DNA from: Streptomyces chattanoogensis
GTDB taxonomy: Bacteria > Actinomycetota > Actinomycetes > Streptomycetales > Streptomycetaceae
DNA: 64,000 bases
NCBI RefSeq assembly: GCF_001294335.1
Contig: NZ_LGKG01000207.1
Span: 124,001-188,000, forward strand
Direction: 5' to 3'
A program made the translations under genes and the position numbers. Of this stretch, positions 1-64,000 are shown in pieces. The notes under the pieces are model-generated. The model searched no databases. It saw nothing but the letters and a program-made list of their open reading frames with translations, and was not told the DNA's origin. The number at the start of each line of letters is the position of its first letter. The first letter of the stretch is position 1.

Positions 1-825
1 GGCAAGTCCACCACCGGCCGCATGATCGTACGGCTTCTCGAACCGACCAGCGGCTCGATCACCTACGACGGCCGCGACATCAGCCACCTCTCCCAGCGCG
101 AGCTCAAACCCCTGCGCCGCGAGCTCCAGATGGTCTTCCAGGACCCGCACTCCTCCCTCAACCCCCGCCAGACCGTCGCCAGGATCATCTCCGATCCCCT
201 TCTGACACAGGGGAGTTCGGCGGCAGACGCCCGCAAGCGCGCGGCCGAACTGATGGATCTGGTCGGCCTCATCCCCGAGCACATGGACCGCTATCCGCAC
301 GAATTCTCCGGCGGCCAGGCCCAGCGCATCGGCATCGCCCGCTCGCTCGCCACCAGCCCCCGGCTGGTCGTCGCCGACGAACCCGTCTCCGCCCTCGACG
401 TCTCCGTACAGGCCCAGATCGTCAACCTCATGGAGCGTCTCCAGCAGGAACTGGGGCTCGCCTACCTCTTCATCGCCCACGATCTCTCGGTGGTGAAGCG
501 GGTCTGCGACCGCGTGGCCGTCATGTACCTCGGCCGGATCGTGGAAATCGGCGACAAGCACCAGGTGTACGCCGCCCCCGCCCACCCCTACACCCGGGCG
601 CTGCTCTCCGCCGTGCCGCTGCCCGACCCCGCGGCCGAACGGGCCCGTGAGCGCATCACGCTCCTCGGTGACCCGCCCAGCCCGGCGGCGCCCCCGCCCG
701 GCTGCACCTTCCACCCGCGCTGCCCCAAAGCCCGCGCGCTCTGCCGGACCGAGGCGCCGCTGCTGAGGATCGCGGCACCGGGCGAGGGACGGGAAGTCGC
801 CTGTCACTTCCCCGAGGCGGCCTGA
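1..825 (+). CDS. Oligopeptide/dipeptide ABC transporter ATP-binding subunit, OppF/DppF type (5' truncated by window)
   Basis: Nucleotide-binding subunit of a peptide-type ABC importer, acting on the inner face of the membrane. The frame is open from base 1, whose first codons give the end of a Walker A loop (GKSTTGR), so the start and roughly the first 45 residues lie outside the window; 274 residues are seen. Visible in order: Q-loop (MVFQDP, near 43), ABC signature SGGQAQR (near 103), Walker B followed by DEPVSALD, and the switch His in IAHD. The tail carries the C-terminal extension typical of OppF/DppF with a Cys cluster ([14 protein letters not shown]). It is probably the last gene of an opp/dpp operon that lies to the left, because a strong hairpin follows at once. 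Family assignment is firm; the substrate cannot be read. Confidence 0.93.
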
Positions 826-830
826 ACACA

Positions 831-872
831 GTGGTGCCCCGGACCTGTCCCTCGACAGGTCCGGGGCACCAC
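831..872. terminator. Bidirectional hairpin terminator between convergent genes
   Basis: A perfect 18-bp inverted repeat (arms 831-848 and 855-872, 6-nt loop CCCTCG) lies between the stop of the ABC ATPase and the stop of the opposing M6 protease. There is no U-tract, as is usual for Streptomyces terminators. The position suits termination of both transcripts. Confidence 0.85.
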
Positions 873-885
873 TGCCGTTGCTGCG

Positions 886-2115
886 CTACGACTTGGTGAT
901 CCGCACCGTATCTCCGCGGGCATCGGCGCTCAGCACATCGATCCGGACACCGGCCGCGGAGTCCGTGAAGGACTCACCGGCCCGGTACGGGGCGTCGTCC
1001 AGCGGACGGCACCCGCTCGCCGGGGCGTCACCGGGCCTCGCATCCATGACGTGCACCGGGCCGTAGCCTGTCTGTGCGGAGGTGTCGACCTTGTAGACCA
1101 GCGCACCGGTCGCACAGGCCGCCGCGTCCGCCCGGACCGCCCGGCGGGATTCGACGACATACGCGGTCGTCGGTCCCGTACGCACCACGGCCATCTTGGT
1201 GCCGCTGCCGTACTCGACCGCGGTGAGACGGACCGTGCCGCTGCCCGCCGAGGCCCGGCAGTGGACCTGGCGGTCGGCGGTCCAGCCGAGTTTCCACGAC
1301 TCCCAGCCGAAGTACTGCGGCGCCTTGCCCGCGATCAGGCCCATGACGTCCCAGCCTCCGACGAACCGGTGGGCATCGGGATCGGCAGCCGTGTCAAAGG
1401 CGTACAGGTCCGGCAGCCCGAAGGTGTGGGCGGTCTCGTGGCCGACCAGCTTCGGGCCCCAGTGCCACATGTCCTGGCCGAAGGTCACCGACCATTTGAT
1501 CCTGTTGCCGTCGGCGACGACGCCCGCCGTGCCCGGCTCGTACACATACGTGGGGGTGAAGGAGATCGCCGGTGCGTTCCGCGTCGCGACGACGTACACC
1601 ATGTCGTACCGCGAGAAGTCCACGGCCGGGTCGGCGGCGGTCACGGCGTCCCGGAGGTAGGCCTCGTGCTCCTCGTGGCTGAGGCCGCGGGCGAAGTGGT
1701 AGTCGGTGGAGGCGTGCGGCATCCGGACCCAGCGCCGGTGCTGGGTGATGGCGAGCCGCACCTTGCCGTACGAGGCGTTGCGTATCCAGTCCGCGCCGGG
1801 CGTGAGCCGCGCGGCGTCGTCGGCCGGGGACTCGGTGGCCGGCGCGTCCGGGAAGTCCACGAAGATCATGCCGACCTTGATGGTGCCGGCGGGGCGCCGG
1901 AAGACGGAGTAGTCGGTCCGGTGACCCTCGTCCGTCCAGCCGGTGGTGCCGGGCAGGGCACAGGCCGAGGGGTCGGCGGTGTTCGCATGGGCAGCCGGGC
2001 CGGCCGGGGCCGCATCGGCGGACGGTGCGCCGAGGAGCAGCAGGAGTACGGGGGCGAGCAGCGCCCGCAGGAGCTTCGTGCTGCGCGCCGGGGCCAAGGG
2101 GCGGGACCGTCTCAA
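886..2115 (-). CDS. Secreted M6-family (immune inhibitor A-like) zinc metalloprotease
   Basis: Predicted secreted zinc endopeptidase. From a TTG start at 2115 the protein is 409 residues with a classic signal peptide: MRRSRP, then a Leu-rich core (LLAPVLLLLLG) and an AxA-like cleavage region near 35. The catalytic motif HETAHTFGLPD (first His about residue 226) matches the HExxHxxGxxD zinc site of metzincin-type M6 proteases, and a GGWDVMG segment follows, as in this family. I chose the TTG because a GAGAGG Shine-Dalgarno lies about 8 bases upstream. The longer in-frame ATG at 2157 lies inside a palindrome and would bury the signal peptide behind 14 residues. Divergent from a LysR regulator, which may control it. 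The protein substrate is unknown. Confidence 0.85.
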   Translation of the reverse strand: MRRSRPLAPARSTKLLRALLAPVLLLLLGAPSADAAPAGPAAHANTADPSACALPGTTGWTDEGHRTDYSVFRRPAGTIKVGMIFVDFPDAPATESPADDAARLTPGADWIRNASYGKVRLAITQHRRWVRMPHASTDYHFARGLSHEEHEAYLRDAVTAADPAVDFSRYDMVYVVATRNAPAISFTPTYVYEPGTAGVVADGNRIKWSVTFGQDMWHWGPKLVGHETAHTFGLPDLYAFDTAADPDAHRFVGGWDVMGLIAGKAPQYFGWESWKLGWTADRQVHCRASAGSGTVRLTAVEYGSGTKMAVVRTGPTTAYVVESRRAVRADAAACATGALVYKVDTSAQTGYGPVHVMDARPGDAPASGCRPLDDAPYRAGESFTDSAAGVRIDVLSADARGDTVRITKS

Positions 2116-2148
2116 AGGATCACGACCTCTCGATACAGGGTGTATGGC

Positions 2149-2164
2149 ATGTGACATTTCACAT
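2149..2164. promoter_or_regulatory. Perfect 6-4-6 palindrome in the protease/LysR divergent promoter region
   Basis: ATGTGA (2149-2154), CATT, TCACAT (2159-2164) form a perfect dyad in the 107-bp gap between the divergent M6 protease and LysR genes. LysR proteins usually bind dyads of the T-N11-A kind in such gaps. Assignment to this LysR protein is inference. Confidence 0.5.
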
Positions 2165-2222
2165 AAGCCTGCGGAGGCACACCCCTGTCCGAAAGCTGTC
2201 ATTGCTCCATAACATCCACGCC

Positions 2223-3233
2223 ATGGACCTGGAGCTACGGCATCTGCGGGTGGTGTGCGCGATCGCCGAGGCGGGCAGCCTCACTCGCGCCGCCGCCTCC
2301 CTGAGCATGACCCAGCCCGGACTGAGCGCCCAACTACGCCGTATTGAAGCCATGTTGGGCGGGTCACTGTTCGACCGCAGGCAGGCCGGAACCGTCCCCA
2401 CACCCTTCGGCGAGCTGGTGCTGAGCCGGGCCCGCGCCATCCTGCCGGGCATCGACGGCCTGCTCGCCGACACCGCCCGGGCCGCCCCCCGGACCACGGC
2501 CCCCGACCGGGTCCGCATCGGCTCGGTCGGCGCCCCGCTGATCGGCCATCTCCTCCTGGCCGTACGGGAGTTGATGCCCCACTCCGAAGTGACCTCACGC
2601 TGCCGGTACGCCCCCGCCGCGCTGCTCGACGACCTGGTGGCGGGCCGCTTGGAGGCGGCGGTGCTCGGCGACCATCCCGGCCAGGAGCTGCCGTCGCCCG
2701 AGGGCGTGATGCTCCAGCCGGTGGTCACCGAGCCCGTCTTCGCCCTCCTGCCGACGGCCCATCCGCTGACCGCGCAGGAGGAGGTCTCCCTGGACCAGCT
2801 CCTCGACGAGGACTGGGCGGTGCCCCGTCCCGACGGCGACCGCACCCGCGAATACTGGTCATCCGTCTGCGCCCACACAGACCGCCGTCCCTGCGCCCCG
2901 TACGAAGCCGAGGGGCGGCAGTTGATCGAGATCGTGCGGGCGGGCCTGGCCGTCAGCCTCTGCCAGGCCACGTTCATCGAGGTACCGGGCGTCGCCGTCC
3001 GCCCCCTCTCCGGAAACCCCCTGTGGTACCGGCACATCCTGGCCTGGCGCCGCGACGGCCCGCTGGCCGCACACGGTGCCGCCATCCGCCGCAGGGTCAC
3101 CGACGGCTATCTGGACACCTGCGCCGTCGGCCCGGTGTACGCACGCTGGCGGGAACGGCATCCGCACGAGGCCAAGTTGGCGGGGACCGGGGACCGGCCT
3201 ACGGAACCGGTCGCACTGCCCGGGTGTCAGTAG
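2223..3233 (+). CDS. LysR-family transcriptional regulator
   Basis: DNA-binding regulator of 336 residues. The N-terminal winged helix-turn-helix runs from MDLELRHLRVV to about residue 60 (AGSLTRAAASLSMTQPGLSAQ), and the remainder is a LysR-type effector-binding domain with its two alpha/beta lobes. The start is the ATG at 2223, because the LysR family begins this close to the MxLxxLR motif; upstream codons in frame have no family match. It is divergent from the M6 protease gene, with a palindrome between them, which suggests it controls that gene and itself. Its stop overlaps the 3' end of convergent trpS by 7 bases. The effector cannot be inferred. Confidence 0.92.
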   Translation: MDLELRHLRVVCAIAEAGSLTRAAASLSMTQPGLSAQLRRIEAMLGGSLFDRRQAGTVPTPFGELVLSRARAILPGIDGLLADTARAAPRTTAPDRVRIGSVGAPLIGHLLLAVRELMPHSEVTSRCRYAPAALLDDLVAGRLEAAVLGDHPGQELPSPEGVMLQPVVTEPVFALLPTAHPLTAQEEVSLDQLLDEDWAVPRPDGDRTREYWSSVCAHTDRRPCAPYEAEGRQLIEIVRAGLAVSLCQATFIEVPGVAVRPLSGNPLWYRHILAWRRDGPLAAHGAAIRRRVTDGYLDTCAVGPVYARWRERHPHEAKLAGTGDRPTEPVALPGCQ

Positions 3234-4339
3234 TGGTTGTTCATGGCGACACGCACCTCGGCGAGGGTGGTCTCCGCCACCGCTCCGGCCCGGTCGTTGC
3301 CCTCGCGCAGGATGTGGCGGAGAGAGGCGCGGTCCTGCGCGTACTGGGCGCGGCGGGCCCGGATCGGCGCCAGGTACTCGTTGACCGCTTCGGTCACGGT
3401 CCGCTTCAGTGCGGCGGCTCCCGCGGAGCCGATCCCGTCGGCAACCTCCTGTGGTGTCTGGTTGCGGCACAGGGCTGCCAGCAGGAGAAGAGACGACACC
3501 TCGGGACGACCGGCCGGGTCGTAGGTGATGTGGCGCTCGGAGTCGGTCTTGGCGCCCTTGATCAGCCGAGCGGTCTCGTCCGCGTCGGCGGCCAGGGTGA
3601 TGGCGTTGCCCCGGCTCTTGCTCATCTTGGTGCCATCCGTACCCAGCAGCAGCGGTGCCTGCGACAGCAGGGCGCCAGGCTCAGGGAAGACGGCGGTGCC
3701 GGCGCCGTAGCGGTCGTTGAAACGGCGGGCGATGGTCCGGGTGAGTTCCAGGTGAGGGAGCTGGTCCTGACCGACCGGGACCAGGTTGGCCTTGCAGAAG
3801 AGGATGTCGGCGGCCTGGTGGGCGGGGTAGGTGAACATCAGCCCGCTGACGGAGGACTGTCGCGCATGGGCGATCTCGTCCTTGACCGTGGGATTGCGGC
3901 TGAGCTCCGCGGTCGAGACGAGGCTGAGGAAGGGCAGCAGCAGCTGGTTGAGGGCCGGAACGGCGCTGTGCGTGAAGATCGTGCTGCGTGCCGGGTCCAC
4001 GCCGATGGCGAGGTAGTCCAGGACCAGTTCCTCGACGTACCCGGTCAGGTTGTCCGCCACATCGCGGTCGGTCAGCACCTGGTAATCCGCGATGATCACG
4101 AACATCTCCACGCCGAGGTTCTGGAGACGTACGCGGTTGTGGAGCGTGCCGAAGTAATGGCCCAGGTGTAGTCGCCCGGTGGGGCGGTCGCCGGTCAGCA
4201 CCCGGAATCGGCCGGGGTCCTTGATGACCTGCTCTTCCAGCTCCGCACTGCGGGCCCGGGCGGCAGACATCCCGAGCGCGTCGGCGGCGGGAGCGGGGAC
4301 GAGGATGTCGGGGCCCGCAGTCTGGAGGGTGTGGTTCAT
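3227..4339 (-). CDS. trpS: Tryptophanyl-tRNA synthetase, inducible (TrpRS1-like) type
   Basis: Charges tRNA-Trp with tryptophan in the cytoplasm. The 370-residue class I synthetase has its HIGH-type motif as HLGH (58-61) and KMSKS (238-242), after an N-terminal extension of about 43 residues. The ATG at 4339 has a good AGGAG site. At the tryptophan pocket the usual GIQPSG segment reads GDRPTG (50-55), so the normal Gln is replaced by Arg52. In S. coelicolor TrpRS1 the equivalent residue is Lys, and this basic residue is known to give indolmycin resistance. The upstream leader carries a tryptophan attenuator, as reported for the S. coelicolor trpRS1 gene. This is therefore probably the second, inducible TrpRS of the cell; indolmycin resistance is inference. 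Confidence 0.93.
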   Translation of the reverse strand: MNHTLQTAGPDILVPAPAADALGMSAARARSAELEEQVIKDPGRFRVLTGDRPTGRLHLGHYFGTLHNRVRLQNLGVEMFVIIADYQVLTDRDVADNLTGYVEELVLDYLAIGVDPARSTIFTHSAVPALNQLLLPFLSLVSTAELSRNPTVKDEIAHARQSSVSGLMFTYPAHQAADILFCKANLVPVGQDQLPHLELTRTIARRFNDRYGAGTAVFPEPGALLSQAPLLLGTDGTKMSKSRGNAITLAADADETARLIKGAKTDSERHITYDPAGRPEVSSLLLLAALCRNQTPQEVADGIGSAGAAALKRTVTEAVNEYLAPIRARRAQYAQDRASLRHILREGNDRAGAVAETTLAEVRVAMNNHY

Positions 4340-4401
4340 GAATGTCTCCTGGTGAGTCGGTATCGCCGTCAGGACGACACGACCCCTGAGCCAGGGGACA
4401 C

Positions 4402-4470
4402 AAAAGGGCCGTCCGTCCGAACGGCCCGGTGCATGCATGAGAGGTGGCCGCTCCTACAAGGAGCGCCACC
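4402..4470 (-). promoter_or_regulatory. Tryptophan attenuator: pause/antiterminator/terminator hairpins in the trpS leader
   Basis: Read on the minus strand. Segment 1:2 is a hairpin overlapping the Trp codons: arms 4460-4470 and 4443-4454, with one bulge. Segment 3:4 is GGGCCGT/ACGGCCC (4421-4427 and 4406-4412) followed by TTTT (4402-4405), an intrinsic terminator 63 bases before the trpS start. Segment 2 contains CGGCC, which can pair with GGCCG in segment 3, so a ribosome stalled on the Trp codons would free segment 2 to form the antiterminator. This is the layout of ribosome-mediated transcription attenuation. Confidence 0.82.
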
Positions 4471-4495
4471 AGCTCAGACATGACGAAAGATGCAT
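4454..4495 (-). CDS. trpS leader peptide with tandem Trp codons
   Basis: A 13-codon open frame, MHLSSCLSWWRSL, ending in TAG at 4454-4456. Two adjacent TGG codons (4469-4471 and 4466-4468) sit inside the first hairpin of the trpS leader. Its translation should report charged tRNA-Trp: stalling at WW would favour the antiterminator and trpS expression. No clear Shine-Dalgarno precedes the ATG. It could be leaderless, or start at the in-frame GTG six bases upstream (VTMHLSS). Confidence 0.78.
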   Translation of the reverse strand: MHLSSCLSWWRSL

Positions 4496-4510
4496 GGTCA
4501 CAGCATAACG

Positions 4511-5368
4511 TCAGCCCGCCGCGCCCCGCTCTGAGGCCGCGCCACGGTCCTGTTCCAGCAAGCGCGTACGGAAGAGATCGAGCACCTCGTCCAGGGCCGC
4601 GCGGGTCGGCTGGCCGGGCTCGTCGATGAGGTGCTCGGTCACTACGGAGTGCGGCGGCAGCGCGGCGTGCGGATTCGCGGCGGAGTCGTCGAGTTCGACG
4701 GCGGTGAACGCCTCGCCGAGTTCGCGGCGCAGAAAGGCGAACCGGTCGCCCGGTACCATCCGGTCGCCGCGGAACCGCAGCCCCATGACCTGAAGACCGT
4801 CGCGTTGGCAGCGGCCCCGGACGGTGGCGAGCTCTTCGGCGGAAATATCGATGCCGCCCGCCCGGCTCTTGGTGAGGGCCAGCGGCAGGGACGGCTGGGA
4901 CAGGACGGGCGCGAGGAGGCGCTCATCGGTGGCCATGGCCAGGGCGAAGCCGCCGGTGAGGCACATGCCGATGGCTCCGACGCCGGGGCCGCCGCAGCGC
5001 TGGTGCTCATGTGCGGCCAGGGCCCTCAGCCAGGTCACCACGGGCGAGGACTTCCCGGTGGCCAGCACGGTGAATTCCCGGCTCACGCACACTTTCCCTA
5101 TCGACGAGGCCGTATAGGCCCCGGCATTCAGCCAGCCGCGGTCCGCGGGATCGGCACTGCGGCCGGGGGTGCCGAAGAGCACCGGGAGGACGGCGGTGCA
5201 GCCGATCTCCGCCACGCGTTCGGCGAACTGCAGCACCTTCGGGGTGATCCCCGGAATTTCCGCCATCACGATCACCGCGGGTCCCGTGCCACGGCGCAGG
5301 ATCCGGCGGGTGACGCCGCCGTGCGCGAAGGTGCCACGGTCGAAACCGGTCAGGTCGTGATCTGCCAT
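4511..5368 (-). CDS. Dienelactone hydrolase-family alpha/beta hydrolase
   Basis: Cytoplasmic alpha/beta hydrolase of 285 residues related to carboxymethylenebutenolidase. The nucleophile elbow is GMCLTGG with Cys instead of Ser, the hallmark of dienelactone hydrolases. Asp (RGDRMVPGDRF) and His (PPHSVVTEH) candidates follow near the C-terminus to complete a Cys-Asp-His triad. I took the ATG at 5368 (MADHDLTGF), since residues upstream in frame are not family-like, although its ribosome site is weak. No aromatic-degradation genes are nearby, so the natural substrate is unknown. It is followed closely upstream by an acetyltransferase gene on the same strand. Confidence 0.85.
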   Translation of the reverse strand: MADHDLTGFDRGTFAHGGVTRRILRRGTGPAVIVMAEIPGITPKVLQFAERVAEIGCTAVLPVLFGTPGRSADPADRGWLNAGAYTASSIGKVCVSREFTVLATGKSSPVVTWLRALAAHEHQRCGGPGVGAIGMCLTGGFALAMATDERLLAPVLSQPSLPLALTKSRAGGIDISAEELATVRGRCQRDGLQVMGLRFRGDRMVPGDRFAFLRRELGEAFTAVELDDSAANPHAALPPHSVVTEHLIDEPGQPTRAALDEVLDLFRTRLLEQDRGAASERGAAG

Positions 5369-5434
5369 GGGATACCACCGTCCGTGTCGGTCGCTGCAGC
5401 CGCCCTCGGCGAAGGGCGGCCGGGTCACACTCTC

Positions 5435-5899
5435 TCAGAGCGTCCTCGTCATGAACGTACTGTTCGGGTCGGGCCGGTAGTCCGCGAAGGGCTCGCAGTA
5501 CCAGAACCCGAACTTCTCGTACAACCGCCGTGCGGGCAGAAAGAATTCGGCGGCGCCGGTCTCCAGGCTCAGCCGTGTGAAGCCCATGCGGTGCGCCTCG
5601 GCGATGATGTGCTCCAGCAGCCGGGAGGCGATGCCGCTCCTTCGCCGCAGCGGCCTGGTACGCATCGACTTCAGCTCCGCGTGGCCCGCATCCAGTGTCT
5701 TGAGGGCGCCGCAGCCCACCAGGTCGTCACCGTCCGAGACCGACCAGAAGGTGATGCCGGGCTTCCGGAGGCTGTCGAGATCAAGGGCGTGCTTGCTCTC
5801 CAGCGGGGTGAGCGACCGCATCTGCCGGACGTGTTCGTCGAGGAACCTGGCGATCTCCGGGCCGGACAGGTCGTCGACCACGATCTTCACCTTGCTCAC
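5435..5899 (-). CDS. GNAT-family N-acetyltransferase
   Basis: 154-residue acetyl-CoA-dependent acetyltransferase. The acetyl-CoA binding motif A is seen as ELKSMRTRPLRRRSGIASRLL (R-x-x-G-I-A), followed by LSLETG and the C-terminal ARRLYEKFGF segment shared by small-molecule GNATs of the YsnE type. The start is the GTG at 5899 (VSKVKIVV), with AAGGGTGA upstream. It lies 66 bases upstream of the dienelactone hydrolase start on the same strand and may be co-transcribed. Substrate unknown. Confidence 0.85.
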   Translation of the reverse strand: MSKVKIVVDDLSGPEIARFLDEHVRQMRSLTPLESKHALDLDSLRKPGITFWSVSDGDDLVGCGALKTLDAGHAELKSMRTRPLRRRSGIASRLLEHIIAEAHRMGFTRLSLETGAAEFFLPARRLYEKFGFWYCEPFADYRPDPNSTFMTRTL

Positions 5900-6034
5900 G
5901 TGCTCACCCTTCTTCGGCTCCCGTTGCTGCGGCGTACGGAGGCTACGTCGGTCTCGGTGGGTGAAGCGAGATCTTTTCGGATGTCCGGCCAACACCCGCA
6001 TGGCTGTGACGCCTTGGCCGAAGCGTCCCGGAGC

Positions 6035-7438
6035 TCACGCCGGCACGGCCTCGTTCGTACGGCCGGCCAGGCGGTGGTGGTACCGGCGCAGCAGGAGTAC
6101 GGCGGTGGTGGCCAGGCCGGTGAGGAGGCCCAGCCAGATGCCGAGGACTTCCAGGTGCAGGGGGTGGGCGAGGAGCCAGGCGGCGGGGAGGCCGATGGCC
6201 CAGTAGCCGATGAGGGTGATGCGGAAGCCGCTCTTGGTGTCGTCGAGGCCGCGCAGGAGACCGACGCCGATGTTCTGCGCGCAGTCGAAGAACTGGAGGA
6301 AGGCGGTGACCATGAGGAGGTGGGTGGCGAGGGTGAGTGCCTGGCCGGAGCGGGGGCCGGAGTCGAGGAAGGGGGCCAGGACGAGTCGGGGGGCGGCGAA
6401 GTAGGCGAGGCCGACGAGGGTCATGACGGCTGCCGCACAGGCGAGTGCGGTGTTCTTGAGGCGGCGGGCGTCGTCGGGGCGGCCGAGGGCGAGTTCACGG
6501 CTGACGTTGAGGGATGCGGCGTGCGAGAGGCCGACGGCCACCTGGAAGACGATGTAGACCAGTTGGTTGACGGCGGTGTGGGCGGCCAGGGCCGCGGGGC
6601 CGAAGGCTCCGGCCAGCAGCGCGGTGACGGAGAAGAAGCCGGCTTCCGAGCCGTAGGTGGCCGCGATGGGTACGCCGAGGGCGACGAGCCGCTTCGTGGT
6701 GGCCGCGTCGGCCTGGGCCGCGTTGAGGGTGAGCAGGGGTGCCAGGCGGCGGTCCTTCTTCGCCGAGAGGTACAGGGCGAGGAAGGAGAGGAGGTGGACG
6801 GTGGAGGTGGCGACGCCGATACCGGTCAGGCCGAGCCGCGGCAGCCACCAAGTGCCATGTATCAGGCCCCAGTTCAGGCCGGCGTTGACGACGATGGAGG
6901 CGAGGGTGATGCGGAGGAGGGCCTGGGGGCGGCGCATGCCGACGGTGAACTGGCGGATGGTCTGGAACCACAGACAGGGCAGCAGTCCGGGGGCCAGGGC
7001 GAGCAGCATGGGCCGGGTCAGCCGGACGACGGCGGCGTCCTGGCCGAGCCAGGTCAGTGCCTGGCCGATGAGGAGCATGAGGGCGGCCCCGGCGAGGCCG
7101 GCGAGGGTGGCGACGGCCAGGCTCGCGCGGACGATCGCACGGATCTCCCCGTGCTCCTCTGCCGTCTGCGCCCGCTCGGCGCGGGCGGCGGCCGCGGCTA
7201 TCCGGTTCCCGACGGAGGTGACCAGGCCGACGCCCATGGTGCGCAGCTGGTTGAAGAGGACGATGGCCAGGCCGCCGGCCGCGAGCTCCTCGGTGCCGAG
7301 CAGGCCCATCATGACGCTGTCTGTGGTGGTCAGTGCGACCTGGGCGAGCTGGGTGAGGATGAGCGGTACGGCGAGGGTGGCCAGTGCCCGGCTGTCGCGC
7401 AGGAGGGTGGTGGGCAGGATGGCGGGCAATGCGGTCAT
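6035..7438 (-). CDS. MATE-family efflux transporter
   Basis: 467-residue membrane antiporter of the MATE superfamily with about 12 hydrophobic helices in two similar halves (LATLAVPLILTQLAQVA near the N-terminus, and the repeat near 235-260). Its ATG at 7438 overlaps the stop of the upstream SbnA-like gene by four bases (ATGA), so the two are translationally coupled. As the last gene of the diaminopropionate-type mini-cluster it is the natural candidate for exporting the product. The exported molecule is inferred from context only. Confidence 0.9.
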   Translation of the reverse strand: MTALPAILPTTLLRDSRALATLAVPLILTQLAQVALTTTDSVMMGLLGTEELAAGGLAIVLFNQLRTMGVGLVTSVGNRIAAAAARAERAQTAEEHGEIRAIVRASLAVATLAGLAGAALMLLIGQALTWLGQDAAVVRLTRPMLLALAPGLLPCLWFQTIRQFTVGMRRPQALLRITLASIVVNAGLNWGLIHGTWWLPRLGLTGIGVATSTVHLLSFLALYLSAKKDRRLAPLLTLNAAQADAATTKRLVALGVPIAATYGSEAGFFSVTALLAGAFGPAALAAHTAVNQLVYIVFQVAVGLSHAASLNVSRELALGRPDDARRLKNTALACAAAVMTLVGLAYFAAPRLVLAPFLDSGPRSGQALTLATHLLMVTAFLQFFDCAQNIGVGLLRGLDDTKSGFRITLIGYWAIGLPAAWLLAHPLHLEVLGIWLGLLTGLATTAVLLLRRYHHRLAGRTNEAVPA

Positions 7439-8469
7439 CGTCGGCGGCTCCTGCGGAGTTTGGTGAGGAGCTCCTCGATCTCCCGTTCCGCTGCGGGATC
7501 GAGGAGGTTGCGGGCCCGCATCCAGTCATCGCTGAAGACGGTGTCCAGGTACTTCTCTCCGCCGTCGTTGATGAGCGCGACCATGGTGCTGCCGGGGGGA
7601 AGGGAGGAGAGCCTGGCCAGGGCCTCGTGGACGACGCCGCCGGCGGAGCCGCCGATGAGCAGGCCGGTGCGGGCGACGGCGCGGCAGGTCGCGAACGCCT
7701 CGATGTCGCCGACCTTGACGCCTTCGTCGATGAGGGCGAAGTCGACGAGGGCGCCGACCGGCGCTCCCTCGGGGGTGCCGGTGCCGGACTGGTAGTAGTC
7801 GTGGGCGGGACCGCCGAAGGCGATCGACCCCTTGGGCTCGACCCCGATGGCCGTGAACGGCGGGATGAACGTGCGCAGTTCGCGGGTCGTACCGCACAGG
7901 GCTCCCCCGGTGCCGACCGCGCCGATCAGGACGTCGAGGCGGCCGTCGAGGGCTTCGGCCAGTTCGTGGGCGACGGGGAAGTAGCCGATGCCGTTGCTGG
8001 GATTGTTGTGCTGCTCGGTGAAGACGGTGTTGTCCTGGCCGCGGGCCAGGTCCTCGGCGAGTTCTTCGCGGGCGGCGGTGGCGAGGTCTGCGGTGCCGTC
8101 GTCGACGACGTAGACCAGCTCGGTGCCCAGGGCCTTCATGGCCCGCAGTTTGTCGGTGCAGGCGTGGTGATCGACCACGGCGGTGAAGGTGTAACCGCGC
8201 TCGGCGGCGATGACGGCGAGCCCGAGGCCGGTGTTGCCGGAGGTGGACTCGACGATCCGGCCGCCGGGCCGCAGCTCGCCGCGCGCCTCGGCGTCGGTGA
8301 CCATCTGCCGCGCCATACGGACCTTCGCCGTACCGGTGGGGTTGAACATCTCCAGCTTCAGCAGGAGGCGGCTGCCGGTTCCGGTCGTGGCGAGTTCGAG
8401 GAGAGGGGTGTGGCCGATGAGATCGGACACGCGGGAGACCACGGCGGGGCGCTGAAGTGCTCCAGGCAT
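7435..8469 (-). CDS. SbnA-like PLP-dependent synthase (cysteine synthase family)
   Basis: 344-residue fold-II PLP enzyme. The lysine that binds PLP is K49 (FNPTGTAKVRMA). ESTSGNTG is the substrate loop, QHNNPSNGIGY the family segment, and GTGGALCG the phosphate cup. Next to an SbnB-like dehydrogenase it is best compared with SbnA of staphyloferrin B biosynthesis, which joins O-phosphoserine and glutamate to give N-(2-amino-2-carboxyethyl)-glutamate, the precursor of L-2,3-diaminopropionate. The start is the ATG at 8469 with AGGAG 7 bases upstream. The downstream MATE gene overlaps its stop. It may act on another beta-replacement substrate; family certainty is high and exact reaction moderate. 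Confidence 0.88.
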   Translation of the reverse strand: MPGALQRPAVVSRVSDLIGHTPLLELATTGTGSRLLLKLEMFNPTGTAKVRMARQMVTDAEARGELRPGGRIVESTSGNTGLGLAVIAAERGYTFTAVVDHHACTDKLRAMKALGTELVYVVDDGTADLATAAREELAEDLARGQDNTVFTEQHNNPSNGIGYFPVAHELAEALDGRLDVLIGAVGTGGALCGTTRELRTFIPPFTAIGVEPKGSIAFGGPAHDYYQSGTGTPEGAPVGALVDFALIDEGVKVGDIEAFATCRAVARTGLLIGGSAGGVVHEALARLSSLPPGSTMVALINDGGEKYLDTVFSDDWMRARNLLDPAAEREIEELLTKLRRSRRR

Positions 8470-8533
8470 CGCATACTCCTGTGAAGGGACTCCTAGGAGG
8501 GAACTCCTGTGAGGGGACGGGGAACGGCCCTGG

Positions 8534-9907
8534 TCAGACGAGGTGGCGGTCCAGCCGCCAGCGCGGGCGCGGGGCTTGGGTGCGGTCGATGACGACCTTG
8601 GGCGGCAGGGCCAGGTCGTGGAAGCGCGATTCGTTGGAATCCATCTGGTAGCCCGCCGTGTTGGGGTAGACCAGCAGGTCACCGATGCGGGGGCGGCGGG
8701 GGAAGGCGATCTTCCGCCAGGTGAGCATGTCCGACTCCAGACAGGTCGCCGCTCCGACACTGGCGGGCCAGGTGCCTGCGGCGGCGGCCGTATCGCGGGA
8801 GAGCAGCCGGGGGTCGGGCAGGTACTCGCTGTGGAACCACTGCTCGGACAGGCTCAGACTGGTGCCGTCGACGGTCAGGAGCCGGTGGTCCCCGCGGTCC
8901 TTGACCCCCTGGATGCGGAATACGGTCGCACCGGCCCGGTCGAGCAGCGCACGGCCGGGCTCCAGCAGCAGGGCGACACCGGAGGCCGTCAGCAGTTCGG
9001 CGAGACTGCGGCCGTGCCCCTCGGGGTGGGCGGCGAGCACGGCCCGTAGCGCCTCGGCTCCGGCGACCGGGGAGTGGTACGGGTAGAAGTCGGCGGCCTC
9101 GAACGACCGGCCCGCGTGGTAGTGGCCGCGGTGCTGCCCGGCGAGGAAGCCGCGCCAGCTGCCGGCGTCGGTGTAGCTGACCGGCAGACCGCCGCCGATG
9201 CTGATACGGCCGGCCTCCAGGCCCCGGGCGCGGGCCTTGAGGCAGAGGTCGACGAGGTGGCCGGCGAGGTCGGCGCGGGGCTGGAGGGCATATCCGGCCA
9301 GATGGAAGCTGAAGCCTTCCATGCGTACCGCGTCGCCCGCCTGTACGCAGCGGTCGATGGCGGTGCCCAACTCGGCGCCGGTCATGCCGAAGCGGCTGTG
9401 CGGCTGTGCCGGCGGCAGACAGCGCAGGAGCAGCCGGGCGGGCCGTGCCGCGCCGGTCAGTGCCGTGGTGATGAGGGCATCGAGATCGTCAGGCGCATCG
9501 ACGGCGATCAGTGCGCCGTGCTGCACGGCGAGGCGCAGCAGGTCCTGGCCCTTGGCCGGGCCGGTGACGACGATGTGCTCGCCGCGTACGCCGTGCCCGA
9601 GCGCCGCGCGCAGTTCGCCGACGGATGCGGCGTCGACGCCGGCACCGTTCGCTGCGCAGCGTTCGATCCACACCGCGGCCTTGTTGGCCTTCTTCGCGTA
9701 GTACACGAACCCCGCCACGCCCGCCTCGTCCAGTGCGGCCCGCATGGCCTGGAGGTTGGTGTCGAAGGCCTCGGGCAGCAGGAAGTGGAAGGGGCCGCCG
9801 AAGGCGTAGGAGAGCTCTTCGAGCAGCCCGCTGACCAGAACGGCGTCGGTGGCGGGGTCGGGCAGGGCGGGCAGCGTCGGCCAGGCGGATGCGCTGCTCA
9901 CTGCCAC
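8534..9907 (-). CDS. Fold-III PLP-dependent amino-acid decarboxylase (SbnH/DapDC-like)
   Basis: 457-residue alanine-racemase-fold decarboxylase. It shows the PLP-lysine motif YYAKKANKA, the HSRFGMT segment, GFSFHLAG, the phosphate loop GGGLPVSY, EPGRALLDRAG and the C-terminal CLESDML plus GYQMDSNESRFHDL, all in the family order. In staphyloferrin B synthesis SbnH decarboxylates a citryl-diaminopropionate intermediate. Here no NIS synthetase is present, so a free amino acid or a different conjugate is more likely the substrate. GTG at 9907 overlaps the 3' end of the SbnB-like gene; a second GTG at 9901 gives a GTGA overlap and is equally possible. Confidence 0.87.
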   Translation of the reverse strand: MAVSSASAWPTLPALPDPATDAVLVSGLLEELSYAFGGPFHFLLPEAFDTNLQAMRAALDEAGVAGFVYYAKKANKAAVWIERCAANGAGVDAASVGELRAALGHGVRGEHIVVTGPAKGQDLLRLAVQHGALIAVDAPDDLDALITTALTGAARPARLLLRCLPPAQPHSRFGMTGAELGTAIDRCVQAGDAVRMEGFSFHLAGYALQPRADLAGHLVDLCLKARARGLEAGRISIGGGLPVSYTDAGSWRGFLAGQHRGHYHAGRSFEAADFYPYHSPVAGAEALRAVLAAHPEGHGRSLAELLTASGVALLLEPGRALLDRAGATVFRIQGVKDRGDHRLLTVDGTSLSLSEQWFHSEYLPDPRLLSRDTAAAAGTWPASVGAATCLESDMLTWRKIAFPRRPRIGDLLVYPNTAGYQMDSNESRFHDLALPPKVVIDRTQAPRPRWRLDRHLV

Positions 9908-10926
9908 AGCGGCACCTCGGTGCCCAGGCCCTGTGCGAGGGCGAGTTGGGCGAAGCGGTGGCCGAGGGCGATGTCGGTGACGACCAGGCCGCTGTTGTAG
10001 GCGAAGATCCGCTCCTGGGCCGAGCGGCGGCCTGCGCTTGCGCCCGCGAGTACGGACGGGAACTCGGCGTCCACGGCCGGGAGTTGGCCGTCGGCATCGG
10101 CCATGTCGGTGCCGGTGATGTGCATCTGCGCCTCGCTGGTGGCGATGACGCGGTCGGCCCGGTGCAGGGTCGAGGGGGCGAGTCCGTGGCCGACCAGGAC
10201 GGACAGTGCGCCGGGCCGCAGCCAGTCCGCCTCGACGGCGGCGGGGGTATGGGCGCCGGCGGTGGCGACGACGACATCGGCGTCGGCTGCGGCGGCCCGC
10301 AGATCGGTGACGATCTCCACGTCCCGGTCGGGGAAGTGGGCGTGCAGCCGCTCGCGTACGGCGGCGATGCCCTCGGGGTGGGTGCCGGACAGCATCAGCC
10401 GGTCGAGCTCCGGGAGGGTGGTGAGCAGGAACGGCAGGGCGAGGCGGCCCTGGGTTCCGGTGCCGATGACCAGGGCGCTGCGGGCACCGGGCGCCGCGCA
10501 GGCGCGGGCCAGCAGCGCGGAGACGGCCGGGGTGCGCAGCGAGCCGATGCGTGCGCAGTCCATCATCGCGACCGGAAGGCCGGTGACGTCGTCGTAGAGG
10601 GTGAGCGCCGTGTAGTAGTGCTGGTCCGCGCGGCCCTTGTCCAGGCCGTGCTTGTACGAGGTCTTGATCGCGACGACGTCGCGGGAGCCGTCCCGCCCCA
10701 GCATGGCGTAGGAGACCGAGTGCCCGTCCGGCGGTTTGACGGTCAGTTTGCGGGGGTTGTCCGACCGGCCGGCGTGGAGGGTGCGGTAGGCGCCTTCCAC
10801 GGTGGCGACCACGTCGGACAGGGAAATGTCGATCCCGGCCAGATCGGTGGTGGTCAGGATGCGCAGGTGCTGGTCGTCGCCGGATATCAGGGGGTCGGCG
10901 GGGGCGGTGATCGAGGTGCCGGTCAT
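9898..10926 (-). CDS. SbnB-like ornithine cyclodeaminase-family dehydrogenase
   Basis: 342-residue member of the ornithine cyclodeaminase/mu-crystallin family. A central Rossmann motif GTGTQGRLALPFL binds NAD(P), preceded by the typical SAVSALLARAC-like helix. In SbnB the NAD-dependent oxidation of N-(2-amino-2-carboxyethyl)-glutamate releases 2-oxoglutarate and L-2,3-diaminopropionate; the neighbouring SbnA-like gene supports that role. ATG at 10926 has GGAGG 9 bases upstream. It lies 31 bases after the hydroxylase gene and overlaps the decarboxylase. Alternative: an opine or ornithine enzyme with another substrate. Confidence 0.87.
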   Translation of the reverse strand: MTGTSITAPADPLISGDDQHLRILTTTDLAGIDISLSDVVATVEGAYRTLHAGRSDNPRKLTVKPPDGHSVSYAMLGRDGSRDVVAIKTSYKHGLDKGRADQHYYTALTLYDDVTGLPVAMMDCARIGSLRTPAVSALLARACAAPGARSALVIGTGTQGRLALPFLLTTLPELDRLMLSGTHPEGIAAVRERLHAHFPDRDVEIVTDLRAAAADADVVVATAGAHTPAAVEADWLRPGALSVLVGHGLAPSTLHRADRVIATSEAQMHITGTDMADADGQLPAVDAEFPSVLAGASAGRRSAQERIFAYNSGLVVTDIALGHRFAQLALAQGLGTEVPLWQ

Positions 10927-10957
10927 CGTCTGGTGCCTCCGGTCCGTGGGCGTGCGG

Positions 10958-11952
10958 TCAGCGTGCGTGGGCTTCGAGGGCGGCCTGACCGTATCCGTGC
11001 TCACCGGCTTCGGCCAGGGGGCGGCTGCGGCGCCCGGGGACACGTACGGAGGCCCGTTTGAGCCATCGGTCGCTGCCGTCGTAGCGGGCCCGGAAGGGCA
11101 CCCGTCCGTGCACGGCCAGGTCGTTGTCGACGACCAGGACCTCGCCGGGGGCGAGGCTCACGGCGACGGACACCCGGGCGAGTTCGGCTTCGAGCCGCTG
11201 GTAGGCCGCCCGGTAGGGCGCGTGCGCCTCGTCGAGCGGGGTGTAGGCGGGGTCGAAGCGCAGTGTCAGGCCGTCCTCGGCGCGAACAGGGTGGGTACGG
11301 GCGGGGGCGCTTCGGCGGTGTAGCCCTGGGCCTCGGCGTAGGCGTCGTCGGGAAGGATCGGCACCACCGGCCGGGTCAGGAGCGCGATGTCCTCGTCCGC
11401 GAGGCGCGTCCTGCGGATGCTGGCGGCGGTGGTGGCGATGTCGTCGTGGTTACGCAGACAGCCGAGCATCAGGAGGTGGGCGCGGCCGGGGTGGAAGGCG
11501 TCCTCGGTGTGCGGGCTGAGGAGCACGGCGCTGCTGGCGCCGGTCTGCTCGCTCTCGTGTCCGGGCGAGGGAACGATGTTGTGGACGAAGCGGCCGTCCT
11601 GCTGCCCTTCCCATGCGAGGGGGTTGCCCATCACGGTGGCGAGCAGCAGCAGTTGGATGTCGTGGTGGACCCCGCTGCCGCCTGCGGTGGCCCAGCCGGC
11701 GGGCGTCGGTCCGATGGCTTCGTCGTCGACATCGAGGCCGCGCAGGACGAACAGGCCGTCGGCGGTGTCGACGGGGCGGCAGTGGTGACGGAGGGTGTCG
11801 CCGAACCCGGCGGCCGTCTGCGCAACCTTCCCCAGGAGTCGGGGAGTTGTGGCGGACGTGCCGCATTCGGCGAGTATCCGCTCCGCGGCCTGGCGGAGTT
11901 CGCTCACGGTGCGGTCATCGAGCTGGCGGACAGGTGCGGCTGCCGTGCTCAT
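10958..11952 (-). pseudogene. Fe(II)/2-oxoglutarate amino-acid hydroxylase (AsnO/VioC/clavaminate synthase family), frameshifted
   Basis: First gene of the mini-cluster. From ATG 11952 the first part has the metal motif HTEDAFHP (H148, E150), the HxE form typical of AsnO, VioC and clavaminate synthase, which hydroxylate free or carrier-bound amino acids at the beta position. That frame stops at about 11266. The missing C-terminus continues in another frame from about 11280 to 10958 and contains the distal His and Arg (NDLAVHGRVPFRARYDG). The total span (995 bases) would give about 330 residues after correcting one base-level shift near 11270-11290, the usual family length. Either a real inactivating mutation or a sequencing error in a GC run. 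Confidence 0.75.
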
Positions 11953-12044
11953 GGCAAGAGTCCGTTTCCGTCGTGCGGCAGGGTGGAATCGCGTCTGCTG
12001 GGCGCCGGGATCAGGGGCTGCGGATCCGTAACGGGCAGGAGGGA

Positions 12045-12175
12045 AGCGGGCCATCAACGGGAACAAGGGCCGTTTCCTGCTCGTCGCCGAACTCGCCCGC
12101 CGCGACGGCCTCACCCTGCGCGAACACCACGCTCTGCCCCGCCCCGCCAACCGCCCGGCCGCACAGAAACCCTGA
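12045..12175 (+). pseudogene. 3' relic of an unidentified gene
   Basis: A short frame ending with TGA at 12173-12175 has strong coding-type GC3 bias and reads as a protein C-terminus (INGNKGRFLLVAEL, then LARRDGLTLREHH). It has no start, and its left edge dissolves near 12045, just upstream of the hydroxylase gene. It looks like the tail of a gene cut off when the neighbouring cluster was placed or deleted. I do not recognise the family. Confidence 0.4.
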
Positions 12176-12240
12176 CGCCCGGACAAGCCCCCGCCCCATG
12201 ATCGAACGCGAAAGCGAATGCGGCTATGATCTGCCGCGGC

Positions 12241-12313
12241 AAGGCTGTAGCGCAGAGGTCGTCGCGCCCACGCATCAAGCTGGAGGACGTCGGTTCGAAT
12301 CCGACCAGCCTTG
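12241..12313 (+). other. tRNA-like element with intact acceptor, D and T arms but defective anticodon arm
   Basis: Acceptor AAGGCTG/CAGCCTT (12241-12247, 12306-12312) and TA at positions 8-9. D-stem GCGC/GCGC (12250-12253, 12264-12267) with GG in the loop. T-arm GTCGG-TTCGAAT-CCGAC (12289-12305) with the canonical loop, and discriminator G. The acceptor pairing extends outward to 12 bp (GCGGC added on the 5' side). The segment that should be the anticodon arm (12268-12283) pairs only as CCA/TGG around 10 bases, so no 7-base loop with a normal anticodon forms; CAT lies within it. It may be a pseudo-tRNA, an attachment-site remnant or an unusual tRNA-like RNA. Confidence 0.6.
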
Positions 12314-12423
12314 CCGCCTCAGTCGTGGAGAAAAGTCGATGGGCGTCGGTTCGTCCTGGGCGGGCGGAGGGCGATGCCGCCCTTCGGCGGGCCGGGCACC
12401 GGCGATGGACCGGTGGAGTGGTG

Positions 12424-13557
12424 ATGACGCAGCCGACACCCGTGCGCTGCCCCGCGATCGAACACCCCGACATTCCGATCAGTGATCCCGCCGGGCTGGA
12501 CCCGCTGCTGGCTCGGCTGGGGTCGGCGCGCGCGGTCGAGGACGACGAGACCTTCCCGCTCGGCACCGTACGCGCGGACGGGCGGATCGACCTGTGCAAG
12601 CAGGGGCTCGGGGCGGCGGGCGCCGAACGCCTGATGCCGGTCGCCGCCTCCTCACCCCACGCCGTGCATGTCCTGCTCGGCACCAACGCCATCGGTGACG
12701 AGGGTGCCCGTACGGTCGCCGGTGCGCTCGTCGACGGCCACGGCCTGCACACGCTGTACCTCGGCTGCAACCGCATCGGCCCGGAGGGCGCCACCGCGCT
12801 CGCTGACGGGCTGTCGGCCGACGACACCGTCCGCGCCCTGTGGCTCAAGCGCAACCCGGCGGGCGACGACGGCGCCCGCGCACTCGCCGCGATGCTCCGC
12901 CGGAACACCACGCTGCGCACGCTCGACCTGGTCAACACCGGCCTCACCACCGACGGGCTGCGCGCTCTGCTCGACGCCCTCACCACGCGGCCGTACCCGG
13001 TGGAACGCCTCTTCCTCGGCGGCAACGGCCTGACCGCCGACGCCGCCCCGCTGCTCGCCGCCCTGATCCGCGACGCGGGCGTGCGCGAGCTGTACCTGCC
13101 CGCCAACCATCTCGGCGACGAAGGCGCCGCCCTCCTCGCCGCCGCGGCCGACCCCGCGCGGCCGGTGCGTCTGGGACTGGGCGGCAACGGAATCGGTCCC
13201 GCCGGGGCGCGGGCCCTCGCCGACGCCCTGGCCGGGATCGAGACGCTCGACCTGGGCCGGCCGATGTCGGAGCGAAGCCTCGGCGCCCCCGCCAACACCC
13301 CCGGCGACGAAGGCGCCCGCGCGCTGGCCGCCGCACTGCCGGGCAGCCCGCTGCGCCGGCTGGAGCTGTGCCACACCGGGCTCACCGGACGGGGCGCGAA
13401 GTCGCTGCTGGCGGCCGTCCCGGACGACTCGCACCTGGAGTACGTCGGTCTGGGCCCCGGCCTGCCCCGGAAGGTGAAGCGGTCCTTCACCCGGCGCCTG
13501 CGGCCCGTGGGCGGGGCCCACCCCGACCTGCGTGCGATAGGAAGTGTCTACCGTTGA
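12424..13557 (+). CDS. Leucine-rich repeat (ribonuclease-inhibitor-like) protein
   Basis: 377-residue cytoplasmic-looking protein without signal or membrane segment. From about residue 60 it consists of RI-type leucine-rich repeats with a period near 28 residues (e.g. HTLYLGCNRIGPEGATALA, then RALWLKRNPAGDDGARAL). These repeats give a horseshoe scaffold used for protein recognition. ATG 12424 (or GTG 12421) follows a GGAG site. It is the first gene of a four-gene operon, and the next gene starts on a TTG overlapping its TGA stop. Within a MoxR-VWA operon a repeat protein could act as the sensor or adaptor; that role is inferred. Confidence 0.85.
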   Translation: MTQPTPVRCPAIEHPDIPISDPAGLDPLLARLGSARAVEDDETFPLGTVRADGRIDLCKQGLGAAGAERLMPVAASSPHAVHVLLGTNAIGDEGARTVAGALVDGHGLHTLYLGCNRIGPEGATALADGLSADDTVRALWLKRNPAGDDGARALAAMLRRNTTLRTLDLVNTGLTTDGLRALLDALTTRPYPVERLFLGGNGLTADAAPLLAALIRDAGVRELYLPANHLGDEGAALLAAAADPARPVRLGLGGNGIGPAGARALADALAGIETLDLGRPMSERSLGAPANTPGDEGARALAAALPGSPLRRLELCHTGLTGRGAKSLLAAVPDDSHLEYVGLGPGLPRKVKRSFTRRLRPVGGAHPDLRAIGSVYR

Positions 13558-15341
13558 GCCCCCGTCCCGAACTCCGTTGCTTCCCACCGGACGAGGCGGC
13601 GGCCTGGCGACGGATCCGTCGCTATGCGGTGCCCCGGTGGATGATCGAGCGCGCGACCGAACGCCGCCTGGCGGGTGACTGGCAGGGGGCATGCGCGGCG
13701 GCCAACGTGGATGTGCTGTTCGACCTGTCCGAGGTCGCCGACCACTGCGGCCACGACGTCGCCACGGAACTGGCGGACGACCTCCGCCATTTCGCCCCGG
13801 ATCTGCTGCGCTGGCATCTGCCGCGGATGCTGGGCGGCCGGACCACGCTCGAAACCGGGCAGACCGTGGTGCTGGCGGGCTACCACCCGAAGCGCACCGG
13901 CAAAGGGCAGGGCTCCACGCCGTATCTGCACGTCACCACGCCCGTGATGCTCGAGGGACCGCAGCGGATCGCCCTGCGGTTCGAAACGGTCGCGGAGGAG
14001 CAAGCCCCCGGCGTCTTCGGACGGATCACCGGGGACTGGCGTTCCGCGCGGCACCTGTGGGACGCACGCCATGCCGGGGAGCTGCGGGAACGGTGCGGTG
14101 GCAGCATGCATCGGCCGCCGTTCTTCCACCCCGACGGGAGCCCGCTCGGCAGGGACGAACTGCCCGCCGCCGACCCCGGCCCCGATGATCCGGCGGCGCT
14201 GTCCGAGTGGGTCACCTTGCTGCATCAGGAGGGCAAGGTCGCGGCGGCCTGCGCAGCGGCCGGAATCGAGCTGGACCTGGCCCTCCCCACCGGCAGGAGG
14301 TGGCAAGGGGTCGATCCGGAGCGGATGCTGGGGCGGATCGCGCTCCAGCTCACCTGCCTGGAACCGGAAATCCGCCGGCTGGTGACGGAGGGCGTCGGGT
14401 ACCGCTTCCTGATCGGCGGCGACTGGCGCGGCTACGTCCTGCTGGAGCCGGCGGCCCTCGGTTCCCGCGGCGATCTGCAGGTGCGGATCGTCGACCGGCA
14501 GGAGGTCAGGGAAGTGCCCTTCCTGACCGAAGCCCTCTGGCGCAGACTCCCGGACCTCGATCTGCTGCGCATCGGCGGGGTCCGGCCGGAACATCTGCAT
14601 CCGCTGGTCGGCGAGGCGCTGTTCCCCGAGCTCCCGGTCACCGACGGGCCCGTCGGCCCGCCCGGACCCGACACCCCCGCGCCCGTACGGGTCAGATGCC
14701 GTGGCGAGTGGCACGAGGTGGGCTTCCGCCCCGGCGGGCTGCTGCAGATGCCGCACAGCGACGAGGAGCAGCAGCGCGAGCGGGCCCTGCGCGCGTTCGG
14801 TGGCGATGTCGCCGGGTGCTTCGCCGTGGAGCAGACGTGGGCGTCGGGAAGCGGGCGGCTGCCGAAGGGGCTGCGTGCCCAGATGCGGGACGTGTTCCTG
14901 CGCGCCCAGCACGGCGACACCCCGGGCGTACTGGAACTCCTGGACGCGGGCGTCGATCCCCGGGTGCGCGACGCCGCCGGACGGTCGCTGCTCCATGTGC
15001 TGAACCTGCTCGACCACGAGCCGCTGCTGCCCCGGCTGCTGGCCGCGGGACTCGACCTCGAGGCACGCGACAACCAGGACCGCACGCCGCTGTGCGTGGC
15101 GGTCAGCGACCGCGGCTCGAGGGCCCTCGTGGAGGCGCTCCTCGCCGCCGGTGCCCGGATCGATGTGGTCGACGAGACGGAGAAGTCGCTGGCCCAGCTC
15201 ATTCGCTGGTACAAGCGCGCCGACCTGGACTTCCTGCGGAAGCGCGTGCAGGAGGACCATCCGGGCGCCGGCCAGGCCTGGTGGGACGAAATGATGGACG
15301 AGGACGAGGACGACGACGAGAACGAGGACGAGGGCTCTTGA
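13554..15341 (+). CDS. Ankyrin-repeat protein of unknown function in MoxR-VWA operon
   Basis: 595 residues. The first ~440 residues match no family I can name. They include two similar halves, each with a phrase of the type WRxL or EWVTLLxxEGKVAAACAAAGIELDL (compare DWQGACAAANVDVLFDL near 45), suggesting an internal duplication. Residues ~440-560 form about three ankyrin repeats (DVFLRAQHGDTPGVLELL, then GRSLLHVLNLLDHEPLLPRL). The tail is extremely acidic (MDEDEDDDENEDEG). The TTG start at 13554 overlaps the upstream stop as TTGA with AGGAAG upstream, and its own stop overlaps the next TTG the same way. Probably a substrate- or partner-binding component for the ATPase; function unproven. Confidence 0.82.
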   Translation: MSPRPELRCFPPDEAAAWRRIRRYAVPRWMIERATERRLAGDWQGACAAANVDVLFDLSEVADHCGHDVATELADDLRHFAPDLLRWHLPRMLGGRTTLETGQTVVLAGYHPKRTGKGQGSTPYLHVTTPVMLEGPQRIALRFETVAEEQAPGVFGRITGDWRSARHLWDARHAGELRERCGGSMHRPPFFHPDGSPLGRDELPAADPGPDDPAALSEWVTLLHQEGKVAAACAAAGIELDLALPTGRRWQGVDPERMLGRIALQLTCLEPEIRRLVTEGVGYRFLIGGDWRGYVLLEPAALGSRGDLQVRIVDRQEVREVPFLTEALWRRLPDLDLLRIGGVRPEHLHPLVGEALFPELPVTDGPVGPPGPDTPAPVRVRCRGEWHEVGFRPGGLLQMPHSDEEQQRERALRAFGGDVAGCFAVEQTWASGSGRLPKGLRAQMRDVFLRAQHGDTPGVLELLDAGVDPRVRDAAGRSLLHVLNLLDHEPLLPRLLAAGLDLEARDNQDRTPLCVAVSDRGSRALVEALLAAGARIDVVDETEKSLAQLIRWYKRADLDFLRKRVQEDHPGAGQAWWDEMMDEDEDDDENEDEGS

Positions 15342-16549
15342 GCACCGGCACCTCCCCCACCGCCCGCACCACACCCGGCCCGCTGGCCGCCGCGGACGAC
15401 CTCAACAGCAGGCTGCGCACACTGCGGACCGAGCCCGCCGCCCATCCCCAACTGGAGGCCCTCGCCCTGACGGTGACGGCCAATCAGCCCGTACTGCTGT
15501 GGGGCGAGCCGGGCATCGGCAAGTCGGCCGGTCTGCAGCAGCTCGCCGCCGGGCTCGCCCTTCCGCTGGAGACGGTCATCGCCAGCGTGCACGAACCGTC
15601 CGACTTCGCCGGGCTGCCGATCGTCGGGGACGACCCGGCCGTGACCGGCGTGCCGATGGCCCCGCCCGACTGGGCGGTCCGGCTCGCCCGCGCCGGAGCG
15701 GGCCTGCTCTTCTTCGACGAACTGTCCTCCGCCCCACCGGCCGTGCAGGCGGCTCTGCTGCGCGTCGTCCTCGAACGCCGGGTGGGCAGCCTCGTCCTGC
15801 CCGAGGCGGTACGTATCGTCGCCGCGGCCAACCCGCCGTCGAGCGCCGCGGACGGCTGGCACCTCAGCCCGCCGCTCGCCAACCGCTTCGTCCATCTCGA
15901 CTGGACCCACGATCCCCGGACGGTGGCGCGCGGTATGGCCGGCACCTGGCCGGAGGTGACCGTTCCGGTGGTCGATCCCGCCAGGGTGCCCGGCGCGGTC
16001 GCGCGGGCCCGCGGCGCGGTCTCCGGCTTCCTGACGGCCAGGCCCGGCCTGGTGCACCACATACCCGCCGATGCGGAGAGCCGGGGCCGGTCGTGGCCGT
16101 CCCCGCGGACCTGGGAGATGGCGCTGCGGCTGCTGGCGACCGGATACGCGACGGGCGCCGGCCGCGAGGCGCTGGCCGCGGCGCTGACGGGCGCGGTCGG
16201 CGACGGCGCGGGCATCGAACTGCTCTCGTACCTGGAACACCTCGATCTGCCGGACCCCGACCGTGTCCTCGCCGACCCCGCCGCGTTCGCCCTCCCCGAC
16301 CGCGGCGACCGCCAACTCGCCTTCCTCATCGCGGTGGTCGCCGCCATTCAGAGCGAGCTCACCCGGCCCCGCTGGGAGGCCGGCTGGGCGGTGCTCGCGA
16401 AGGCCGTCGATGCGGGCGTACCGGACGTGGCCGCCCGCGCGGCCACCGACCTCGCGGCGATGCGCAAGCTCGACTGGCCCGTCCCGCCCGGCATCGACGC
16501 CTTCCTGGACCTGCTGCAGATGTCCGGGGCGCTGCCCGGCGGCCGTTGA
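15338..16549 (+). CDS. MoxR-family AAA+ ATPase
   Basis: 403-residue AAA+ ATPase. Walker A GEPGIGKS (about 54-61), Walker B LLFFDEL (about 123-130), sensor 1 within VAAANPPSS and an arginine-finger region around LANRF are in the order and spacing of MoxR proteins, which remodel or activate partner proteins together with a VWA-domain subunit. TTG at 15338 is coupled to the upstream ankyrin gene through TTGA. The partner VWA gene begins 20 bases downstream. Cytoplasmic. Family assignment is firm; the client is unknown. Confidence 0.9.
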   Translation: MSTGTSPTARTTPGPLAAADDLNSRLRTLRTEPAAHPQLEALALTVTANQPVLLWGEPGIGKSAGLQQLAAGLALPLETVIASVHEPSDFAGLPIVGDDPAVTGVPMAPPDWAVRLARAGAGLLFFDELSSAPPAVQAALLRVVLERRVGSLVLPEAVRIVAAANPPSSAADGWHLSPPLANRFVHLDWTHDPRTVARGMAGTWPEVTVPVVDPARVPGAVARARGAVSGFLTARPGLVHHIPADAESRGRSWPSPRTWEMALRLLATGYATGAGREALAAALTGAVGDGAGIELLSYLEHLDLPDPDRVLADPAAFALPDRGDRQLAFLIAVVAAIQSELTRPRWEAGWAVLAKAVDAGVPDVAARAATDLAAMRKLDWPVPPGIDAFLDLLQMSGALPGGR

Positions 16550-16568
16550 GGCAGACCGGGATGACGGA

Positions 16569-17756
16569 ATGCGGCGCCTGGACATGACGACACTGGACAT
16601 GACCAAACTGCTCGCCGCCCGCTACCGGGCGGCGAGCGACCGGCCCTATCTCGCCTCGGCGCTGTACGCCCTGACGATCGTGGCGCGCGCCGAGGTGCGG
16701 ACGATGGGGGTGGACCGGCACTGGCGCTGCTATGTGTCGCCCGCCTTCGTCGACGCCACACCCGTGGCCGAACTCGCGGGCGTCTGGGTGCACGAGGTGG
16801 CGCACCTGCTACGCGACCACCACGGGCGCGCCGACCGGCTCCCTGCCGCCGACCAGCGCGACTGGCACCGCGTCAATGTCGCCCAGGACTGCGAGATCAA
16901 CGACGATCTCCTCGCCGACGGTCTGCGCCTGCCCGCCGGGCGGATGGAACCCCGGCTGTTCGGCCTGCCCGAGGGGCAGTTGTTCGAGGCGTACGTCGGC
17001 CGGCTGCCACCGGACGTACAGGCGCCGGACTGCGGGTCGGGCGCCCACGGGCGGCCGGTGCCCTGGGAGCTGCCCGGATCCGCCGGCCCCGCCCGGCTCG
17101 GCGAGGTGGAGGCGCAGGCGCTGCGGCGGCACACCGCCGAGGCCATGCGCGCCCACCAGCGCGCCCGCGGCACCCTGCCCGCGGGCTGGCAGCGCTGGGC
17201 CGAGGAGGTCCTGGAACCCACGGTGGACTGGCGGCAGGCGCTCTCCGGTGCGGTCCGGGAAGCGGCCGCGTGGGCGGGCGGCGCCGTCGACTACACCTAC
17301 CGCCGCCCGTCGCGCCGCACCCCGGCGCTGCGCGGTGTCGTCCTGCCCAGCCTGCGCCGCCCGCTGCCCCGGGTGGCCGTCGTCATCGACACCTCCGGCT
17401 CCATGGGCGATGACGAACTCGGCGCCGCTCTCGCCGAGGTCACGGGCGTGCTGCGCGAGGTCGGCGTACGGGGCAATCGCGTGACCGTGCTCGCGTGTGA
17501 CGCCGATGTGCACGCCGTGTCCCGGGTGACGGCCACCGAGCAGATCACCCTCGGCGGCGGTGGCGGCACCGATATGCGCGTCGGCATCGACTCCGCACTC
17601 GCGGCCCGGGACCGCCCGAACATCGTCATCGTCCTCACCGACGGCTACACCCCCTGGCCCGACGAGGTCCCGTCCTGCCGCCTCATCGCGGCGCTGATCG
17701 GCCCCGGCGCACCGGAGCCCCCGCGCTGGGTGGAGACGGTACGGGTCACCACCTGA
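16569..17756 (+). CDS. HExxH metallopeptidase-like/VWA-domain protein (DUF2201 type), MoxR partner
   Basis: 395 residues. The N-terminal part is a putative metallopeptidase domain with VHEVAHLLRDH (HExxHxxxxH, near 78-88). The C-terminal part is a VWA-like domain with the metal-ion-dependent adhesion motif DTSGSM (near 276) and a later LTDGYTPWP. This architecture is the DUF2201 type that commonly sits beside MoxR ATPases. I used ATG 16569, 20 bases after the MoxR stop; no strong Shine-Dalgarno is visible, so coupling is likely. The ATPase probably opens or loads this protein. Whether the zinc site is catalytic is not known. Confidence 0.87.
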   Translation: MRRLDMTTLDMTKLLAARYRAASDRPYLASALYALTIVARAEVRTMGVDRHWRCYVSPAFVDATPVAELAGVWVHEVAHLLRDHHGRADRLPAADQRDWHRVNVAQDCEINDDLLADGLRLPAGRMEPRLFGLPEGQLFEAYVGRLPPDVQAPDCGSGAHGRPVPWELPGSAGPARLGEVEAQALRRHTAEAMRAHQRARGTLPAGWQRWAEEVLEPTVDWRQALSGAVREAAAWAGGAVDYTYRRPSRRTPALRGVVLPSLRRPLPRVAVVIDTSGSMGDDELGAALAEVTGVLREVGVRGNRVTVLACDADVHAVSRVTATEQITLGGGGGTDMRVGIDSALAARDRPNIVIVLTDGYTPWPDEVPSCRLIAALIGPGAPEPPRWVETVRVTT

Positions 17757-17806
17757 CGACCACGCAGGCAGGCATTGCCGTGGCTTCGAAGGTCAGCCCT
17801 CGAAGG

Positions 17807-17977
17807 TCAGTTGTGGCCGAATTTCCGCTGCTGCCGGTGGGCGACGTGTTTCGAGATCGGGTTCTCGGTGTCGTGGGGGGCCGATGCCTTCGTCTGCCCC
17901 TTCGCCTCCGCGGTGGCGCTGCGTTCATGGCCGCCGGTGCGGGCGCCGCGGTTCTGCCGGGTCTGTTTCTTGCCCAC
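17807..17977 (-). CDS. Small basic protein, 56 residues, unknown function
   Basis: A short gene on the minus strand with a very strong AGGAGG site 7 bases before its GTG start at 17977 and a TGA stop at 17807-17809. The product starts MGKKQTRQNRGARTGGHERS and ends HRQQRKFGHN. It is rich in Lys, Arg, Gln and His, with no hydrophobic stretch, so it is probably disordered and nucleic-acid or ribosome associated. It is convergent with the VWA gene. I recognise no domain. The strong ribosome site and third-position GC bias are the reasons to call it real. Confidence 0.7.
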   Translation of the reverse strand: MGKKQTRQNRGARTGGHERSATAEAKGQTKASAPHDTENPISKHVAHRQQRKFGHN

Positions 17978-18494
17978 GATCGTGCCTCCTGGCGGATGTC
18001 GAACGATGGACCGTTACCAGACTTGCACGCAAGCTCGCGGGGCGCATTTCGGTATTGCGCATCACGGAAAGCAGCATCACGCAAAGCGGAAGCACGGAAA
18101 GCGGAAGCACGGAAAGCGGAAGCGAATTACTGGCGCCACATAGAGAGTGAATACGGGTGAATTCCCTGGCACAAAGCTGGCACACAAAGCTGACACAAAG
18201 GCCTTCACCGCGACGTTCGGGCGATCACCTCCCGATGGTGCCGACGGCACGCTCCGTCAGCACCACCGGCGCCGTCACGCCCTGCCGGTATCCGCCGTCG
18301 GCATCCCCTGTCGGCGTCACTCCCAGCGGTCACGGAGATGTGCTCGGTAGCTCCCCAACCGCCATGACGGCGCGGAGCGTTACCGCATCGGCGCCGACAT
18401 GCGAGAGGGCATCATCGCGCGGACAATGCAGAGGGCGGGGCCTGCACAGCGGCGCACGCACGGCCATACCCCGCACGTTTTCGGAGGCGCCGAG
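17978..18494. other. Intergenic region with short tandem repeat, no gene seen
   Basis: About 500 bases between the small basic-protein gene and the HAD-M28 gene. It is less GC-rich than its neighbours around 18000-18200. It must contain the promoters of both divergent units and holds a 15-bp tandem repeat (listed separately). Open frames crossing it lack a ribosome site and coding-type third-position bias. Confidence 0.6.
18079..18123. repeat. 15-bp tandem repeat, three copies plus a degenerate fourth
   Basis: Copies of ACGGAAAGCGGAAGC at 18094-18108 and 18109-18123, with a one-base variant (ACGCAAAGCGGAAGC) at 18079-18093 and a looser related stretch from 18064. It lies between divergent transcription units. 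Too few and too uniform without spacers to be CRISPR. Confidence 0.85.
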
Positions 18495-20420
18495 ATGCCG
18501 GTACTTTTCTTCGACATCGGCGAGACGCTCGCGGACGCGAGTTTCGGAGCTGATGGTTCATTGACTCTCCGCCCGCGGCCCCGCGTCTTCGCGGTTCTCG
18601 ACGCCTTTGCGGGAACCCGGAAAGGCATTGTTTCGAACCCGGGCACCGGGGAGGCCGCGCGCGCCGCCCTGGCGGCAGCGTTGCACGCGGCCTTTCCGGA
18701 CCGTTTCACCGAGGCCGGCCTCCTTCACTGGGGTCCGAAGACCGCGCGCGGGATTTTCGACGGCGCGGTGGCGAGCGCGGGCGTCGCGGCCGACGACTGC
18801 GTATTCGTGGGTGAGGATCCCGATGAGCGTGCGTTCGCACGCGAGGCCGGAATGCGTGCTGCCGCCCACCCGGTCTTCACTCTCGCCGCCGTCGAGGGCC
18901 GCCCGGTGTTCTGGGCACGGATCAGCCTGCCTGCGGACCGGAGTCTGGCCGATCTCGAGGCGATCGCGAACGCCGGCGAAATCGTTCCGGTGCATGTGGC
19001 CTCCGGCGAACTCGTCCTCGTCATGGCGACCGCGCAGGGGGTGGACGCACTCCAGCAGGGCGGATTCACGGCCGACCTCAGGGGCCAGGTCGAAGAGACA
19101 GCCGCCTTCCTGATGCGCGACGACCGCCCGGTTTCCGTCCCGCCGTCCTTCGCGGAAGGCCCGGCGGAAACCAGGGCAACGGCGGAAGCGGACATGCGCG
19201 CCACGGCCGCGTTCGCCTTCATCTCGGGCGAGCTCAACGGGCCGGGACCGCAGGTCGCTTCTCTCGGGCCGGCTCCGGGCGGCGTCTATATCGCTGCCGC
19301 GGCCGGCACCCCCGTCGAGGACCTGCACATCACGGGGGCCAAACCCGGCCACACCGAGCGCTTGCTTCCCGACCCGGCCCTCCTTTCCCGGCCGGGCGAG
19401 GTCCAGGCCGAGGGGTTCATCGAGGAGTTCACCGACGGTGCGCCCTCCCCGGAGACGGTCGCCGCGGTGCGCGCGGCCGTCACCCCTGCCGCCATGCGCG
19501 GCCATGTCGCCCGCGTTTCCGGCGTCGATCCGCTCGTCGAGGGCGAGCCGCTGAAGGTACGCAGCCGCGATGCGTCGAACGTCGACAACGCTCTGGTGGT
19601 CGGCGCCCTCGCCCGCCGGCTCCAGGACCTCGGTCTGACGGTCAGACGCCATGAGTTCTCGTGGCGGGGACGCCGGCTCTCCAACCTCGAAGCGGAGTTC
19701 CCCGTCGCGTCGGCGGACTCCGCCGTGCTCGTCACGGCCCATCTCGATTCGACCGCGGCCAGGGGCGAGTTCTTCGACAGCAGCGGCCTGCCACGCCCGT
19801 ACAACCCCGCCGTCGACCCGGCACCCGGTGCCGACGACGACGCGAGCGGGATGGCGGCGGTCATGTCCGCGGCCGAGTGCCTGAGCGCGATGGTCGCCGA
19901 CGGCAGGACACCGGCCCGGACGGTGCGTTTCGTCCTCTTCAACGCCGAGGAGCAGGGCCTCGTCGGCAGCAAGGCCTACGCGCGCGCCGCCGCATCGGCC
20001 GGTGACCGGATCTCCGGCGTGTTCCAGATGGACATGATCGCGGGATTCCAGGGCGGCACCCGCACGATGGAAATCCACACGGGCTCGTCGGTCCCCGGCC
20101 CGGTCGTGGGCGCCTCGGACGCGCTGGGGAACCGCGTCGTCCAGGCCGCCCCGGCGCTCGCCGCCGACTTCTCGCTCCAAGTGCTCGCGGGTGCCGGCGA
20201 TCCGGCCGCAGGGCGGAGCGATCACGCAAGCTTCCATGAACGCGGTTGGGCAGCCACCGCCGTCTGCGAGAACTTCTTCGACGACACCGCGCCCGCGACC
20301 GGCACCCGGCAGTACCACAAGCCGGGCGACACCCTCCTCGACGAGGACCACGACACGGACTACGCCGCCGCGATCGCCCGCACGGTCGCGGCCGCGGCCT
20401 TCACCCTCGCAGGTCTGTGA
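18495..20420 (+). CDS. HAD-like domain fused to M28-family zinc aminopeptidase
   Basis: 641 residues. Residues 1-~150 are a haloacid-dehalogenase-like domain: FFDIGETL at 5-12 (the second acidic residue of DxD is Gly), then a VFVGEDPDE segment. Residues ~340-640 are an M28 aminopeptidase with all zinc-site elements in order: TAHLDSTA, GADDDASG, NAEEQGLVG, QMDMIAG and SDHASFHERG. The middle (~150-340) is not recognised. ATG 18495 has GGAGG upstream. There is no signal peptide, unlike most M28 enzymes of Streptomyces, which are secreted. An M36 protease gene follows 45 bases downstream, so the two probably work together on peptides. Confidence 0.87.
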   Translation: MPVLFFDIGETLADASFGADGSLTLRPRPRVFAVLDAFAGTRKGIVSNPGTGEAARAALAAALHAAFPDRFTEAGLLHWGPKTARGIFDGAVASAGVAADDCVFVGEDPDERAFAREAGMRAAAHPVFTLAAVEGRPVFWARISLPADRSLADLEAIANAGEIVPVHVASGELVLVMATAQGVDALQQGGFTADLRGQVEETAAFLMRDDRPVSVPPSFAEGPAETRATAEADMRATAAFAFISGELNGPGPQVASLGPAPGGVYIAAAAGTPVEDLHITGAKPGHTERLLPDPALLSRPGEVQAEGFIEEFTDGAPSPETVAAVRAAVTPAAMRGHVARVSGVDPLVEGEPLKVRSRDASNVDNALVVGALARRLQDLGLTVRRHEFSWRGRRLSNLEAEFPVASADSAVLVTAHLDSTAARGEFFDSSGLPRPYNPAVDPAPGADDDASGMAAVMSAAECLSAMVADGRTPARTVRFVLFNAEEQGLVGSKAYARAAASAGDRISGVFQMDMIAGFQGGTRTMEIHTGSSVPGPVVGASDALGNRVVQAAPALAADFSLQVLAGAGDPAAGRSDHASFHERGWAATAVCENFFDDTAPATGTRQYHKPGDTLLDEDHDTDYAAAIARTVAAAAFTLAGL

Positions 20421-20465
20421 CCCCCACAACGAGCATGCACCAGGAGCACGCGCAAGGAGCACGCC

Positions 20466-22523
20466 ATGAGCGTTCTGATCGACAAGCGGAACACCGAATT
20501 CGACCGTCTGGCCAGCGTCGACCGGGCAGACGCCTTCCTGGATGACACCGACCGGGTGGCGGCATCGGTCGACCACACCCTGGTGGCCGACCGCAGCAAG
20601 GTGAACCGCTTCACCGGGCATCTGACGGAGCTGCGGGTGGCCGGTGCTCCGGGCTTCACCACCGACCGGGCAGCGCCCGCCTCCGGGGCCACCAGTCCCC
20701 CCGACACCGGCTACATCGCCCAGGCCAAGGACTATGTCGCTTCGGTCGCGGAGGCGATCGGCTTCTCAGCCGGCGAGCCGGTGGAGTTCGAGGCCGACCC
20801 GAACGTCACGACGACGAGCGAGGGCATGCGCGTCGTGAGCCTGCAGCAGGTGCTCAACGGCATCGAGGTGTGGGCCATGGCGCCGAAGGTGTGGCTGCAC
20901 CCGGACGGCACGGTCGACCGGATCGTCGGTGACACGGTGAGCACGCCGGAGAACCTGCCGGTCAAGCCGACGGTCCCGGCCGAGGTGGCGCTGCGTGTGG
21001 CGGCCGCGAAGGCCGCCGAGCCCAGAACGCTCAAGGGAGCCTTCGGCGACGACGAACTCCCGCGTCTCGACATCTCGCAGGGCTTTGAGCGCCTGTCGGC
21101 CCAGACACGCAACGATGAGCCGATGACGTTCAGCCAGGGACCGTTCGAGGAGGCCGTCCCGGCCCGGCTGGTGTATCTGTACATGGGCGACGATGCCCGC
21201 CTCACCTGGAAGTTCACCTTCTCGAGAGAGAATCTGGCCGCTCAGTACATCGCCTTCGTCGAGGCCGATGACCGGACCGAGAATCTGGAGGAGCCCGAGA
21301 TCCTCTACTTCTTCGACGCGGTCAGCCACGCGGTCGCCGGGAGTGTCTTCCAGCGTGACCCCGCCGAGAGCACCCTCCACAAGGTCCCGTTCCCGCTGCC
21401 GACGAGCGACTACCCGACCCTGGTGCCGCCCGGGATGCCCGCCGGGTTCCCGCTGCCCTGGGCGGAGAAGCACGACGGAAAGGTGTCGACCGAGGGCAGC
21501 AACGTCCGCGCTCTCAACGGGGCGACCCGCCGGCCCTTCGAGGTCAACGTCGATGCGTCGGGCAACGGCGTTTTCGACGCCGCGCAGGACACCCCCGAGC
21601 AGCTCGTCACCAACATCTTCTACTTCTGTAACCTCGCGCACGACCTCTTCATGATGCTCGGGTTCACGGAGGACCAGGGGAACTTCCAGGCCGTGAACGT
21701 GACGGGCACGGGAAAGGGCGCGGACCCGGTCCGAGCCCTTGCACACCCGGGACCGGTACAGGGCACGGCCAACATGGCCACGCGGGCCGACGGCCTGGAA
21801 GCCGTGATGAACATGGGGCTGGTCACCAGCACCGGCCGCCACACGGCCAACTCGTACCACGTCGTCGTTCACGAGTTCTGCCACGGGGTGTCCAACCGCC
21901 TCGTCGGGGGTCTGTTCGACGCGAACGGTCTCCGCGAGGAGCAGTCGGTCGCGATGGGTGAAGGCTGGGGAGACTTCTTCGCGCTCACGACCAGCAACTT
22001 CTCGAAATCCGAGGAGCGTGTCGTCATCGGGGACTGGGTGGTCAACCGGGCGAAAGGCATCCGGCAACGGCCCTACGACTCGGAGTACCCGGGCAAGTTC
22101 GGCGACATCGGCAAGGGGACGGGCGAGGTCTCGGGCCCCGGCAACGGCGATCTGAGCTACCAGGAAGTCCATGACGTCGGTGAGATCTGGTGCGCGGCGC
22201 TCATGGAGATGACCCGCAAGGTCTCCGCCGCGCTCAACAACAAGGAGCAGGGCTACCGGGTGACGTGGCAGGCGGTCGTCGACGGCATGAAGCTCACGCC
22301 GAAGAACCCCTCGTTCCTCGTGGCGCGCGACGCCATCCTGCGCGCCCTGAAGGCGATGAAGGGCGGGCCGCTGTTGACCACGACCCAATACACCACGGCC
22401 CGGAAGGCCGCCTGGGAGGCCTTCGCGAAGTTCGGGATGGGCTTTGACGCCTTCTGCCCGAACGCCACCTTCACAGGGTGTCGCGGTGGCACGGCAATGC
22501 CCCCGGCCGACCATGAGGACTGA
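20466..22523 (+). CDS. M36 (fungalysin)-family metallopeptidase
   Basis: 685 residues. An N-terminal FTP-like propeptide region (about 60-250) precedes the catalytic domain with HEFCH (first His 469), followed by the downstream Glu region (EEQSVAMGEGWGDFF) that supplies the third zinc ligand in fungalysins. ATG 20466 has AAGGAG upstream. No signal peptide or membrane segment is visible at the N-terminus (MSVLIDKRNTEFDR), which is odd, as fungalysins are normally exported. It is the second gene of the pair with the HAD-M28 fusion and is followed by a strong terminator. Confidence 0.88.
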   Translation: MSVLIDKRNTEFDRLASVDRADAFLDDTDRVAASVDHTLVADRSKVNRFTGHLTELRVAGAPGFTTDRAAPASGATSPPDTGYIAQAKDYVASVAEAIGFSAGEPVEFEADPNVTTTSEGMRVVSLQQVLNGIEVWAMAPKVWLHPDGTVDRIVGDTVSTPENLPVKPTVPAEVALRVAAAKAAEPRTLKGAFGDDELPRLDISQGFERLSAQTRNDEPMTFSQGPFEEAVPARLVYLYMGDDARLTWKFTFSRENLAAQYIAFVEADDRTENLEEPEILYFFDAVSHAVAGSVFQRDPAESTLHKVPFPLPTSDYPTLVPPGMPAGFPLPWAEKHDGKVSTEGSNVRALNGATRRPFEVNVDASGNGVFDAAQDTPEQLVTNIFYFCNLAHDLFMMLGFTEDQGNFQAVNVTGTGKGADPVRALAHPGPVQGTANMATRADGLEAVMNMGLVTSTGRHTANSYHVVVHEFCHGVSNRLVGGLFDANGLREEQSVAMGEGWGDFFALTTSNFSKSEERVVIGDWVVNRAKGIRQRPYDSEYPGKFGDIGKGTGEVSGPGNGDLSYQEVHDVGEIWCAALMEMTRKVSAALNNKEQGYRVTWQAVVDGMKLTPKNPSFLVARDAILRALKAMKGGPLLTTTQYTTARKAAWEAFAKFGMGFDAFCPNATFTGCRGGTAMPPADHED

Positions 22524-22543
22524 CGGGTCCGGGTGAGGTGAGC

Positions 22544-22581
22544 GGGTGAGCCCGGCCGCCATGCGGCGGCCGGGCTCACCC
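22544..22581 (+). terminator. Strong hairpin terminator after the M36 gene
   Basis: Perfect 17-bp stem: GGGTGAGCCCGGCCGCC at 22544-22560 and its complement at 22565-22581, with the 4-base loop ATGC. It lies 20 bases after the M36 stop and closes the two-peptidase operon. Confidence 0.85.
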
Positions 22582-22936
22582 CTGCCGTCCTGCTCCCGCC
22601 GCTGCCCGCTGCGCCGTGTCAGTGACACAGGAGGGCGCGCGGAATAGATCGTTCAGCCAGATACGCGCCCGGAGCGCGACCGTGCAGCGGAAAACCCGGC
22701 GCGCGCCGAATTTCCAGGAAATAAGCGGTTAGGCGTAGAGGTGTCCGAACAAAATGCACCGCTGAGTGGGCGCACTTGGAGACTTCACGGGTGAGCTTTC
22801 CACCTGCGTCCCCTCTCCACAAAGACTCACGGGAGACAGGCGAGCATGAGCAGCGGTACCACCAGCAGGCTCTTCGGATCACCTTCACCGCTGCGGGAGC
22901 GCAACGGAGCGCACCGCGAGGACATCGGGAGCACAC
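22582..22936. other. Intergenic region, nothing recognised
   Basis: About 350 bases between the terminator and the cold-shock-like gene. It is likely to carry the promoter of that gene. Frames crossing it on the minus strand lack coding bias and ribosome sites. No further structure seen. Confidence 0.5.
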
Positions 22937-23152
22937 ATGACAATGCGCAGGTCCGGAACCGTACAGGCGGCCAGCGATACACGGATGGAGGCCATCATCC
23001 GGGCGGACGAAGACGGAGCCGACATTCATGCTCCGTACGCGGAATTGCGGGAACCGGGCGAGGGTCCGGCAACTCTGAGGGCAGGTGAACGAGTGACGTA
23101 CACGCGCGAAGAGCAGTCGCGGGGGCCCATCGCGCGTGATATCCGTCGCTAG
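22937..23152 (+). CDS. Degenerate cold-shock-domain protein
   Basis: 71 residues with the length and layout of a CspA-type single-strand nucleic-acid-binding beta barrel. It opens with SGTVQA (like the GTVKWF strand), has DEDGADIHAPYAEL where VFVHFSAI stands in CspA, then TLRAGERVTYTREEQSRGP and ARDIRR, matching the L-x-x-G-x-x-V ... GPxAxxI end. The aromatic RNA-binding motif RNP1 (KGFGFI) is replaced by TRMEAII, and RNP2 is also altered, so normal nucleic-acid stacking is doubtful. ATG 22937 has GGGAG upstream. It stands alone; function unknown. Confidence 0.6.
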   Translation: MTMRRSGTVQAASDTRMEAIIRADEDGADIHAPYAELREPGEGPATLRAGERVTYTREEQSRGPIARDIRR

Positions 23153-23333
23153 CGGCCAAAAAGGAGGCTCCTCCGCTGGAATTCCCACAGCGACGAGATA
23201 CGCCGACCAGGCACCGAGCAGTCAGGCCGGGCTGCACACCACCGTACGGAAGACCGGGCGGACGGCGTGCAGCCTGGCCACCTCTGTGTCTTCCGCAGTT
23301 CACGATGTGCGGCCGGAACCCGGGCGGGTCTGC

Positions 23334-25820
23334 TCAGAGCGCGGCGCCCAGGGCTTGTTCGGCCCAGATGGTCTTTCCGGTACCGGTGTAGCGGGTGCCC
23401 CAGCGCTGGGTGAGCTGGGCGACGAGGAGCAGGCCGCGTCCGCCTTCGTCATAGACGCGGGCGCGGCGCATATGCGGCGCGGTGCTGCTGGCGTCGGAGA
23501 CCTCGCAGATGAGGCCGGCGTCGTGGATCAGGCGCAGCTGGAGGGGAGGGCGGCCGTAGCGGATGGCGTTGGTGACCAGTTCGCTGACGACGAGTTCGGT
23601 GACGAAGGGCTCCTCGTCGAGGTGCCAGGCAGTCAACTGATGACTCGTCAGTTCCCGGGCGCGCGCGACCATGGCCGGGTCGGGCTCCAGGTCCCAGGTG
23701 GCGACCTGGGAGGCGTCGAGGGCGTGGGTGCGGGCGAGCAGGAGGGCGACGTCGTCGGTGGGGCTCTCGGGAAGCAAGGTCCGGAGCAGGCTGTCGCAGG
23801 TCTGTTCCAGCGGGGAGGCGGCGGTCCCGGCCAGGCCCTGGCGCAGCTGTTGGAGGCCGAGGTCGATATCGCGTCCGGCGGACCGGACCAGACCGTCGGT
23901 GAACAGGGCGATCAGGCTGCCTTCGGGCAACCGGAGTTCCGCGGATTCGAAGGGCAGTCCGCCGAGGCCCAGCGGCGGGCCGGGGGGAAGCTCGGGAAAG
24001 TCGACCCTGCCGTCCGGATAGACGATCGCGGGAGCGAGATGTCCGGCGCGGGCCAGTGTGCAGCCGCGCGAGACCGGATCGTAGACCGCATAGAGGCAGG
24101 TGGCGCCGGCGACCTCGGCCTCCGGCGCGGCCGGCCGGCCCGTTTGCGGCGCCTCCTCACGGTCGAGGCGCAGGACGACGTCGTCGAGGTGGGTGAGCAG
24201 TTCGTCGGGCGGCATGTCGATATCGGCGAGCGTCAGTGCTGCCGTACGCAGGCGTCCCATGGTCGCCGAGGCCTGGATGCCCTGGCCGACGACGTCGCCG
24301 ACCATCAGGGCGACCCGCGCGCCGGACAGGGGGATGACATCGAACCAGTCACCGCCCACACCGGCGGTGGAGCCGGCCGGCAGATAACGCGAGGCGACCT
24401 CCACCGCGGCCTGCCGGGGTGCGTGCCTGGGCAGCAGGTTGCGCTGCAGGGCCAGGGAGGTGTCGCGCTCGAGGGCATAGCGGCGGGCGTTGTCGATGGC
24501 CAGGGCGGCCCGGGCGGTGATCTCCTCGGCGAGGAGGAGATCGTCCGCGTCGAAGGCGTCGGGGGCGCGGTGCCTCAGGTACTGGGCGAGGCCCAGAAGG
24601 GTGCCGCGGGCCATGAGCGGCGTCATGATGAGCGAATGGGTTCCGCACTGGCGTATGGCACGCGCGTACCGGGGGTCCTGTTCCAGCCACCGCTGAATGT
24701 CCTGGTCGTCGACCCAGTGCCGGGACGGGCTCCCGACGGCCAGAGCGTGGGCCATGGGCGAATCGCGCAGGTAGCGGATCGTCTGCCCGGGGCCGACGAC
24801 GGACTCCGGGCAGCCCTCCAGGACGGACCCCTGCGCGGCCCGGCACAGGACGGGCTCACTCACCGGTTCCGGCGGCAGCGCACTGCCGCGCAGGACGTCC
24901 TCGATCAGGTCGACGGCGACGAAGTCGGCGAAGTGCTCGGTGGCGACGTCCACGAGCTCCTGGGCCGTCTGCGTGACGTCCAGGGCGGAGCCGATGCGCA
25001 CGCTGGCGGCGTTCACCACGGCCAGGCGCTGCCGGGTCCGGTACTGGCCGGTGATGTCGAGTGCCGCCGTGGACACGCCCCGCACCCGCGGTGCCACCGG
25101 CGGGGCCCGGTTCTCCAGCCGGGCCAGTGCCAGCGGCAGCCCGGTCAGTGAGGTGATCACCGCATCGGCCTGGGCCAGCTGGCTGAGGACGGGCGCCGGC
25201 GGGGCCTCGCCGCGCAGCAGCCATACGGTGCGCAGTCCGACGCGTCCGGCTCCCCGGACGTCGGCGTCGAGGCGGTTGCCGACGTAGACGGCGTGTGCGG
25301 GCGTGACGTCCATCCGGTCCAGCACGTCGCGGAAGGCGCGCGCGTCGGGTTTTTCGGCGGTGTCGATGCCGCCGAGCAGGATCGTCTCGAACAGGAGGTC
25401 CAGGCCGTCACGGTGCAGCGCGTCACGGACCTGCGGTGGCGAGTTGGACAGGACCCCGAGCCGGTACTGCCGCGCCAGCGCGGCGAACACCGGCTGGACG
25501 TCGGGATAGAGCGCCTCGACGGGATACGCCCAGTGCTTCACGATCTGCCGGTGGAGCAGGGCGACATCGCCGCCGGGCACGTACCGGTCGGCGAACGCGG
25601 GGCGGATCGGGAGTCCCCCGGCGCGGACGGCGTCGTAGAAATCCCAGAATTCGGTCTCGTCGATCTCGCCCGCCAGGTCGCATGTCGCCCGGTACAGCGC
25701 CTGCACGAAACGCTCGTCGTCGTAGACGGTGCCGCCGATGTCGAACAGCACCGCGTCGATGCGTTCGACCGGTTCCCGGCCGTTCCGCCCGGGGCGGCCG
25801 GCGTCCGTCGCGTCGTGCAC
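23334..25820 (-). CDS. Four-domain signalling protein: HAD hydrolase - GAF - PP2C (SpoIIE) phosphatase - RsbW-like ATPase
   Basis: 828 residues, cytoplasmic. Residues ~20-215 are a HAD-family hydrolase (VLFDIGGTVYDD, LSNSPPQ, EKPDARAF, VYVGNRLDADV). About 250-450 is a GAF sensor. About 460-690 is a PP2C/SpoIIE phosphatase with metal-binding GGDWFDV, VGDVVGQG, LFTDGLVR and TDDVALLL. About 700-828 is a HATPase_c domain of the anti-sigma RsbW kind (ELVTNAIRYG, GRGLLLVAQL). GTG at 25820 has a perfect AAGGAGG. The last three modules are common in Streptomyces regulators of anti-anti-sigma factors; the HAD head is unusual. No sigma factor or antagonist gene lies next to it, so the partners are encoded elsewhere. 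Confidence 0.9.
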   Translation of the reverse strand: MHDATDAGRPGRNGREPVERIDAVLFDIGGTVYDDERFVQALYRATCDLAGEIDETEFWDFYDAVRAGGLPIRPAFADRYVPGGDVALLHRQIVKHWAYPVEALYPDVQPVFAALARQYRLGVLSNSPPQVRDALHRDGLDLLFETILLGGIDTAEKPDARAFRDVLDRMDVTPAHAVYVGNRLDADVRGAGRVGLRTVWLLRGEAPPAPVLSQLAQADAVITSLTGLPLALARLENRAPPVAPRVRGVSTAALDITGQYRTRQRLAVVNAASVRIGSALDVTQTAQELVDVATEHFADFVAVDLIEDVLRGSALPPEPVSEPVLCRAAQGSVLEGCPESVVGPGQTIRYLRDSPMAHALAVGSPSRHWVDDQDIQRWLEQDPRYARAIRQCGTHSLIMTPLMARGTLLGLAQYLRHRAPDAFDADDLLLAEEITARAALAIDNARRYALERDTSLALQRNLLPRHAPRQAAVEVASRYLPAGSTAGVGGDWFDVIPLSGARVALMVGDVVGQGIQASATMGRLRTAALTLADIDMPPDELLTHLDDVVLRLDREEAPQTGRPAAPEAEVAGATCLYAVYDPVSRGCTLARAGHLAPAIVYPDGRVDFPELPPGPPLGLGGLPFESAELRLPEGSLIALFTDGLVRSAGRDIDLGLQQLRQGLAGTAASPLEQTCDSLLRTLLPESPTDDVALLLARTHALDASQVATWDLEPDPAMVARARELTSHQLTAWHLDEEPFVTELVVSELVTNAIRYGRPPLQLRLIHDAGLICEVSDASSTAPHMRRARVYDEGGRGLLLVAQLTQRWGTRYTGTGKTIWAEQALGAAL

Positions 25821-26021
25821 CTCCGCCTCCTTGGCCGGGGAAGGACCGCGCTCACCCTCATCGTGGCAGATGCCGACGGGAACGCAGCTCGGCGATGCGG
25901 CCGAGTGGCGGCGGGGCCGGCTCGGGACCGGGTCACCTTTTCGGGTGGTATGGCGCCGACCTGCGCTGGGGAGTGTGACCGTGCCCAGATCGACCGCCGC
26001 CATTCCGGGGGACCCACCCGC

Positions 26022-26324
26022 ATGCGTCAACTCGTCGCGGCCTCGGCCGCGTTTGTCCCCCCGCTCCTGGCCGGCTGCCTTCTGGCCGGCTGCGCCGCCC
26101 CGGAACGCCGCCCCGCCCCGGACATGGGCGACATGTCCAACGAAGACTCCTCGTGGGCCAACCACGGCATCTCCGGGCCCGACGTCCCCGACCACGTCAA
26201 GGTGTACGACGGCCGCGAGCTGCAGGGAGACGTCACCCTCTGCCTGGCTCCCGGGCAGGAGGTCGGCTACGACTCGGGCGCGAACGACCGGGGCAGCTCC
26301 CACACCTGGTCCGTCAGCTGCTGA
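26022..26324 (+). CDS. Small secreted lipoprotein, unknown function
   Basis: 100 residues with a lipoprotein signal peptide: MRQLVAASAAFVPPLLAGCLLAGC, where lipoboxes LLAG-C end at residue 19 and again at 24. The mature part is short, acidic to neutral, with two more Cys near the end (LCLAPGQEVG, SVSC) that could form a disulfide. ATG 26022 has only a weak ribosome site (GGGGGA). No family recognised; it stands upstream of the acetyltransferase gene by 68 bases. Confidence 0.65.
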   Translation: MRQLVAASAAFVPPLLAGCLLAGCAAPERRPAPDMGDMSNEDSSWANHGISGPDVPDHVKVYDGRELQGDVTLCLAPGQEVGYDSGANDRGSSHTWSVSC

Positions 26325-26392
26325 GAGCGGAACTTACGCGGCGCGCCGTTCGTCTGGCCGGGTGACCGATCAGCCGAGAACACGGAGTACGT

Positions 26393-26983
26393 GTGAGCCC
26401 TGAACGACACATCGTCTACCGGCAGGCGGGACCGCAGGACGAAGAGCAGATCGGCGCGATCGACGACTCCTTCACCACGGACACCGTCTACGAAGTCGTC
26501 GCAGGCGACGAGGGGTTCGCGCTGCGTGCGACCGTTGTCGATCCGCCGCTGCTCAAAACGTTTCCCGTCGACGAGAGCGATGGCGACGCGAGCAAGGACG
26601 ACGAGTCCGACGCATCGGATGACCTGCACGTCGAGGTCGCCGTCGACGAAGGGAACGAGGGGAAGGTGTGCGGCTTCGTCGTCGCCGGGGTGCAGGAGTG
26701 GCATCACCGGCTGGTGGTGCACGAGATAGCCGTGGCGCCCACGCACCGTGGATACGGGGTCGGCTCGGCGTTGATGCAGCGGGCCTGCGCATACGGGCGC
26801 CGGCTCGGAGCACGCACGGCTTGGCTGGAGACGACGAACGTGAACGTCCCCGCCATCCGCGCCTACCGCCGGATGGGCTTCGCCCTCTGCGGCCTGGACA
26901 CCACCTTCTACCGGGGCACGGCGAGCGAGGGGGAGACCGCCCTGTTCATGAGCATGGCGCTGGACACCGGGAGGCCGGCGTGA
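26393..26983 (+). CDS. Streptothricin N-acetyltransferase (GNAT family)
   Basis: 196-residue acetyltransferase closely resembling streptothricin acetyltransferase from producing Streptomyces. The N-terminus shows DDSFTTDTVYEV and VDPPLLKTFPVDE, and the C-terminus AYRRMGFALCGLDTTFYRG then EGETALFMSM, as remembered for the STAT family. The acetyl-CoA site is APTHRGYGVGSALM. It would inactivate streptothricins by acetylating the beta-lysine amino group in the cytoplasm. Start GTG 26393 (VSPERHIVY). Its TGA overlaps the next start. No streptothricin biosynthesis genes are in the window, so it may be an orphan resistance gene. Confidence 0.85.
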   Translation: MSPERHIVYRQAGPQDEEQIGAIDDSFTTDTVYEVVAGDEGFALRATVVDPPLLKTFPVDESDGDASKDDESDASDDLHVEVAVDEGNEGKVCGFVVAGVQEWHHRLVVHEIAVAPTHRGYGVGSALMQRACAYGRRLGARTAWLETTNVNVPAIRAYRRMGFALCGLDTTFYRGTASEGETALFMSMALDTGRPA

Positions 26984-28146
26984 CCGACTGGATCACCACG
27001 CCCCTCGATCCGCGCATCGTGCGCGGCGCCCTCGATCTGGAGCGCACCGCGCACGGCGTCCTGCCGCACCGGCTGCCCGCCTGGGCGCGGAAGCAGTTCC
27101 CCGACGCATACCTGCGCATGGTCGAGGCCCAACCCTCCGGTGTGCGGCTGGCCTTCCGCACCCGGGCCACCGCCGTCGAGCTGGATGTGCTCCCCACCAA
27201 GACGGTCTACCAGGGCGCCCCGGCCCAGCCGGACGGCGTGTACGAGCTGCTCGTCGACGGGCGTCCGAGCGGCCGGGCGAGCGTGTCCGGCGGTAACGTC
27301 CACACCGTCGACATGGCCACCGGGGCGACGGTCACCCGTCCCGGACCGACGGACACCGTGCGGTTCACCGATCTGGCCGACGGCGCGAAGGACGTCGAGA
27401 TCTGGCTGCCGCAGACGGAGATCACCGAGCTGATCGCGCTGCGCACCGACGCCCCGGTGGAGCCCGCGCCGGACCGCGGCCGCAGGGTGTGGCTGCACCA
27501 CGGCAGTTCGATCAGCCACGGCTCCACCGCCGGCAGCCCGACCACGACCTGGCCCGCGCTGGCCGCCGCCCGGGGCGGCGTGGAGCTGATCAACCTGGGT
27601 CTGGGCGGCAACGCCCTGCTCGACCCGTTCACCGCGCGCGCCATGCGGGACACCCCCGCGGACCTGATCAGCCTGAAGATCGGCATCAATCTGGTCAACG
27701 CCGATCTGATGCGCCTGCGCGGCTTCTCCCCCGCGGTCCACGGCTTCCTCGACACCCTCCGGGAGGGCCACCCCACCACGCCGTTGCTGGTCGTCTCCCC
27801 CATCCTCTGTCCCCTTCACGAGGACACGCCGGGCCCCACCGCACCGGACTTCGACGCCCCGGAACTGCGTTTCCGGGCCCTGGGCGACCCGTCGGACCGC
27901 TCCGGCGGGCGGCTGACGCTGCGCGTCATCCGGGACGAGCTCTCCCGCATCACCGGGCAGCGGGCGGCCGACGACCCGAACCTGCACTATCTCGACGGTC
28001 GCTCGCTCTACGGCGAAGCGGACTTCCGTCAGCTGCCGCTGCCCGACCGGCTTCACCCGGATGCCGCCGGTCACCGCCGCATCGGCGAGCGCTTCGCCGA
28101 GCGGGCCTTCGGTGCGGGCGGGCCGTTCGCCGTCGGCGGCGGATGA
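26980..28146 (+). CDS. SGNH/GDSL-type hydrolase
   Basis: 388 residues. The N-terminal ~150 residues form a beta-rich domain. The C-terminal SGNH esterase domain shows the catalytic Ser block as HHGSSISHG (near 168-176), the Gly block NLGLGGNA, and the C-terminal DRLHPDAAG with the Asp-x-x-His pair. There is no signal peptide. GTG 26980 overlaps the acetyltransferase stop as GTGA, so the two are co-translated. Likely a carbohydrate or acyl esterase; the substrate is unknown. Confidence 0.87.
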   Translation: MTDWITTPLDPRIVRGALDLERTAHGVLPHRLPAWARKQFPDAYLRMVEAQPSGVRLAFRTRATAVELDVLPTKTVYQGAPAQPDGVYELLVDGRPSGRASVSGGNVHTVDMATGATVTRPGPTDTVRFTDLADGAKDVEIWLPQTEITELIALRTDAPVEPAPDRGRRVWLHHGSSISHGSTAGSPTTTWPALAAARGGVELINLGLGGNALLDPFTARAMRDTPADLISLKIGINLVNADLMRLRGFSPAVHGFLDTLREGHPTTPLLVVSPILCPLHEDTPGPTAPDFDAPELRFRALGDPSDRSGGRLTLRVIRDELSRITGQRAADDPNLHYLDGRSLYGEADFRQLPLPDRLHPDAAGHRRIGERFAERAFGAGGPFAVGGG

Positions 28147-28157
28147 GCCGGTCCGGC

Positions 28158-28625
28158 TTACGCCTCGGTGCCGCCGGTGTTCCGGATCATCTGCTGGAGC
28201 ACCTTCAGGGCGGTGACGTAGTCGGCGTCGTCGATGCCGTGGTGGATGCGGTCGCGGATCGCCGGGGCGTGCTGCTTGAGACCCGCGCGGGCCTCGTCCC
28301 CCGCCTCGGTGATCCACAGCCGTCCGTCGCCGTCACGGGTGAGCAGGCCGCGCTCCAGCAGGGTCTCCGACTCGGCCGTCAGATCGTCCTCGGGCCTGAG
28401 GTAGGAGCGCATGGCTTCCTGGAGTTCGGGGATGGTCATGCCGTGGCCGTCGGGTGAGATGTCGTTCTTCGACAGGTTGCGCAGCAGCCAGTACTGGGGC
28501 TGGGTGAAACCGAGCTCGGCCTGCCGGGCCCGGGTGAACGCGATGAGGGCCTCGTAGGCCACTCCGGTCCAGTAGGCGGCCGGCTGGGCGGCGAGGTCGG
28601 CGTCGGAGAGGTGCTGGGTCGTCAT
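28158..28625 (-). CDS. MarR-family transcriptional regulator
   Basis: 155 residues with a MarR-type winged-helix fold: helix AYEALIAFTRARQAELGFTQPQYWLLRNL, recognition region around TIPELQEAMRSYL, and the wing LLERGLLTRDGDGRLWITEAG. It is divergent from the orphan adenylation-domain gene across a 200-bp gap, and so probably regulates that gene, itself, or both. It is convergent with the SGNH hydrolase. ATG at 28625. Confidence 0.85.
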   Translation of the reverse strand: MTTQHLSDADLAAQPAAYWTGVAYEALIAFTRARQAELGFTQPQYWLLRNLSKNDISPDGHGMTIPELQEAMRSYLRPEDDLTAESETLLERGLLTRDGDGRLWITEAGDEARAGLKQHAPAIRDRIHHGIDDADYVTALKVLQQMIRNTGGTEA

Positions 28626-28829
28626 GTGCGGTGCTCCCTGGGAATGACCGCTCTTCGCGGCTCGATCGCTGATGCAAGCACCGTAGGACCTGAAGTTAAG
28701 TTGAGATCAAGGTGGTGGGGCGGTCGGCCGTGGCGGGGCGGGGCGGGCAGCCCATGGCGCGGCCCGCTGCGTCCCCTGTCCGCAGCCCGCCAACAGGCGC
28801 CGAGCGCCGGCGGTCGGCAGGGTGGAGGC

Positions 28830-30497
28830 ATGCGCGACTCAAGCGACTCCTCCCCACCGGGTCCAGGGCCGGCTCGCTTCGACGGTACGCAGATGGCTGC
28901 GGCGCCGGGCCGACGCCTGGGCGCCGGACTCCTGCACCACGCGACCGCCCGTCCCGACGGCATTGCCCTGACCATCGGCCCACGCGAGTACAGCTACGAG
29001 GAGGTTGCGCACACCGCCCGGCGGTGGGCGTCCCTGCTCGTCGAGGCAGCGGGACCCCGGCCGCGGCGGGTCGGCGTCCTGGCCTCGCGCAGTGAGGCTG
29101 CGTACCTGGGCGTGGCCGCCGCGCTGTTCGCCGGAGCGGCCTTCGTCCCGCTGAACCGGAATCTCCCCGTACGGCGGACCCGGACCATGCTGGAGCAGTC
29201 CGACGTCGATGCGCTGATCGTCGACGAGGCGTCGTTGCCCCAACTGCCGGCCCTGCTCCGAGGCCTGCCGCGGCGGCCGGCTGTGCTGCTGCCCGACAGC
29301 CTGCGTGTCGACATCCCCGGTCTCGTCGACGGCCCGGACCTCGGCGACGGTCCCGTCCTGGACGCGGCCGATCTCGCGGCCGCCGCGCCGCTGGAGCAGC
29401 TGCCCGGGGCCGGACCCGACGACCCGGCGTATGTGCTGTTCACCTCGGGCAGCACCGGTGAGCCCAAGGGAGTCCCCGTCACCCACGCCAACGTCCGGTC
29501 CTTTCTCGATACCAACCAGGACCGCTACCGGCTGACGCCCGACGACCGGCTCACCCAGATCGGCGACCAGACCTTCGACCTGTCGGTCTTCGACCTCTTC
29601 ATGGCCTGGGACAACGGGGCGCGGGTCTGTGCCGTGGACCCCTCCGAGGTGCTGGCTCCCTTCTCCTACCTGGAGCGCAACGGGATCACCGTCTGGTTCT
29701 CGGTGCCATCGGTGGCCGCGGCGCTGCGCAAGCGGGGCGTGCTCACGCCCGGATCGATGCCCACCCTGCGGTGGAGTCTGTTCTGCGGCGAGGCGTTGCC
29801 CAGGGCCACCGCCGAGGCCTGGCAGGCCGCCGCGCCCGCATCGACCGTGGAAAACCTCTACGGCCCGACCGAGCTGACCATCGCCTGCACGGTCTACCGC
29901 TGGGACCCGCGGACGAGCCCGGCGCAGTGCGTGCACGACAACCTGCCGATCGGGCAGCCGTACCCCGGCCTGCAGACGCTGATCGTGGACGAGGACCTGA
30001 TGCCGGTCGCGGACGGGGCCACCGGTGAACTGTGCGTGGCCGGCCCGCAGACCACGCCCGGCTACTGGCGGGCACCCGAGCTGACCGCCGAGCGTTTCTT
30101 CGCACGCGAGGGCAGGACGTACTACCGCACGGGCGATCTGGTCCGCAGGCAGCACGGCCAGTTGGTCTGCATCGGCCGCAACGACCAGCAGGTCAAGGTC
30201 GAGGGCTACCGGATCGAACTGGGGGAGATCGAGGCGGCGCTGCGCCGGTCCGGGGCGGTGGAGGCGGTGTGCCTGATGTGGCCGGACCCGGCGACGATCA
30301 CCGCCGTGATGTCGGGAGTGACGGATCCGGCCGCGGTGGCCGATGCGTCCGCGGACAGTCTGCCGCCCTACATGGTGCCCGCGTCGGTGCACGCCCTGGA
30401 GACCCTGCCGGTGAACGCGAACGGCAAGGTCGACCGCACCGCGCTGCGCCGCTGGTTGGACGACCGGGCCGCCCGTCCGCAACGTGTGGAGCGGTGA
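28830..30497 (+). CDS. Stand-alone amino-acid adenylation enzyme (AMP-binding)
   Basis: 555 residues, an ANL-superfamily adenylating enzyme of the NRPS A-domain/DltA kind. Core motifs appear in order: YVLFTSGSTGEPKG (A3), FDLSVFDLF (A4), NLYGPTE (A5), GELCVAG (A6), YRTGDL (A7), GRNDQQVKVEGYRIE (A8) and NANGKVDRTAL with the A10 lysine. It should activate an amino or aryl acid as AMP ester and pass it to a carrier protein. No carrier protein or condensation domain is fused or adjacent. ATG 28830 lies 4 bases after GGTGGAGG; ATG 28890 (MAAAPGRR) is an alternative. Confidence 0.87.
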   Translation: MRDSSDSSPPGPGPARFDGTQMAAAPGRRLGAGLLHHATARPDGIALTIGPREYSYEEVAHTARRWASLLVEAAGPRPRRVGVLASRSEAAYLGVAAALFAGAAFVPLNRNLPVRRTRTMLEQSDVDALIVDEASLPQLPALLRGLPRRPAVLLPDSLRVDIPGLVDGPDLGDGPVLDAADLAAAAPLEQLPGAGPDDPAYVLFTSGSTGEPKGVPVTHANVRSFLDTNQDRYRLTPDDRLTQIGDQTFDLSVFDLFMAWDNGARVCAVDPSEVLAPFSYLERNGITVWFSVPSVAAALRKRGVLTPGSMPTLRWSLFCGEALPRATAEAWQAAAPASTVENLYGPTELTIACTVYRWDPRTSPAQCVHDNLPIGQPYPGLQTLIVDEDLMPVADGATGELCVAGPQTTPGYWRAPELTAERFFAREGRTYYRTGDLVRRQHGQLVCIGRNDQQVKVEGYRIELGEIEAALRRSGAVEAVCLMWPDPATITAVMSGVTDPAAVADASADSLPPYMVPASVHALETLPVNANGKVDRTALRRWLDDRAARPQRVER

Positions 30498-30540
30498 AAA
30501 CCGTTCGGCAGCCGGTGAACGCACGGGGCACAGTGGCCCC

Positions 30541-31383
30541 ATGAGCGGGAGCATCAGCAGGCGCAGGAGCGGAAGCCCGGGCGGCAGGGGGCTGGAGCAG
30601 GACGGGACGATCGCGCGGGAAGGTGCGCTGAGCCGCGTGGCGCAGGCATTCGTCCCCGTCGTCCAGGACGCCCGCGCCCGGATCACGGAGACGTTCGACG
30701 ACGCCCGGCTGCACAGCGCCTATCTCTACGGCAGCATCCCCCGCGGCGCCGCCCTTCCCGGTGTCTCCGACCTCGACCTGCTGCTCGCCCTCCGCCGCGA
30801 GCCCACGGAGGCCGACCGGGCGGACGCCAAGGCGATCGAGGCCGCTGTCGACCGTTCCTACGGCCAGATCGACGGCGTCGGGATCCTGCTGTCCAGCACG
30901 CATACCCTGCTCAGCGAACTCGAGCGCCACGACGGCGGATTCTTCGTCGCCTGCCTGTGCACCCCGCTGCTGGGCGGCGACCTCGCCGCACGGCTTCCCC
31001 GTTACCGCCCCACGGCCCTGCTCGCCCGCGAGACGAACGGTGACCTCCCGCTCGCACTCCCCCGCTGGCGTCACCGAGCGGCCGAAGCCGCCACGGACGC
31101 CGACCGCAAGACCCTGAGCCGCCACGCCGCCCGCAAGCTCGTACGCACCGGCTTCACCCTGGTCATGCCGCGCTGGGGCGGCTGGACCAGCGACCTCGGC
31201 GAGTCCGCCGAACTCTTCGGCCGCTACTACCCCGAGCGCCTCGACCAGATACGCACGGCCGCCGTCACGGGCCGCACGCCCTCCGCGGATCCGGCCGTAC
31301 TCGGCATGCTCATCGAGGACCTGGGTCCCTGGCTCGCCGCCGAATACAGGGCCGTGCACGGCGAGAAGGCCCCCCGTCCCTGA
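30541..31383 (+). CDS. Nucleotidyltransferase-domain protein
   Basis: 280 residues. Residues ~60-90 carry the polymerase-beta-type nucleotidyltransferase signature YGSIPRGAALPGVSDLDLLL (G-S, then D-x-D), which binds the metal-NTP. The rest is helical, with a domain like that of aminoglycoside or small-protein nucleotidyltransferases. It may be a resistance enzyme or a toxin-type transferase; no antitoxin-like partner is adjacent. ATG 30541, 43 bases after the adenylation gene, same strand. Substrate unknown. Confidence 0.75.
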   Translation: MSGSISRRRSGSPGGRGLEQDGTIAREGALSRVAQAFVPVVQDARARITETFDDARLHSAYLYGSIPRGAALPGVSDLDLLLALRREPTEADRADAKAIEAAVDRSYGQIDGVGILLSSTHTLLSELERHDGGFFVACLCTPLLGGDLAARLPRYRPTALLARETNGDLPLALPRWRHRAAEAATDADRKTLSRHAARKLVRTGFTLVMPRWGGWTSDLGESAELFGRYYPERLDQIRTAAVTGRTPSADPAVLGMLIEDLGPWLAAEYRAVHGEKAPRP

Positions 31384-31430
31384 ACAGAGTTGGCTGACGC
31401 CGCATCAGAACGCGGGCCCCTCCCCGTACA

Positions 31431-31886
31431 TCAGAGCGCGATGGGCCGGTACCGCAGGGCCGCGTCGACGATGTCCTCCCCCGATGCGTTCCGGAGGCCG
31501 TTCGATGGGTGGAAGACCAGGTCGCTCGCCCGGGGATGTGGCACGTTCGCGTCGAGGAGCCGCACGTAGTAGTCGCTCTCCGGGTCGGCGGCGAGGAGTC
31601 TGCGGACGATTTCGACGAGCTCGTCCCTCGTGATGTCCGGAACCCGGGGGCGCGCCGGCCGGGCCGCCTCCCTGGCGACCTCGCCCAGGCTCCGGCCGGC
31701 GTCGTACGCGGCGAAGTCGAGGGCCGCATAGGCATGGCCGGTCATCGCGTTGAAGGCCCGGACCGCCTCGTCGGCGCCGTCGGAGCCTTCGGCCACCAGA
31801 CCGGCGATCCGCTCGATCTCGCGGCTCAACTCGTCCAGCCGTTGCCGGCTCACCGGCGGGGGCAGCAGTTCCGGTCTCAGATCCAC
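31431..31886 (-). CDS. Conserved-looking hypothetical protein
   Basis: 151 residues from a GTG at 31886 with GGGAGG 9 bases upstream. The protein is alpha-helical and charged, without signal peptide or membrane segments. It has a middle region DITRDELVEIVRRLLAADPE followed by YYVRLLDANVPHPRASDLV. Third-position GC bias supports coding. I recognise no family. It is divergent from the lodA-like gene and could be regulatory or unrelated. Confidence 0.6.
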   Translation of the reverse strand: MDLRPELLPPPVSRQRLDELSREIERIAGLVAEGSDGADEAVRAFNAMTGHAYAALDFAAYDAGRSLGEVAREAARPARPRVPDITRDELVEIVRRLLAADPESDYYVRLLDANVPHPRASDLVFHPSNGLRNASGEDIVDAALRYRPIAL

Positions 31887-32033
31887 AGCCCGGATCCTCC
31901 CGCCACGGACGGTTCGAACGAGTGAATCATGCGGCCATTGTGACGCTGATTGAGACAGCAGCGCGGATTCAGATGATCTTACGGTTACTGCTCGCAGGGG
32001 GATGTGTGCATCCACCTGATGAAAGGTTCCCCC

Positions 32034-34052
32034 ATGGACAATGAGATCGTACAAGTAAAGATCCATCCAGCCATCGGTATCGCCCGGGTCGGCAACAGCG
32101 CCGAGCAGCCCTTCGTAGGCCCGGAGTCGCCGGACCAGCCGCCGCTGCCGCCCGGCTCGTACAAGGACGGTTCGGGGAAGATCATCCGGCAGGCCGCCCG
32201 TTTCCGGGTCTACGGCTACAACCGGGCGGGGCAGGTCGTCCGGGAGCTCAAGCTCGGCGAAGAGGGCGTGACCGAGATCAAGTGGTCGGTGCAGCTGGCC
32301 AACAAGAAGGCCGCCTGGTACCAGTTCCACATCCCGCTCGACATCCCCGAGGCCGAGCAGCTGACGGCCGATCAGCGGCGTTGGCGGAACGCCAAGGTCC
32401 AGGGGGCGGGCCGCAAGAAGCTCGTCGCCGACCCCGGCCGCAAGGCCATTCGCGCGTCCACGCACGAGACCGCCGCCTTCGACGGCAAGATCATGGACAA
32501 GCCGGTCTCCCTGGGGTCGATCTCCACCCAGAACGACGGCCGTCTGCTCGTCGTCGGCGGCGTCGGCAAGTCGGCTTCCTGGCAGACACCCGAGAAGCCG
32601 ATCTTCGGTGTCGCCAACAACGACACCTGGTACGACGACGTCTCCGACGGTCCGGTCACGGCGGAGGTCACCATCGGCGGCGCCACGAAGACCGCGGCCC
32701 CGGCCTGGGTCGTGGTGGCCCCGCCGCACTACGCACCCGGTGTGAAGACCGCCCGTACCCTTTACGACGTCCTCCACGACACGTTCGTCACCGAACAGAC
32801 GCTGCCCGTCGAGGACCGGCCCTCCTACCCGGAGCACATCGAACCGCTGCTGGGCCGGTTCTGTGACCTGCAGTGGGTCAACCGCGGATTTGCCACCCAG
32901 TTCGGCTGGAAGGGCCCGCACGACTTCCGCGACCCGGAGATGCGCAAGCGGCTCGCCGACCCCGGCGAGTCCAGCCGTGAGCTGCGCCGCCAGATCTACG
33001 TGCAGATGCGCGACTACGCCCGGGACGGGATCTCCCCGGTGCCCTGGCCGTGGCTCTACGGCGACGCCATGTCCAGCAGGCCCAACTCCGTCCGGCAGCA
33101 CATCACCCTCACCGCCGAGCAGGACCGGCTGCTGGCCCTGTGGGCCGACGGCCACTTCACCACCGGTCCGCCCCGCAAGGGCCACCCCGACGTGGACAAG
33201 GCACCCGTCGCGGAGCAGCCGGGCCTGCTCGACCGGGCCGCGCTGGACAACTGCGCCGCCGAGGCGTTCCACCCGGGCTGCGAGGTCACCTGGCCGATGC
33301 GGCACAAGACCATGTACTCCGAGCCGTTCCGCATCCTGCACCGCACGCCGGACAACCCGGAACGCGACTACGGCCCGGTGCTCAGCCTCCAGGACGCCCT
33401 GGGCAAGAACGGTCCGCTGTATGCGCAGGGGCCGGGCGATCTGACCCGCTGGATGGCCGCCCCCTGGCAGTGCGACACGGCGAGCTGCCGCTCCGGCTAC
33501 GAGGTGCGCGCCAACCTCGGGCCCCGCTACAGCCCGTACCTGCCGACGTTCTGGCCCGCCCAGATGCCCAACCATGTGCTCAAGAAGGCGGACTTCACCA
33601 CCGTCAACACCACGCCGACCGGCGGCGACGACAGTGCCAGGGAGAAGGCCTTCGAGAACCGGGCGGTGTGGCTGCGCGGCCTGACCGGCCCCGACTTCGA
33701 CAAGCAGCGCCGGCAGATGATCGACGACTGGTACCTGTTCGGCATCGTCGAGACGCACAAATACACCGTGGGTGACGGGAAGTTCCCCGACGACATCCAG
33801 GTGGAGTCCGAGCCCGGATACGCCCCGGTCCACGATCTGGCCAACCTCGTCAACATCCAGGTGCCCGAGGCGGGCGTGGTCGAACTGGCCGGTGCGGCCG
33901 ATGCCTGGACCGGGGAGGTCTCCGCCGAGTCCGTCGCGTCCATGCTCGTGCAACAGGCGGTCCAGGAGGTCAAGGAGGCGACCGGCCGGGACGAGGAGAC
34001 GATCGCCGCCGGGTACCTGGAGAAGCTCGACCCCTTCCACGGCAGCCAGTGA
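32034..34052 (+). CDS. LodA-like cysteine tryptophylquinone amino-acid oxidase
   Basis: 672 residues. LodA-family enzymes oxidise an amino acid (L-lysine epsilon-oxidase, glycine oxidase) to an aldehyde, releasing ammonia and H2O2, with a quinone cofactor built from a Cys and a Trp of the chain. Here the candidates are C416 (HPGCEVTW) and W478 (APWQCD). They are 62 residues apart, close to the spacing of the known LodA pair (516 and 581). The N-terminal HPAIGIARVGNS is also family typical. No signal peptide, as for LodA. ATG 32034 has GAAAGG upstream. It is coupled to the next gene, its presumed maturation partner, by GTGA. The amino-acid substrate cannot be read. Confidence 0.9.
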   Translation: MDNEIVQVKIHPAIGIARVGNSAEQPFVGPESPDQPPLPPGSYKDGSGKIIRQAARFRVYGYNRAGQVVRELKLGEEGVTEIKWSVQLANKKAAWYQFHIPLDIPEAEQLTADQRRWRNAKVQGAGRKKLVADPGRKAIRASTHETAAFDGKIMDKPVSLGSISTQNDGRLLVVGGVGKSASWQTPEKPIFGVANNDTWYDDVSDGPVTAEVTIGGATKTAAPAWVVVAPPHYAPGVKTARTLYDVLHDTFVTEQTLPVEDRPSYPEHIEPLLGRFCDLQWVNRGFATQFGWKGPHDFRDPEMRKRLADPGESSRELRRQIYVQMRDYARDGISPVPWPWLYGDAMSSRPNSVRQHITLTAEQDRLLALWADGHFTTGPPRKGHPDVDKAPVAEQPGLLDRAALDNCAAEAFHPGCEVTWPMRHKTMYSEPFRILHRTPDNPERDYGPVLSLQDALGKNGPLYAQGPGDLTRWMAAPWQCDTASCRSGYEVRANLGPRYSPYLPTFWPAQMPNHVLKKADFTTVNTTPTGGDDSAREKAFENRAVWLRGLTGPDFDKQRRQMIDDWYLFGIVETHKYTVGDGKFPDDIQVESEPGYAPVHDLANLVNIQVPEAGVVELAGAADAWTGEVSAESVASMLVQQAVQEVKEATGRDEETIAAGYLEKLDPFHGSQ

Positions 34053-35209
34053 GTCCCGCACCGGCGCCCGGCTACGACGTCGTGGTCGCGGGCGGTGGCC
34101 CGGCCGGCTGCGCCGCCGCGCTCGCCCTCGTACGGGCCGGGCGTACGGTGCTGCTGGCCGACGCGGGCACCGGGCCGCCCAAGGCCGGTGAGGCACTGGT
34201 GTCCGTGGCGCGGCTGCTGCTCGCCGACCTCGGCGTGCAGCGGCCGGTCCTGGACACCGGCCATCTGCCCTGCCACGGCAATCTGTCCGCCTGGGGCTCG
34301 GCCGAACTGCACGCCGTGGACTTCATCAACGACCCTTACGGCCACGGCTGGCACCTGGACCGTCCGCTCTTCGACCGGCGGCTGCGCGCGGCCGCCCGGG
34401 AGGCGGGTGCCACGGTCGCCGAGCACACCGCCGTACGGCGCCCCTCCCGGCAGCCGGACGGCACCTGGCACCTCGCCCTGCGCGGCCGCACGGAAAGAAG
34501 CGGCGCGGTCGGCGGGAGCGGAGAGCGCATGGTCCGCTGCCGCTGGGTGGTGGACGCCACCGGGCGGGGCGCCGCCCTCGCCGTCCGCTCCGGCGCCCGG
34601 CGGCGGACGGGCGACCGGCTGACCGCCCTCCACCTCACCCTCGACCCGGCTTCGGAGGCGGGGGCGGCGGAAGACACCCGTTCGCTGGTCGAGTCCGACC
34701 CGGACGGCTGGTGGTACACCGCCCTGCTGCCCTCCCGGCACCGCCTGGTCGCCTACTTCACCGACCCCGATCTGCCCGGAGCCGCCCGCGGCACCGAGTG
34801 GTTCCGCAACCGGCTGCTGGCCACCCGGCACGTCTCCCGCCGGGCCCGCCCGCACGGGCTCGGCCTCCGGCCACCCCGCCGCGCCCCCGCGCACAGCGCC
34901 CATCTGGACCGGGTGTACGGCGACGGCTGGACGGCGGCCGGAGACGCCGCGGCCGCCTTCGACCCGCTCAGCTCCCAGGGCATCCTCACCGCCCTGTACA
35001 CCGGGCTGAGCGCGGGCGAGGCGGTCGACGCCACGTTGGGCGGCGACCGGGCGGCGCTGGCCGATTACGCGGCGAAGGTCACCACGGCCCGCACCGCCTA
35101 CCAGCACGGCCACCGAGCCGTACACGCCCAGGAAACCCGCTGGTCCGACCGCCCCTTCTGGGCCCGGCGGCAGCGGAACACCGTCACGCAAGGCGAGACC
35201 GCACCATGA
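34049..35209 (+). CDS. LodB-like FAD-dependent maturation oxidoreductase
   Basis: 386 residues. FAD-dependent oxidoreductase of the tryptophan-halogenase/monooxygenase-like group: dinucleotide motif VVAGGGPAGCAAA near 10, DATGRG in the middle, and GDAAAAFDPLSSQG near 295, which binds the flavin phosphates. In LodA systems this partner generates the tryptophylquinone cofactor. GTG 34049 overlaps the LodA stop. The next gene overlaps its own stop as ATGA, making a three-gene coupled unit. Confidence 0.9.
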   Translation: MSPAPAPGYDVVVAGGGPAGCAAALALVRAGRTVLLADAGTGPPKAGEALVSVARLLLADLGVQRPVLDTGHLPCHGNLSAWGSAELHAVDFINDPYGHGWHLDRPLFDRRLRAAAREAGATVAEHTAVRRPSRQPDGTWHLALRGRTERSGAVGGSGERMVRCRWVVDATGRGAALAVRSGARRRTGDRLTALHLTLDPASEAGAAEDTRSLVESDPDGWWYTALLPSRHRLVAYFTDPDLPGAARGTEWFRNRLLATRHVSRRARPHGLGLRPPRRAPAHSAHLDRVYGDGWTAAGDAAAAFDPLSSQGILTALYTGLSAGEAVDATLGGDRAALADYAAKVTTARTAYQHGHRAVHAQETRWSDRPFWARRQRNTVTQGETAP

Positions 35210-35928
35210 CCACCACACCCGGATCCGCCCCCGCCGACAGACCCGAGCACTTCCACCGCTTCCTGCTGCTGGGCAGGAAAAGGCTCTTCTTCTACCACCT
35301 GGCGCAGTACGACCCGAAGTCCGGCCACGACTACCAGGCCGTCTTCAGCTTCACCGTCAAGGACGACGGCGAGCTGAAGACGAGGTACCTGGAGGATCTG
35401 GCGAAGAACGAGCACAAGCGGGTGTTCCACTCACTGCGCTGCCCGCACCGCTTCGAGCTCCCGGAGCTGCGGAACGGCAAGGAGTTCACGGCCCACCTGG
35501 AGCGCGTCGTCGTCGAGGAGAACGGCAGCCGCACGTTCCAGACGCTGACGACGGCCGAGACCCCGGTGGAGTGCAAGAAGGAGGACGTGCTCTCCTTCCG
35601 CAAGCTCGGCGGCCGTCCCTACCCCGGCTCCCTCACCTACCTGGTATGCGGCGAAGGCGACGAGATCCACCTGGCGCATCACCTCGCGGCGCGCCCGAAC
35701 TGGGACGAGGCCGTCACCGTCACCACCGCGGAGGCCATCGACCCGGCGGCCTTGCAGAAGTTCCCGACCCTGGTCATCGGGTCGATCCGGGATGCCCACG
35801 GCACGCTGGTCGAGAGCCCGCTGAAAAAAGGTCAGCAGTTCCAGGGCAGGCTCAGGGGGACCGGCCTGACCGTCGACTTCACCGTCGGCCGTCAGGGCTG
35901 GTGGAACCACACCAGCCTCAACGACTGA
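35206..35928 (+). CDS. Third gene of LodA/LodB operon, unknown function
   Basis: 240 residues, cytoplasmic, beta-rich by composition, with no motif I recognise. It opens with RPEHFHRFLLLGRKRLFFY and has a single Cys pair region (VECKKEDV, YLVCGEGDE). The ATG overlaps the LodB stop as ATGA, so it should be made in step with LodA and LodB. Possible roles are a chaperone for apo-LodA, an aldehyde-handling protein or an immunity factor against H2O2; none is shown by the sequence. A weak hairpin follows. Confidence 0.8.
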   Translation: MTTTPGSAPADRPEHFHRFLLLGRKRLFFYHLAQYDPKSGHDYQAVFSFTVKDDGELKTRYLEDLAKNEHKRVFHSLRCPHRFELPELRNGKEFTAHLERVVVEENGSRTFQTLTTAETPVECKKEDVLSFRKLGGRPYPGSLTYLVCGEGDEIHLAHHLAARPNWDEAVTVTTAEAIDPAALQKFPTLVIGSIRDAHGTLVESPLKKGQQFQGRLRGTGLTVDFTVGRQGWWNHTSLND

Positions 35929-35935
35929 CCGGCAC

Positions 35936-35970
35936 GGCCCGTCCCGGGCGGCAGGTGCGCCACGGGCCGG
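35936..35970. terminator. Possible terminator between LodA operon and polyol kinase gene
   Basis: Eight-base complementary arms CGGCCCGT (35936-35943) and ACGGGCCG (35963-35970) with a GC-rich 19-base loop, in the 59-bp gap between convergent genes. The position supports termination; the long loop makes it uncertain. Confidence 0.4.
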
Positions 35971-35987
35971 CCGTGGTCATCCGTACC

Positions 35988-37391
35988 TCATCCGTACATC
36001 AGCGAGCGGGCCTGCGCGTAGGCCTCGCGGATGCGGCGGCCGGTGGAGCCGTCGGCCGGTACGGGGATCCGGCGGGCCGCGGCGAGGGGCCAGTGCGGTG
36101 GCTCGGGGGTGCCTGCCAGGGCCCAGGCGGCCTGGCGGGCCGCGCCGAGGGCGACGTACTCCTCGGGTTCGGGCACGGTGACCGGGGTGCCGAAGATCTC
36201 GGCGGCTATCTCACCGACCACGGGGGCCTTGGCCGCCCCTCCGATGATGAGTACGCGGCGGGCGCTGACGTCCTGGGCCCGCAGTCTGTCGAGGGCGTCG
36301 GCCATGTTGCACAGCATGCCTTCGACGGCTGCGCGCGCGACGTTCGGCGGGTGCATGTTCGCCTTGCGCATGCCCATCAGACTGCCTGCGGCCTCGGGGA
36401 GGTTGGGGGTGCGCTCGCCTCCCAGGTACGGGAGCAGGACCAGGCCGCCGGCGCCGGGCTCGGCCCCGCGGGCGAGGGGGTCGAGGTCGTCGAGTGCGAT
36501 GCCGAGCATGCGGGCGCTGGAGCTGAGGACCCGGGCGGCGTTGAGGGTGCACACCAGCGGCAGGAAGCGGCCGGTGGCGTCGGCGAAGCCGGCGACGGCG
36601 CCGGTGGGGTCGCCCGTGGGGTGTTCGGAGAGTGCGAAGGCGGTGCCGCTGGTGCCCAGCGAGATCACCACGTCGCCGGGCTGGATGCCCAGTCCGAGGG
36701 CCGCGCCCATGTTGTCGCCGGTGCCGGGTGCCACGAGGGCGCCGTGCGGTGCCCGGCCGGCCGCTTCGTACGAGCCGAGTACGCGGGGCAGTTCGGGGGT
36801 GCGGCCGCCGAAGGCGAGGGCGAGGAGGTCGTGGCGGTAGGCGCCGTCGGCCGGTGACCAGTAGCCGGTGCCGGAGGCGTCTCCCCGGTCGGTGACCGGT
36901 GCGGCGGACGTACCGGGGCCGCCGCACAACCGCCAGGTCAGCCAGTCGTGCGGCAGCATCACCCGCTCCGTGCGGTCCGCGAGCCGTGGCTCGTGCTCGG
37001 CCAGCCACCGCAGCTTGGCGGCGGTGATGGCGGCGACCGGTACGGTGCCGACCGCCTCGGCCCATTTCTCCGGCCCGCCGAGGTCGTCGACGAGATCCGC
37101 CGCGGCCTGCGCGGAGCGGGTGTCGTTCCACAGCAGCGCATCGCGCACCGGCTGCCCGGCCGCGTCAAGGGCGACCAGGCCGTGCTGCTGCCCCGCGACC
37201 GCGATGGCGTCGACCCGTTCCAGGAGGCCGCTGCCCGCTTCGCGGAGCGCCTGCCACCAGGCCTCGGGGGCGACCTCGGTGCCATCGGGATGGGCGGCGC
37301 GGCCCCGATGGAGGACCTCCCCGGTGTCTGCGTCGCAGACGACGACCTTGCAGGACTGGGTAGAGGAGTCCACACCGGCAACTATGGGCAT
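35988..37391 (-). CDS. xylB: Xylulokinase-like FGGY carbohydrate kinase
   Basis: 467-residue FGGY-family kinase. The N-terminal phosphate loop is MPIVAGVDSSTQSCKVVV, GQQHG(L) and WNDTRS mark the sugar site, and ISLGTSGTAF plus LIIGGAAKA are the ATP-binding blocks. These are the features of xylulokinases, which phosphorylate D-xylulose in the cytoplasm. ATG 37391 fits the family start; a TTG 21 bases upstream is possible. It is the last gene of a minus-strand unit with a zinc polyol dehydrogenase and a DeoR repressor, consistent with oxidation of xylitol or arabitol to xylulose followed by phosphorylation. Confidence 0.88.
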   Translation of the reverse strand: MPIVAGVDSSTQSCKVVVCDADTGEVLHRGRAAHPDGTEVAPEAWWQALREAGSGLLERVDAIAVAGQQHGLVALDAAGQPVRDALLWNDTRSAQAAADLVDDLGGPEKWAEAVGTVPVAAITAAKLRWLAEHEPRLADRTERVMLPHDWLTWRLCGGPGTSAAPVTDRGDASGTGYWSPADGAYRHDLLALAFGGRTPELPRVLGSYEAAGRAPHGALVAPGTGDNMGAALGLGIQPGDVVISLGTSGTAFALSEHPTGDPTGAVAGFADATGRFLPLVCTLNAARVLSSSARMLGIALDDLDPLARGAEPGAGGLVLLPYLGGERTPNLPEAAGSLMGMRKANMHPPNVARAAVEGMLCNMADALDRLRAQDVSARRVLIIGGAAKAPVVGEIAAEIFGTPVTVPEPEEYVALGAARQAAWALAGTPEPPHWPLAAARRIPVPADGSTGRRIREAYAQARSLMYG

Positions 37392-37429
37392 GACGATGTC
37401 GCTTCCGTGCAACGAGACGGGACAGTAAG

Positions 37430-37477
37430 GGAGTTGGGGGGTGGGGCGTGGGGGGGGTGAAATGAGGGGGGTTGGGG
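37430..37477 (+). other. G-rich tract with quadruplex potential
   Basis: Between the dehydrogenase stop and the kinase start the + strand has successive G runs (GGG, GGGGGG, GGGG, a run of eight, GGGGGG, GGGG) with short spacers. This strand is the template for the operon, so a folded quadruplex could slow RNA polymerase between the two genes. Confidence 0.5.
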
Positions 37478-37488
37478 AACGCGGGAGT

Positions 37489-38487
37489 TCAGGCCTGCGG
37501 GCGGAGCTGGATCTTGCGGCCGGAGCCGTCGCGGAAGGTCTGCAGGGCGGCGGAGAAGTCGTCCAGCCCGTAGCTGTGGGTGATCATCGTGTCGGCGTCG
37601 ATGACCCCCTTCGCCATCAGGTCCACGGCCCGGCCGAAGCTGTGCAGGACGGCCATCGATCCGACGATGGTGATCTCGTCGTTGTAGACGCTGAACGGCG
37701 AGAAGGACGCCTTGGCGGCGGACGGTGCGACGCCGAACTGCTGGAAGGTGCCACCGCGCCGGACCCGGGTGAGGCCGTCCTCGATGACGGGGATGACGCC
37801 GGTGCAGTCGATGACGGTCTCCCAGCCCTGGGGCCGGTCCAGTGCGGCGGCGCTCGTCGCGGTGGCGTCCGCGCCGAGCTGTTCGGCGATCGCCAGCCGG
37901 TCCGTGTTGAGGTCGACGACCGAGAGGGAGGCCGCGCCGGCGGCCTTGGCGAGCTGGAGCATCATCAGGCCCATGGTGCCCGCGCCGTAGATGAGGTAGT
38001 GGTCGCCGAGGCGCCGCGGCAGGACGTCGAAGCCGCGTACCGCGCAGGACAGCGGCTCGATCAGCGTGCCCTGTGCGACGTCGATGCTCTCCGGCAGCCG
38101 GTAGCAGTTGGCGGCCGGTACCTTCACGTACTCGGCCATCGCGCCGTCCACGGTGTCGCCGATCGCGCCCCAGTTCTCGCACAGGTTGCCGTGCCCGATC
38201 GAGCAGTAGTGGCAGGCGCCGCAGAAGAGCGAGGGGTCGACGGCGACCTGCTCGCCGGTGCGCAGCCCGGTCACGCCCTCGCCGAGCGCGACGATCTCGC
38301 CGGTGAACTCATGGCCGGGAATGATCGGGTACGGGGTGGGCGCGAACTCTCCCTGGACGATGTGCACATCGGTGCCGCAGATGCCCACCGCGGCGGGGGC
38401 GACGATGACCTCGCCGGGGCCCGGGGTGGGGTCGTCGACCGTGGTGACCTCGTAGTTCCCGGGGGTGTGGATGACGACAGCACGCAT
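37489..38487 (-). CDS. Zinc-dependent polyol dehydrogenase (MDR family)
   Basis: 332-residue medium-chain dehydrogenase. Catalytic zinc site ICGTDVH and GHEFTGE, structural-zinc loop CGACHYCSIGHGNLC with four Cys, and Rossmann motif YGAGTMGLMML. It resembles sorbitol/xylitol/arabitol dehydrogenases that oxidise a polyol with NAD to the ketose. Within the DeoR-dehydrogenase-kinase unit the likely product is D-xylulose, for the kinase downstream. Exact polyol not determinable. Confidence 0.88.
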   Translation of the reverse strand: MRAVVIHTPGNYEVTTVDDPTPGPGEVIVAPAAVGICGTDVHIVQGEFAPTPYPIIPGHEFTGEIVALGEGVTGLRTGEQVAVDPSLFCGACHYCSIGHGNLCENWGAIGDTVDGAMAEYVKVPAANCYRLPESIDVAQGTLIEPLSCAVRGFDVLPRRLGDHYLIYGAGTMGLMMLQLAKAAGAASLSVVDLNTDRLAIAEQLGADATATSAAALDRPQGWETVIDCTGVIPVIEDGLTRVRRGGTFQQFGVAPSAAKASFSPFSVYNDEITIVGSMAVLHSFGRAVDLMAKGVIDADTMITHSYGLDDFSAALQTFRDGSGRKIQLRPQA

Positions 38488-38555
38488 GGATCGGGGCCTT
38501 TCTCGGGGGTGCGCCGGGGGATGCGCTCGGGGAAATCAGGGAGCCTCGGTCCGGC

Positions 38556-39356
38556 TCAGCTGTGGGGATCGACGGTGCGGACCTCGACGCCGAGGTCCCG
38601 CACGGGCTTCAGTTCGCTCTCTGGGGTTTCGGCGTCGGTGACCAGCAGGTCGTAGCCGCTGACGTCGCCGTACGGATAGGTGGCGGTGCGGCCGAACTTG
38701 CTGTGGTCGACCGCGAGTACGGCGCGGTCGGCGGCCTGCAGATAGGCCTGCTTGTTGTCCGCGTACTCGCGCACCGGGTGGAAGAGCCGGCCGCCGCTTA
38801 TCGAGGTGGCGGTGACGAAGGCGACGGTGGCGCGGATGTCCTGCAGCTGCCGCCGGGTCCCCGGGCCGGCGCAGGACTCGAAGTCCTCGTAGAAACGGTC
38901 ACCGAGCAGCGTCACCTCGGCCGGCGAGGCGGCCAGGAGGTAGGTGATGCGCAGCGAGTTGGTGATCACCCGGATCCCGTCGACGGTGGAGAGCCGGCGG
39001 GCGAGCGGGAAGAGCGTCGAGCCGCAGTCGATCAGCACCGTGTCGCCGGGGGAGACCTCTTTCACGAGGGCGTCCGCGATGGCGGTCTTGACCGCGACAT
39101 TGGCGTTCTCCCGGAAGCGCAGCGCGCTCTCCATGGCGACGTTGGAGAAGGCCGTCGCCACTCCGCGGCCCTTGCGCAGCAACTGGCGCTCATGGAGGTT
39201 GTCCAGATCCCGGTGCATGGTCATCACGCTGACGCGCATGCGCTCGGCGAGGTCGGCGATCCGGATCTCGCCTTCCTGGGCGACATGGCGCAGCACCGCC
39301 TGGCGGCGCTCCTCGACCTCGGCCTCGGAGCCGCGACTCGCTCGCATCGTGGGCAT
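38556..39356 (-). CDS. DeoR-family transcriptional repressor
   Basis: 266 residues. The N-terminal DeoR helix-turn-helix is RRQAVLRHVAQEGEIRIADLAERM then SVMTMHRDLDNL; the C-terminal sugar-phosphate-sensing domain has VLIDCGSTLFPLARRL and the VTD loop. It is the first gene of the polyol operon and divergent from an MFS transporter gene. It probably represses both directions until a sugar phosphate binds. A TCACA-N7-TGTGA dyad lies in the shared gap. Confidence 0.88.
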   Translation of the reverse strand: MPTMRASRGSEAEVEERRQAVLRHVAQEGEIRIADLAERMRVSVMTMHRDLDNLHERQLLRKGRGVATAFSNVAMESALRFRENANVAVKTAIADALVKEVSPGDTVLIDCGSTLFPLARRLSTVDGIRVITNSLRITYLLAASPAEVTLLGDRFYEDFESCAGPGTRRQLQDIRATVAFVTATSISGGRLFHPVREYADNKQAYLQAADRAVLAVDHSKFGRTATYPYGDVSGYDLLVTDAETPESELKPVRDLGVEVRTVDPHS

Positions 39357-39405
39357 CCCCGTTCGTTTTCGTGGCGGTCCTCCGCCGTGCTCTCACCCTA
39401 GAACA

Positions 39406-39422
39406 TCACACACTTTATGTGA
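39406..39422. promoter_or_regulatory. Candidate DeoR operator in divergent gap
   Basis: TCACA (39406-39410) and TGTGA (39418-39422) around 7 bases, in the 148-bp gap between the DeoR gene and the MFS gene. The region is AT-rich for this genome, as expected of a promoter. The assignment to the adjacent repressor is inferred from position. Confidence 0.45.
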
Positions 39423-39504
39423 AGCTCTTGAAATTCTCTGTGAGGTTGTTCAGTCTGATGCGCAGCCGTCGGGCGAACGCCCGGCCCCTCAGGAGGTCTC
39501 CCCC

Positions 39505-40875
39505 GTGCTGCGCACACCCCAAGAGCGCGATCCGTCGCTGCCCCGCCCCGCCGTCCTCGGGATCCCCCGGGCCCTCATATGGGGCTATATCGGCGTCCTG
39601 CTCTTCATGATCGGCGACGGCGTGGAGACCAGCTATCTGCCCACGTACTTCAAGACGGACCTGGGCTTCGCCGAGGCGAGCGTCGGCATCATCTTCACGG
39701 TGTACGGGGTGACCGCCGCGGTGGGCGCCTTCCTGGCGGGCGGGCTCTCCGACCTGTGGGGGCCACGCCGGGTGATGATGGCCGGCGCCGCGTGCTGGGC
39801 GGTGTGCCACGCCCTGATGCTCGCGGTCGCCGTCCCCGCCCACTCCTACTGGCTGATCCTTTTCACCTATGGCCTGCGCGGCTTCGGGTATCCGCTGTTC
39901 GCCTACGGATTCATGGTCTGGATCATGGCGGGCGCCCCGGAGCGGCAGCTCGGCAAGGCGCTCGGCTGGTTCTGGTTCTGCTTCACCATGGGCTACCCCG
40001 TCATCGGCTCCGCCATGGTCTCGTTCCTCAAGCCCATGATCGGCTTCTACCACACCCTGTGGGTGTCCCTGGCGATGATCGTCGCGGGCGCCCTGGTCGT
40101 GCTCCTCCTGCTGCGTGAACGCACCGGATTCCAGGGCCTGTCCAGGGAGCCGGAACAGGTCGGCCTGACGCGTACCTTCCTGGGCTGTTTCACCGTCATG
40201 TTCACCAAGCCGCGCGTCGGCATGGGCGCGGTGGTCCGGCTCATCAACACCACCTCGCAGTTCGGCGTGTGGGTCTTCGTCCCGCTCTTCCTGATCGATC
40301 AGGTCGGCTTCAGCGCCCAGGAGTGGGCCTCACTGCTGATCGTCATGATGGTCAGCAATCTCGCCTGCGTCGTCACCTTCGGCGCGCTCGGCGACAGGTG
40401 GAGCCGGCGCAAGACCGTCGCCTGGCTCGGCGGCGTGGTCTCGGCGATCGCCTGCCTGGCGCTGTACTACGTCCCGTCGACCGCCGGCCACGACTATCTG
40501 CTGGTCGCGATCGCGGCCGGCGCGCTGGGTGTCGGCATGGCCGGCTACGTCCCCCTGCCGCCGCTCATGACCTCGCAGGATCCGGAGCGCAAGGGCCAGA
40601 TCATGTCGGCCTACACGCTGGGCGCCGGCGCCAGCATGGCCTTCGGCCCGCTCATCGGCACGGTCTTCATCGGCTCGATCGGCATCGGCGGGGTCATGTG
40701 GATCTATGCCGCCCTGCACCTGCTCAGCACCGTCCTCGTGCTGTTCATGAAGACGCCCGAGACGCGGACGGCGCACCACGCCCCCGCCGCCGAGCGGCCC
40801 GCCGGGCCCGAGGCCGAGCGGACGACCGAGCGGGAGACCGTAGGAGCGTTGACAGCCCCCGGCCGGGAGCTTTAA
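39505..40875 (+). CDS. MFS sugar/polyol transporter
   Basis: 456-residue major facilitator with 12 predicted helices. It shows the GLSDLWGPRRVMMAG loop (the G-x-x-x-D-R/x-G-R-R signature of MFS loop 2-3) and its echo GALGDRWSRRKTVAWLGG in the second half. GTG 39505 has a strong AGGAGG 7 bases upstream. Divergent from the DeoR-controlled dehydrogenase and kinase, so probably a polyol importer of the D-arabitol/ribitol transporter kind. Its 3' end contains the TTGACA of the next gene's promoter. Confidence 0.88.
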   Translation: MLRTPQERDPSLPRPAVLGIPRALIWGYIGVLLFMIGDGVETSYLPTYFKTDLGFAEASVGIIFTVYGVTAAVGAFLAGGLSDLWGPRRVMMAGAACWAVCHALMLAVAVPAHSYWLILFTYGLRGFGYPLFAYGFMVWIMAGAPERQLGKALGWFWFCFTMGYPVIGSAMVSFLKPMIGFYHTLWVSLAMIVAGALVVLLLLRERTGFQGLSREPEQVGLTRTFLGCFTVMFTKPRVGMGAVVRLINTTSQFGVWVFVPLFLIDQVGFSAQEWASLLIVMMVSNLACVVTFGALGDRWSRRKTVAWLGGVVSAIACLALYYVPSTAGHDYLLVAIAAGALGVGMAGYVPLPPLMTSQDPERKGQIMSAYTLGAGASMAFGPLIGTVFIGSIGIGGVMWIYAALHLLSTVLVLFMKTPETRTAHHAPAAERPAGPEAERTTERETVGALTAPGREL

Positions 40876-40910
40876 TGAAGGAAGAGTACATATGAGCCAT
40901 ATGCGCTCAT
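40849..40910 (+). promoter_or_regulatory. Promoter plus SorC-type operator ahead of the sugar-regulator gene
   Basis: TTGACA at 40849-40854, 16 bases, TTTAAT at 40871-40876, then the palindrome ATGAGC-N7-GCTCAT at 40892-40910. The operator lies where the transcript would start, so bound regulator should block the polymerase: autoregulation. The same arrangement recurs at 45003-45067. A 9-codon frame (MSHMRSFGR) starts within the operator behind GGAAGAG; it may be coincidental. Confidence 0.75.
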
Positions 40911-40951
40911 TCGGGCGCTAAGGCTCGGCGCCGAGAAAGGCCAGGCCCGCC

Positions 40952-41902
40952 ATGCGCACCCACCACACCGGCCCCGAGTACCTGGTGCAGACGGCTGCCA
41001 TGGCCCGGCGGTTCTATCTCGAAGGCAAATCCAAGATGGAGATCGCCGAGGAATTCGGCATCAGCCGGTTCAAGGTGGCCCGGACGCTGGAGTCCGCCCT
41101 TCGCGAGGGCCTGATACGGCTGGAGATACGCCTGCCCGCCGAACTCGACGCCGGTCTCTCCGACGCCCTGCGCACGCGGTACGGCCTGCGCCACTGCATC
41201 GTCATCGACTCACGGCAAGAGGTCCCGGACGATACGGCGCAGGCCACCCGCCGCCTCGGCGCCGTCGCCGCCGACCTGCTCGCCGAGATCGTCACCGAGA
41301 ACGATGTCCTGGGGATGGTCTGGGGCCCCGAGATCGAGGCCCTCGGCCTCGAACTGACCACCCTCGCACGATGCACGGTGGTCCAACTGTGCGGAGTGAC
41401 CCCCCTGCGCCCCGTCAACACCCACGCCGTGGAGGCGGTCCGCCGGGCCGCCACCATTTCCCGGGGCGCCGTCTACCCCATCTACGCCCCCCTCCTTCTG
41501 CCCGATGCCACGGCGGCCCGGATGCTGCGCGAGCAACCCGGCATCGTCGACGCGGTCGGCCACTTCAGCCAGGTGACCAAGGCCGTCGTCACCGTCGGCG
41601 GCTGGGGTCCCGGGCTCTCCACCATCTATGACGCGCTCAGTGAAGCCGAGCGAGAGGACTACCGGCGCCGGGGAGTGTGCGCCGAGGTCGTCGGCCAACT
41701 GCTCGACGCGGAGGGGAACGTCATCGCCCCCGAACTCACCGAACGGGTCATCGCCGTCAGCTTCGAGGAACTGCGCAAGATGCCCGAGGTGATTCTTCTG
41801 GCCGACGGCACCCAACGGGCGACGGCGGCCTCCGCGGCGATGAAAACCGGCCTCTTCAACGGCGTTGTCACCGACGCCGGGGTGGCCGCGAGCCTACTCT
41901 GA
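40952..41902 (+). CDS. SorC/DeoR-type sugar-binding transcriptional regulator
   Basis: 316 residues. A short N-terminal helix-turn-helix (ARRFYLEGKSKMEIAEEFG and SRFKVARTLESA, about 17-50) is followed by the SorC sugar-binding domain (VLGMVWGPEIEAL, VTVGGWGPGLSTIYDAL, GVVTDAGVA). Such proteins respond to phosphorylated sugars. It has its own strong promoter with an operator of 6-7-6 form and stands directly upstream of an ABC sugar importer, whose genes it presumably controls. Confidence 0.88.
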   Translation: MRTHHTGPEYLVQTAAMARRFYLEGKSKMEIAEEFGISRFKVARTLESALREGLIRLEIRLPAELDAGLSDALRTRYGLRHCIVIDSRQEVPDDTAQATRRLGAVAADLLAEIVTENDVLGMVWGPEIEALGLELTTLARCTVVQLCGVTPLRPVNTHAVEAVRRAATISRGAVYPIYAPLLLPDATAARMLREQPGIVDAVGHFSQVTKAVVTVGGWGPGLSTIYDALSEAEREDYRRRGVCAEVVGQLLDAEGNVIAPELTERVIAVSFEELRKMPEVILLADGTQRATAASAAMKTGLFNGVVTDAGVAASLL

Positions 41903-41978
41903 CGAGTTCTGTGCTCCATTGGGGGGAGCGCGGAGGGAATAGGGCATTCTTGCCGCGGGCCGGTGAAAGGTGCCAGCC

Positions 41979-43367
41979 GTGAGAGCACCACGCCGTGGAA
42001 AGACCGGACGGGTCCGCCCCGGCCGCGCGGTCCGGCGCACTGCCGTGGCCCTGGCTGTCGTCGTGGCGGCCACCGGCTGCTACCGGGGTGCCGGCGACGT
42101 CGGCAACACCGGCAGGAACACCATCAATGTGCTGATGGTGAACAATCCGCAGATGGTGGATCTGCAGCGGCTGACCGCCGAGCACTTCACCAAGCAGACC
42201 GGCGTCAAGGTGAATTTCACCGTGCTGCCGGAGGACGATCTGCGCGACAAGATGAGCCAGGACTTCTCCAGCCAGGCCGGGCAGTACGACGTGGCGAGCC
42301 TGAGCAACTACGAGACGCCGATCTATGCCCGTAACGGCTGGCTGACCGAGCTGGGCACCCGTGCCGCCAAGGACCGCGCATTCGACCAGGGCGACATCCT
42401 TGCCCCGGTCCGCTCCTCCCTCACGGCCGCCGACGGCAAGATCTACGCGGAACCGTTCTACGGCGAGTCGTCATTCCTGATGTACCGCAAGGACCTGTTC
42501 AAGGCGGCGGGGCTGACCATGCCGGCCCGCCCCACCTGGCACCAGGTCGCCGCGATGGCGGCGGAGCTGGACGGCTTCCGCAAGGGCATGAAGGGGATCT
42601 GCCTGCGCGGCCAGCCCGGCTGGGGCCAGCTGATCGCCCCCCTGACGACCGTGGTGAACACCTTCGGCGGGACGTGGTTCACCAAGGACTGGCGGGCGCG
42701 GGTCGACGGTCCCGGGTTCACCCGGGCCACCCGGTTCTACGTCGGCCTGGTCCGCAAGCACGGTGAGGCGGGCGCCCCCCAGGCGGGTTACACGGAGTGC
42801 CTCAACGACATGGAACAGGGCAGGGTCGCGATGTGGTACGACGCGACGGCCGGCGCCGGTTCGCTGGAGAGCGGCGATTCCAAGGTCAAGGGAAAGGTCG
42901 GCTACGCACCGGCGCCCGTCGTGCGCACCCCCGGTTCGGGCTGGCTGTACACCTGGGCGTGGGGCCTGCAGAAGGCGAGTACCCACCAGGACGCGGCCTG
43001 GAAGTTCATCCGCTGGGCGTCGAGTGCGTCGTACGAGCGGCTGGCGGGCCGCGAACTGGGCTGGTCGAGGGTGCCCGGCGGCAAACGGGCCTCGCTCTAC
43101 CGCAACCCGCAGTACACCGCGGCGGCCAGGGCCTTCGCCGGACCGACCGAGCGGGCGATCAACTCGGCCCGGCCCGACGACCCGGGGATCCAGCCCCGCC
43201 CCGTGCCCGGCATCCAGTTCGTGGACATCCCCGAGTTCGCCGACCTGGGCACCAAGGTCTCCCACGAGATCAGCTCGGCCATCGCCGGGCAGCAGAGCGT
43301 GACCACCGCACTGCGTCACAGCCAGCGACTGGCCGAGGAGGTGGCCCGTGTCTACGCGAGCCGCTGA
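41979..43367 (+). CDS. ABC transporter sugar-binding lipoprotein
   Basis: 462 residues. The signal peptide with lipobox (VVAATGC, Cys near 30) anchors the protein outside the membrane, and the mature part is a family 1 extracellular solute-binding protein (VLMVNNPQMVDLQRL, GESSFLMYRKDLFKAAGL). It captures a sugar or polyol for import. GTG 41979 has GAAAGG 8 bases upstream; an in-frame GTG at 41970 is a longer option. The permease gene overlaps its end by 20 bases. The downstream permeases are damaged, so import may not work. Confidence 0.88.
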   Translation: MRAPRRGKTGRVRPGRAVRRTAVALAVVVAATGCYRGAGDVGNTGRNTINVLMVNNPQMVDLQRLTAEHFTKQTGVKVNFTVLPEDDLRDKMSQDFSSQAGQYDVASLSNYETPIYARNGWLTELGTRAAKDRAFDQGDILAPVRSSLTAADGKIYAEPFYGESSFLMYRKDLFKAAGLTMPARPTWHQVAAMAAELDGFRKGMKGICLRGQPGWGQLIAPLTTVVNTFGGTWFTKDWRARVDGPGFTRATRFYVGLVRKHGEAGAPQAGYTECLNDMEQGRVAMWYDATAGAGSLESGDSKVKGKVGYAPAPVVRTPGSGWLYTWAWGLQKASTHQDAAWKFIRWASSASYERLAGRELGWSRVPGGKRASLYRNPQYTAAARAFAGPTERAINSARPDDPGIQPRPVPGIQFVDIPEFADLGTKVSHEISSAIAGQQSVTTALRHSQRLAEEVARVYASR

Positions 43368-44170
43368 CGCCTCGTCACCCGGCCCGGACCGCGCCGCTCC
43401 CGCCCGCGGCCGCACCACCGCGGACCGGGCCAGAGCGCATGCCCGCCGGGCACCCCTCCTTCCCGCCCTCGCCTTCCTCATCATCGTCACCCAACTCCCG
43501 TTCGTGGCAACGGTGGTGATCTCGTTCCTCCGCTGGAACGCCCTCGCACCCCAGAACCGCGGAGTCGCCGGCTTCGCCAACTACCGGGCCGTCTTCACCG
43601 ACCCCGCACTGCGCAGCTCGGTGTGGACCACGATCGTGCTGACCGTGACCGTGGTGCTGGTCAGCCTGCTGCTCGGGCTGGGGCTCGCCCTGCTGCTCGA
43701 CCGGAGCTTCCGCGGCCGCGGCATCGTACGGACCCTCCTCATCACGCCGTTCCTCGTCGTACCGGTCGCCGCCGCACTGCTGTGGAAACACGCCTTCTTC
43801 AATGCGTCCTACGGCTTCCTCAACGGCGTGCTGACGTGGCTGTGGAGCCTGTTCGGCAGCGCCGGTCCGCCGCAGCCCGACTGGCTGACCAGCACCCCGC
43901 TCGCCGCCGTCGAGGTGGCACTGATCTGGCAGTGGACGCCGTTCATGATGCTGATCCTGCTCGCAGGACTGCAGAGCCGGCCGGCCGATGTCGTCGAGGC
44001 CGCCCTGGTGGACGGCGCCTCGCCCTTCCACATCTTCCGCTATCTGACCCTGCCGCATCTGCGCCGCTACCTGGAGCTGGCCGCGCTGCTCGGGACGGTC
44101 TACGTCGTCCAGAACTTCGACGCGGTGTTCACCATCACCTCCGGCGGCCTGGGCACCGCCAACCTCCCGC
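43348..44170 (+). pseudogene. ABC sugar permease 1, 3' truncated by deletion
   Basis: GTG 43348 overlaps the binding-protein gene, with GAGGAGG upstream. The first 274 codons are a normal MalF/UgpA-like inner-membrane permease (TM helices, then the ATPase-contact EAA loop EAALVDGASPFHIFRYLTLPHL), up to ITSGGLGTANLP. At 44164-44171 the sequence jumps to the interior of the second permease, in another frame, so the last helix (about 35 residues) is lost and the ribosome runs out of frame to about 44319. A deletion is the simplest explanation. Confidence 0.8.
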
Positions 44171-44921
44171 CTGGATGGTGCTCACGTCCTTCCACAGCGA
44201 GACGGACGCGGCAACCAACCCGCCCAGCCTCGGCGCTCCCCTCACCCTGCACGGCTACCGGGAATTCTTCGGCGCGGAGTCCGGCGCCAGTCCCTGGCCG
44301 CCGCTCATCAATTCGGTGACCGCATCGGTGGTCTCCACGCTTCTGGTCCTGCTCGTCTCCGTCCCCGCCGCCTATGCCCTGTCCATCAAGCCGGTACGGA
44401 AATGGCGCGACGTCCTCTTTTTCTTTCTCTCCACCAAGATGCTGCCGCTGGTGGCCGGGCTGCTCCCGGTCTATCTCGTCGCTCAGCACACTCATTTGCT
44501 CGACAACATCTGGCTGCTGGTCATCCTCTACACCTCGATGAATCTCCCGATCGCGGTATGGATGATGCGCTCCTTTCTCGCCGAGATCCCGGTGGAGATC
44601 CTCGAGGCCGCCGAGATCGACGGCGCGGGCCTGACCACGACCCTGACCCGGATCGTCGCGCCGGTCGCCCTGCCCGGCATCGCCGCCACCGCCCTGATCG
44701 CCTTCATCTTCAGCTGGAACGAGCTGCTGTTCGCCCGGGTCCTGACCGGCGTCGTCGCCGGCACCGCGCCGGTGTTCCTGACCGGCTTCGTCACCAGCCA
44801 GGGCCTGTTCCTGGCCAAGGTGTGCGCCGCCGCCACCGTCATCTCCCTCCCCGTGATCGCTGCCGGATTCGCCGCCCAGGACAAACTCGTCCAGGGCCTG
44901 TCGCTCGGCGCCGTCAAATAA
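44169..44921 (+). pseudogene. ABC sugar permease 2, 5' truncated by the same deletion
   Basis: From AWMVLTSFHSE onward the frame is a normal MalG-type permease with the EAA loop (EILEAAEIDGAGLTTTLTRIVAPVALP) and a usual C-terminus (LVQGLSLGAVK), about 250 residues. The start, first cytoplasmic residues and first transmembrane helix are missing, because the sequence to the left belongs to permease 1. No ribosome site precedes the first ATG (44175). No ATPase gene follows; such importers often borrow a shared one. Confidence 0.8.
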
Positions 44922-44956
44922 CCCCGCACCGTCACACCCGGCCCGCCTAAATGCTC

Positions 44957-44979
44957 ACCTGAGCGCTATTCGCTCAGGT
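44957..44979. promoter_or_regulatory. SorC-type operator copy 2
   Basis: Palindrome with 8-bp arms ACCTGAGC and GCTCAGGT around 7 bases. Its core CTGAGC-N7-GCTCAG has the same spacing as the operator before the SorC-type regulator. It lies 36 bases after the permease stop and 24 bases upstream of a TTGACA box. Confidence 0.75.
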
Positions 44980-45002
44980 TTCAAAAGGCCGCCGTCAACC
45001 TC

Positions 45003-45067
45003 TTGACACCACTTCTGACGGATCTTTAATGGAGGAGCAATTGCATATATGAGCTGTTAGTGCTCAT
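45003..45067 (+). promoter_or_regulatory. Second TTGACA-N16-TTTAAT promoter with SorC-type operator copy 3
   Basis: TTGACA at 45003-45008, TTTAAT at 45025-45030, then TATGAGC-N7-GCTCATA with core at 45049-45067. It repeats the arrangement at 40849-40910, including the GGA-rich stretch after TTTAAT. It directs transcription to the right, toward the RsbW-like gene at 45132. Confidence 0.75.
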
Positions 45068-45131
45068 ACGAGCAAAAGGCAATTGCGGCCGTGCCGATCG
45101 GACGGCTCGGCTTGCTTGAAGGGTTGATCAC

Positions 45132-45617
45132 ATGACTGCTGTGGCTGAATTCGCCATCCCCTGTGATGCCGAACTGACGTCTGTCTCGCTCGCGTTGCCG
45201 GCAGTCCTGCCCTCCGCCCGGCGGGCGCGGGCCTTCACCGCACGGGCACTGCGGCTGTGGGGGGAGCGCGAAGAACTCGTCGACGCCGCCGTACTGATCG
45301 TCTGCGAGCTGGCCACGAACGCCATTCGCCACGGAGCCCGGTCGTCGGACGGATACGGGCGCGAGCGGGCATCCGATTCCACGATCACCCTCAAGCTGGC
45401 GTGGGAAGCCGAGGCGCTGCACATCGAGGTGCACGACGGGTCCGCAACACTGCCCGTCCAGCGCACCGCCGGCCAGGACGAGGACTGCGGACGCGGGATG
45501 CTGATCATCACCACGCTCGCCGAGTCCTGGACATGCGGCCCGGCCCCCGAAGGCGGCAAGTGGGTCCGCGCGACACTCTCGCGCGTCACCGGCCCCGCCG
45601 GCCTCCGAGCGGCGTGA
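45132..45617 (+). CDS. RsbW-like ATP-binding (HATPase_c) regulatory protein
   Basis: 161 residues. Histidine-kinase-type ATPase fold of the anti-sigma factor family: N-box IVCELATNAIRHGA, then LHIEVHDGSATLP and the G-box GRGMLIITTLAESW. It is typical of the many small ATP-binding proteins of Streptomyces that bind sigma or anti-anti-sigma factors. ATG 45132 has GAAGGG upstream. It sits behind a promoter and operator resembling those of the sugar regulator, so its expression may follow polyol availability. Confidence 0.85.
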   Translation: MTAVAEFAIPCDAELTSVSLALPAVLPSARRARAFTARALRLWGEREELVDAAVLIVCELATNAIRHGARSSDGYGRERASDSTITLKLAWEAEALHIEVHDGSATLPVQRTAGQDEDCGRGMLIITTLAESWTCGPAPEGGKWVRATLSRVTGPAGLRAA

Positions 45618-45746
45618 CGGTCCATCCGTCCGCCATCTCACCCGTCGCGATGACTACTTAGCCCACCTGGCCCCAGGTGAGGACGACGATGACGGTGTCT
45701 GCGGTCCGCGTCCGCCATGCTTCCCTCTCATGATGGAGGTGCTCAC

Positions 45747-46751
45747 GTGATGGCTGGAGACCGACAGCACAACGCCCACTCCCGAGCAGGTGCACCACGG
45801 CGGCGGGTGCTTGCCGCCGCCCTGGCTCCCATGCTGGCCGGGGCGCCGACCCCCGCGCACGCCCTTGCCACCGGAACGGTCCGTACTAGAAGCAGCGGAC
45901 TGGCGACACCGGTGCCGACCACTCTGTCGGACTGGACCGGCGTGGCCAACACGCTCGGCCGGACCGGCGACATGAAGCGGAACGTGATGTACCACACCGG
46001 CTTCCCCCGCCGGGACCTGCAGGTGATCTCCCACGGCGTCATCGTCAAACCGGCGCTCGCTCTCGGCTCGCATGTGTCCTTCGTCCGTTACTCCGACGGC
46101 AGCACGCTGGCGATGGGCGATGTGGTGGTCACCGAGCAGGAGCTGCAGTCCTTCAGCGATGCCCTGCACGAGCACGACATCCAGCAGACCGCGATCCACA
46201 AACACCTCCTCTCCCAGACTCCCGACATCTGGTGGATCCACGTCCACGCGCACGGATACGACACGGCGGCCCTGGCCCGCGGGGTGCGCGCGGCGCTCGA
46301 CCGCACCAGCACCCCGCCCGAGATGCCGGTCTCGCCGGCCCCTTCACAGTCCGTCGACCTGGACACCGGCGGCATCGACACCGCGATGGGCGTCAGGGGC
46401 TCCGTCGACGACGGGATCTACAAGTCCGTCTTCGTCCGCCGCGAGACCATCACCGACGGCCAGGTGGTGCTTCCCCCGGGCCTGGGATCGACCAGTGCAT
46501 TCAACTTCCAGCCGCTGGGCGGCGGCCGGGCCGCGATCAACGGCGACTGCGCCATGATCGCTTCGGAAGTCCAGGACGTCCTGAAGGCCCTACGGCGCGC
46601 CGGGGCCGAGCTCGTCGAGCTGCACAACCACGGCCTGACGGACGAACCCCGCCTGTTCTTCACCCACTTCTGGGTGGTCGGCGACGGCGCGAGACTCGCC
46701 CGCGCCCTGCGTCCCGCGGTGGCCGCCACCAACGTCGTGCCGGCCGGCTGA
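45747..46751 (+). CDS. Secreted DUF1259 (LppY/LpqO-like) protein
   Basis: 334 residues with a Tat-like export signal (RRRVLAAALAPMLAGAPTPAHA). The mature part carries two copies of the DUF1259 pattern: DWTGVANTLGRTGDMKRNVMYHT and the later DTAMGVRGSVDDGIYKSVF. It ends with ELVELHNHGLTDEPRLFF and THFWVVGD. Biochemical role is unknown; mycobacterial relatives are cell-surface lipoproteins. GTG 45747 has GGAGG 7 bases upstream; ATG 45750 is equivalent. It is followed by a very strong hairpin. Confidence 0.85.
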   Translation: MMAGDRQHNAHSRAGAPRRRVLAAALAPMLAGAPTPAHALATGTVRTRSSGLATPVPTTLSDWTGVANTLGRTGDMKRNVMYHTGFPRRDLQVISHGVIVKPALALGSHVSFVRYSDGSTLAMGDVVVTEQELQSFSDALHEHDIQQTAIHKHLLSQTPDIWWIHVHAHGYDTAALARGVRAALDRTSTPPEMPVSPAPSQSVDLDTGGIDTAMGVRGSVDDGIYKSVFVRRETITDGQVVLPPGLGSTSAFNFQPLGGGRAAINGDCAMIASEVQDVLKALRRAGAELVELHNHGLTDEPRLFFTHFWVVGDGARLARALRPAVAATNVVPAG

Positions 46752-46765
46752 CCGGCCGGCACGAC
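46734..46765. terminator. Bidirectional terminator between DUF1259 and glycosyltransferase genes
   Basis: Perfect 14-bp stem, arms GTCGTGCCGGCCGG (46734-46747) and its complement (46752-46765), with the loop CTGA. The DUF1259 stop codon lies in the loop. It serves two convergent genes. Confidence 0.85.
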
Positions 46766-46780
46766 GTCAGGAGCCGTTCG

Positions 46781-47953
46781 TCAGCGGAGGTACTCCTCGA
46801 TCACCTCCGCGCCGCGAGCGGCTCCGCCGCTTCCCCTGACGACCTTGCGCATCCGGTCGAGGTTGGCGCGCACCATGCCGTCGGAGGCGACCCGGGCGAC
46901 GGCGGCACGCAACGACTCGGCGGTCACCGTGGCGGCGTCCAACTGCTCACCGAGCCCCAGTTCCCGCACCCGCCCGGCGTTGGCGGCCTGCTCCGGCATC
47001 TGCGGCACGGCAATCAGCCCGACCCCGTAATACAGGGCCTCCATCGTGGAGTTCATGCCGGTGTGGGAGACGAAAGCAGTGGCCTTCTGCAGTACGGCCG
47101 GCTGCGGAAAGCTCGGTCGGACGTCGAAGTTGCACGGGATTTCCCCGAGCAACGACGGGTCCAGACCTCCTACGGTCATGGCCACCTGATATGGCCCGTC
47201 ACGGAAGGCCTCGATGCAGGTGCGGTAGAACTCGGGCCGGTTGTTGAAGACCGTCCCCAGCGAAATGAACAGCACGGGGGCATCAGGGTCGGCCGGCGAC
47301 CATGTTTCGGCATGCTCCCGGCTGCCCAACGAGGGGCCTATGAAGTGGAAGGTCTCGTCGAAGGTGTCCACCGCGGGCTGGAACTCCCTGGGTATGAACA
47401 CGAGGTTCAGCTTCTCGGGCACGTCCAGGATGTTCGCGGGGTCGAGCGCGACACCCTGTTCGGCGGAGAATTCCGCGCAGCTTTCGGCCAGTAGGGCCAT
47501 CAGGGGATTTTCGTCGCCCAGTCCGTCCATGAACTGGGTGAACAGCGAATACGACTCGTTGGAGGCGATGTTCGGAATGCACCGGACGGCGGGCAGGTCC
47601 AGCTGCCGGGCGAGGACCGGGACCAGCCAGCTCATCGCGTCGTAACAGATCGCGTCCGGCTCTTCGGTGACGCAGTGCTCGCGCAGGACCGGGTAGGCCA
47701 TGCGCAGTGCCCCGAACATGAAGCGGACGAAGATTCCGAAGTGTTCGGGACGGAACTCACTTGGCATCTCGATCGGTTCCGGCGACGGCAGCTCCACCCA
47801 GTGCGCACCGGCCCTGGTGACCGCCTCGGAGAATTCCGCGGTGGTGGCATAGTCCACCCGGTGCCCTCGCCGTACGAGTTCCTCGACCAGCGGCAGCGTG
47901 GGATTGATGTGCCCGTGCCCCGCTATGGCTACGAATAACAGGTGTTTCCGCAT
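46781..47953 (-). CDS. Macrolide-type glycosyltransferase (MGT, GT1 family)
   Basis: 390 residues, GT-B fold. The N-terminus AIAGHGHINPTLPLVEEL binds the acceptor; the C-terminal half has ISLGTVFNNRP and SHTGMNSTMEALYYGVGL, then MPEQAANA, the sugar-nucleotide site of OleD/MgtA-like enzymes. These transfer glucose from UDP-glucose to macrolides and other hydroxylated compounds and can give resistance. ATG at 47953. No polyketide genes nearby, so likely a detoxifying enzyme of broad range. Confidence 0.9.
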   Translation of the reverse strand: MRKHLLFVAIAGHGHINPTLPLVEELVRRGHRVDYATTAEFSEAVTRAGAHWVELPSPEPIEMPSEFRPEHFGIFVRFMFGALRMAYPVLREHCVTEEPDAICYDAMSWLVPVLARQLDLPAVRCIPNIASNESYSLFTQFMDGLGDENPLMALLAESCAEFSAEQGVALDPANILDVPEKLNLVFIPREFQPAVDTFDETFHFIGPSLGSREHAETWSPADPDAPVLFISLGTVFNNRPEFYRTCIEAFRDGPYQVAMTVGGLDPSLLGEIPCNFDVRPSFPQPAVLQKATAFVSHTGMNSTMEALYYGVGLIAVPQMPEQAANAGRVRELGLGEQLDAATVTAESLRAAVARVASDGMVRANLDRMRKVVRGSGGAARGAEVIEEYLR

Positions 47954-48003
47954 ACCAGGGATCCTACCGAGCCGGGATTTCCGCCCCGCGCTCCCCCCTG
48001 TGC

Positions 48004-48043
48004 GTTGCGGGCCGCACGGGGCGTGCCCCGTACGGCCCGCAAC
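48004..48043 (-). terminator. Hairpin terminator after the mechanosensitive channel gene
   Basis: 19-base arms 48004-48022 and 48025-48043, complementary except for one position. It lies five bases beyond the stop of the MscS gene, read on the minus strand. Confidence 0.8.
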
Positions 48044-48047
48044 TCCC

Positions 48048-49124
48048 CTACGGCATAAGGCCCGACGTACCGCGCTGGTGCGGAATCGCGATCCCGTCCG
48101 ACTGCTGCAGTGCCACGGTCCGCGTCGGCGCGGGAATCCTGATGCCCTCGTCCCGGTACCGCTTGTGCAGGCGCTTGATGAACTCGTGCTTGATCCGGTA
48201 CTGGTCGCTGAATTCGCCGACCCCCAGGATCACCGTGAAGCCGATCCTGGAGTCTCCGAACGTATGGAAACGGACGGCCGGTTCATGGTCGGGGAGGGCA
48301 CCGCTGACGTCGGTCATCACCTCCTTGACGACCTCGAGGGTGACCCGCTCGACGTGCTCGAGATCGCTGTCGTAGCCGACCCCCACCTGCACCAGGATCG
48401 ACAGCTGCTGTTCCGGCCGGGTGAAGTTGGTCATGTTGGTGCCGGACAGCTGGATGTTGGGGATGATCACCAGGTTGTTGGAGAGCTGCCGCACCACGGT
48501 GTTGCGCCAGTTGATGTCGACGACATAGCCCTCCTCTCCGCTGCTGAGCCGGATGTAGTCGCCCGGCTGCACGGTCTTCGAGGCGAGGACGTGGACGCCC
48601 GCGAAGAGGTTGGCGAGGGTGTCCTGCAGCGCCAGGGCCACCGCCAGGCCGCCCACACCCAGCGCGGTGAGCAGCGGCGTGATGGAAATGCCCATGGTCT
48701 GCAGCACGACGAGAACGCCCATCGCCAGCACCACGATGCGCGTGATGTTGGCGAATATGGTGGCCGATCCCGCCACTCCGGATCTGGACTGGGCCAGGGA
48801 CCTCACCAGGCCGGTGATCACTCGCGCTGCGGTGAACGTGACGACCAGGATGAGCAGCACGGTCAGCGTCAGATTGACGTGGTGTCCGACGGTCTCCGTC
48901 AGCGGCAGCGCCGCGGCGGCCGCCGCCAGGCCGCCGCATATCGCCGCCCAGGGCACCACCGACCGCAAGGCGTCCACGATGACGTCGTCCCCGCTCCACC
49001 GTGTCCGGCGCGCATGCTTGGCCAGCCACCGCAAGGCCCCTCGCAACAGCAGGCCGCCCACGACGCCGGCGGCCAGCGCGGCCCCGGCGACGATCAGGTC
49101 ATGCACCGTAAGCACACGGTTCAC
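48048..49124 (-). CDS. MscS-family mechanosensitive ion channel
   Basis: 358 residues. Three or four N-terminal membrane helices (VHDLIVAGAALAAGVVGGLL; a second; a third), then the pore-lining helix ALGVGGLAVALALQDTLAN with its Gly/Ala pattern, the beta domain (VQPGDYIRL, GYVVDINWRNT, IIPNIQL) and the C-terminal alpha/beta cage. It opens on osmotic downshock to release solutes. I chose GTG 49124 with GGGAG upstream; longer in-frame extensions are not protein-like. Confidence 0.9.
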   Translation of the reverse strand: MNRVLTVHDLIVAGAALAAGVVGGLLLRGALRWLAKHARRTRWSGDDVIVDALRSVVPWAAICGGLAAAAAALPLTETVGHHVNLTLTVLLILVVTFTAARVITGLVRSLAQSRSGVAGSATIFANITRIVVLAMGVLVVLQTMGISITPLLTALGVGGLAVALALQDTLANLFAGVHVLASKTVQPGDYIRLSSGEEGYVVDINWRNTVVRQLSNNLVIIPNIQLSGTNMTNFTRPEQQLSILVQVGVGYDSDLEHVERVTLEVVKEVMTDVSGALPDHEPAVRFHTFGDSRIGFTVILGVGEFSDQYRIKHEFIKRLHKRYRDEGIRIPAPTRTVALQQSDGIAIPHQRGTSGLMP

Positions 49125-49392
49125 CGGCCGGCTCCCACTCCCCGGAGAAACGGCTCCGCTGAGCACCGGTTGTGATGTTTCGTCACCTTGCCACCTGCTT
49201 GTCTCTAGGACTGTGAAGGCGCCGGGACGTCCGCGGACGCCCGGCGCGAGCTGCCATCCTGCCGCACAGGGGTGCGACGCCCAGCAGGCGCCCCGGCCAC
49301 CCGGCACGGCCAGGCCACCCGGCCCGGCCCGGGGACAATGCGCGGCTCTACGATGTCCGTTCCCCGCACCGAGGCGAAGGAGAGGACCGCGC

Positions 49393-49623
49393 ATGATGCC
49401 CCCGAAGTGCGACGCCTGCGGACCGTCGGCAACGAGGAAGGGGAACGGCTCCGACGAGTTCACCCTGGTGTACTTCCGCCCGACGGTCGATCACCCCGAC
49501 GACTGGGCCGGCCACCCCGAGAACGCCGTATGGTTCTGCTCCGCACATCTGCCCCTGGCCGAGGGCCTGACCGGCCTCACGGCCCTTGAGGCAATGGGCC
49601 GGATCTCCGCCAGGCTTCCGTGA
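49393..49623 (+). CDS. Small Cys-containing hypothetical protein
   Basis: 76 residues from ATG 49393 with AAGGAGAGG upstream. A CxxC pair at the N-terminus (KCDACG) and a later CSAH could form a zinc-binding site. The middle is acidic and aromatic (EFTLVYFRPTVDHPDDW). No family recognised. It lies between the MscS gene and the RamB-like gene, convergent with the latter by only 19 bases. Confidence 0.65.
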   Translation: MMPPKCDACGPSATRKGNGSDEFTLVYFRPTVDHPDDWAGHPENAVWFCSAHLPLAEGLTGLTALEAMGRISARLP

Positions 49624-49642
49624 GAGGGACCGGGCCGGCGGC

Positions 49643-51046
49643 TCACGGCCGGTCCGCCACCGGGTAGGGCACGAAGGTGCTGCGGTTCTCGTCGATGGCC
49701 AGTGGCTGCCCCAGGGGCGGTACGGCGCGCTGCGGACAGTCGAGGCGTTCGCAGATGCGGCAGCCCATGCCGATGGGGGTGGCGGCCGCCGTGTTGTCGA
49801 GGTCGAGGCCGTCGGCGTAGACCAGCCGGGAGGCGTGCCGGATCTCGCAGCCGAGGCCGAGGGAGAACGTCTTGCCGGGCTCGCCCCAGCCACCTCGGTG
49901 GCGGGTGACGGCGCGGGCGGTCCACAGATAGCGCTGCCCGTCCGGCATGGCCGCGATCTGGACGTGGATGCGGCCGGGCGCGGCGAACGCCTCGTACACG
50001 TTCCACAGCGGGCAGGTGCCGCCGGCGCGCGAGAAGTGGAATCCGGTGGCGGACTGCCGCTTGGACATGTTGCCGGCGCGGTCGACGCGTACGAAGGAGA
50101 ACGGCACTCCGCGCAGACGGGGGCGCTGGAGCGTGCTGAGGCGGTGGCATACGGTTTCGTAGCCGAGGCCGAAGCGGTCGGTGAGCCGCTCGATGTCGTA
50201 GCGGACCTCTTCCGCGGCGGCGTGGAAGGCGCGGTACGGCAGGATCAGTGCGGCGGCGACGTAGTTCGCCACCCCGATCCGGGCGAGCGACCAGGTGTCG
50301 GAGCCCTCGGCGAAGTCCTCCGCCGCGAGCGCGGACAGTTCGTCGCCGCATTCCAGCAGGGCGAGCTGGGTGGCCATCCGGAAGGCCTGCTGGCCGGGCC
50401 GCAGCCGACTGGACAGATGCAGTACGCGCGCCGCGGGATCGTAGTGGTGCAGCTGCGCCGAATCCGGTGTGATGCGCACCCCGTGACGGGTGACGAGCCG
50501 TGCGGACAGGGCACGGCGGACCTCGCCGGGGCGGATGCCGATGTCGCGGGCGAGGTCCTCTGCCGCCAGGTCGGCGTCGTGGAGGTAGTTCTGCCGCCGG
50601 TAGAAGAACTCCCGGATTTCCTCGTGCGGTGAGCGCGGCAGGGCCGGCTCCTCGGCGTCCCGGCCTTCCGCGGCGACGGCCAGTCGCTGGGTCAGAGCGT
50701 GGTTGCGCCGGCCGAGTTCCAGCAGAGCCGCCGCCACGGCCGGCATCCGGCTCGCCAGCTCCGCCAGGTCGGACGGGGACACCTGGGCGGTGGAGACCTC
50801 GTTCGCGAGGGTTTCGCGCAGATCGGCGACGAGCCTGCTGGTGTCCCGTTCCGAGAAGAAGCTCGCATCCAGACCGAACGTCTCGGTCAGCCGCAGCAGC
50901 ACCGGCACGGTGAGCGGCCGGGAGTCGTGCTCCATCTGGTTGAGGTAGCTGGGCGAGATCTCCAGTCTGCGCGCAAGCTCCGCCTGACTGAGGCGGCGCT
51001 CCTCCCGCAACCGCCGCAACCGTGCACCCGCATAGGTCTTGCCCAT
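49643..51046 (-). CDS. ramB: RamB-like XRE-family transcriptional regulator (acyl-CoA/acetate metabolism)
   Basis: 467 residues. The N-terminal Cro/C1 helix-turn-helix (RLRRLREERRLSQAELARRL, then SYLNQMEHDSRPL) is followed by a long domain of the RamB/Rv0465c kind, including HEEIREFFYRR and ending with a Cys cluster (GCRICERLDC). In actinobacteria such proteins control isocitrate lyase and related acetate genes. The divergent neighbour here is isocitrate lyase, which supports the assignment. ATG 51046 with AAGGGG upstream. Three 9-bp repeats lie in its own leader. Confidence 0.87.
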   Translation of the reverse strand: MGKTYAGARLRRLREERRLSQAELARRLEISPSYLNQMEHDSRPLTVPVLLRLTETFGLDASFFSERDTSRLVADLRETLANEVSTAQVSPSDLAELASRMPAVAAALLELGRRNHALTQRLAVAAEGRDAEEPALPRSPHEEIREFFYRRQNYLHDADLAAEDLARDIGIRPGEVRRALSARLVTRHGVRITPDSAQLHHYDPAARVLHLSSRLRPGQQAFRMATQLALLECGDELSALAAEDFAEGSDTWSLARIGVANYVAAALILPYRAFHAAAEEVRYDIERLTDRFGLGYETVCHRLSTLQRPRLRGVPFSFVRVDRAGNMSKRQSATGFHFSRAGGTCPLWNVYEAFAAPGRIHVQIAAMPDGQRYLWTARAVTRHRGGWGEPGKTFSLGLGCEIRHASRLVYADGLDLDNTAAATPIGMGCRICERLDCPQRAVPPLGQPLAIDENRSTFVPYPVADRP

Positions 51047-51063
51047 CGGAACACCCCTTCAAA

Positions 51064-51090
51064 GTTGGCCATGTTGGCAATCTTGGCAAA
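51064..51090. repeat. Three 9-bp direct repeats in the ramB leader (candidate RamB sites)
   Basis: GTTGGCCAT (51064-51072), GTTGGCAAT (51073-51081) and CTTGGCAAA (51082-51090) follow each other exactly; a further TTGGCA stands at 51115. TTGGCAAA resembles the TTTGCAAA half of RamB boxes known from Corynebacterium, so autoregulation and control of aceA are plausible. Confidence 0.6.
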
Positions 51091-51286
51091 CGGCCGCGGA
51101 AAGACTCGCAGAAGTTGGCATCCTCCCACGCTTGATGACACTCAGTGCCACTGCCAGAGTCTTCGTACGGCCCGCCGACCCGCGCCGGCTCCCGGCTCTC
51201 CGGGCGCATTGCTCACCGTTCCATCCGCCGGACGGGGCGGCGGGCCGTGTTCCAGAAGATGCGGCACCGAGTGACATGACGTTCGC

Positions 51287-51367
51287 ACACTTCACAAGCG
51301 CGGTGCACTTCACCGGCACCGTGCACGTCACCAGCACATGCACCACAGGCGCCACACAGCACTTCAC
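51287..51367. repeat. 18-bp-period repeats of RCACTTCAC upstream of isocitrate lyase
   Basis: ACACTTCAC at 51287, GCACTTCAC at 51305, GCACGTCAC at 51323, a weak copy near 51341 and GCACTTCAC at 51359: a fixed 18-base period over five positions ending 19 bases before the aceA start. Probably a regulatory array. The frames across it are not otherwise protein-like. Confidence 0.6.
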
Positions 51368-51385
51368 GCGATCCGGGAGACGGTC

Positions 51386-52690
51386 ATGACGCAGACAGGG
51401 ACGACGACGGCGACGGCCGAGCAGCTGGCGCAGCGGTGGGCGACCGACCCGCGCTGGAAGGGGATCGAGCGCACCTACCGCGCCGAGGACGTCGTGCGGC
51501 TGTCCGGCAGTGTCCGGGAGGAGCACACCCTGGCCCTGCGCGGCGCCGAGCGGCTGTGGCGGCAGCTGCACGAGCAGGACTACCTTCACGCCCTGGGCGC
51601 GATGACGGGCGGTCAGGCGGTGCAGCAGGTCAGGGCCGGTCTCCAGGCCATCTACCTCTCCGGCTGGCAGGTGGCCGCCGACGCCAACCAGGCCGGCCAC
51701 ACCTACCCGGACCAGAGCCTGTATCCCGCCAACTCCGTTCCGCAGATGGTGCGCCGGATCAACAACGCGCTGCTGCGCGCCGACCAGATCGCCACCGCGG
51801 AGGGCAACGGGGCTGGTTCACCGGACGAGGGCACCGACTGGCTGGCGCCGATCGTCGCCGACGCCGAGGCCGGTTTCGGCGGCCCGCTCAACGCCTTCGA
51901 GCTGACCAGGGCAATGATCGAGGCCGGCGCCGCCGGTATCCACTACGAGGACCAGCTGGCGTCGGAGAAGAAGTGCGGCCATCTGGGCGGCAAGGTCCTG
52001 GTCCCCACGGCACAGCACATCCGCACCCTCAACGCCGCCCGCCTCGCGGCCGATATCGCCGATGTCCCGACCGTGATCGTGGCCCGTACGGACGCACTCG
52101 CCGCCAGCCTTCTCACCAGCGACGTCGACGAGCGTGACGCCCGCTTCTGCACGGGTGAGCGGACCGCCGAGGGCTTCTACCGGGTCCACAACGGCATGGC
52201 GCCGGTCATTGCCCGTGGTCTTGCCTACGCGCCGTACGCCGACCTGATCTGGATGGAGACCGGCACCCCCGATCTCGCCCAGGCCCGCGCGTTCGCCGAG
52301 GCGATCCACGCCGAGCACCCGGACCAGATGCTGGCCTACAACTGCTCGCCGTCCTTCAACTGGAAGGCCGCGCTGGACGACGACCAGATCGCCAAGTTCC
52401 AGCGCGAACTGGCCGCGATGGGCTACCGCTTCCAGTTCATCACCCTGGCCGGTTTCCACTCCCTCAACCACGCGATGTTCGATCTGGCCCGCGGCTACGC
52501 CGAGTCCGGTATGACGGCGTATGTCGACCTCCAGGAGCGGGAGTTCGCCGCCCAGCGGCACGGCTTCACCGCCGTCAAGCACCAGCGGGAGGTCGGCACC
52601 GGCTACTTCGACCAGGTCTCCACCGCCCTCAATCCGGCCTCGTCGACGACCGCACTCACCGGCTCCACGGAGGAGGAGCAGTTCCACTAG
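51386..52690 (+). CDS. aceA: Isocitrate lyase
   Basis: 434 residues. Cleaves isocitrate to succinate and glyoxylate, the first step of the glyoxylate bypass used during growth on acetate or fatty acids. The catalytic loop is KKCGHLGGK with the active-site Cys; metal and substrate residues are in [15 protein letters not shown] and [11 protein letters not shown], and NCSPSFNWK follows. ATG 51386 with GGGAG upstream. Divergent from the RamB-like regulator, with repeats between them. Malate synthase is not in the window. Confidence 0.95.
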
Positions 52691-52772
52691 GAACGAGCGG
52701 GGGTGCCGCATACGACCGGGGCTGAGGGGCCCCGGTGCGCCGCCGGGGTGAGGGTCCCGGTTGCCGTTGGAC

Positions 52773-52806
52773 GGGCGCGGGGCAGAGCTGAGGCTGCTCC
52801 GCGCCC
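52773..52806. terminator. Bidirectional terminator between aceA and the ABC operon
   Basis: 13-bp arms (52773-52785 and 52794-52806) with one G-U pair and an 8-base loop, in the 135-bp gap between convergent genes. Confidence 0.75.
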
Positions 52807-52825
52807 GCCGCGCGTCGTCACCGGG

Positions 52826-54379
52826 CTACGTTCTGGGACGGGAGCACGGGAGCCGGGACGAGAGCCGAGGCGACGGCTGCAGCAATGCGGCGGTGAGCGG
52901 GTGTTGGGGCGCGGTGCGGAGCCGGCCGGTGGGGCCCTGTTCGACGAGGTGTCCGGCGTCCAGCACGGCGATGCGGTCGGCGAGGGCTGCGGTGTCGTGG
53001 TCGTGGGTGATGAGGACGAGGGACAGGCCAGGGTGGGTCTGCGGCAGGCCGGAGAGGAGGGTGAGGAGGCTCCGGCGGGTGACGGTGTCGAGGCCGGAGG
53101 TGATTTCGTCGCAGATCAGGACCCTGGGGTGGGCCAGCAGGGCGCGGGCCAGGGCGGCGCGCTGGAGCTCGCCGCCGGAGAGCTGTCCGGGTGTGCGGCG
53201 TACGAGGTCGCCGGGGAGGCCGAGGTCGCGCAGCGTGCGTTCGGCTTCGGCCATGGCGTCGGGCGGGGGGACGCGTCGCAGCCGTACGGCGCTGCGCGCC
53301 ACCTGGTCCACGACCGGGCGGTAGTCGTCGAAGGCGGCGCGGGCGTCCTGAAAGACGTACTGCACGGCGGCCAATTGGTCGCGGGTGCGGTGACGGAGGC
53401 TCGGGGGCAGGGCGGTGCCGTCGAGCAGGATCTCTCCGTCGTACGCCCGGTGGAGCCCGGCCAGGCATCGGGCCAGGGTGGTCTTGCCGCTGCCTGAGCG
53501 GCCCATGACGGCCAGGGCGGCGCCGGGGTGCAGGCGCAGATCGGTGGGGTGGAGGACGGTGGTGGTGCGGTGGCGGGCGGTGAGGCCGCGCACCTGGAGT
53601 ACGGCGTTCTGCCTGGCGGGCTCGGAGATGTCCGACGGCTGCGCGGAAGGGGAGTGCGCCAGGAGGTCGCGGGTCCAGGGGTGCCGCGGGGCGAGCCACA
53701 GTCGTTCCGGTGGGCCCGACTCCACGATGCGGCCGTCGCGCATGACGTGGACGTCGTCGGCCAGCGCCCGTACGACCTCCAGGTCATGGCTCAGCAGCAG
53801 TACGGCGATGCCCTGCCGGGTCAGTGCGGCCAGTTGGCCGACGATCTGCTGCTTGGTCAGTGCGTCCTGGCCGGTGGTCGGTTCGTCCGCGACGATGGTC
53901 CTGGCACCGGTCAGAAGGGCCTGGGCGAGCACGATGCGTTGCTGCTGACCGCCGGAGAGCTGATGGGGAAAGCGGCGCAACAGGGCTTCCCCGTCGGGGA
54001 GTTGGGCCTGAGCGAGGGCGTGCAGTACGCGTTGGCGGATGGCGGGGCGGCGGGCGCGGCGGGGCAGATGGCGTACCTGGGTGCGGGCGATGTCCCGGAG
54101 CAGTGCGGCCACCGGCCGGGCGGGGTTGAGGACGGTGGCGGGGTGCTGCGGTACATAGCCGACGGTGGTGGCGGGGACGCGCACCTCGCCGGTGACCCGG
54201 GCGCCGCGGGGGCAGGCGCCGAGGAGGGCGAGCCCCGTGGTGGTCTTGCCGCTGCCGGAGGCCCCGATCAGGGCGGTGATCCTGCCGGGTGGCAGCCGCA
54301 GGCTCACCCCGTCGACGAGGGCCCGGCCGTCGACCTCGACGCGCAGGTCCTGGAGGTGCGCGACGTCGTTCGCGTTCAC
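52826..54379 (-). CDS. Peptide/nickel-type ABC transporter, two ATPase domains in one chain
   Basis: 517 residues with two complete nucleotide-binding domains. The first has GASGSGKTTTG, LSGGQQQR and IVADEPTTGQD; the second has GRSGSGKTTLAR, LSGGELQR and ICDEITSGLD. It therefore replaces the usual pair of DppD/DppF-like proteins and powers the two permeases encoded upstream. GTG 54379 overlaps the permease stop as GTGA. Last gene of a nine-gene minus-strand operon; a terminator lies downstream. Substrate inferred to be the product of this cluster or its metal complex. Confidence 0.92.
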   Translation of the reverse strand: MNANDVAHLQDLRVEVDGRALVDGVSLRLPPGRITALIGASGSGKTTTGLALLGACPRGARVTGEVRVPATTVGYVPQHPATVLNPARPVAALLRDIARTQVRHLPRRARRPAIRQRVLHALAQAQLPDGEALLRRFPHQLSGGQQQRIVLAQALLTGARTIVADEPTTGQDALTKQQIVGQLAALTRQGIAVLLLSHDLEVVRALADDVHVMRDGRIVESGPPERLWLAPRHPWTRDLLAHSPSAQPSDISEPARQNAVLQVRGLTARHRTTTVLHPTDLRLHPGAALAVMGRSGSGKTTLARCLAGLHRAYDGEILLDGTALPPSLRHRTRDQLAAVQYVFQDARAAFDDYRPVVDQVARSAVRLRRVPPPDAMAEAERTLRDLGLPGDLVRRTPGQLSGGELQRAALARALLAHPRVLICDEITSGLDTVTRRSLLTLLSGLPQTHPGLSLVLITHDHDTAALADRIAVLDAGHLVEQGPTGRLRTAPQHPLTAALLQPSPRLSSRLPCSRPRT

Positions 54380-55245
54380 GGGCTGCTCTTCTCGTTTCGC
54401 TTCGGCGTGCGGGAGTCACGGGCTTTACGGGTGTGACGGATGTGTTCGGGTTGCCGGCTCAGCGCCGCATCGACGAGCAGGTTGGTGCCCGTGGTCAGGG
54501 CGACGATCAGCAGGGCGGGCAGCGCGACGGCCCAGGGCTGGACGAACATGCCCGGCCGGTTGCGGTCGACCATCACCGCCCAGTCGGCGGCGTCCGGTTC
54601 GGCGCCGACGCCGAGGAAGGAAGCCGTGGCCACCAGATACAGCACGCCGGTCAGCCGCACCCCGGCGTCGGCGGCGAGCGGGCGCAACGACGAACGGCCG
54701 ACATAGCCGACGGCCATCCGCCACCACGTCTCCCCCTGCATCCGCAGCGCCTCGACCGCCGGGCGGGAGGCCGCCTCGGCCGCGGCGGCCCGGACGGTGC
54801 GGGCCGCGTCGGGGATGTTGACCAGCGCCACCAGGAGGGCGAGGCCCCCGGCGCCTGGCGTCAGGACTGCCGCCACCAGGAGGACGGTCAGCAGCGACGG
54901 CACGGCGAGCAGGATGTCCAGCGGCCGCATCAGCAGCTCTTCGAGCCAGGTGCGTCGGGTCAGCGCGCTGATCAGGCCCAGGGGCAGGGCGACCGCATAG
55001 GCCAGTGCCGTTGCCGCGAGGGCGGTGCTCACGACCGGCTGTCCGCCGAGCAGCACCTGCCGCCAGACATCCCGGCCGACGAAGTCGGTGCCCGCCCAGT
55101 GACCGCCGCCCACCGTGAAGGAAGCGGCCCGCGGTCCGGGCTCCCCGGCGAACAGCGGCCCGAGCAGGGCGAGGAGGAGCGGTACGGCGATGATCAGCAG
55201 GGCGAGCGCACAGCGTCCCGGACCACCCCTGGCGCGGAAGGTCAT
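54376..55245 (-). CDS. ABC transporter permease, DppC/NikC-like
   Basis: 289 residues with about six membrane helices. The N-terminal region has HWAGTDFVGRDVWRQVLLG, the GTDxxGRD segment typical of DppC/OppC/NikC. The central EAA-type loop is around AAAEAASRPAVEALRMQG, contacting the ATPase. ATG 55245 overlaps the upstream permease stop as ATGA. Pairs with the DppB-like permease to form the channel. Confidence 0.9.
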   Translation of the reverse strand: MTFRARGGPGRCALALLIIAVPLLLALLGPLFAGEPGPRAASFTVGGGHWAGTDFVGRDVWRQVLLGGQPVVSTALAATALAYAVALPLGLISALTRRTWLEELLMRPLDILLAVPSLLTVLLVAAVLTPGAGGLALLVALVNIPDAARTVRAAAAEAASRPAVEALRMQGETWWRMAVGYVGRSSLRPLAADAGVRLTGVLYLVATASFLGVGAEPDAADWAVMVDRNRPGMFVQPWAVALPALLIVALTTGTNLLVDAALSRQPEHIRHTRKARDSRTPKRNEKSSP

Positions 55246-56195
55246 GCGGCCACCGCCGCACGCGGTGCGAAGCGGTGAGTGACCAGGTCCGCACCGAGGT
55301 TGAGGAGGACGGCGGTGACGCCGAAGACGAGCGCCAGGCCCTGGATGACGGGGACATCGCGTTCCGCCACCGCGTTCATCAGTACCGTTCCGAGTCCGGG
55401 GATCACAAAGAGGGCCTCTACGACGATGACGCCGCAGAGCAGCCAGTCGACCGTCCGGGCGAGCTGCTGGGCGGCGGGGGCCAGGGCGTTGGGGAGGGCG
55501 TGCGCATAGCGGATGCGGCTGCCCGGGATGGCGCAGCGGCGGGCGTGGGCGACGTACGGCGAGGCCAGCGCGTCGGTCATTCCGGCCCGGATCAGGCGCG
55601 CCAGGGAGCACACCGGGCGGGAGAGGAGGACCAGCACGGGCAGGACGAGTGCCGCGGGGTGGGCGAGGAGATCGTCGCCATAGCCGACGGCGGTCGGCGG
55701 CAGCCAGCCCAGGCGCAGCGCGAAGAGCGCGACCAGCAGCACCCCGAGGGCGAACTCCGGTACGGCGTAGACGCCCAGGGTCAGCGCGCTGATGACCCGG
55801 TCGGCGAGCCGCCCCTCGTGGCGGGCGGCCAGTACGCCGAGGCCGACGGCGGCCGGGATCAGCAGGGCCAGCGTCAGTGCGGCGAGCAGCAGGGTCGGGG
55901 CGAAACCGTCGGCGAGAAGGGAGCTGACCGGCCGGCCCGAGGTCAGTGAACGCCCGAGGTCGCCGTGGAGCAGACCGGCCGCCCACGCGGCGAGCCGCTC
56001 GTGGGCGGGCCGGTCCAGGTGCAGGGCCTCCCGGAGGGCCGCGATCCGCCCGGGGTCGGGCTGGTCACCGGCGAGGGCCACCGCGGCGTCGCCCGGCAGC
56101 GCCTCGGTGAGGGCGAACACGAGCAGCACGACCGCGGCGGTCTGCCCGGCACCGAGCAGCAGCCGCCGGGCCGGCCATGACCACAGTGCGGTCAC
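55242..56195 (-). CDS. ABC transporter permease, DppB/NikB-like
   Basis: 317 residues, six predicted membrane helices. Typical N-terminal ALTEALPGDAAVALAGDQPD and GLLHGDLGRSLTSGRPV segments of DppB/NikB, and the EAA loop near AGMTDALASPYVAHARRC. GTG 56195 overlaps the binding-protein stop as GTGA. Forms the membrane pore with the DppC-like subunit. Confidence 0.9.
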   Translation of the reverse strand: MTALWSWPARRLLLGAGQTAAVVLLVFALTEALPGDAAVALAGDQPDPGRIAALREALHLDRPAHERLAAWAAGLLHGDLGRSLTSGRPVSSLLADGFAPTLLLAALTLALLIPAAVGLGVLAARHEGRLADRVISALTLGVYAVPEFALGVLLVALFALRLGWLPPTAVGYGDDLLAHPAALVLPVLVLLSRPVCSLARLIRAGMTDALASPYVAHARRCAIPGSRIRYAHALPNALAPAAQQLARTVDWLLCGVIVVEALFVIPGLGTVLMNAVAERDVPVIQGLALVFGVTAVLLNLGADLVTHRFAPRAAVAA

Positions 56196-57793
56196 GCGAG
56201 CCACACCTTGTCGAAACGGGCCCAGTCGAGCGTGTTGGCGGGCGCCTTGTGCGCCACGCCGCGGACGGTGCGGGCGGTGCCCAGGATCCAGTCGGCGAAG
56301 CCCCAGACCAGGAAGCCGCCCTCGGTGTACAGGCGGCGCTGCATGCGCCCGAACACGGCGGCCCGGTCCGCCTTGTTCCTGGTGGACTGGGCCTGCCGGT
56401 AGAGCGCGTCGAAGTCCTTGTGCCGCCACTTGGTGGCGTTGGTGGTGGAGGCGCTCAGCAGCCGCTGGGAGAAGTGTGACTCGATGGGCATGGCGCCGGA
56501 GCGGTAGCAGCACAGCGTTCCGGAGTCCAGGGTGTCCTGCCAGTAGCTGTCCTTGCTGCCCGTCCTGACCTTGAGGTGCACCCCGGCCTTGGCGGCCTGG
56601 TCGCGGAAGATCGAGGCGGCCTCGGTGAATCCGGCGGCGACGGCGGAGGTGTCCAGGGTGACCCGGAGCCCGTCGGCACCGGCCTTCTTCAGCAGGTGGC
56701 GGGCCCGGTCCAGGTCCGGCTCGCGCTGGCGCAGGCCGTCCGCGTAGTACTCGTACCCCTTGCCGAACAGGTCGTTGCCGATCTCGCCGGCGCCGGAGAG
56801 CGCGCCGTCGACGAGCTCCTTGCGGTCGGCGATCAGGAAGAACGCCTCGCGTACCCGCTTGTCGTCGAAGGGCGCGCGGTCGGTCTTCATGGCGAAGGCC
56901 TGCATGGCGCTGTGGGGCAGCCGTACGATCTCGATCTGTCCCCTGCCCTCGTGTGCGCGGGCGGTGGTCGGCGTCAGTTCGTGGGCGTACTCGACCTGGC
57001 CGCCCAGCAGGGAGTTGACGCGCGCGGACTCCTCGTTGGCGACCAGGATCTCCAGCCGGTCCAGATGGGGCGGGCCGTCCCAGTAGTCGTCGTTGCGGCG
57101 AAAGACGGCGGACCGTCCGGGCGTGAAGGAGACGAAGCGGAACGGGCCGCTGCCGACCGGGTTCCGGTCGAAGTCCTGCGCTCCTTCGGGGACGATGTAC
57201 GCGCCGAACGCGGCGAGGATGTTGGGGAATTCGGCAGTCGGCCGCTTGAGGACGAACTCGACCGTCCGCGCGTCCCGGGCCCGGCTGGCCTTGAGGTCGA
57301 TGGGCTCCAGGGATGCCTTGGCCCGGAACGCCTGCTTCGGGTCGGCGATGCGGCGGTAGCTGTGGAGGACGTCGCGGGCGGTGACCGGCTTGCCGTTGTG
57401 GAAGGCGGCCTTGCGCAGCGTCACCGTCCAGCGGTCCAGTCCGGCGTTGGGTTCCCAGGACGCGGCGAGGCGCGGTGCGGCGGCGAGGTCTGCTCCGTAG
57501 TCGGCGAGCTTGTCGAAGAGGGCCTTGGCGCGGGCCGCGTCGGCGAAGAGGTTGGTGAGATGCGGGTCGAGGGTCTCGCTCGCGCCGCCGCCCGCGAAGG
57601 CGGCACGCAGGGTGCCGCCGCGCCGGGGCCTGCCGCCGCCGTCGGCGCTGCCGTCGGAGGCGCCGGGGCCGGCGCATCCGGCGAGCGCGAGCGCGCCGGA
57701 TGCGGCCACGCCGCCGGCGGCGGCCAGGAAGCCGCGGCGGTGCAGTCCGGGAAAGCGGGTGTCGTCGACGGGGCCGTGCCGTTGTTCGGTCAT
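56192..57793 (-). CDS. Peptide/nickel-type ABC solute-binding lipoprotein (family 5)
   Basis: 533 residues. Twin-arginine-like signal HRRGFLAAAGG with lipobox ALAG-C (Cys near 40), then a family 5 binding protein (ETLDPHL, DVLHSYRRIADP, VGSGPFRFVSF, RRNDDYW). Relatives bind peptides, nickel complexes or opine-type metallophores such as staphylopine. ATG 57793 has AAGGA upstream. In this cluster it probably recovers the exported product, perhaps with a metal. Confidence 0.9.
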   Translation of the reverse strand: MTEQRHGPVDDTRFPGLHRRGFLAAAGGVAASGALALAGCAGPGASDGSADGGGRPRRGGTLRAAFAGGGASETLDPHLTNLFADAARAKALFDKLADYGADLAAAPRLAASWEPNAGLDRWTVTLRKAAFHNGKPVTARDVLHSYRRIADPKQAFRAKASLEPIDLKASRARDARTVEFVLKRPTAEFPNILAAFGAYIVPEGAQDFDRNPVGSGPFRFVSFTPGRSAVFRRNDDYWDGPPHLDRLEILVANEESARVNSLLGGQVEYAHELTPTTARAHEGRGQIEIVRLPHSAMQAFAMKTDRAPFDDKRVREAFFLIADRKELVDGALSGAGEIGNDLFGKGYEYYADGLRQREPDLDRARHLLKKAGADGLRVTLDTSAVAAGFTEAASIFRDQAAKAGVHLKVRTGSKDSYWQDTLDSGTLCCYRSGAMPIESHFSQRLLSASTTNATKWRHKDFDALYRQAQSTRNKADRAAVFGRMQRRLYTEGGFLVWGFADWILGTARTVRGVAHKAPANTLDWARFDKVWLA

Positions 57794-57855
57794 GGCGATT
57801 TCCTTGCCGAGTAGGTGAGCTGACTGAGTTGACTGGGCGTCAGATTGGCGGAACT

Positions 57856-58641
57856 TCAGGCGGTGAGCCGGGCGATCAGATGCAGCCGGTCCCCGTCGGC
57901 CGTCTCGCCCGCCGGGCCGCTCTCCCGCCAGACGGGTTCGGTACGCGGTCCGGGCCCGTCGTACAGGGCGATCACCTCGAAACCGTGCGCGGCCAGCACG
58001 TACCGCAGCTCCTGGGGAAAGAGCAGCCGCCACGCGGAGCGCTGCTCGACCGGCGGTGAGCCGTCGTCCGCGGTCCATACGCGGATCCGGCGCAGCAGCT
58101 GCGCGGTCCGGTCCACGGACAGGGTGGTGGTGGCGGTGTAGGCGGTGCCCTGCCAGGTGAACCCGCTGACGGACGGGGTGTCGAGCAGCTTTGTACGGCC
58201 GAGGAAGAAGGCGCCGTTGCGCAGCTCGGCGATGAGCAGGCCGCCGGGTACGAGACTGCGACGACAGGAGGCGAGGAAACCGTCCAGGTCGTCGTTGGTG
58301 TGGCAGTACAGCAGGGCGCTGTCCAGGCACACCACGGCGTCGAACTCCCGCTGGGGGAAGGCGAATGCGCGCAGATCGGCGCTGACGTATTCCGGGCCCG
58401 GGTGGTGGGCACGGGCGTACGCCAGCATCGCCTCGGAGAGGTCGGCGCCGACGACCGTACGGCCCGTCCCGTGCAGATGGGCGGCGTCGCGTCCGGTGCC
58501 GCAGCCGATGTCCAGGACGCGCGGTCCCGCGCCGTACCGTCGCAGACAGTCCTCGGCCCAGCGGCCGGCCAGCCGGTCGGGGTCGGGGAAGCGGGCCTCG
58601 TAGAGCACGGGGTTGTCGGTGAGCAGGTTTCCGCTGGTCAT
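57856..58641 (-). CDS. Class I SAM-dependent methyltransferase
   Basis: 261 residues. SAM motif I VLDIGCGTGRD (about 43-53), acidic residue in VVGADLSEAM, motif II ADLRAFAF and motif IV DAVVCLDSALL. It resembles small-molecule N- or O-methyltransferases of natural-product clusters. ATG 58641 overlaps the exporter stop as ATGA. The 62-base gap after it is the only non-overlapping junction in the operon. Acceptor unknown. Confidence 0.88.
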   Translation of the reverse strand: MTSGNLLTDNPVLYEARFPDPDRLAGRWAEDCLRRYGAGPRVLDIGCGTGRDAAHLHGTGRTVVGADLSEAMLAYARAHHPGPEYVSADLRAFAFPQREFDAVVCLDSALLYCHTNDDLDGFLASCRRSLVPGGLLIAELRNGAFFLGRTKLLDTPSVSGFTWQGTAYTATTTLSVDRTAQLLRRIRVWTADDGSPPVEQRSAWRLLFPQELRYVLAAHGFEVIALYDGPGPRTEPVWRESGPAGETADGDRLHLIARLTA

Positions 58642-59915
58642 GTCCTGATTCCTGGTGGTGCGGCGGCCGGCGCCGCCGTTTCGCGTACGGGCAGTCCGCG
58701 CAGCCGGTGCAGCCAGGCGACGCCGGCCGCGGAGACAAGTCCGAAGGCCAGGCAGCAGGCCCACGGCAGCCACTGGTGGTGCGCATGCCGGCCGGTGTCC
58801 ATGGCCCAGCCGATGGCGGTGTTGCCGACCGCCGCGGCGATGCCGGAGACGACGTAGAACAGCCCGAAGTACGTGCCGGTGAGCTCGGCGCGGCCGAAGT
58901 CGGGAATCAGCTCCATCACGAACGGCTGGGCGACCATGACTCCCAGGTAGAGCAGCAGCGCCCCGGCCAGTACGGGCAGCGCGCGCAGTGCGGCGCCGCC
59001 GAGGCCTCCGGGTGCGGGTCCCAGGCCCGCGACCGCCATCGGCGGTACGAAGGCCAGGCCCATCAGGCCGAGTCCCACGCCGATCCACCGCGCCCGGCTG
59101 CCGCGCTTCTTGAGGATGCGGGTGATGCGCATCTGGAGGGCGAGGTTGGCGACGGTGCCGACGAGGAAGACGATGCCGGCCGCGCCGTCCCAGCCGGTGG
59201 CCCGCCGTGCGCCGTCGGGCAGCAGCAGGTACAGCTGGTTCTGCAGCGTGAACATGCCGACCATGGCCAGGGCGAAGGCCAGGAAGACACGGTTGCCCAG
59301 CACTTCGCGCCAGTCGGCGAGGACGCTGCCGGTGGCCGGGGGGACCTCGCGTGCGGGCAGAACGACGGCCTGGGCGAGGGTGAGCAGCGCAAAGATCGCG
59401 GCGGCGGTGAGGGCGGCGGCCCGGAAGTCGACGAGCAGCAGGGCGCTGCCGAGCAGCGGTCCGATCAGCGCGCCGGTGGTCGCGAAGACATTGAAGAGGG
59501 CGAACGCCTCGGCCTTGCGCCCGCCCGCCTCCTGTGCGAGGTAGGCCCGTACGGCCGGGTTGAACAGCGCCCCGGCCAGCCCGCTGAGGACGGACGCGGC
59601 GAGCAGCACGGCCGGTCCGTCGCCGAGCGCGAAGAGCCCGAAGCCGACGGTCCGCAGCGCGCAGCCGGCGATGATGACACCGCGGGCGCCCAGCCGGTCG
59701 GATGCCGAACCGCCGATGAGGAACAGGCCCTGCTGGCTGAGGTTGCGGACGCCGAGCACGATGCCGACGGCCGCGGCGGACATCCCCAGGTCCTTGTCCA
59801 GATGCACCGCGAGGTAGGGAACCAGCAGGTAGAAGCCGGTGTTGACGCCGAGCTGGTTGATCAGCAGCAGGCGGATGGCGAGCGGGAAACGGCGCATTTC
59901 GTGCCAGGTCCTCAC
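58638..59915 (-). CDS. MFS efflux-type transporter
   Basis: 425 residues, 12 predicted membrane helices. The loop after helix 2 is GGSASDRLGARGVIIAG, the MFS signature of drug:proton antiporters. GTG 59915 has a perfect AAGGAGG and overlaps the epimerase stop as GTGA. By analogy with metallophore loci such as cnt (where an MFS protein exports staphylopine and an Opp-type ABC system takes it back) it is the likely exporter. Confidence 0.88.
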   Translation of the reverse strand: MRTWHEMRRFPLAIRLLLINQLGVNTGFYLLVPYLAVHLDKDLGMSAAAVGIVLGVRNLSQQGLFLIGGSASDRLGARGVIIAGCALRTVGFGLFALGDGPAVLLAASVLSGLAGALFNPAVRAYLAQEAGGRKAEAFALFNVFATTGALIGPLLGSALLLVDFRAAALTAAAIFALLTLAQAVVLPAREVPPATGSVLADWREVLGNRVFLAFALAMVGMFTLQNQLYLLLPDGARRATGWDGAAGIVFLVGTVANLALQMRITRILKKRGSRARWIGVGLGLMGLAFVPPMAVAGLGPAPGGLGGAALRALPVLAGALLLYLGVMVAQPFVMELIPDFGRAELTGTYFGLFYVVSGIAAAVGNTAIGWAMDTGRHAHHQWLPWACCLAFGLVSAAGVAWLHRLRGLPVRETAAPAAAPPGIRT

Positions 59916-61000
59916 TGCCCGGCCTCCTTGCCACGGGCTGCCGGCCGGTTGGGGCCGGGCCGGGGCTGCGGCGTCACACCCAGCCCGGGCCGGCCGCTCG
60001 CCCGTACGGTGCCGTCCGTGCCGCCGATCCCGGTCCAGGGGTCGTGGGCGAGCAGCAGATGGCCGTCGAGGTCGGTCCAGCGGGCGCGGTCGGCGAGGTG
60101 GACCGCGGGGGCCAGGCCCAGCGTGCTGGCGGTCAGGCAGCCGAGCATCAGCTCGGTTCCGCTGCCGGCGATCAGTGCGGCGATGCGCAGCGCCGCACTG
60201 ACGCCGCCGCACTTGGCGAGCTTGATGTTGATGCCCTGCACCCGGCCGGCCAGCCGCCGGGCGTCCTCGAGGCCGACCGCGTCCTCGTCGGCGATGACCG
60301 GCAGCGGGGAGCGTGCGGCGAGCCCGGCCAGCGCCTCGGGGTCGCCGGGGGCGATGGGCTGTTCGACGGCCTCGACGCCGAGGTCCGCGTAGCGGGGCAG
60401 CAGGGTTGCGGCCAGGGCGGGTGTCCAGGCGCCGTTGGGGTCGAGCAGCAGCCGGGCGTGCGGTGCGGCGTCGCGTACCGCCCGGACGCGGTCGAGGTCG
60501 TCCTCGGGGTCCGGGGCTCCGGCCTTGATCTTGAGGACGGTGAAGCCGTGCCGGGCCAGCCGGCCTGCCTGTTCCGCGGCCTCGCGGCGCGAGGTGATGC
60601 CGAGGGTGCGGGCGGTGGCGGCGCGCGGCGCTTCGGGGGTGCCGAGCAGCCGGTGCACGGGCGTGCCGGCGCGCTTGCCGACGAGGTCGAGCAGCGCGGA
60701 CTCGACGGCCGCGGTCACCGCCGGGGGCGCGTCCCGGCCGGGCAGTGCGCCGTCCCGCAGCGCGTCCAGGGCGCTTTCGGGGTCGGCGAACCGGACGATT
60801 TCCAGGGACAGTTCGCCCAGCATCCGCTCGATCGTCCGCGCATCGAGCCGGTAGTACGTGCTGCTCACCACCTCCCCGTAGCCGCGCTGTCCTTGGTGCT
60901 CGAGGGACAGCCAGACGGCGTCACGGGCCGCCATCGTGGCGCGGGATATGCGCAGTGGCTCGGCGAGTTCGAGCCGTACGGTGCGCTGACCGACCTTCAC
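59912..61000 (-). CDS. Enolase-superfamily dipeptide epimerase-like enzyme
   Basis: 362 residues. It has every active-site element of the muconate-lactonising/L-Ala-D/L-Glu epimerase subgroup: KIK lysines (VLKIKAG), three metal ligands (LLLDPNGAW, VEAVEQP, VIADEDAV) and the opposite lysine (INIKLAKCGG). Such enzymes invert an amino-acid centre in a dipeptide or N-acyl amino acid. GTG 61000 overlaps the upstream stop as GTGA. Beside an ATP-grasp ligase it may epimerise a pseudo-dipeptide product. Could also be an N-succinylamino-acid racemase-like enzyme. Confidence 0.88.
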   Translation of the reverse strand: MKVGQRTVRLELAEPLRISRATMAARDAVWLSLEHQGQRGYGEVVSSTYYRLDARTIERMLGELSLEIVRFADPESALDALRDGALPGRDAPPAVTAAVESALLDLVGKRAGTPVHRLLGTPEAPRAATARTLGITSRREAAEQAGRLARHGFTVLKIKAGAPDPEDDLDRVRAVRDAAPHARLLLDPNGAWTPALAATLLPRYADLGVEAVEQPIAPGDPEALAGLAARSPLPVIADEDAVGLEDARRLAGRVQGINIKLAKCGGVSAALRIAALIAGSGTELMLGCLTASTLGLAPAVHLADRARWTDLDGHLLLAHDPWTGIGGTDGTVRASGRPGLGVTPQPRPGPNRPAARGKEAGQ

Positions 61001-62121
61001 AGGGCCTCTTTCTCGTTCATGTTCCGGCAGTGGTTCTGAGGGTTCTGCTGCTTCTGATGACCCGTCAGGGGATCGCGGACGGTGCGACATCGCGCCCAGC
61101 CGGTCGCCTCCGCGGCCTGCGGGTGCGGGATCTCGACGGGGCGGGTGGCGGCGCGGGTCGGGTCCAGGCCGTGGGCGGTGGCGAAGTCGTCGTCGTAGAC
61201 GCTGCCGAGGTAGCGCTGCGGCCCGTCGGGGAAAACGGTGGCGACCACGGCTCCGGGGTGGACGCGGGCGGCCCAGGCGGCGACGAGGGCGACCGCGCCG
61301 GTGCTCCAGCCGCCGCTGACGAAGTTCCCGGCGGCGAGCCGGCGGCAGGCGTCGGCGGACTCCGCGGGGCCGACCCAGTGCACCTCGTCGAAGGCGTCAT
61401 AGGCGACATTGCGCGGGTGGATGCTGCTGCCCAGGCCCCGCATCAGCCGGGGCCTGGCGGGCTGCCCGAAGATCGTCGAGCCGGTGGCGTCCACGCCGAT
61501 CAGCCGCAGCCGCGGCCAGTGCCTGCGCAGCGGGCCGATGACGCCCGCGCTGTGGCCTCCGGTGCCGACGCTGCACACCAGGACGTCGAGATGGTCCAGT
61601 GCGGCGGCCATCTCGGCGGCGAGGGAGGCGTAACCGGCGACGTTGTCGGGGTTGTTGTACTGGTCGGGCCAGTACGCGCCGGGCAGTTCGGCGAGGAGCG
61701 CACGCAGCCGGGCCAGCCGCGCGGCCTGCCAGCCGCCCTCGGCCGCGGGCCGGTCGGCCAGTTCGAGCCGGACGCCGTAGGTGCGCAGCAACTGGCGCAT
61801 GGACGGCTCCAGTTCGCTGTCGCCGACCAGCACGACGGGGTGGCCGAGCGCCTGGCCCGCGAAGGCCAGGCCGATGCCGAGCGTGCCGGAGGTGGATTCC
61901 ACCACCGGGGCGCCGGGCCGCAGTTCGCCGCGCTCTCGGGCGCCGAGCAGCATGGACACGGCGGCGCGCGCCTTCATGCCGCCCGCGCCGAGCCCTTCGA
62001 GCTTGGCCCAGAATCCGGGGTGCGGGCAGGGCAGGTCGGTGGTGACACGGGCGAGCGGGGTGCGGCCGAGCAGGCCGAGCAGTTCCCGGTTGCCGGTGGA
62101 GTGCAGGACGGCCGTGGTCAC
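60997..62121 (-). CDS. SbnA/CysK-family PLP-dependent enzyme (second in window)
   Basis: 374 residues of the cysteine-synthase fold. The PLP lysine lies in GAGGMKARAA, the loop is ESTSGTLGIG (where CysK has SGNTG), then QYNNPDNVAGY and VGTGGHSAGV. A C-terminal tail of about 40 residues (ending NMNEKEAL) is extra. The changed loop suggests another nucleophile than sulfide, such as an amino acid giving a C-N bond, as in SbnA. GTG 62121 overlaps the upstream stop. Sequence quite different from the SbnA-like gene at 7.4 kb. Confidence 0.85.
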   Translation of the reverse strand: MTTAVLHSTGNRELLGLLGRTPLARVTTDLPCPHPGFWAKLEGLGAGGMKARAAVSMLLGARERGELRPGAPVVESTSGTLGIGLAFAGQALGHPVVLVGDSELEPSMRQLLRTYGVRLELADRPAAEGGWQAARLARLRALLAELPGAYWPDQYNNPDNVAGYASLAAEMAAALDHLDVLVCSVGTGGHSAGVIGPLRRHWPRLRLIGVDATGSTIFGQPARPRLMRGLGSSIHPRNVAYDAFDEVHWVGPAESADACRRLAAGNFVSGGWSTGAVALVAAWAARVHPGAVVATVFPDGPQRYLGSVYDDDFATAHGLDPTRAATRPVEIPHPQAAEATGWARCRTVRDPLTGHQKQQNPQNHCRNMNEKEAL

Positions 62122-62990
62122 CGGGCGGCTCCGGGCTCCGTGTCGGAGGCCGGGCGGTCCGAGGCCCGGTAGCGGTGCACCGTCCCGGTCCCGCCGTCCA
62201 GCCAGAAGAACGGATACGGCTCCGCGCACACCGCACTCACCCCGGAGCCGAGGAACCGCGGCAGCACCGCACTCCCGGTCTGGGCGAACATGACCAGCGG
62301 TGTGCCGTGCCGCAGCGCATGCTCCCGCAGCGGCTCGAAGGTGCCGTTTCCCAGGGTCATCCCGGAGGCGAGCACCGCATCGCAGCGCTCCAGTTCGGCG
62401 AGCGCATCGGTGCGTACGGGCTCGCCCCACTCCGTCGTACCGCCCTTGAGGTCGCACGGCACATAGGCCAGGCCGCGCTCGCGCAGCGCCTCGAGCAGCG
62501 AGTTGACCACGCCGACCACGAGCACCCGGGCGCCGGGCGCGACATCGGGCAGTCCGGCGACGGCGCGTGCCCTGGCGCGTGATTTCCGCAGGGACGACCC
62601 GGCCGGCAGCGACCAGGGCCGGGCACCGTTCGCGGGCGTATGCGGGAGGACGTGCATCAGATACGCGTCCAGGGCGGCCACCCGTACCGGGCGCAGCTCG
62701 TGCTCCAGGAGGCCGGCGACGTCCGCGCCGACGCAGTCCTCGATCGCGGCGTCCGGCAGCGCGCCGGGCTCCACCGCGCAGCTGCCGACCGCCGCGGCCA
62801 GCCGCAGGCTGAGCACTTCGTTGCGGTAGCCGCCGCTGCGGCCCTCGTGGCGTACGGCCTGCCGGGTGCTGAAGGCCACCGCGATCCGCCGGGTCCGCGG
62901 GTCGGGCCCGAACTCACCGCGCAGGACGCGGGTGACGAGGTCGTCGTAGGAGGTGGCCGCGGCGGGGGCGGTGGTGACGGCCGTGTTCAT
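62118..62990 (-). CDS. DUF364-like (putative heavy-metal chelation) Rossmann protein
   Basis: 290 residues. The C-terminal half has a Rossmann-like fold (ARVLVVGVVNSLLEAL; CDAVLASGMTLGNGTFEPLRE; PLVMFAQTGSAVLPRFL), matching the DUF364 family annotated as putative heavy-metal chelation proteins. The N-terminal half resembles the small domain seen in that family. Its enzymatic role is unknown. ATG 62990 overlaps the ATP-grasp stop; its own stop overlaps the next start. A metal link would suit a metallophore locus. Confidence 0.75.
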   Translation of the reverse strand: MNTAVTTAPAAATSYDDLVTRVLRGEFGPDPRTRRIAVAFSTRQAVRHEGRSGGYRNEVLSLRLAAAVGSCAVEPGALPDAAIEDCVGADVAGLLEHELRPVRVAALDAYLMHVLPHTPANGARPWSLPAGSSLRKSRARARAVAGLPDVAPGARVLVVGVVNSLLEALRERGLAYVPCDLKGGTTEWGEPVRTDALAELERCDAVLASGMTLGNGTFEPLREHALRHGTPLVMFAQTGSAVLPRFLGSGVSAVCAEPYPFFWLDGGTGTVHRYRASDRPASDTEPGAAR

Positions 62991-64000
62991 CGGTTCACCA
63001 CCCGCGGGTGCAGCTCGGCCAGCAGCGCCTCGACGCGACGGCGCGCGCCCGGTCCCTCCGCGTCGCCGGCCATGACATGTCCCAGGTACGCGTTGTTGCT
63101 GCCGGCCTCCTTGACCGCCCTGCCCGGCTCGGCGAGCTGAAGCTCGAGCACGCCGGGTGCCTTGCGCACGAGGTCGCCGCCGTCGACCGCCTCCAGCACG
63201 CCTGCGGTCCCCGGCACGAGGAACCCGATCGCGGCGCTGCGCAGCCCGGTGTCCCGTACGCGCAGATCGGGCCGCTGCCCCAGCGCCACGTCCACACAGG
63301 CAGCGGCCATGTCAACGCCCGTGACATGCCGTATGAGTTCGGTGATGCGGTTGCCCGCCGGCCGCGGATTGACCTCGACGAGGCGGGGTCCGTCGGGCGT
63401 GAGCTTGATCTCGGTGTGCGCCACGACGTCGTCAAGTCCCAGCGCCTTGATCGCCTGTACGGCCGTGTCCTCGGCCGCCGCGGTATCGGCCGCCGGGAGC
63501 GCCGCGGGGAACATATGGCCGGTCTCGATGAAGGCCGGTGCGCCACCGATGCTCTTGTCGGTCACGCCGATCACCTGGGTGCTGTCGTCGAACGTCACGG
63601 TCTCGACGCTGACTTCCGGGCCGTGCAGCAGCTCTTCGAGGAGGACCACGGGCGCCCGGCGCTGGCCGCGCGCGTTGACGGGAAAGCCGTCGAGCGCACG
63701 GTAGGCGCGGGTCAACTCCCCTTCGTCGTCGACGCGTCGTACGTACATGCCCGCACACAGGTCGACGGGCTTCAGCACCAGCGGATAGCCGATCGCCGCC
63801 GCCGCGGCGGCGGCTTCGGCCCGGTCCGCGCAGACCGCGAAGCGCGGGCCGGGCACTCCGGCGTCGGCGAGGACCCGGCGGGTCGTGTCCTTGCGGCAGG
63901 CGTTCTCCACCGCTTCGGGCGCCGGGCCGGGCAGCCCGAGGCGGCCGGCGATCCGCGCGACCGTCGGGAGGTAGTAGTCGCAGGAGGTGAGCACGCCGTC
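62987..64000 (-). CDS. ATP-grasp ligase (5' truncated by window end)
   Basis: At least 337 residues; the frame is open to the window edge, so the true start is outside. ATP-grasp motifs: YPLVLKPVDLCAGMYVRRV (phosphate loop), LLEELLHGPEVSVE, and the metal-binding EVNPRPAGNRI. It belongs to the carboxylate-amine ligases of the carnosine-synthase/BtrJ kind, which join two amino acids with ATP. It is the first visible gene of the operon and would supply the peptide-like bond of the product. More biosynthetic genes may follow beyond the window. Confidence 0.88.
   Translation of the reverse strand, partial: DGVLTSCDYYLPTVARIAGRLGLPGPAPEAVENACRKDTTRRVLADAGVPGPRFAVCADRAEAAAAAAAIGYPLVLKPVDLCAGMYVRRVDDEGELTRAYRALDGFPVNARGQRRAPVVLLEELLHGPEVSVETVTFDDSTQVIGVTDKSIGGAPAFIETGHMFPAALPAADTAAAEDTAVQAIKALGLDDVVAHTEIKLTPDGPRLVEVNPRPAGNRITELIRHVTGVDMAAACVDVALGQRPDLRVRDTGLRSAAIGFLVPGTAGVLEAVDGGDLVRKAPGVLELQLAEPGRAVKEAGSNNAYLGHVMAGDAEGPGARRRVEALLAELHPRVVNR

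Follow-up and report, generated by a model that had tools for sequence, protein, structure and literature searches.

A likely Zur-repressed zincophore operon in Streptomyces chattanoogensis encoding a DUF364 protein and an SbnA-like enzyme

A ten-gene operon of Streptomyces chattanoogensis probably encodes a Zur-repressed zincophore system. Sequence comparison supports the operon structure, protein families with the expected catalytic residues, a recurring Zur-type box, and a conserved exporter and importer. The DUF364 protein and the SbnA-like PLP enzyme of this operon recur together in two gene architectures, and on balance we favor the view that they form the core of a previously unrecognised zincophore class built in both. 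Architecture A combines the pair with an ATP-grasp ligase, an epimerase, an MFS transporter, and an Opp importer; architecture B combines it mostly with a GHMP kinase and a FecCD importer, and in part with an MFS transporter or a methyltransferase. Within the order, 117 of 293 sampled genomes carry one or the other, as do many other actinomycetes.

Operon layout and protein families

The window, a 64,000-nucleotide stretch, covers C207:124001-188000 of the 9.13-Mb genome. The operon lies on its minus strand and runs from 64243, past the window end, down to 52826. The initial annotation described nine coupled genes; their order and families stand, and the number becomes ten:

Gene 1: 62987..64000 in the window, minus strand, likely start GTG at 64243; ATP-grasp, L-amino-acid-ligase-like, 418 aa (PF13535, LAL_C2 PF18603)
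Gene 2: 62118..62990, minus strand; DUF364 protein, 290 aa (PF04016)
Gene 3: 60997..62121, minus strand; SbnA-like PLP enzyme, 374 aa (PF00291; TIGR03945 below cut-off)
Gene 4: 59912..61000, minus strand; enolase-superfamily dipeptide-epimerase-like enzyme, 362 aa (PF13378/PF02746)
Gene 5: 58638..59915, minus strand; MFS transporter, presumed exporter, 425 aa (PF07690)
Gene 6: 57856..58641, minus strand; class I SAM methyltransferase, 261 aa (PF13649)
Gene 7: 56192..57793, minus strand; Opp/Nik-type solute-binding protein (SBP), 533 aa (PF00496)
Gene 8: 55242..56195, minus strand; ABC permease, 317 aa (PF00528)
Gene 9: 54376..55245, minus strand; ABC permease, 289 aa (PF00528)
Gene 10: 52826..54379, minus strand; fused double ABC ATPase, 517 aa (PF00005, two stretches)

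The window ends inside the first gene, whose likely start is 243 bases farther on. Eight of the nine junctions are 4-base ATGA/GTGA overlaps and the remaining one, from the methyltransferase to the SBP gene, is a gap of 62 bp, in agreement with the initial description of all junctions but one as overlaps. By the 3′ end of the operon, window positions 49643 to 52690 hold what we take to be an isocitrate-lyase-like gene and a divergent HTH regulator gene.

The nearest PDB structure to gene 1 is 3vot, the L-amino acid ligase BL00235, and its score against the BacD model (54.2 bits) lies far under the cut-off of 850. Gene 1 shares the ATP-grasp and LAL_C2 domains of BL00235 and BacD, but its operon neighbours differ from theirs. 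Gene 2 exceeds the Pfam cut-off for DUF364 (PF04016; 28.0 bits versus 23) and fits the two-domain fold of this family, an enolase-N domain plus a Rossmann-like domain. The closest relatives of the genome are Streptomyces, with a DUF364 protein of S. chattanoogensis at 96% identity. A heavy-metal role for DUF364 was reportedly proposed in 2010 from structure and gene context, and we know of no assay behind that proposal.

Gene 3 scores 234.5 bits against the SbnA equivalog TIGR03945, short of the cut-off of 349.95, and its nearest PDB structures are those of SbnA (5d84/5d87). Aligned to SbnA, it keeps the PLP lysine and the positions of R132 and Y152, both of which we take to have roles in SbnA, and has a glycine in place of S185. 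The PLP lysine is conserved in 79 of 79 copies from named type A loci (among the best 80 of 285). Gene 4 contains the catalytic lysine pair, three acidic metal ligands, and a DxD motif near the C-terminus, which presumably has the role that it plays in dipeptide epimerases; residues K159, K260, D187, E213, D238, D310, and D312 are kept in 77 to 78 of 79 copies, and the remainder are unaligned there. The importer SBP and permeases all fall under their NCBIfam cut-offs, with Opp5A_nikA the best model for the SBP (138.5 bits, cut-off 600).

Zur-type boxes at the operon and elsewhere in the genome

For S. coelicolor, the Zur motif has been published as tGaNNatSatNNtCa (PMC5472717, in part). The box TGAAAATGATTATCG, which matches 10 of the 11 specified positions of this motif, lies 58-72 bp upstream of the gene 1 start, at an extrapolated window position of 64301-64315 (C207:188301-188315, minus strand). 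By this motif, the promoter region qualifies as that of a predicted member of the Streptomyces Zur regulon, and the operon would be under Zur control. Within 250 bp upstream, a score of at least 9 is reached in 19 of 23 loci versus 1.7% of 1111 control windows, and a score of 10 in 11 of the 23 versus none of the 1111, the control windows being mostly coding DNA. Under mononucleotide shuffling, the upstream DNA reaches a score of 9 in less than 1% of cases.

The same holds across a named set, the best 80 of 285 loci, in which upstream scores reach at least 9 in 56 of 79 loci versus 1.5% of 3394 control windows; 29 loci score 10, versus 0.15% of control windows at 10 or above. Five of the scores of 9 look spurious (three Lentzea, Nocardia S-836, and Micromonospora C95), and the box scores below 9 in 23 of the 79 loci (best 80 of 285), one of which has an N gap. 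No convincing box was found upstream of the Frankia type A loci or of a Rhodococcus plasmid copy. The box lies mostly near -105 to -120 in Streptomyces, at -72 in the operon studied here, and where other genera have a good site it is mostly found near -39 to -71. In an alignment of eleven upstream regions, two rows of which are poorly aligned, it is more conserved than most flanks.

Across the box from the operon is a divergent gene for a TAP-like hydrolase on the plus strand, beyond the window (extrapolated positions 64341-65873; L003:341-1873), whose N-terminus appears signal-like by eye. Of 102 type A loci, 42 retain this gene opposite the operon, among them loci of Streptoalloteichus and Saccharopolyspora. 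The hydrolase may share the Zur-controlled region with the operon and may act extracellularly on peptides or on the ligand.

The strict box pattern TGANAAYSRTTNTCR has three zero-mismatch occurrences in the genome: at the operon and twice in one nonribosomal peptide synthetase (NRPS) cluster, once before an Opp importer that is 31-44% identical to that of the operon and once between an MFS-like gene and an NRPS gene. Among the one-mismatch sites of this pattern are those at two ZnuA loci and at a cobW locus, and in one ZnuA operon a FUR-family gene follows that presumably encodes Zur. When the 21-mer of the operon is made slightly degenerate and up to three mismatches are allowed, its only matches in the genome are itself and a ZnuA promoter. 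The related loci of the genome are as follows:

G000:C137:117500-136500 (L204): NRPS cluster with a thioesterase and a related Opp importer (Pfam); two strict Zur boxes
G000:C186:1-14500 (L205): ZnuA-type ABC locus with a FUR-family gene nearby; also a Zur-like box with one mismatch at a cobW gene
G000:C196:186500-195000 (L203): ZnuA-type ABC locus with a FUR-family gene nearby
G000:C170:1-12000 (L206): SbnB gene (above cut-off) next to a gene for a PLP enzyme with 36% identity to gene 3

The NRPS cluster, which by eye also holds MFS-, CDF-, and znuABC-like genes, is a probable second zincophore cluster of this genome, and its product is perhaps coelibactin-like. The locus on C170 is a separate diaminopropionate-type cluster with no Zur site scoring 10 or above; it holds the sole SbnB over cut-off in the genome, SbnB being absent from the operon. 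A FAD/NAD-binding protein gene and a lactate-permease-like gene are also seen there.

Conservation of architectures A and B

At an E-value of 1e-10, 117 of the 293 genomes from the order have DUF364 relatives, all of these genomes falling within one of nine genera, and a class-wide search gave a match in 30 of 394 genomes and 8 of 137 genera. Type A (DUF364 identity of 72-100%) accounts for 66 genomes and 67 places, of which 20 same-genus loci were fetched. The ten genes stand in the same order in 18 of these 20 and the other two end at contig edges; L052 gives only a partial epimerase match. The named set (best 80 of 285 loci) covers twelve genus names, comprising Actinokineospora, Actinoplanes, Nonomuraea, Micromonospora, Verrucosispora, Frankia, Streptoalloteichus, Saccharothrix, Saccharopolyspora, Lentzea, Streptomyces, and one record labelled Nocardia, and 68 of its 80 loci have all ten genes in order. 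This recurrence of the same genes in the same order means that the arrangement is not due to chance, although related genomes are not independent in these counts and at least four genomes are common to the two sets (L040/L136, L044/L198, L105/L126, and L106/L120). The synteny across genomes that the initial annotation proposed to look for is thus strong. The Rhodococcus sp. ZPP plasmid carries a copy with the same ten genes under generic annotation, and a Streptomyces angustmyceticus plasmid carries a copy with nine annotated genes under generic names.

Contig ends or N interrupt five loci of the named set (L125, L136, L170, L180, and L195), which leaves 75 untruncated. The methyltransferase is the sole missing gene in 3 of the 75 (L131, L154, and L158), so methylation is probably optional. 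Homologues without transporter genes, which the initial annotation had named as evidence against its reading, occur in a minority: 4 of the 75 loci (L128, L147, L178, and L193) lack most or all transporter genes beside the enzymes, and in two of these (L178 and L193) the four core enzymes are present and adjacent transporters absent.

Type B (DUF364 identity of 38-48%) is found in 53 genomes at 55 places, from which 20 Streptomyces loci were fetched. These contain DUF364 (20/20), an SbnA-like enzyme (19/20, the exception being L063), a GHMP kinase (17/20), a FecCD permease (17/20), a FecB-type SBP (15/20), a homologue of the L057 MFS transporter (8/20), and a small methyltransferase (6/20). 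The five type B PLP enzymes that were scanned are 25-33% identical to gene 3, and all have SbnA as their best model at 124-137 bits (cut-off 350), versus at most 86 for cysteine synthase models. Beyond the order, thirteen type B loci from other actinomycete families (L107-L119) encode DUF364 and an SbnA-like enzyme in every case, a methyltransferase in 12, and a GHMP kinase in 11, and 11 of the 13 have a Zur-type site scoring at least 10. A related cluster (L209) is also seen on a Tsukamurella plasmid, where the best nearby site scores 9.

Across these two groups of type B loci, 38 Zur-type sites scoring at least 10 occur in 22 of 33 loci, with 11 loci having none at that score, and type A has 57 sites, spread over 46 of its 102 loci; the reversed motif gives none in either type, and these counts may include a few intragenic sites and count some genomes twice. 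Both architectures occur together in 2 genomes versus 11.9 expected among 293 (hypergeometric P of 6e-5, uncorrected for phylogeny). This rarity points to A and B as alternative zincophores with DUF364 and the SbnA-like enzyme as their common core.

Proposed route, known systems, and alternatives

Zur binding, the substrates, the order of steps, the product, and the metal are inferred as follows. When zinc is scarce, Zur would leave the box and the operon would be transcribed as one unit. The SbnA-like enzyme would take an activated serine, either O-phospho- or O-acetyl-serine, and link its β-carbon to the amino group of another amino acid, yielding an aminopolycarboxylate like the product of SbnA; this would be kept whole because SbnB is missing from the operon. 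The ATP-grasp ligase would add an amide-bonded amino acid, the epimerase would invert the α-carbon of the dipeptide-like unit, and DUF364 would carry out a step linked to the SbnA-type product, either a condensation or a tailoring reaction. The methyltransferase would methylate in most strains, and an epimerised, methylated pseudo-dipeptide is a plausible, putative product. The ligand would then leave through the MFS pump, and its metal complex would be captured by the SBP and brought back by the Opp-type ABC importer. The strong synteny and the Zur-type box lend support to the initial proposal of a metallophore that is made, exported, and recaptured.

Opine-type zincophores (staphylopine, pseudopaline, bacillopaline, and yersinopine) likewise combine synthesis, MFS export, and Opp-type import in one locus. 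Opine-type clusters are of two main types, MFS with Opp and EamA with FecCD, and actinomycete subtypes have MFS with FecCD and an extra methyltransferase; these transporter combinations resemble those of types A and B (PMC7438024, in part). The operon differs in its core of DUF364, SbnA-like enzyme, ATP-grasp ligase, and epimerase. No nicotianamine-synthase-like or opine dehydrogenase family is listed among the family profiles of the ten proteins, and the words ATP-grasp and Streptomyces were not found in the main text of PMC7438024. The predicted Zur control is shared with the EDDS pathway, an actinomycete metallophore of Amycolatopsis japonicum (PMC6103462, in part), and with coelibactin-type clusters (PMC5472717 and PMC6103462, each in part). 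The latter contain NRPS, whereas Pfam detects no NRPS modules in the ten proteins of the operon. In staphyloferrin B synthesis SbnA is accompanied by SbnB, whereas here gene 3 aligns to SbnA in an operon without SbnB. A search for a published description of this enzyme route found none, and DUF364 with the SbnA-like enzyme is probably the signature of a pathway distinct from the opine and NRPS types.

Alternatively, a Zur-controlled operon could make a dipeptide-like antibiotic or signal and import that product or another peptide, with no metal carrier involved. The kinship of gene 1 with the L-amino acid ligases BL00235 and BacD, the dipeptide-epimerase fold of gene 4, and the two loci with core enzymes but no adjacent transporters are consistent with this reading. 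It is nonetheless unlikely, given that exporter and importer occur together in 68 of 80 loci (best 80 of 285), that the box is common to ZnuA loci, and that the same DUF364 and SbnA-like pair recurs in another Zur-boxed architecture, in which the importer is mostly of the FecCD type.

Less probable still is a nickel or cobalt metallophore, or an importer of nickel, controlled by Nur or some other regulator. Nik/Opp nickel models do rank first or nearly first for the importer subunits, every score being under the cut-off, but the best Nur-like repeat upstream of the operon matches 7 of 10 specified bases, no riboswitch was found there, and the box that is present is of the type found at ZnuA loci. 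The initial suggestion of "possibly Ni, Co or Zn" is therefore narrowed to zinc by the Zur-type box, which was one of the two boxes proposed as a check and which recurs in relatives. A siderophore system under the iron regulator DmdR1, suggested by the service of SbnA in staphyloferrin B synthesis (PMC9598555, in part), is the least credible, as the best iron box upstream of the operon matches 9 of 19 positions and those of the 20 Streptomyces type B loci never exceed the best of 20 shuffles; beyond the order, L115 has one match of 15 of 19, about 7 kb from its DUF364 gene.

If the zincophore reading is true, DUF364 would gain a metallophore-forming role, giving a domain of unknown function a testable catalytic role, and a common zinc-acquisition route of soil actinomycetes would have been overlooked. 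Zinc starvation would then be a defined trigger for switching on the pathway and finding its product, and DUF364 with the SbnA-like enzyme would serve as a two-gene marker for genome mining.
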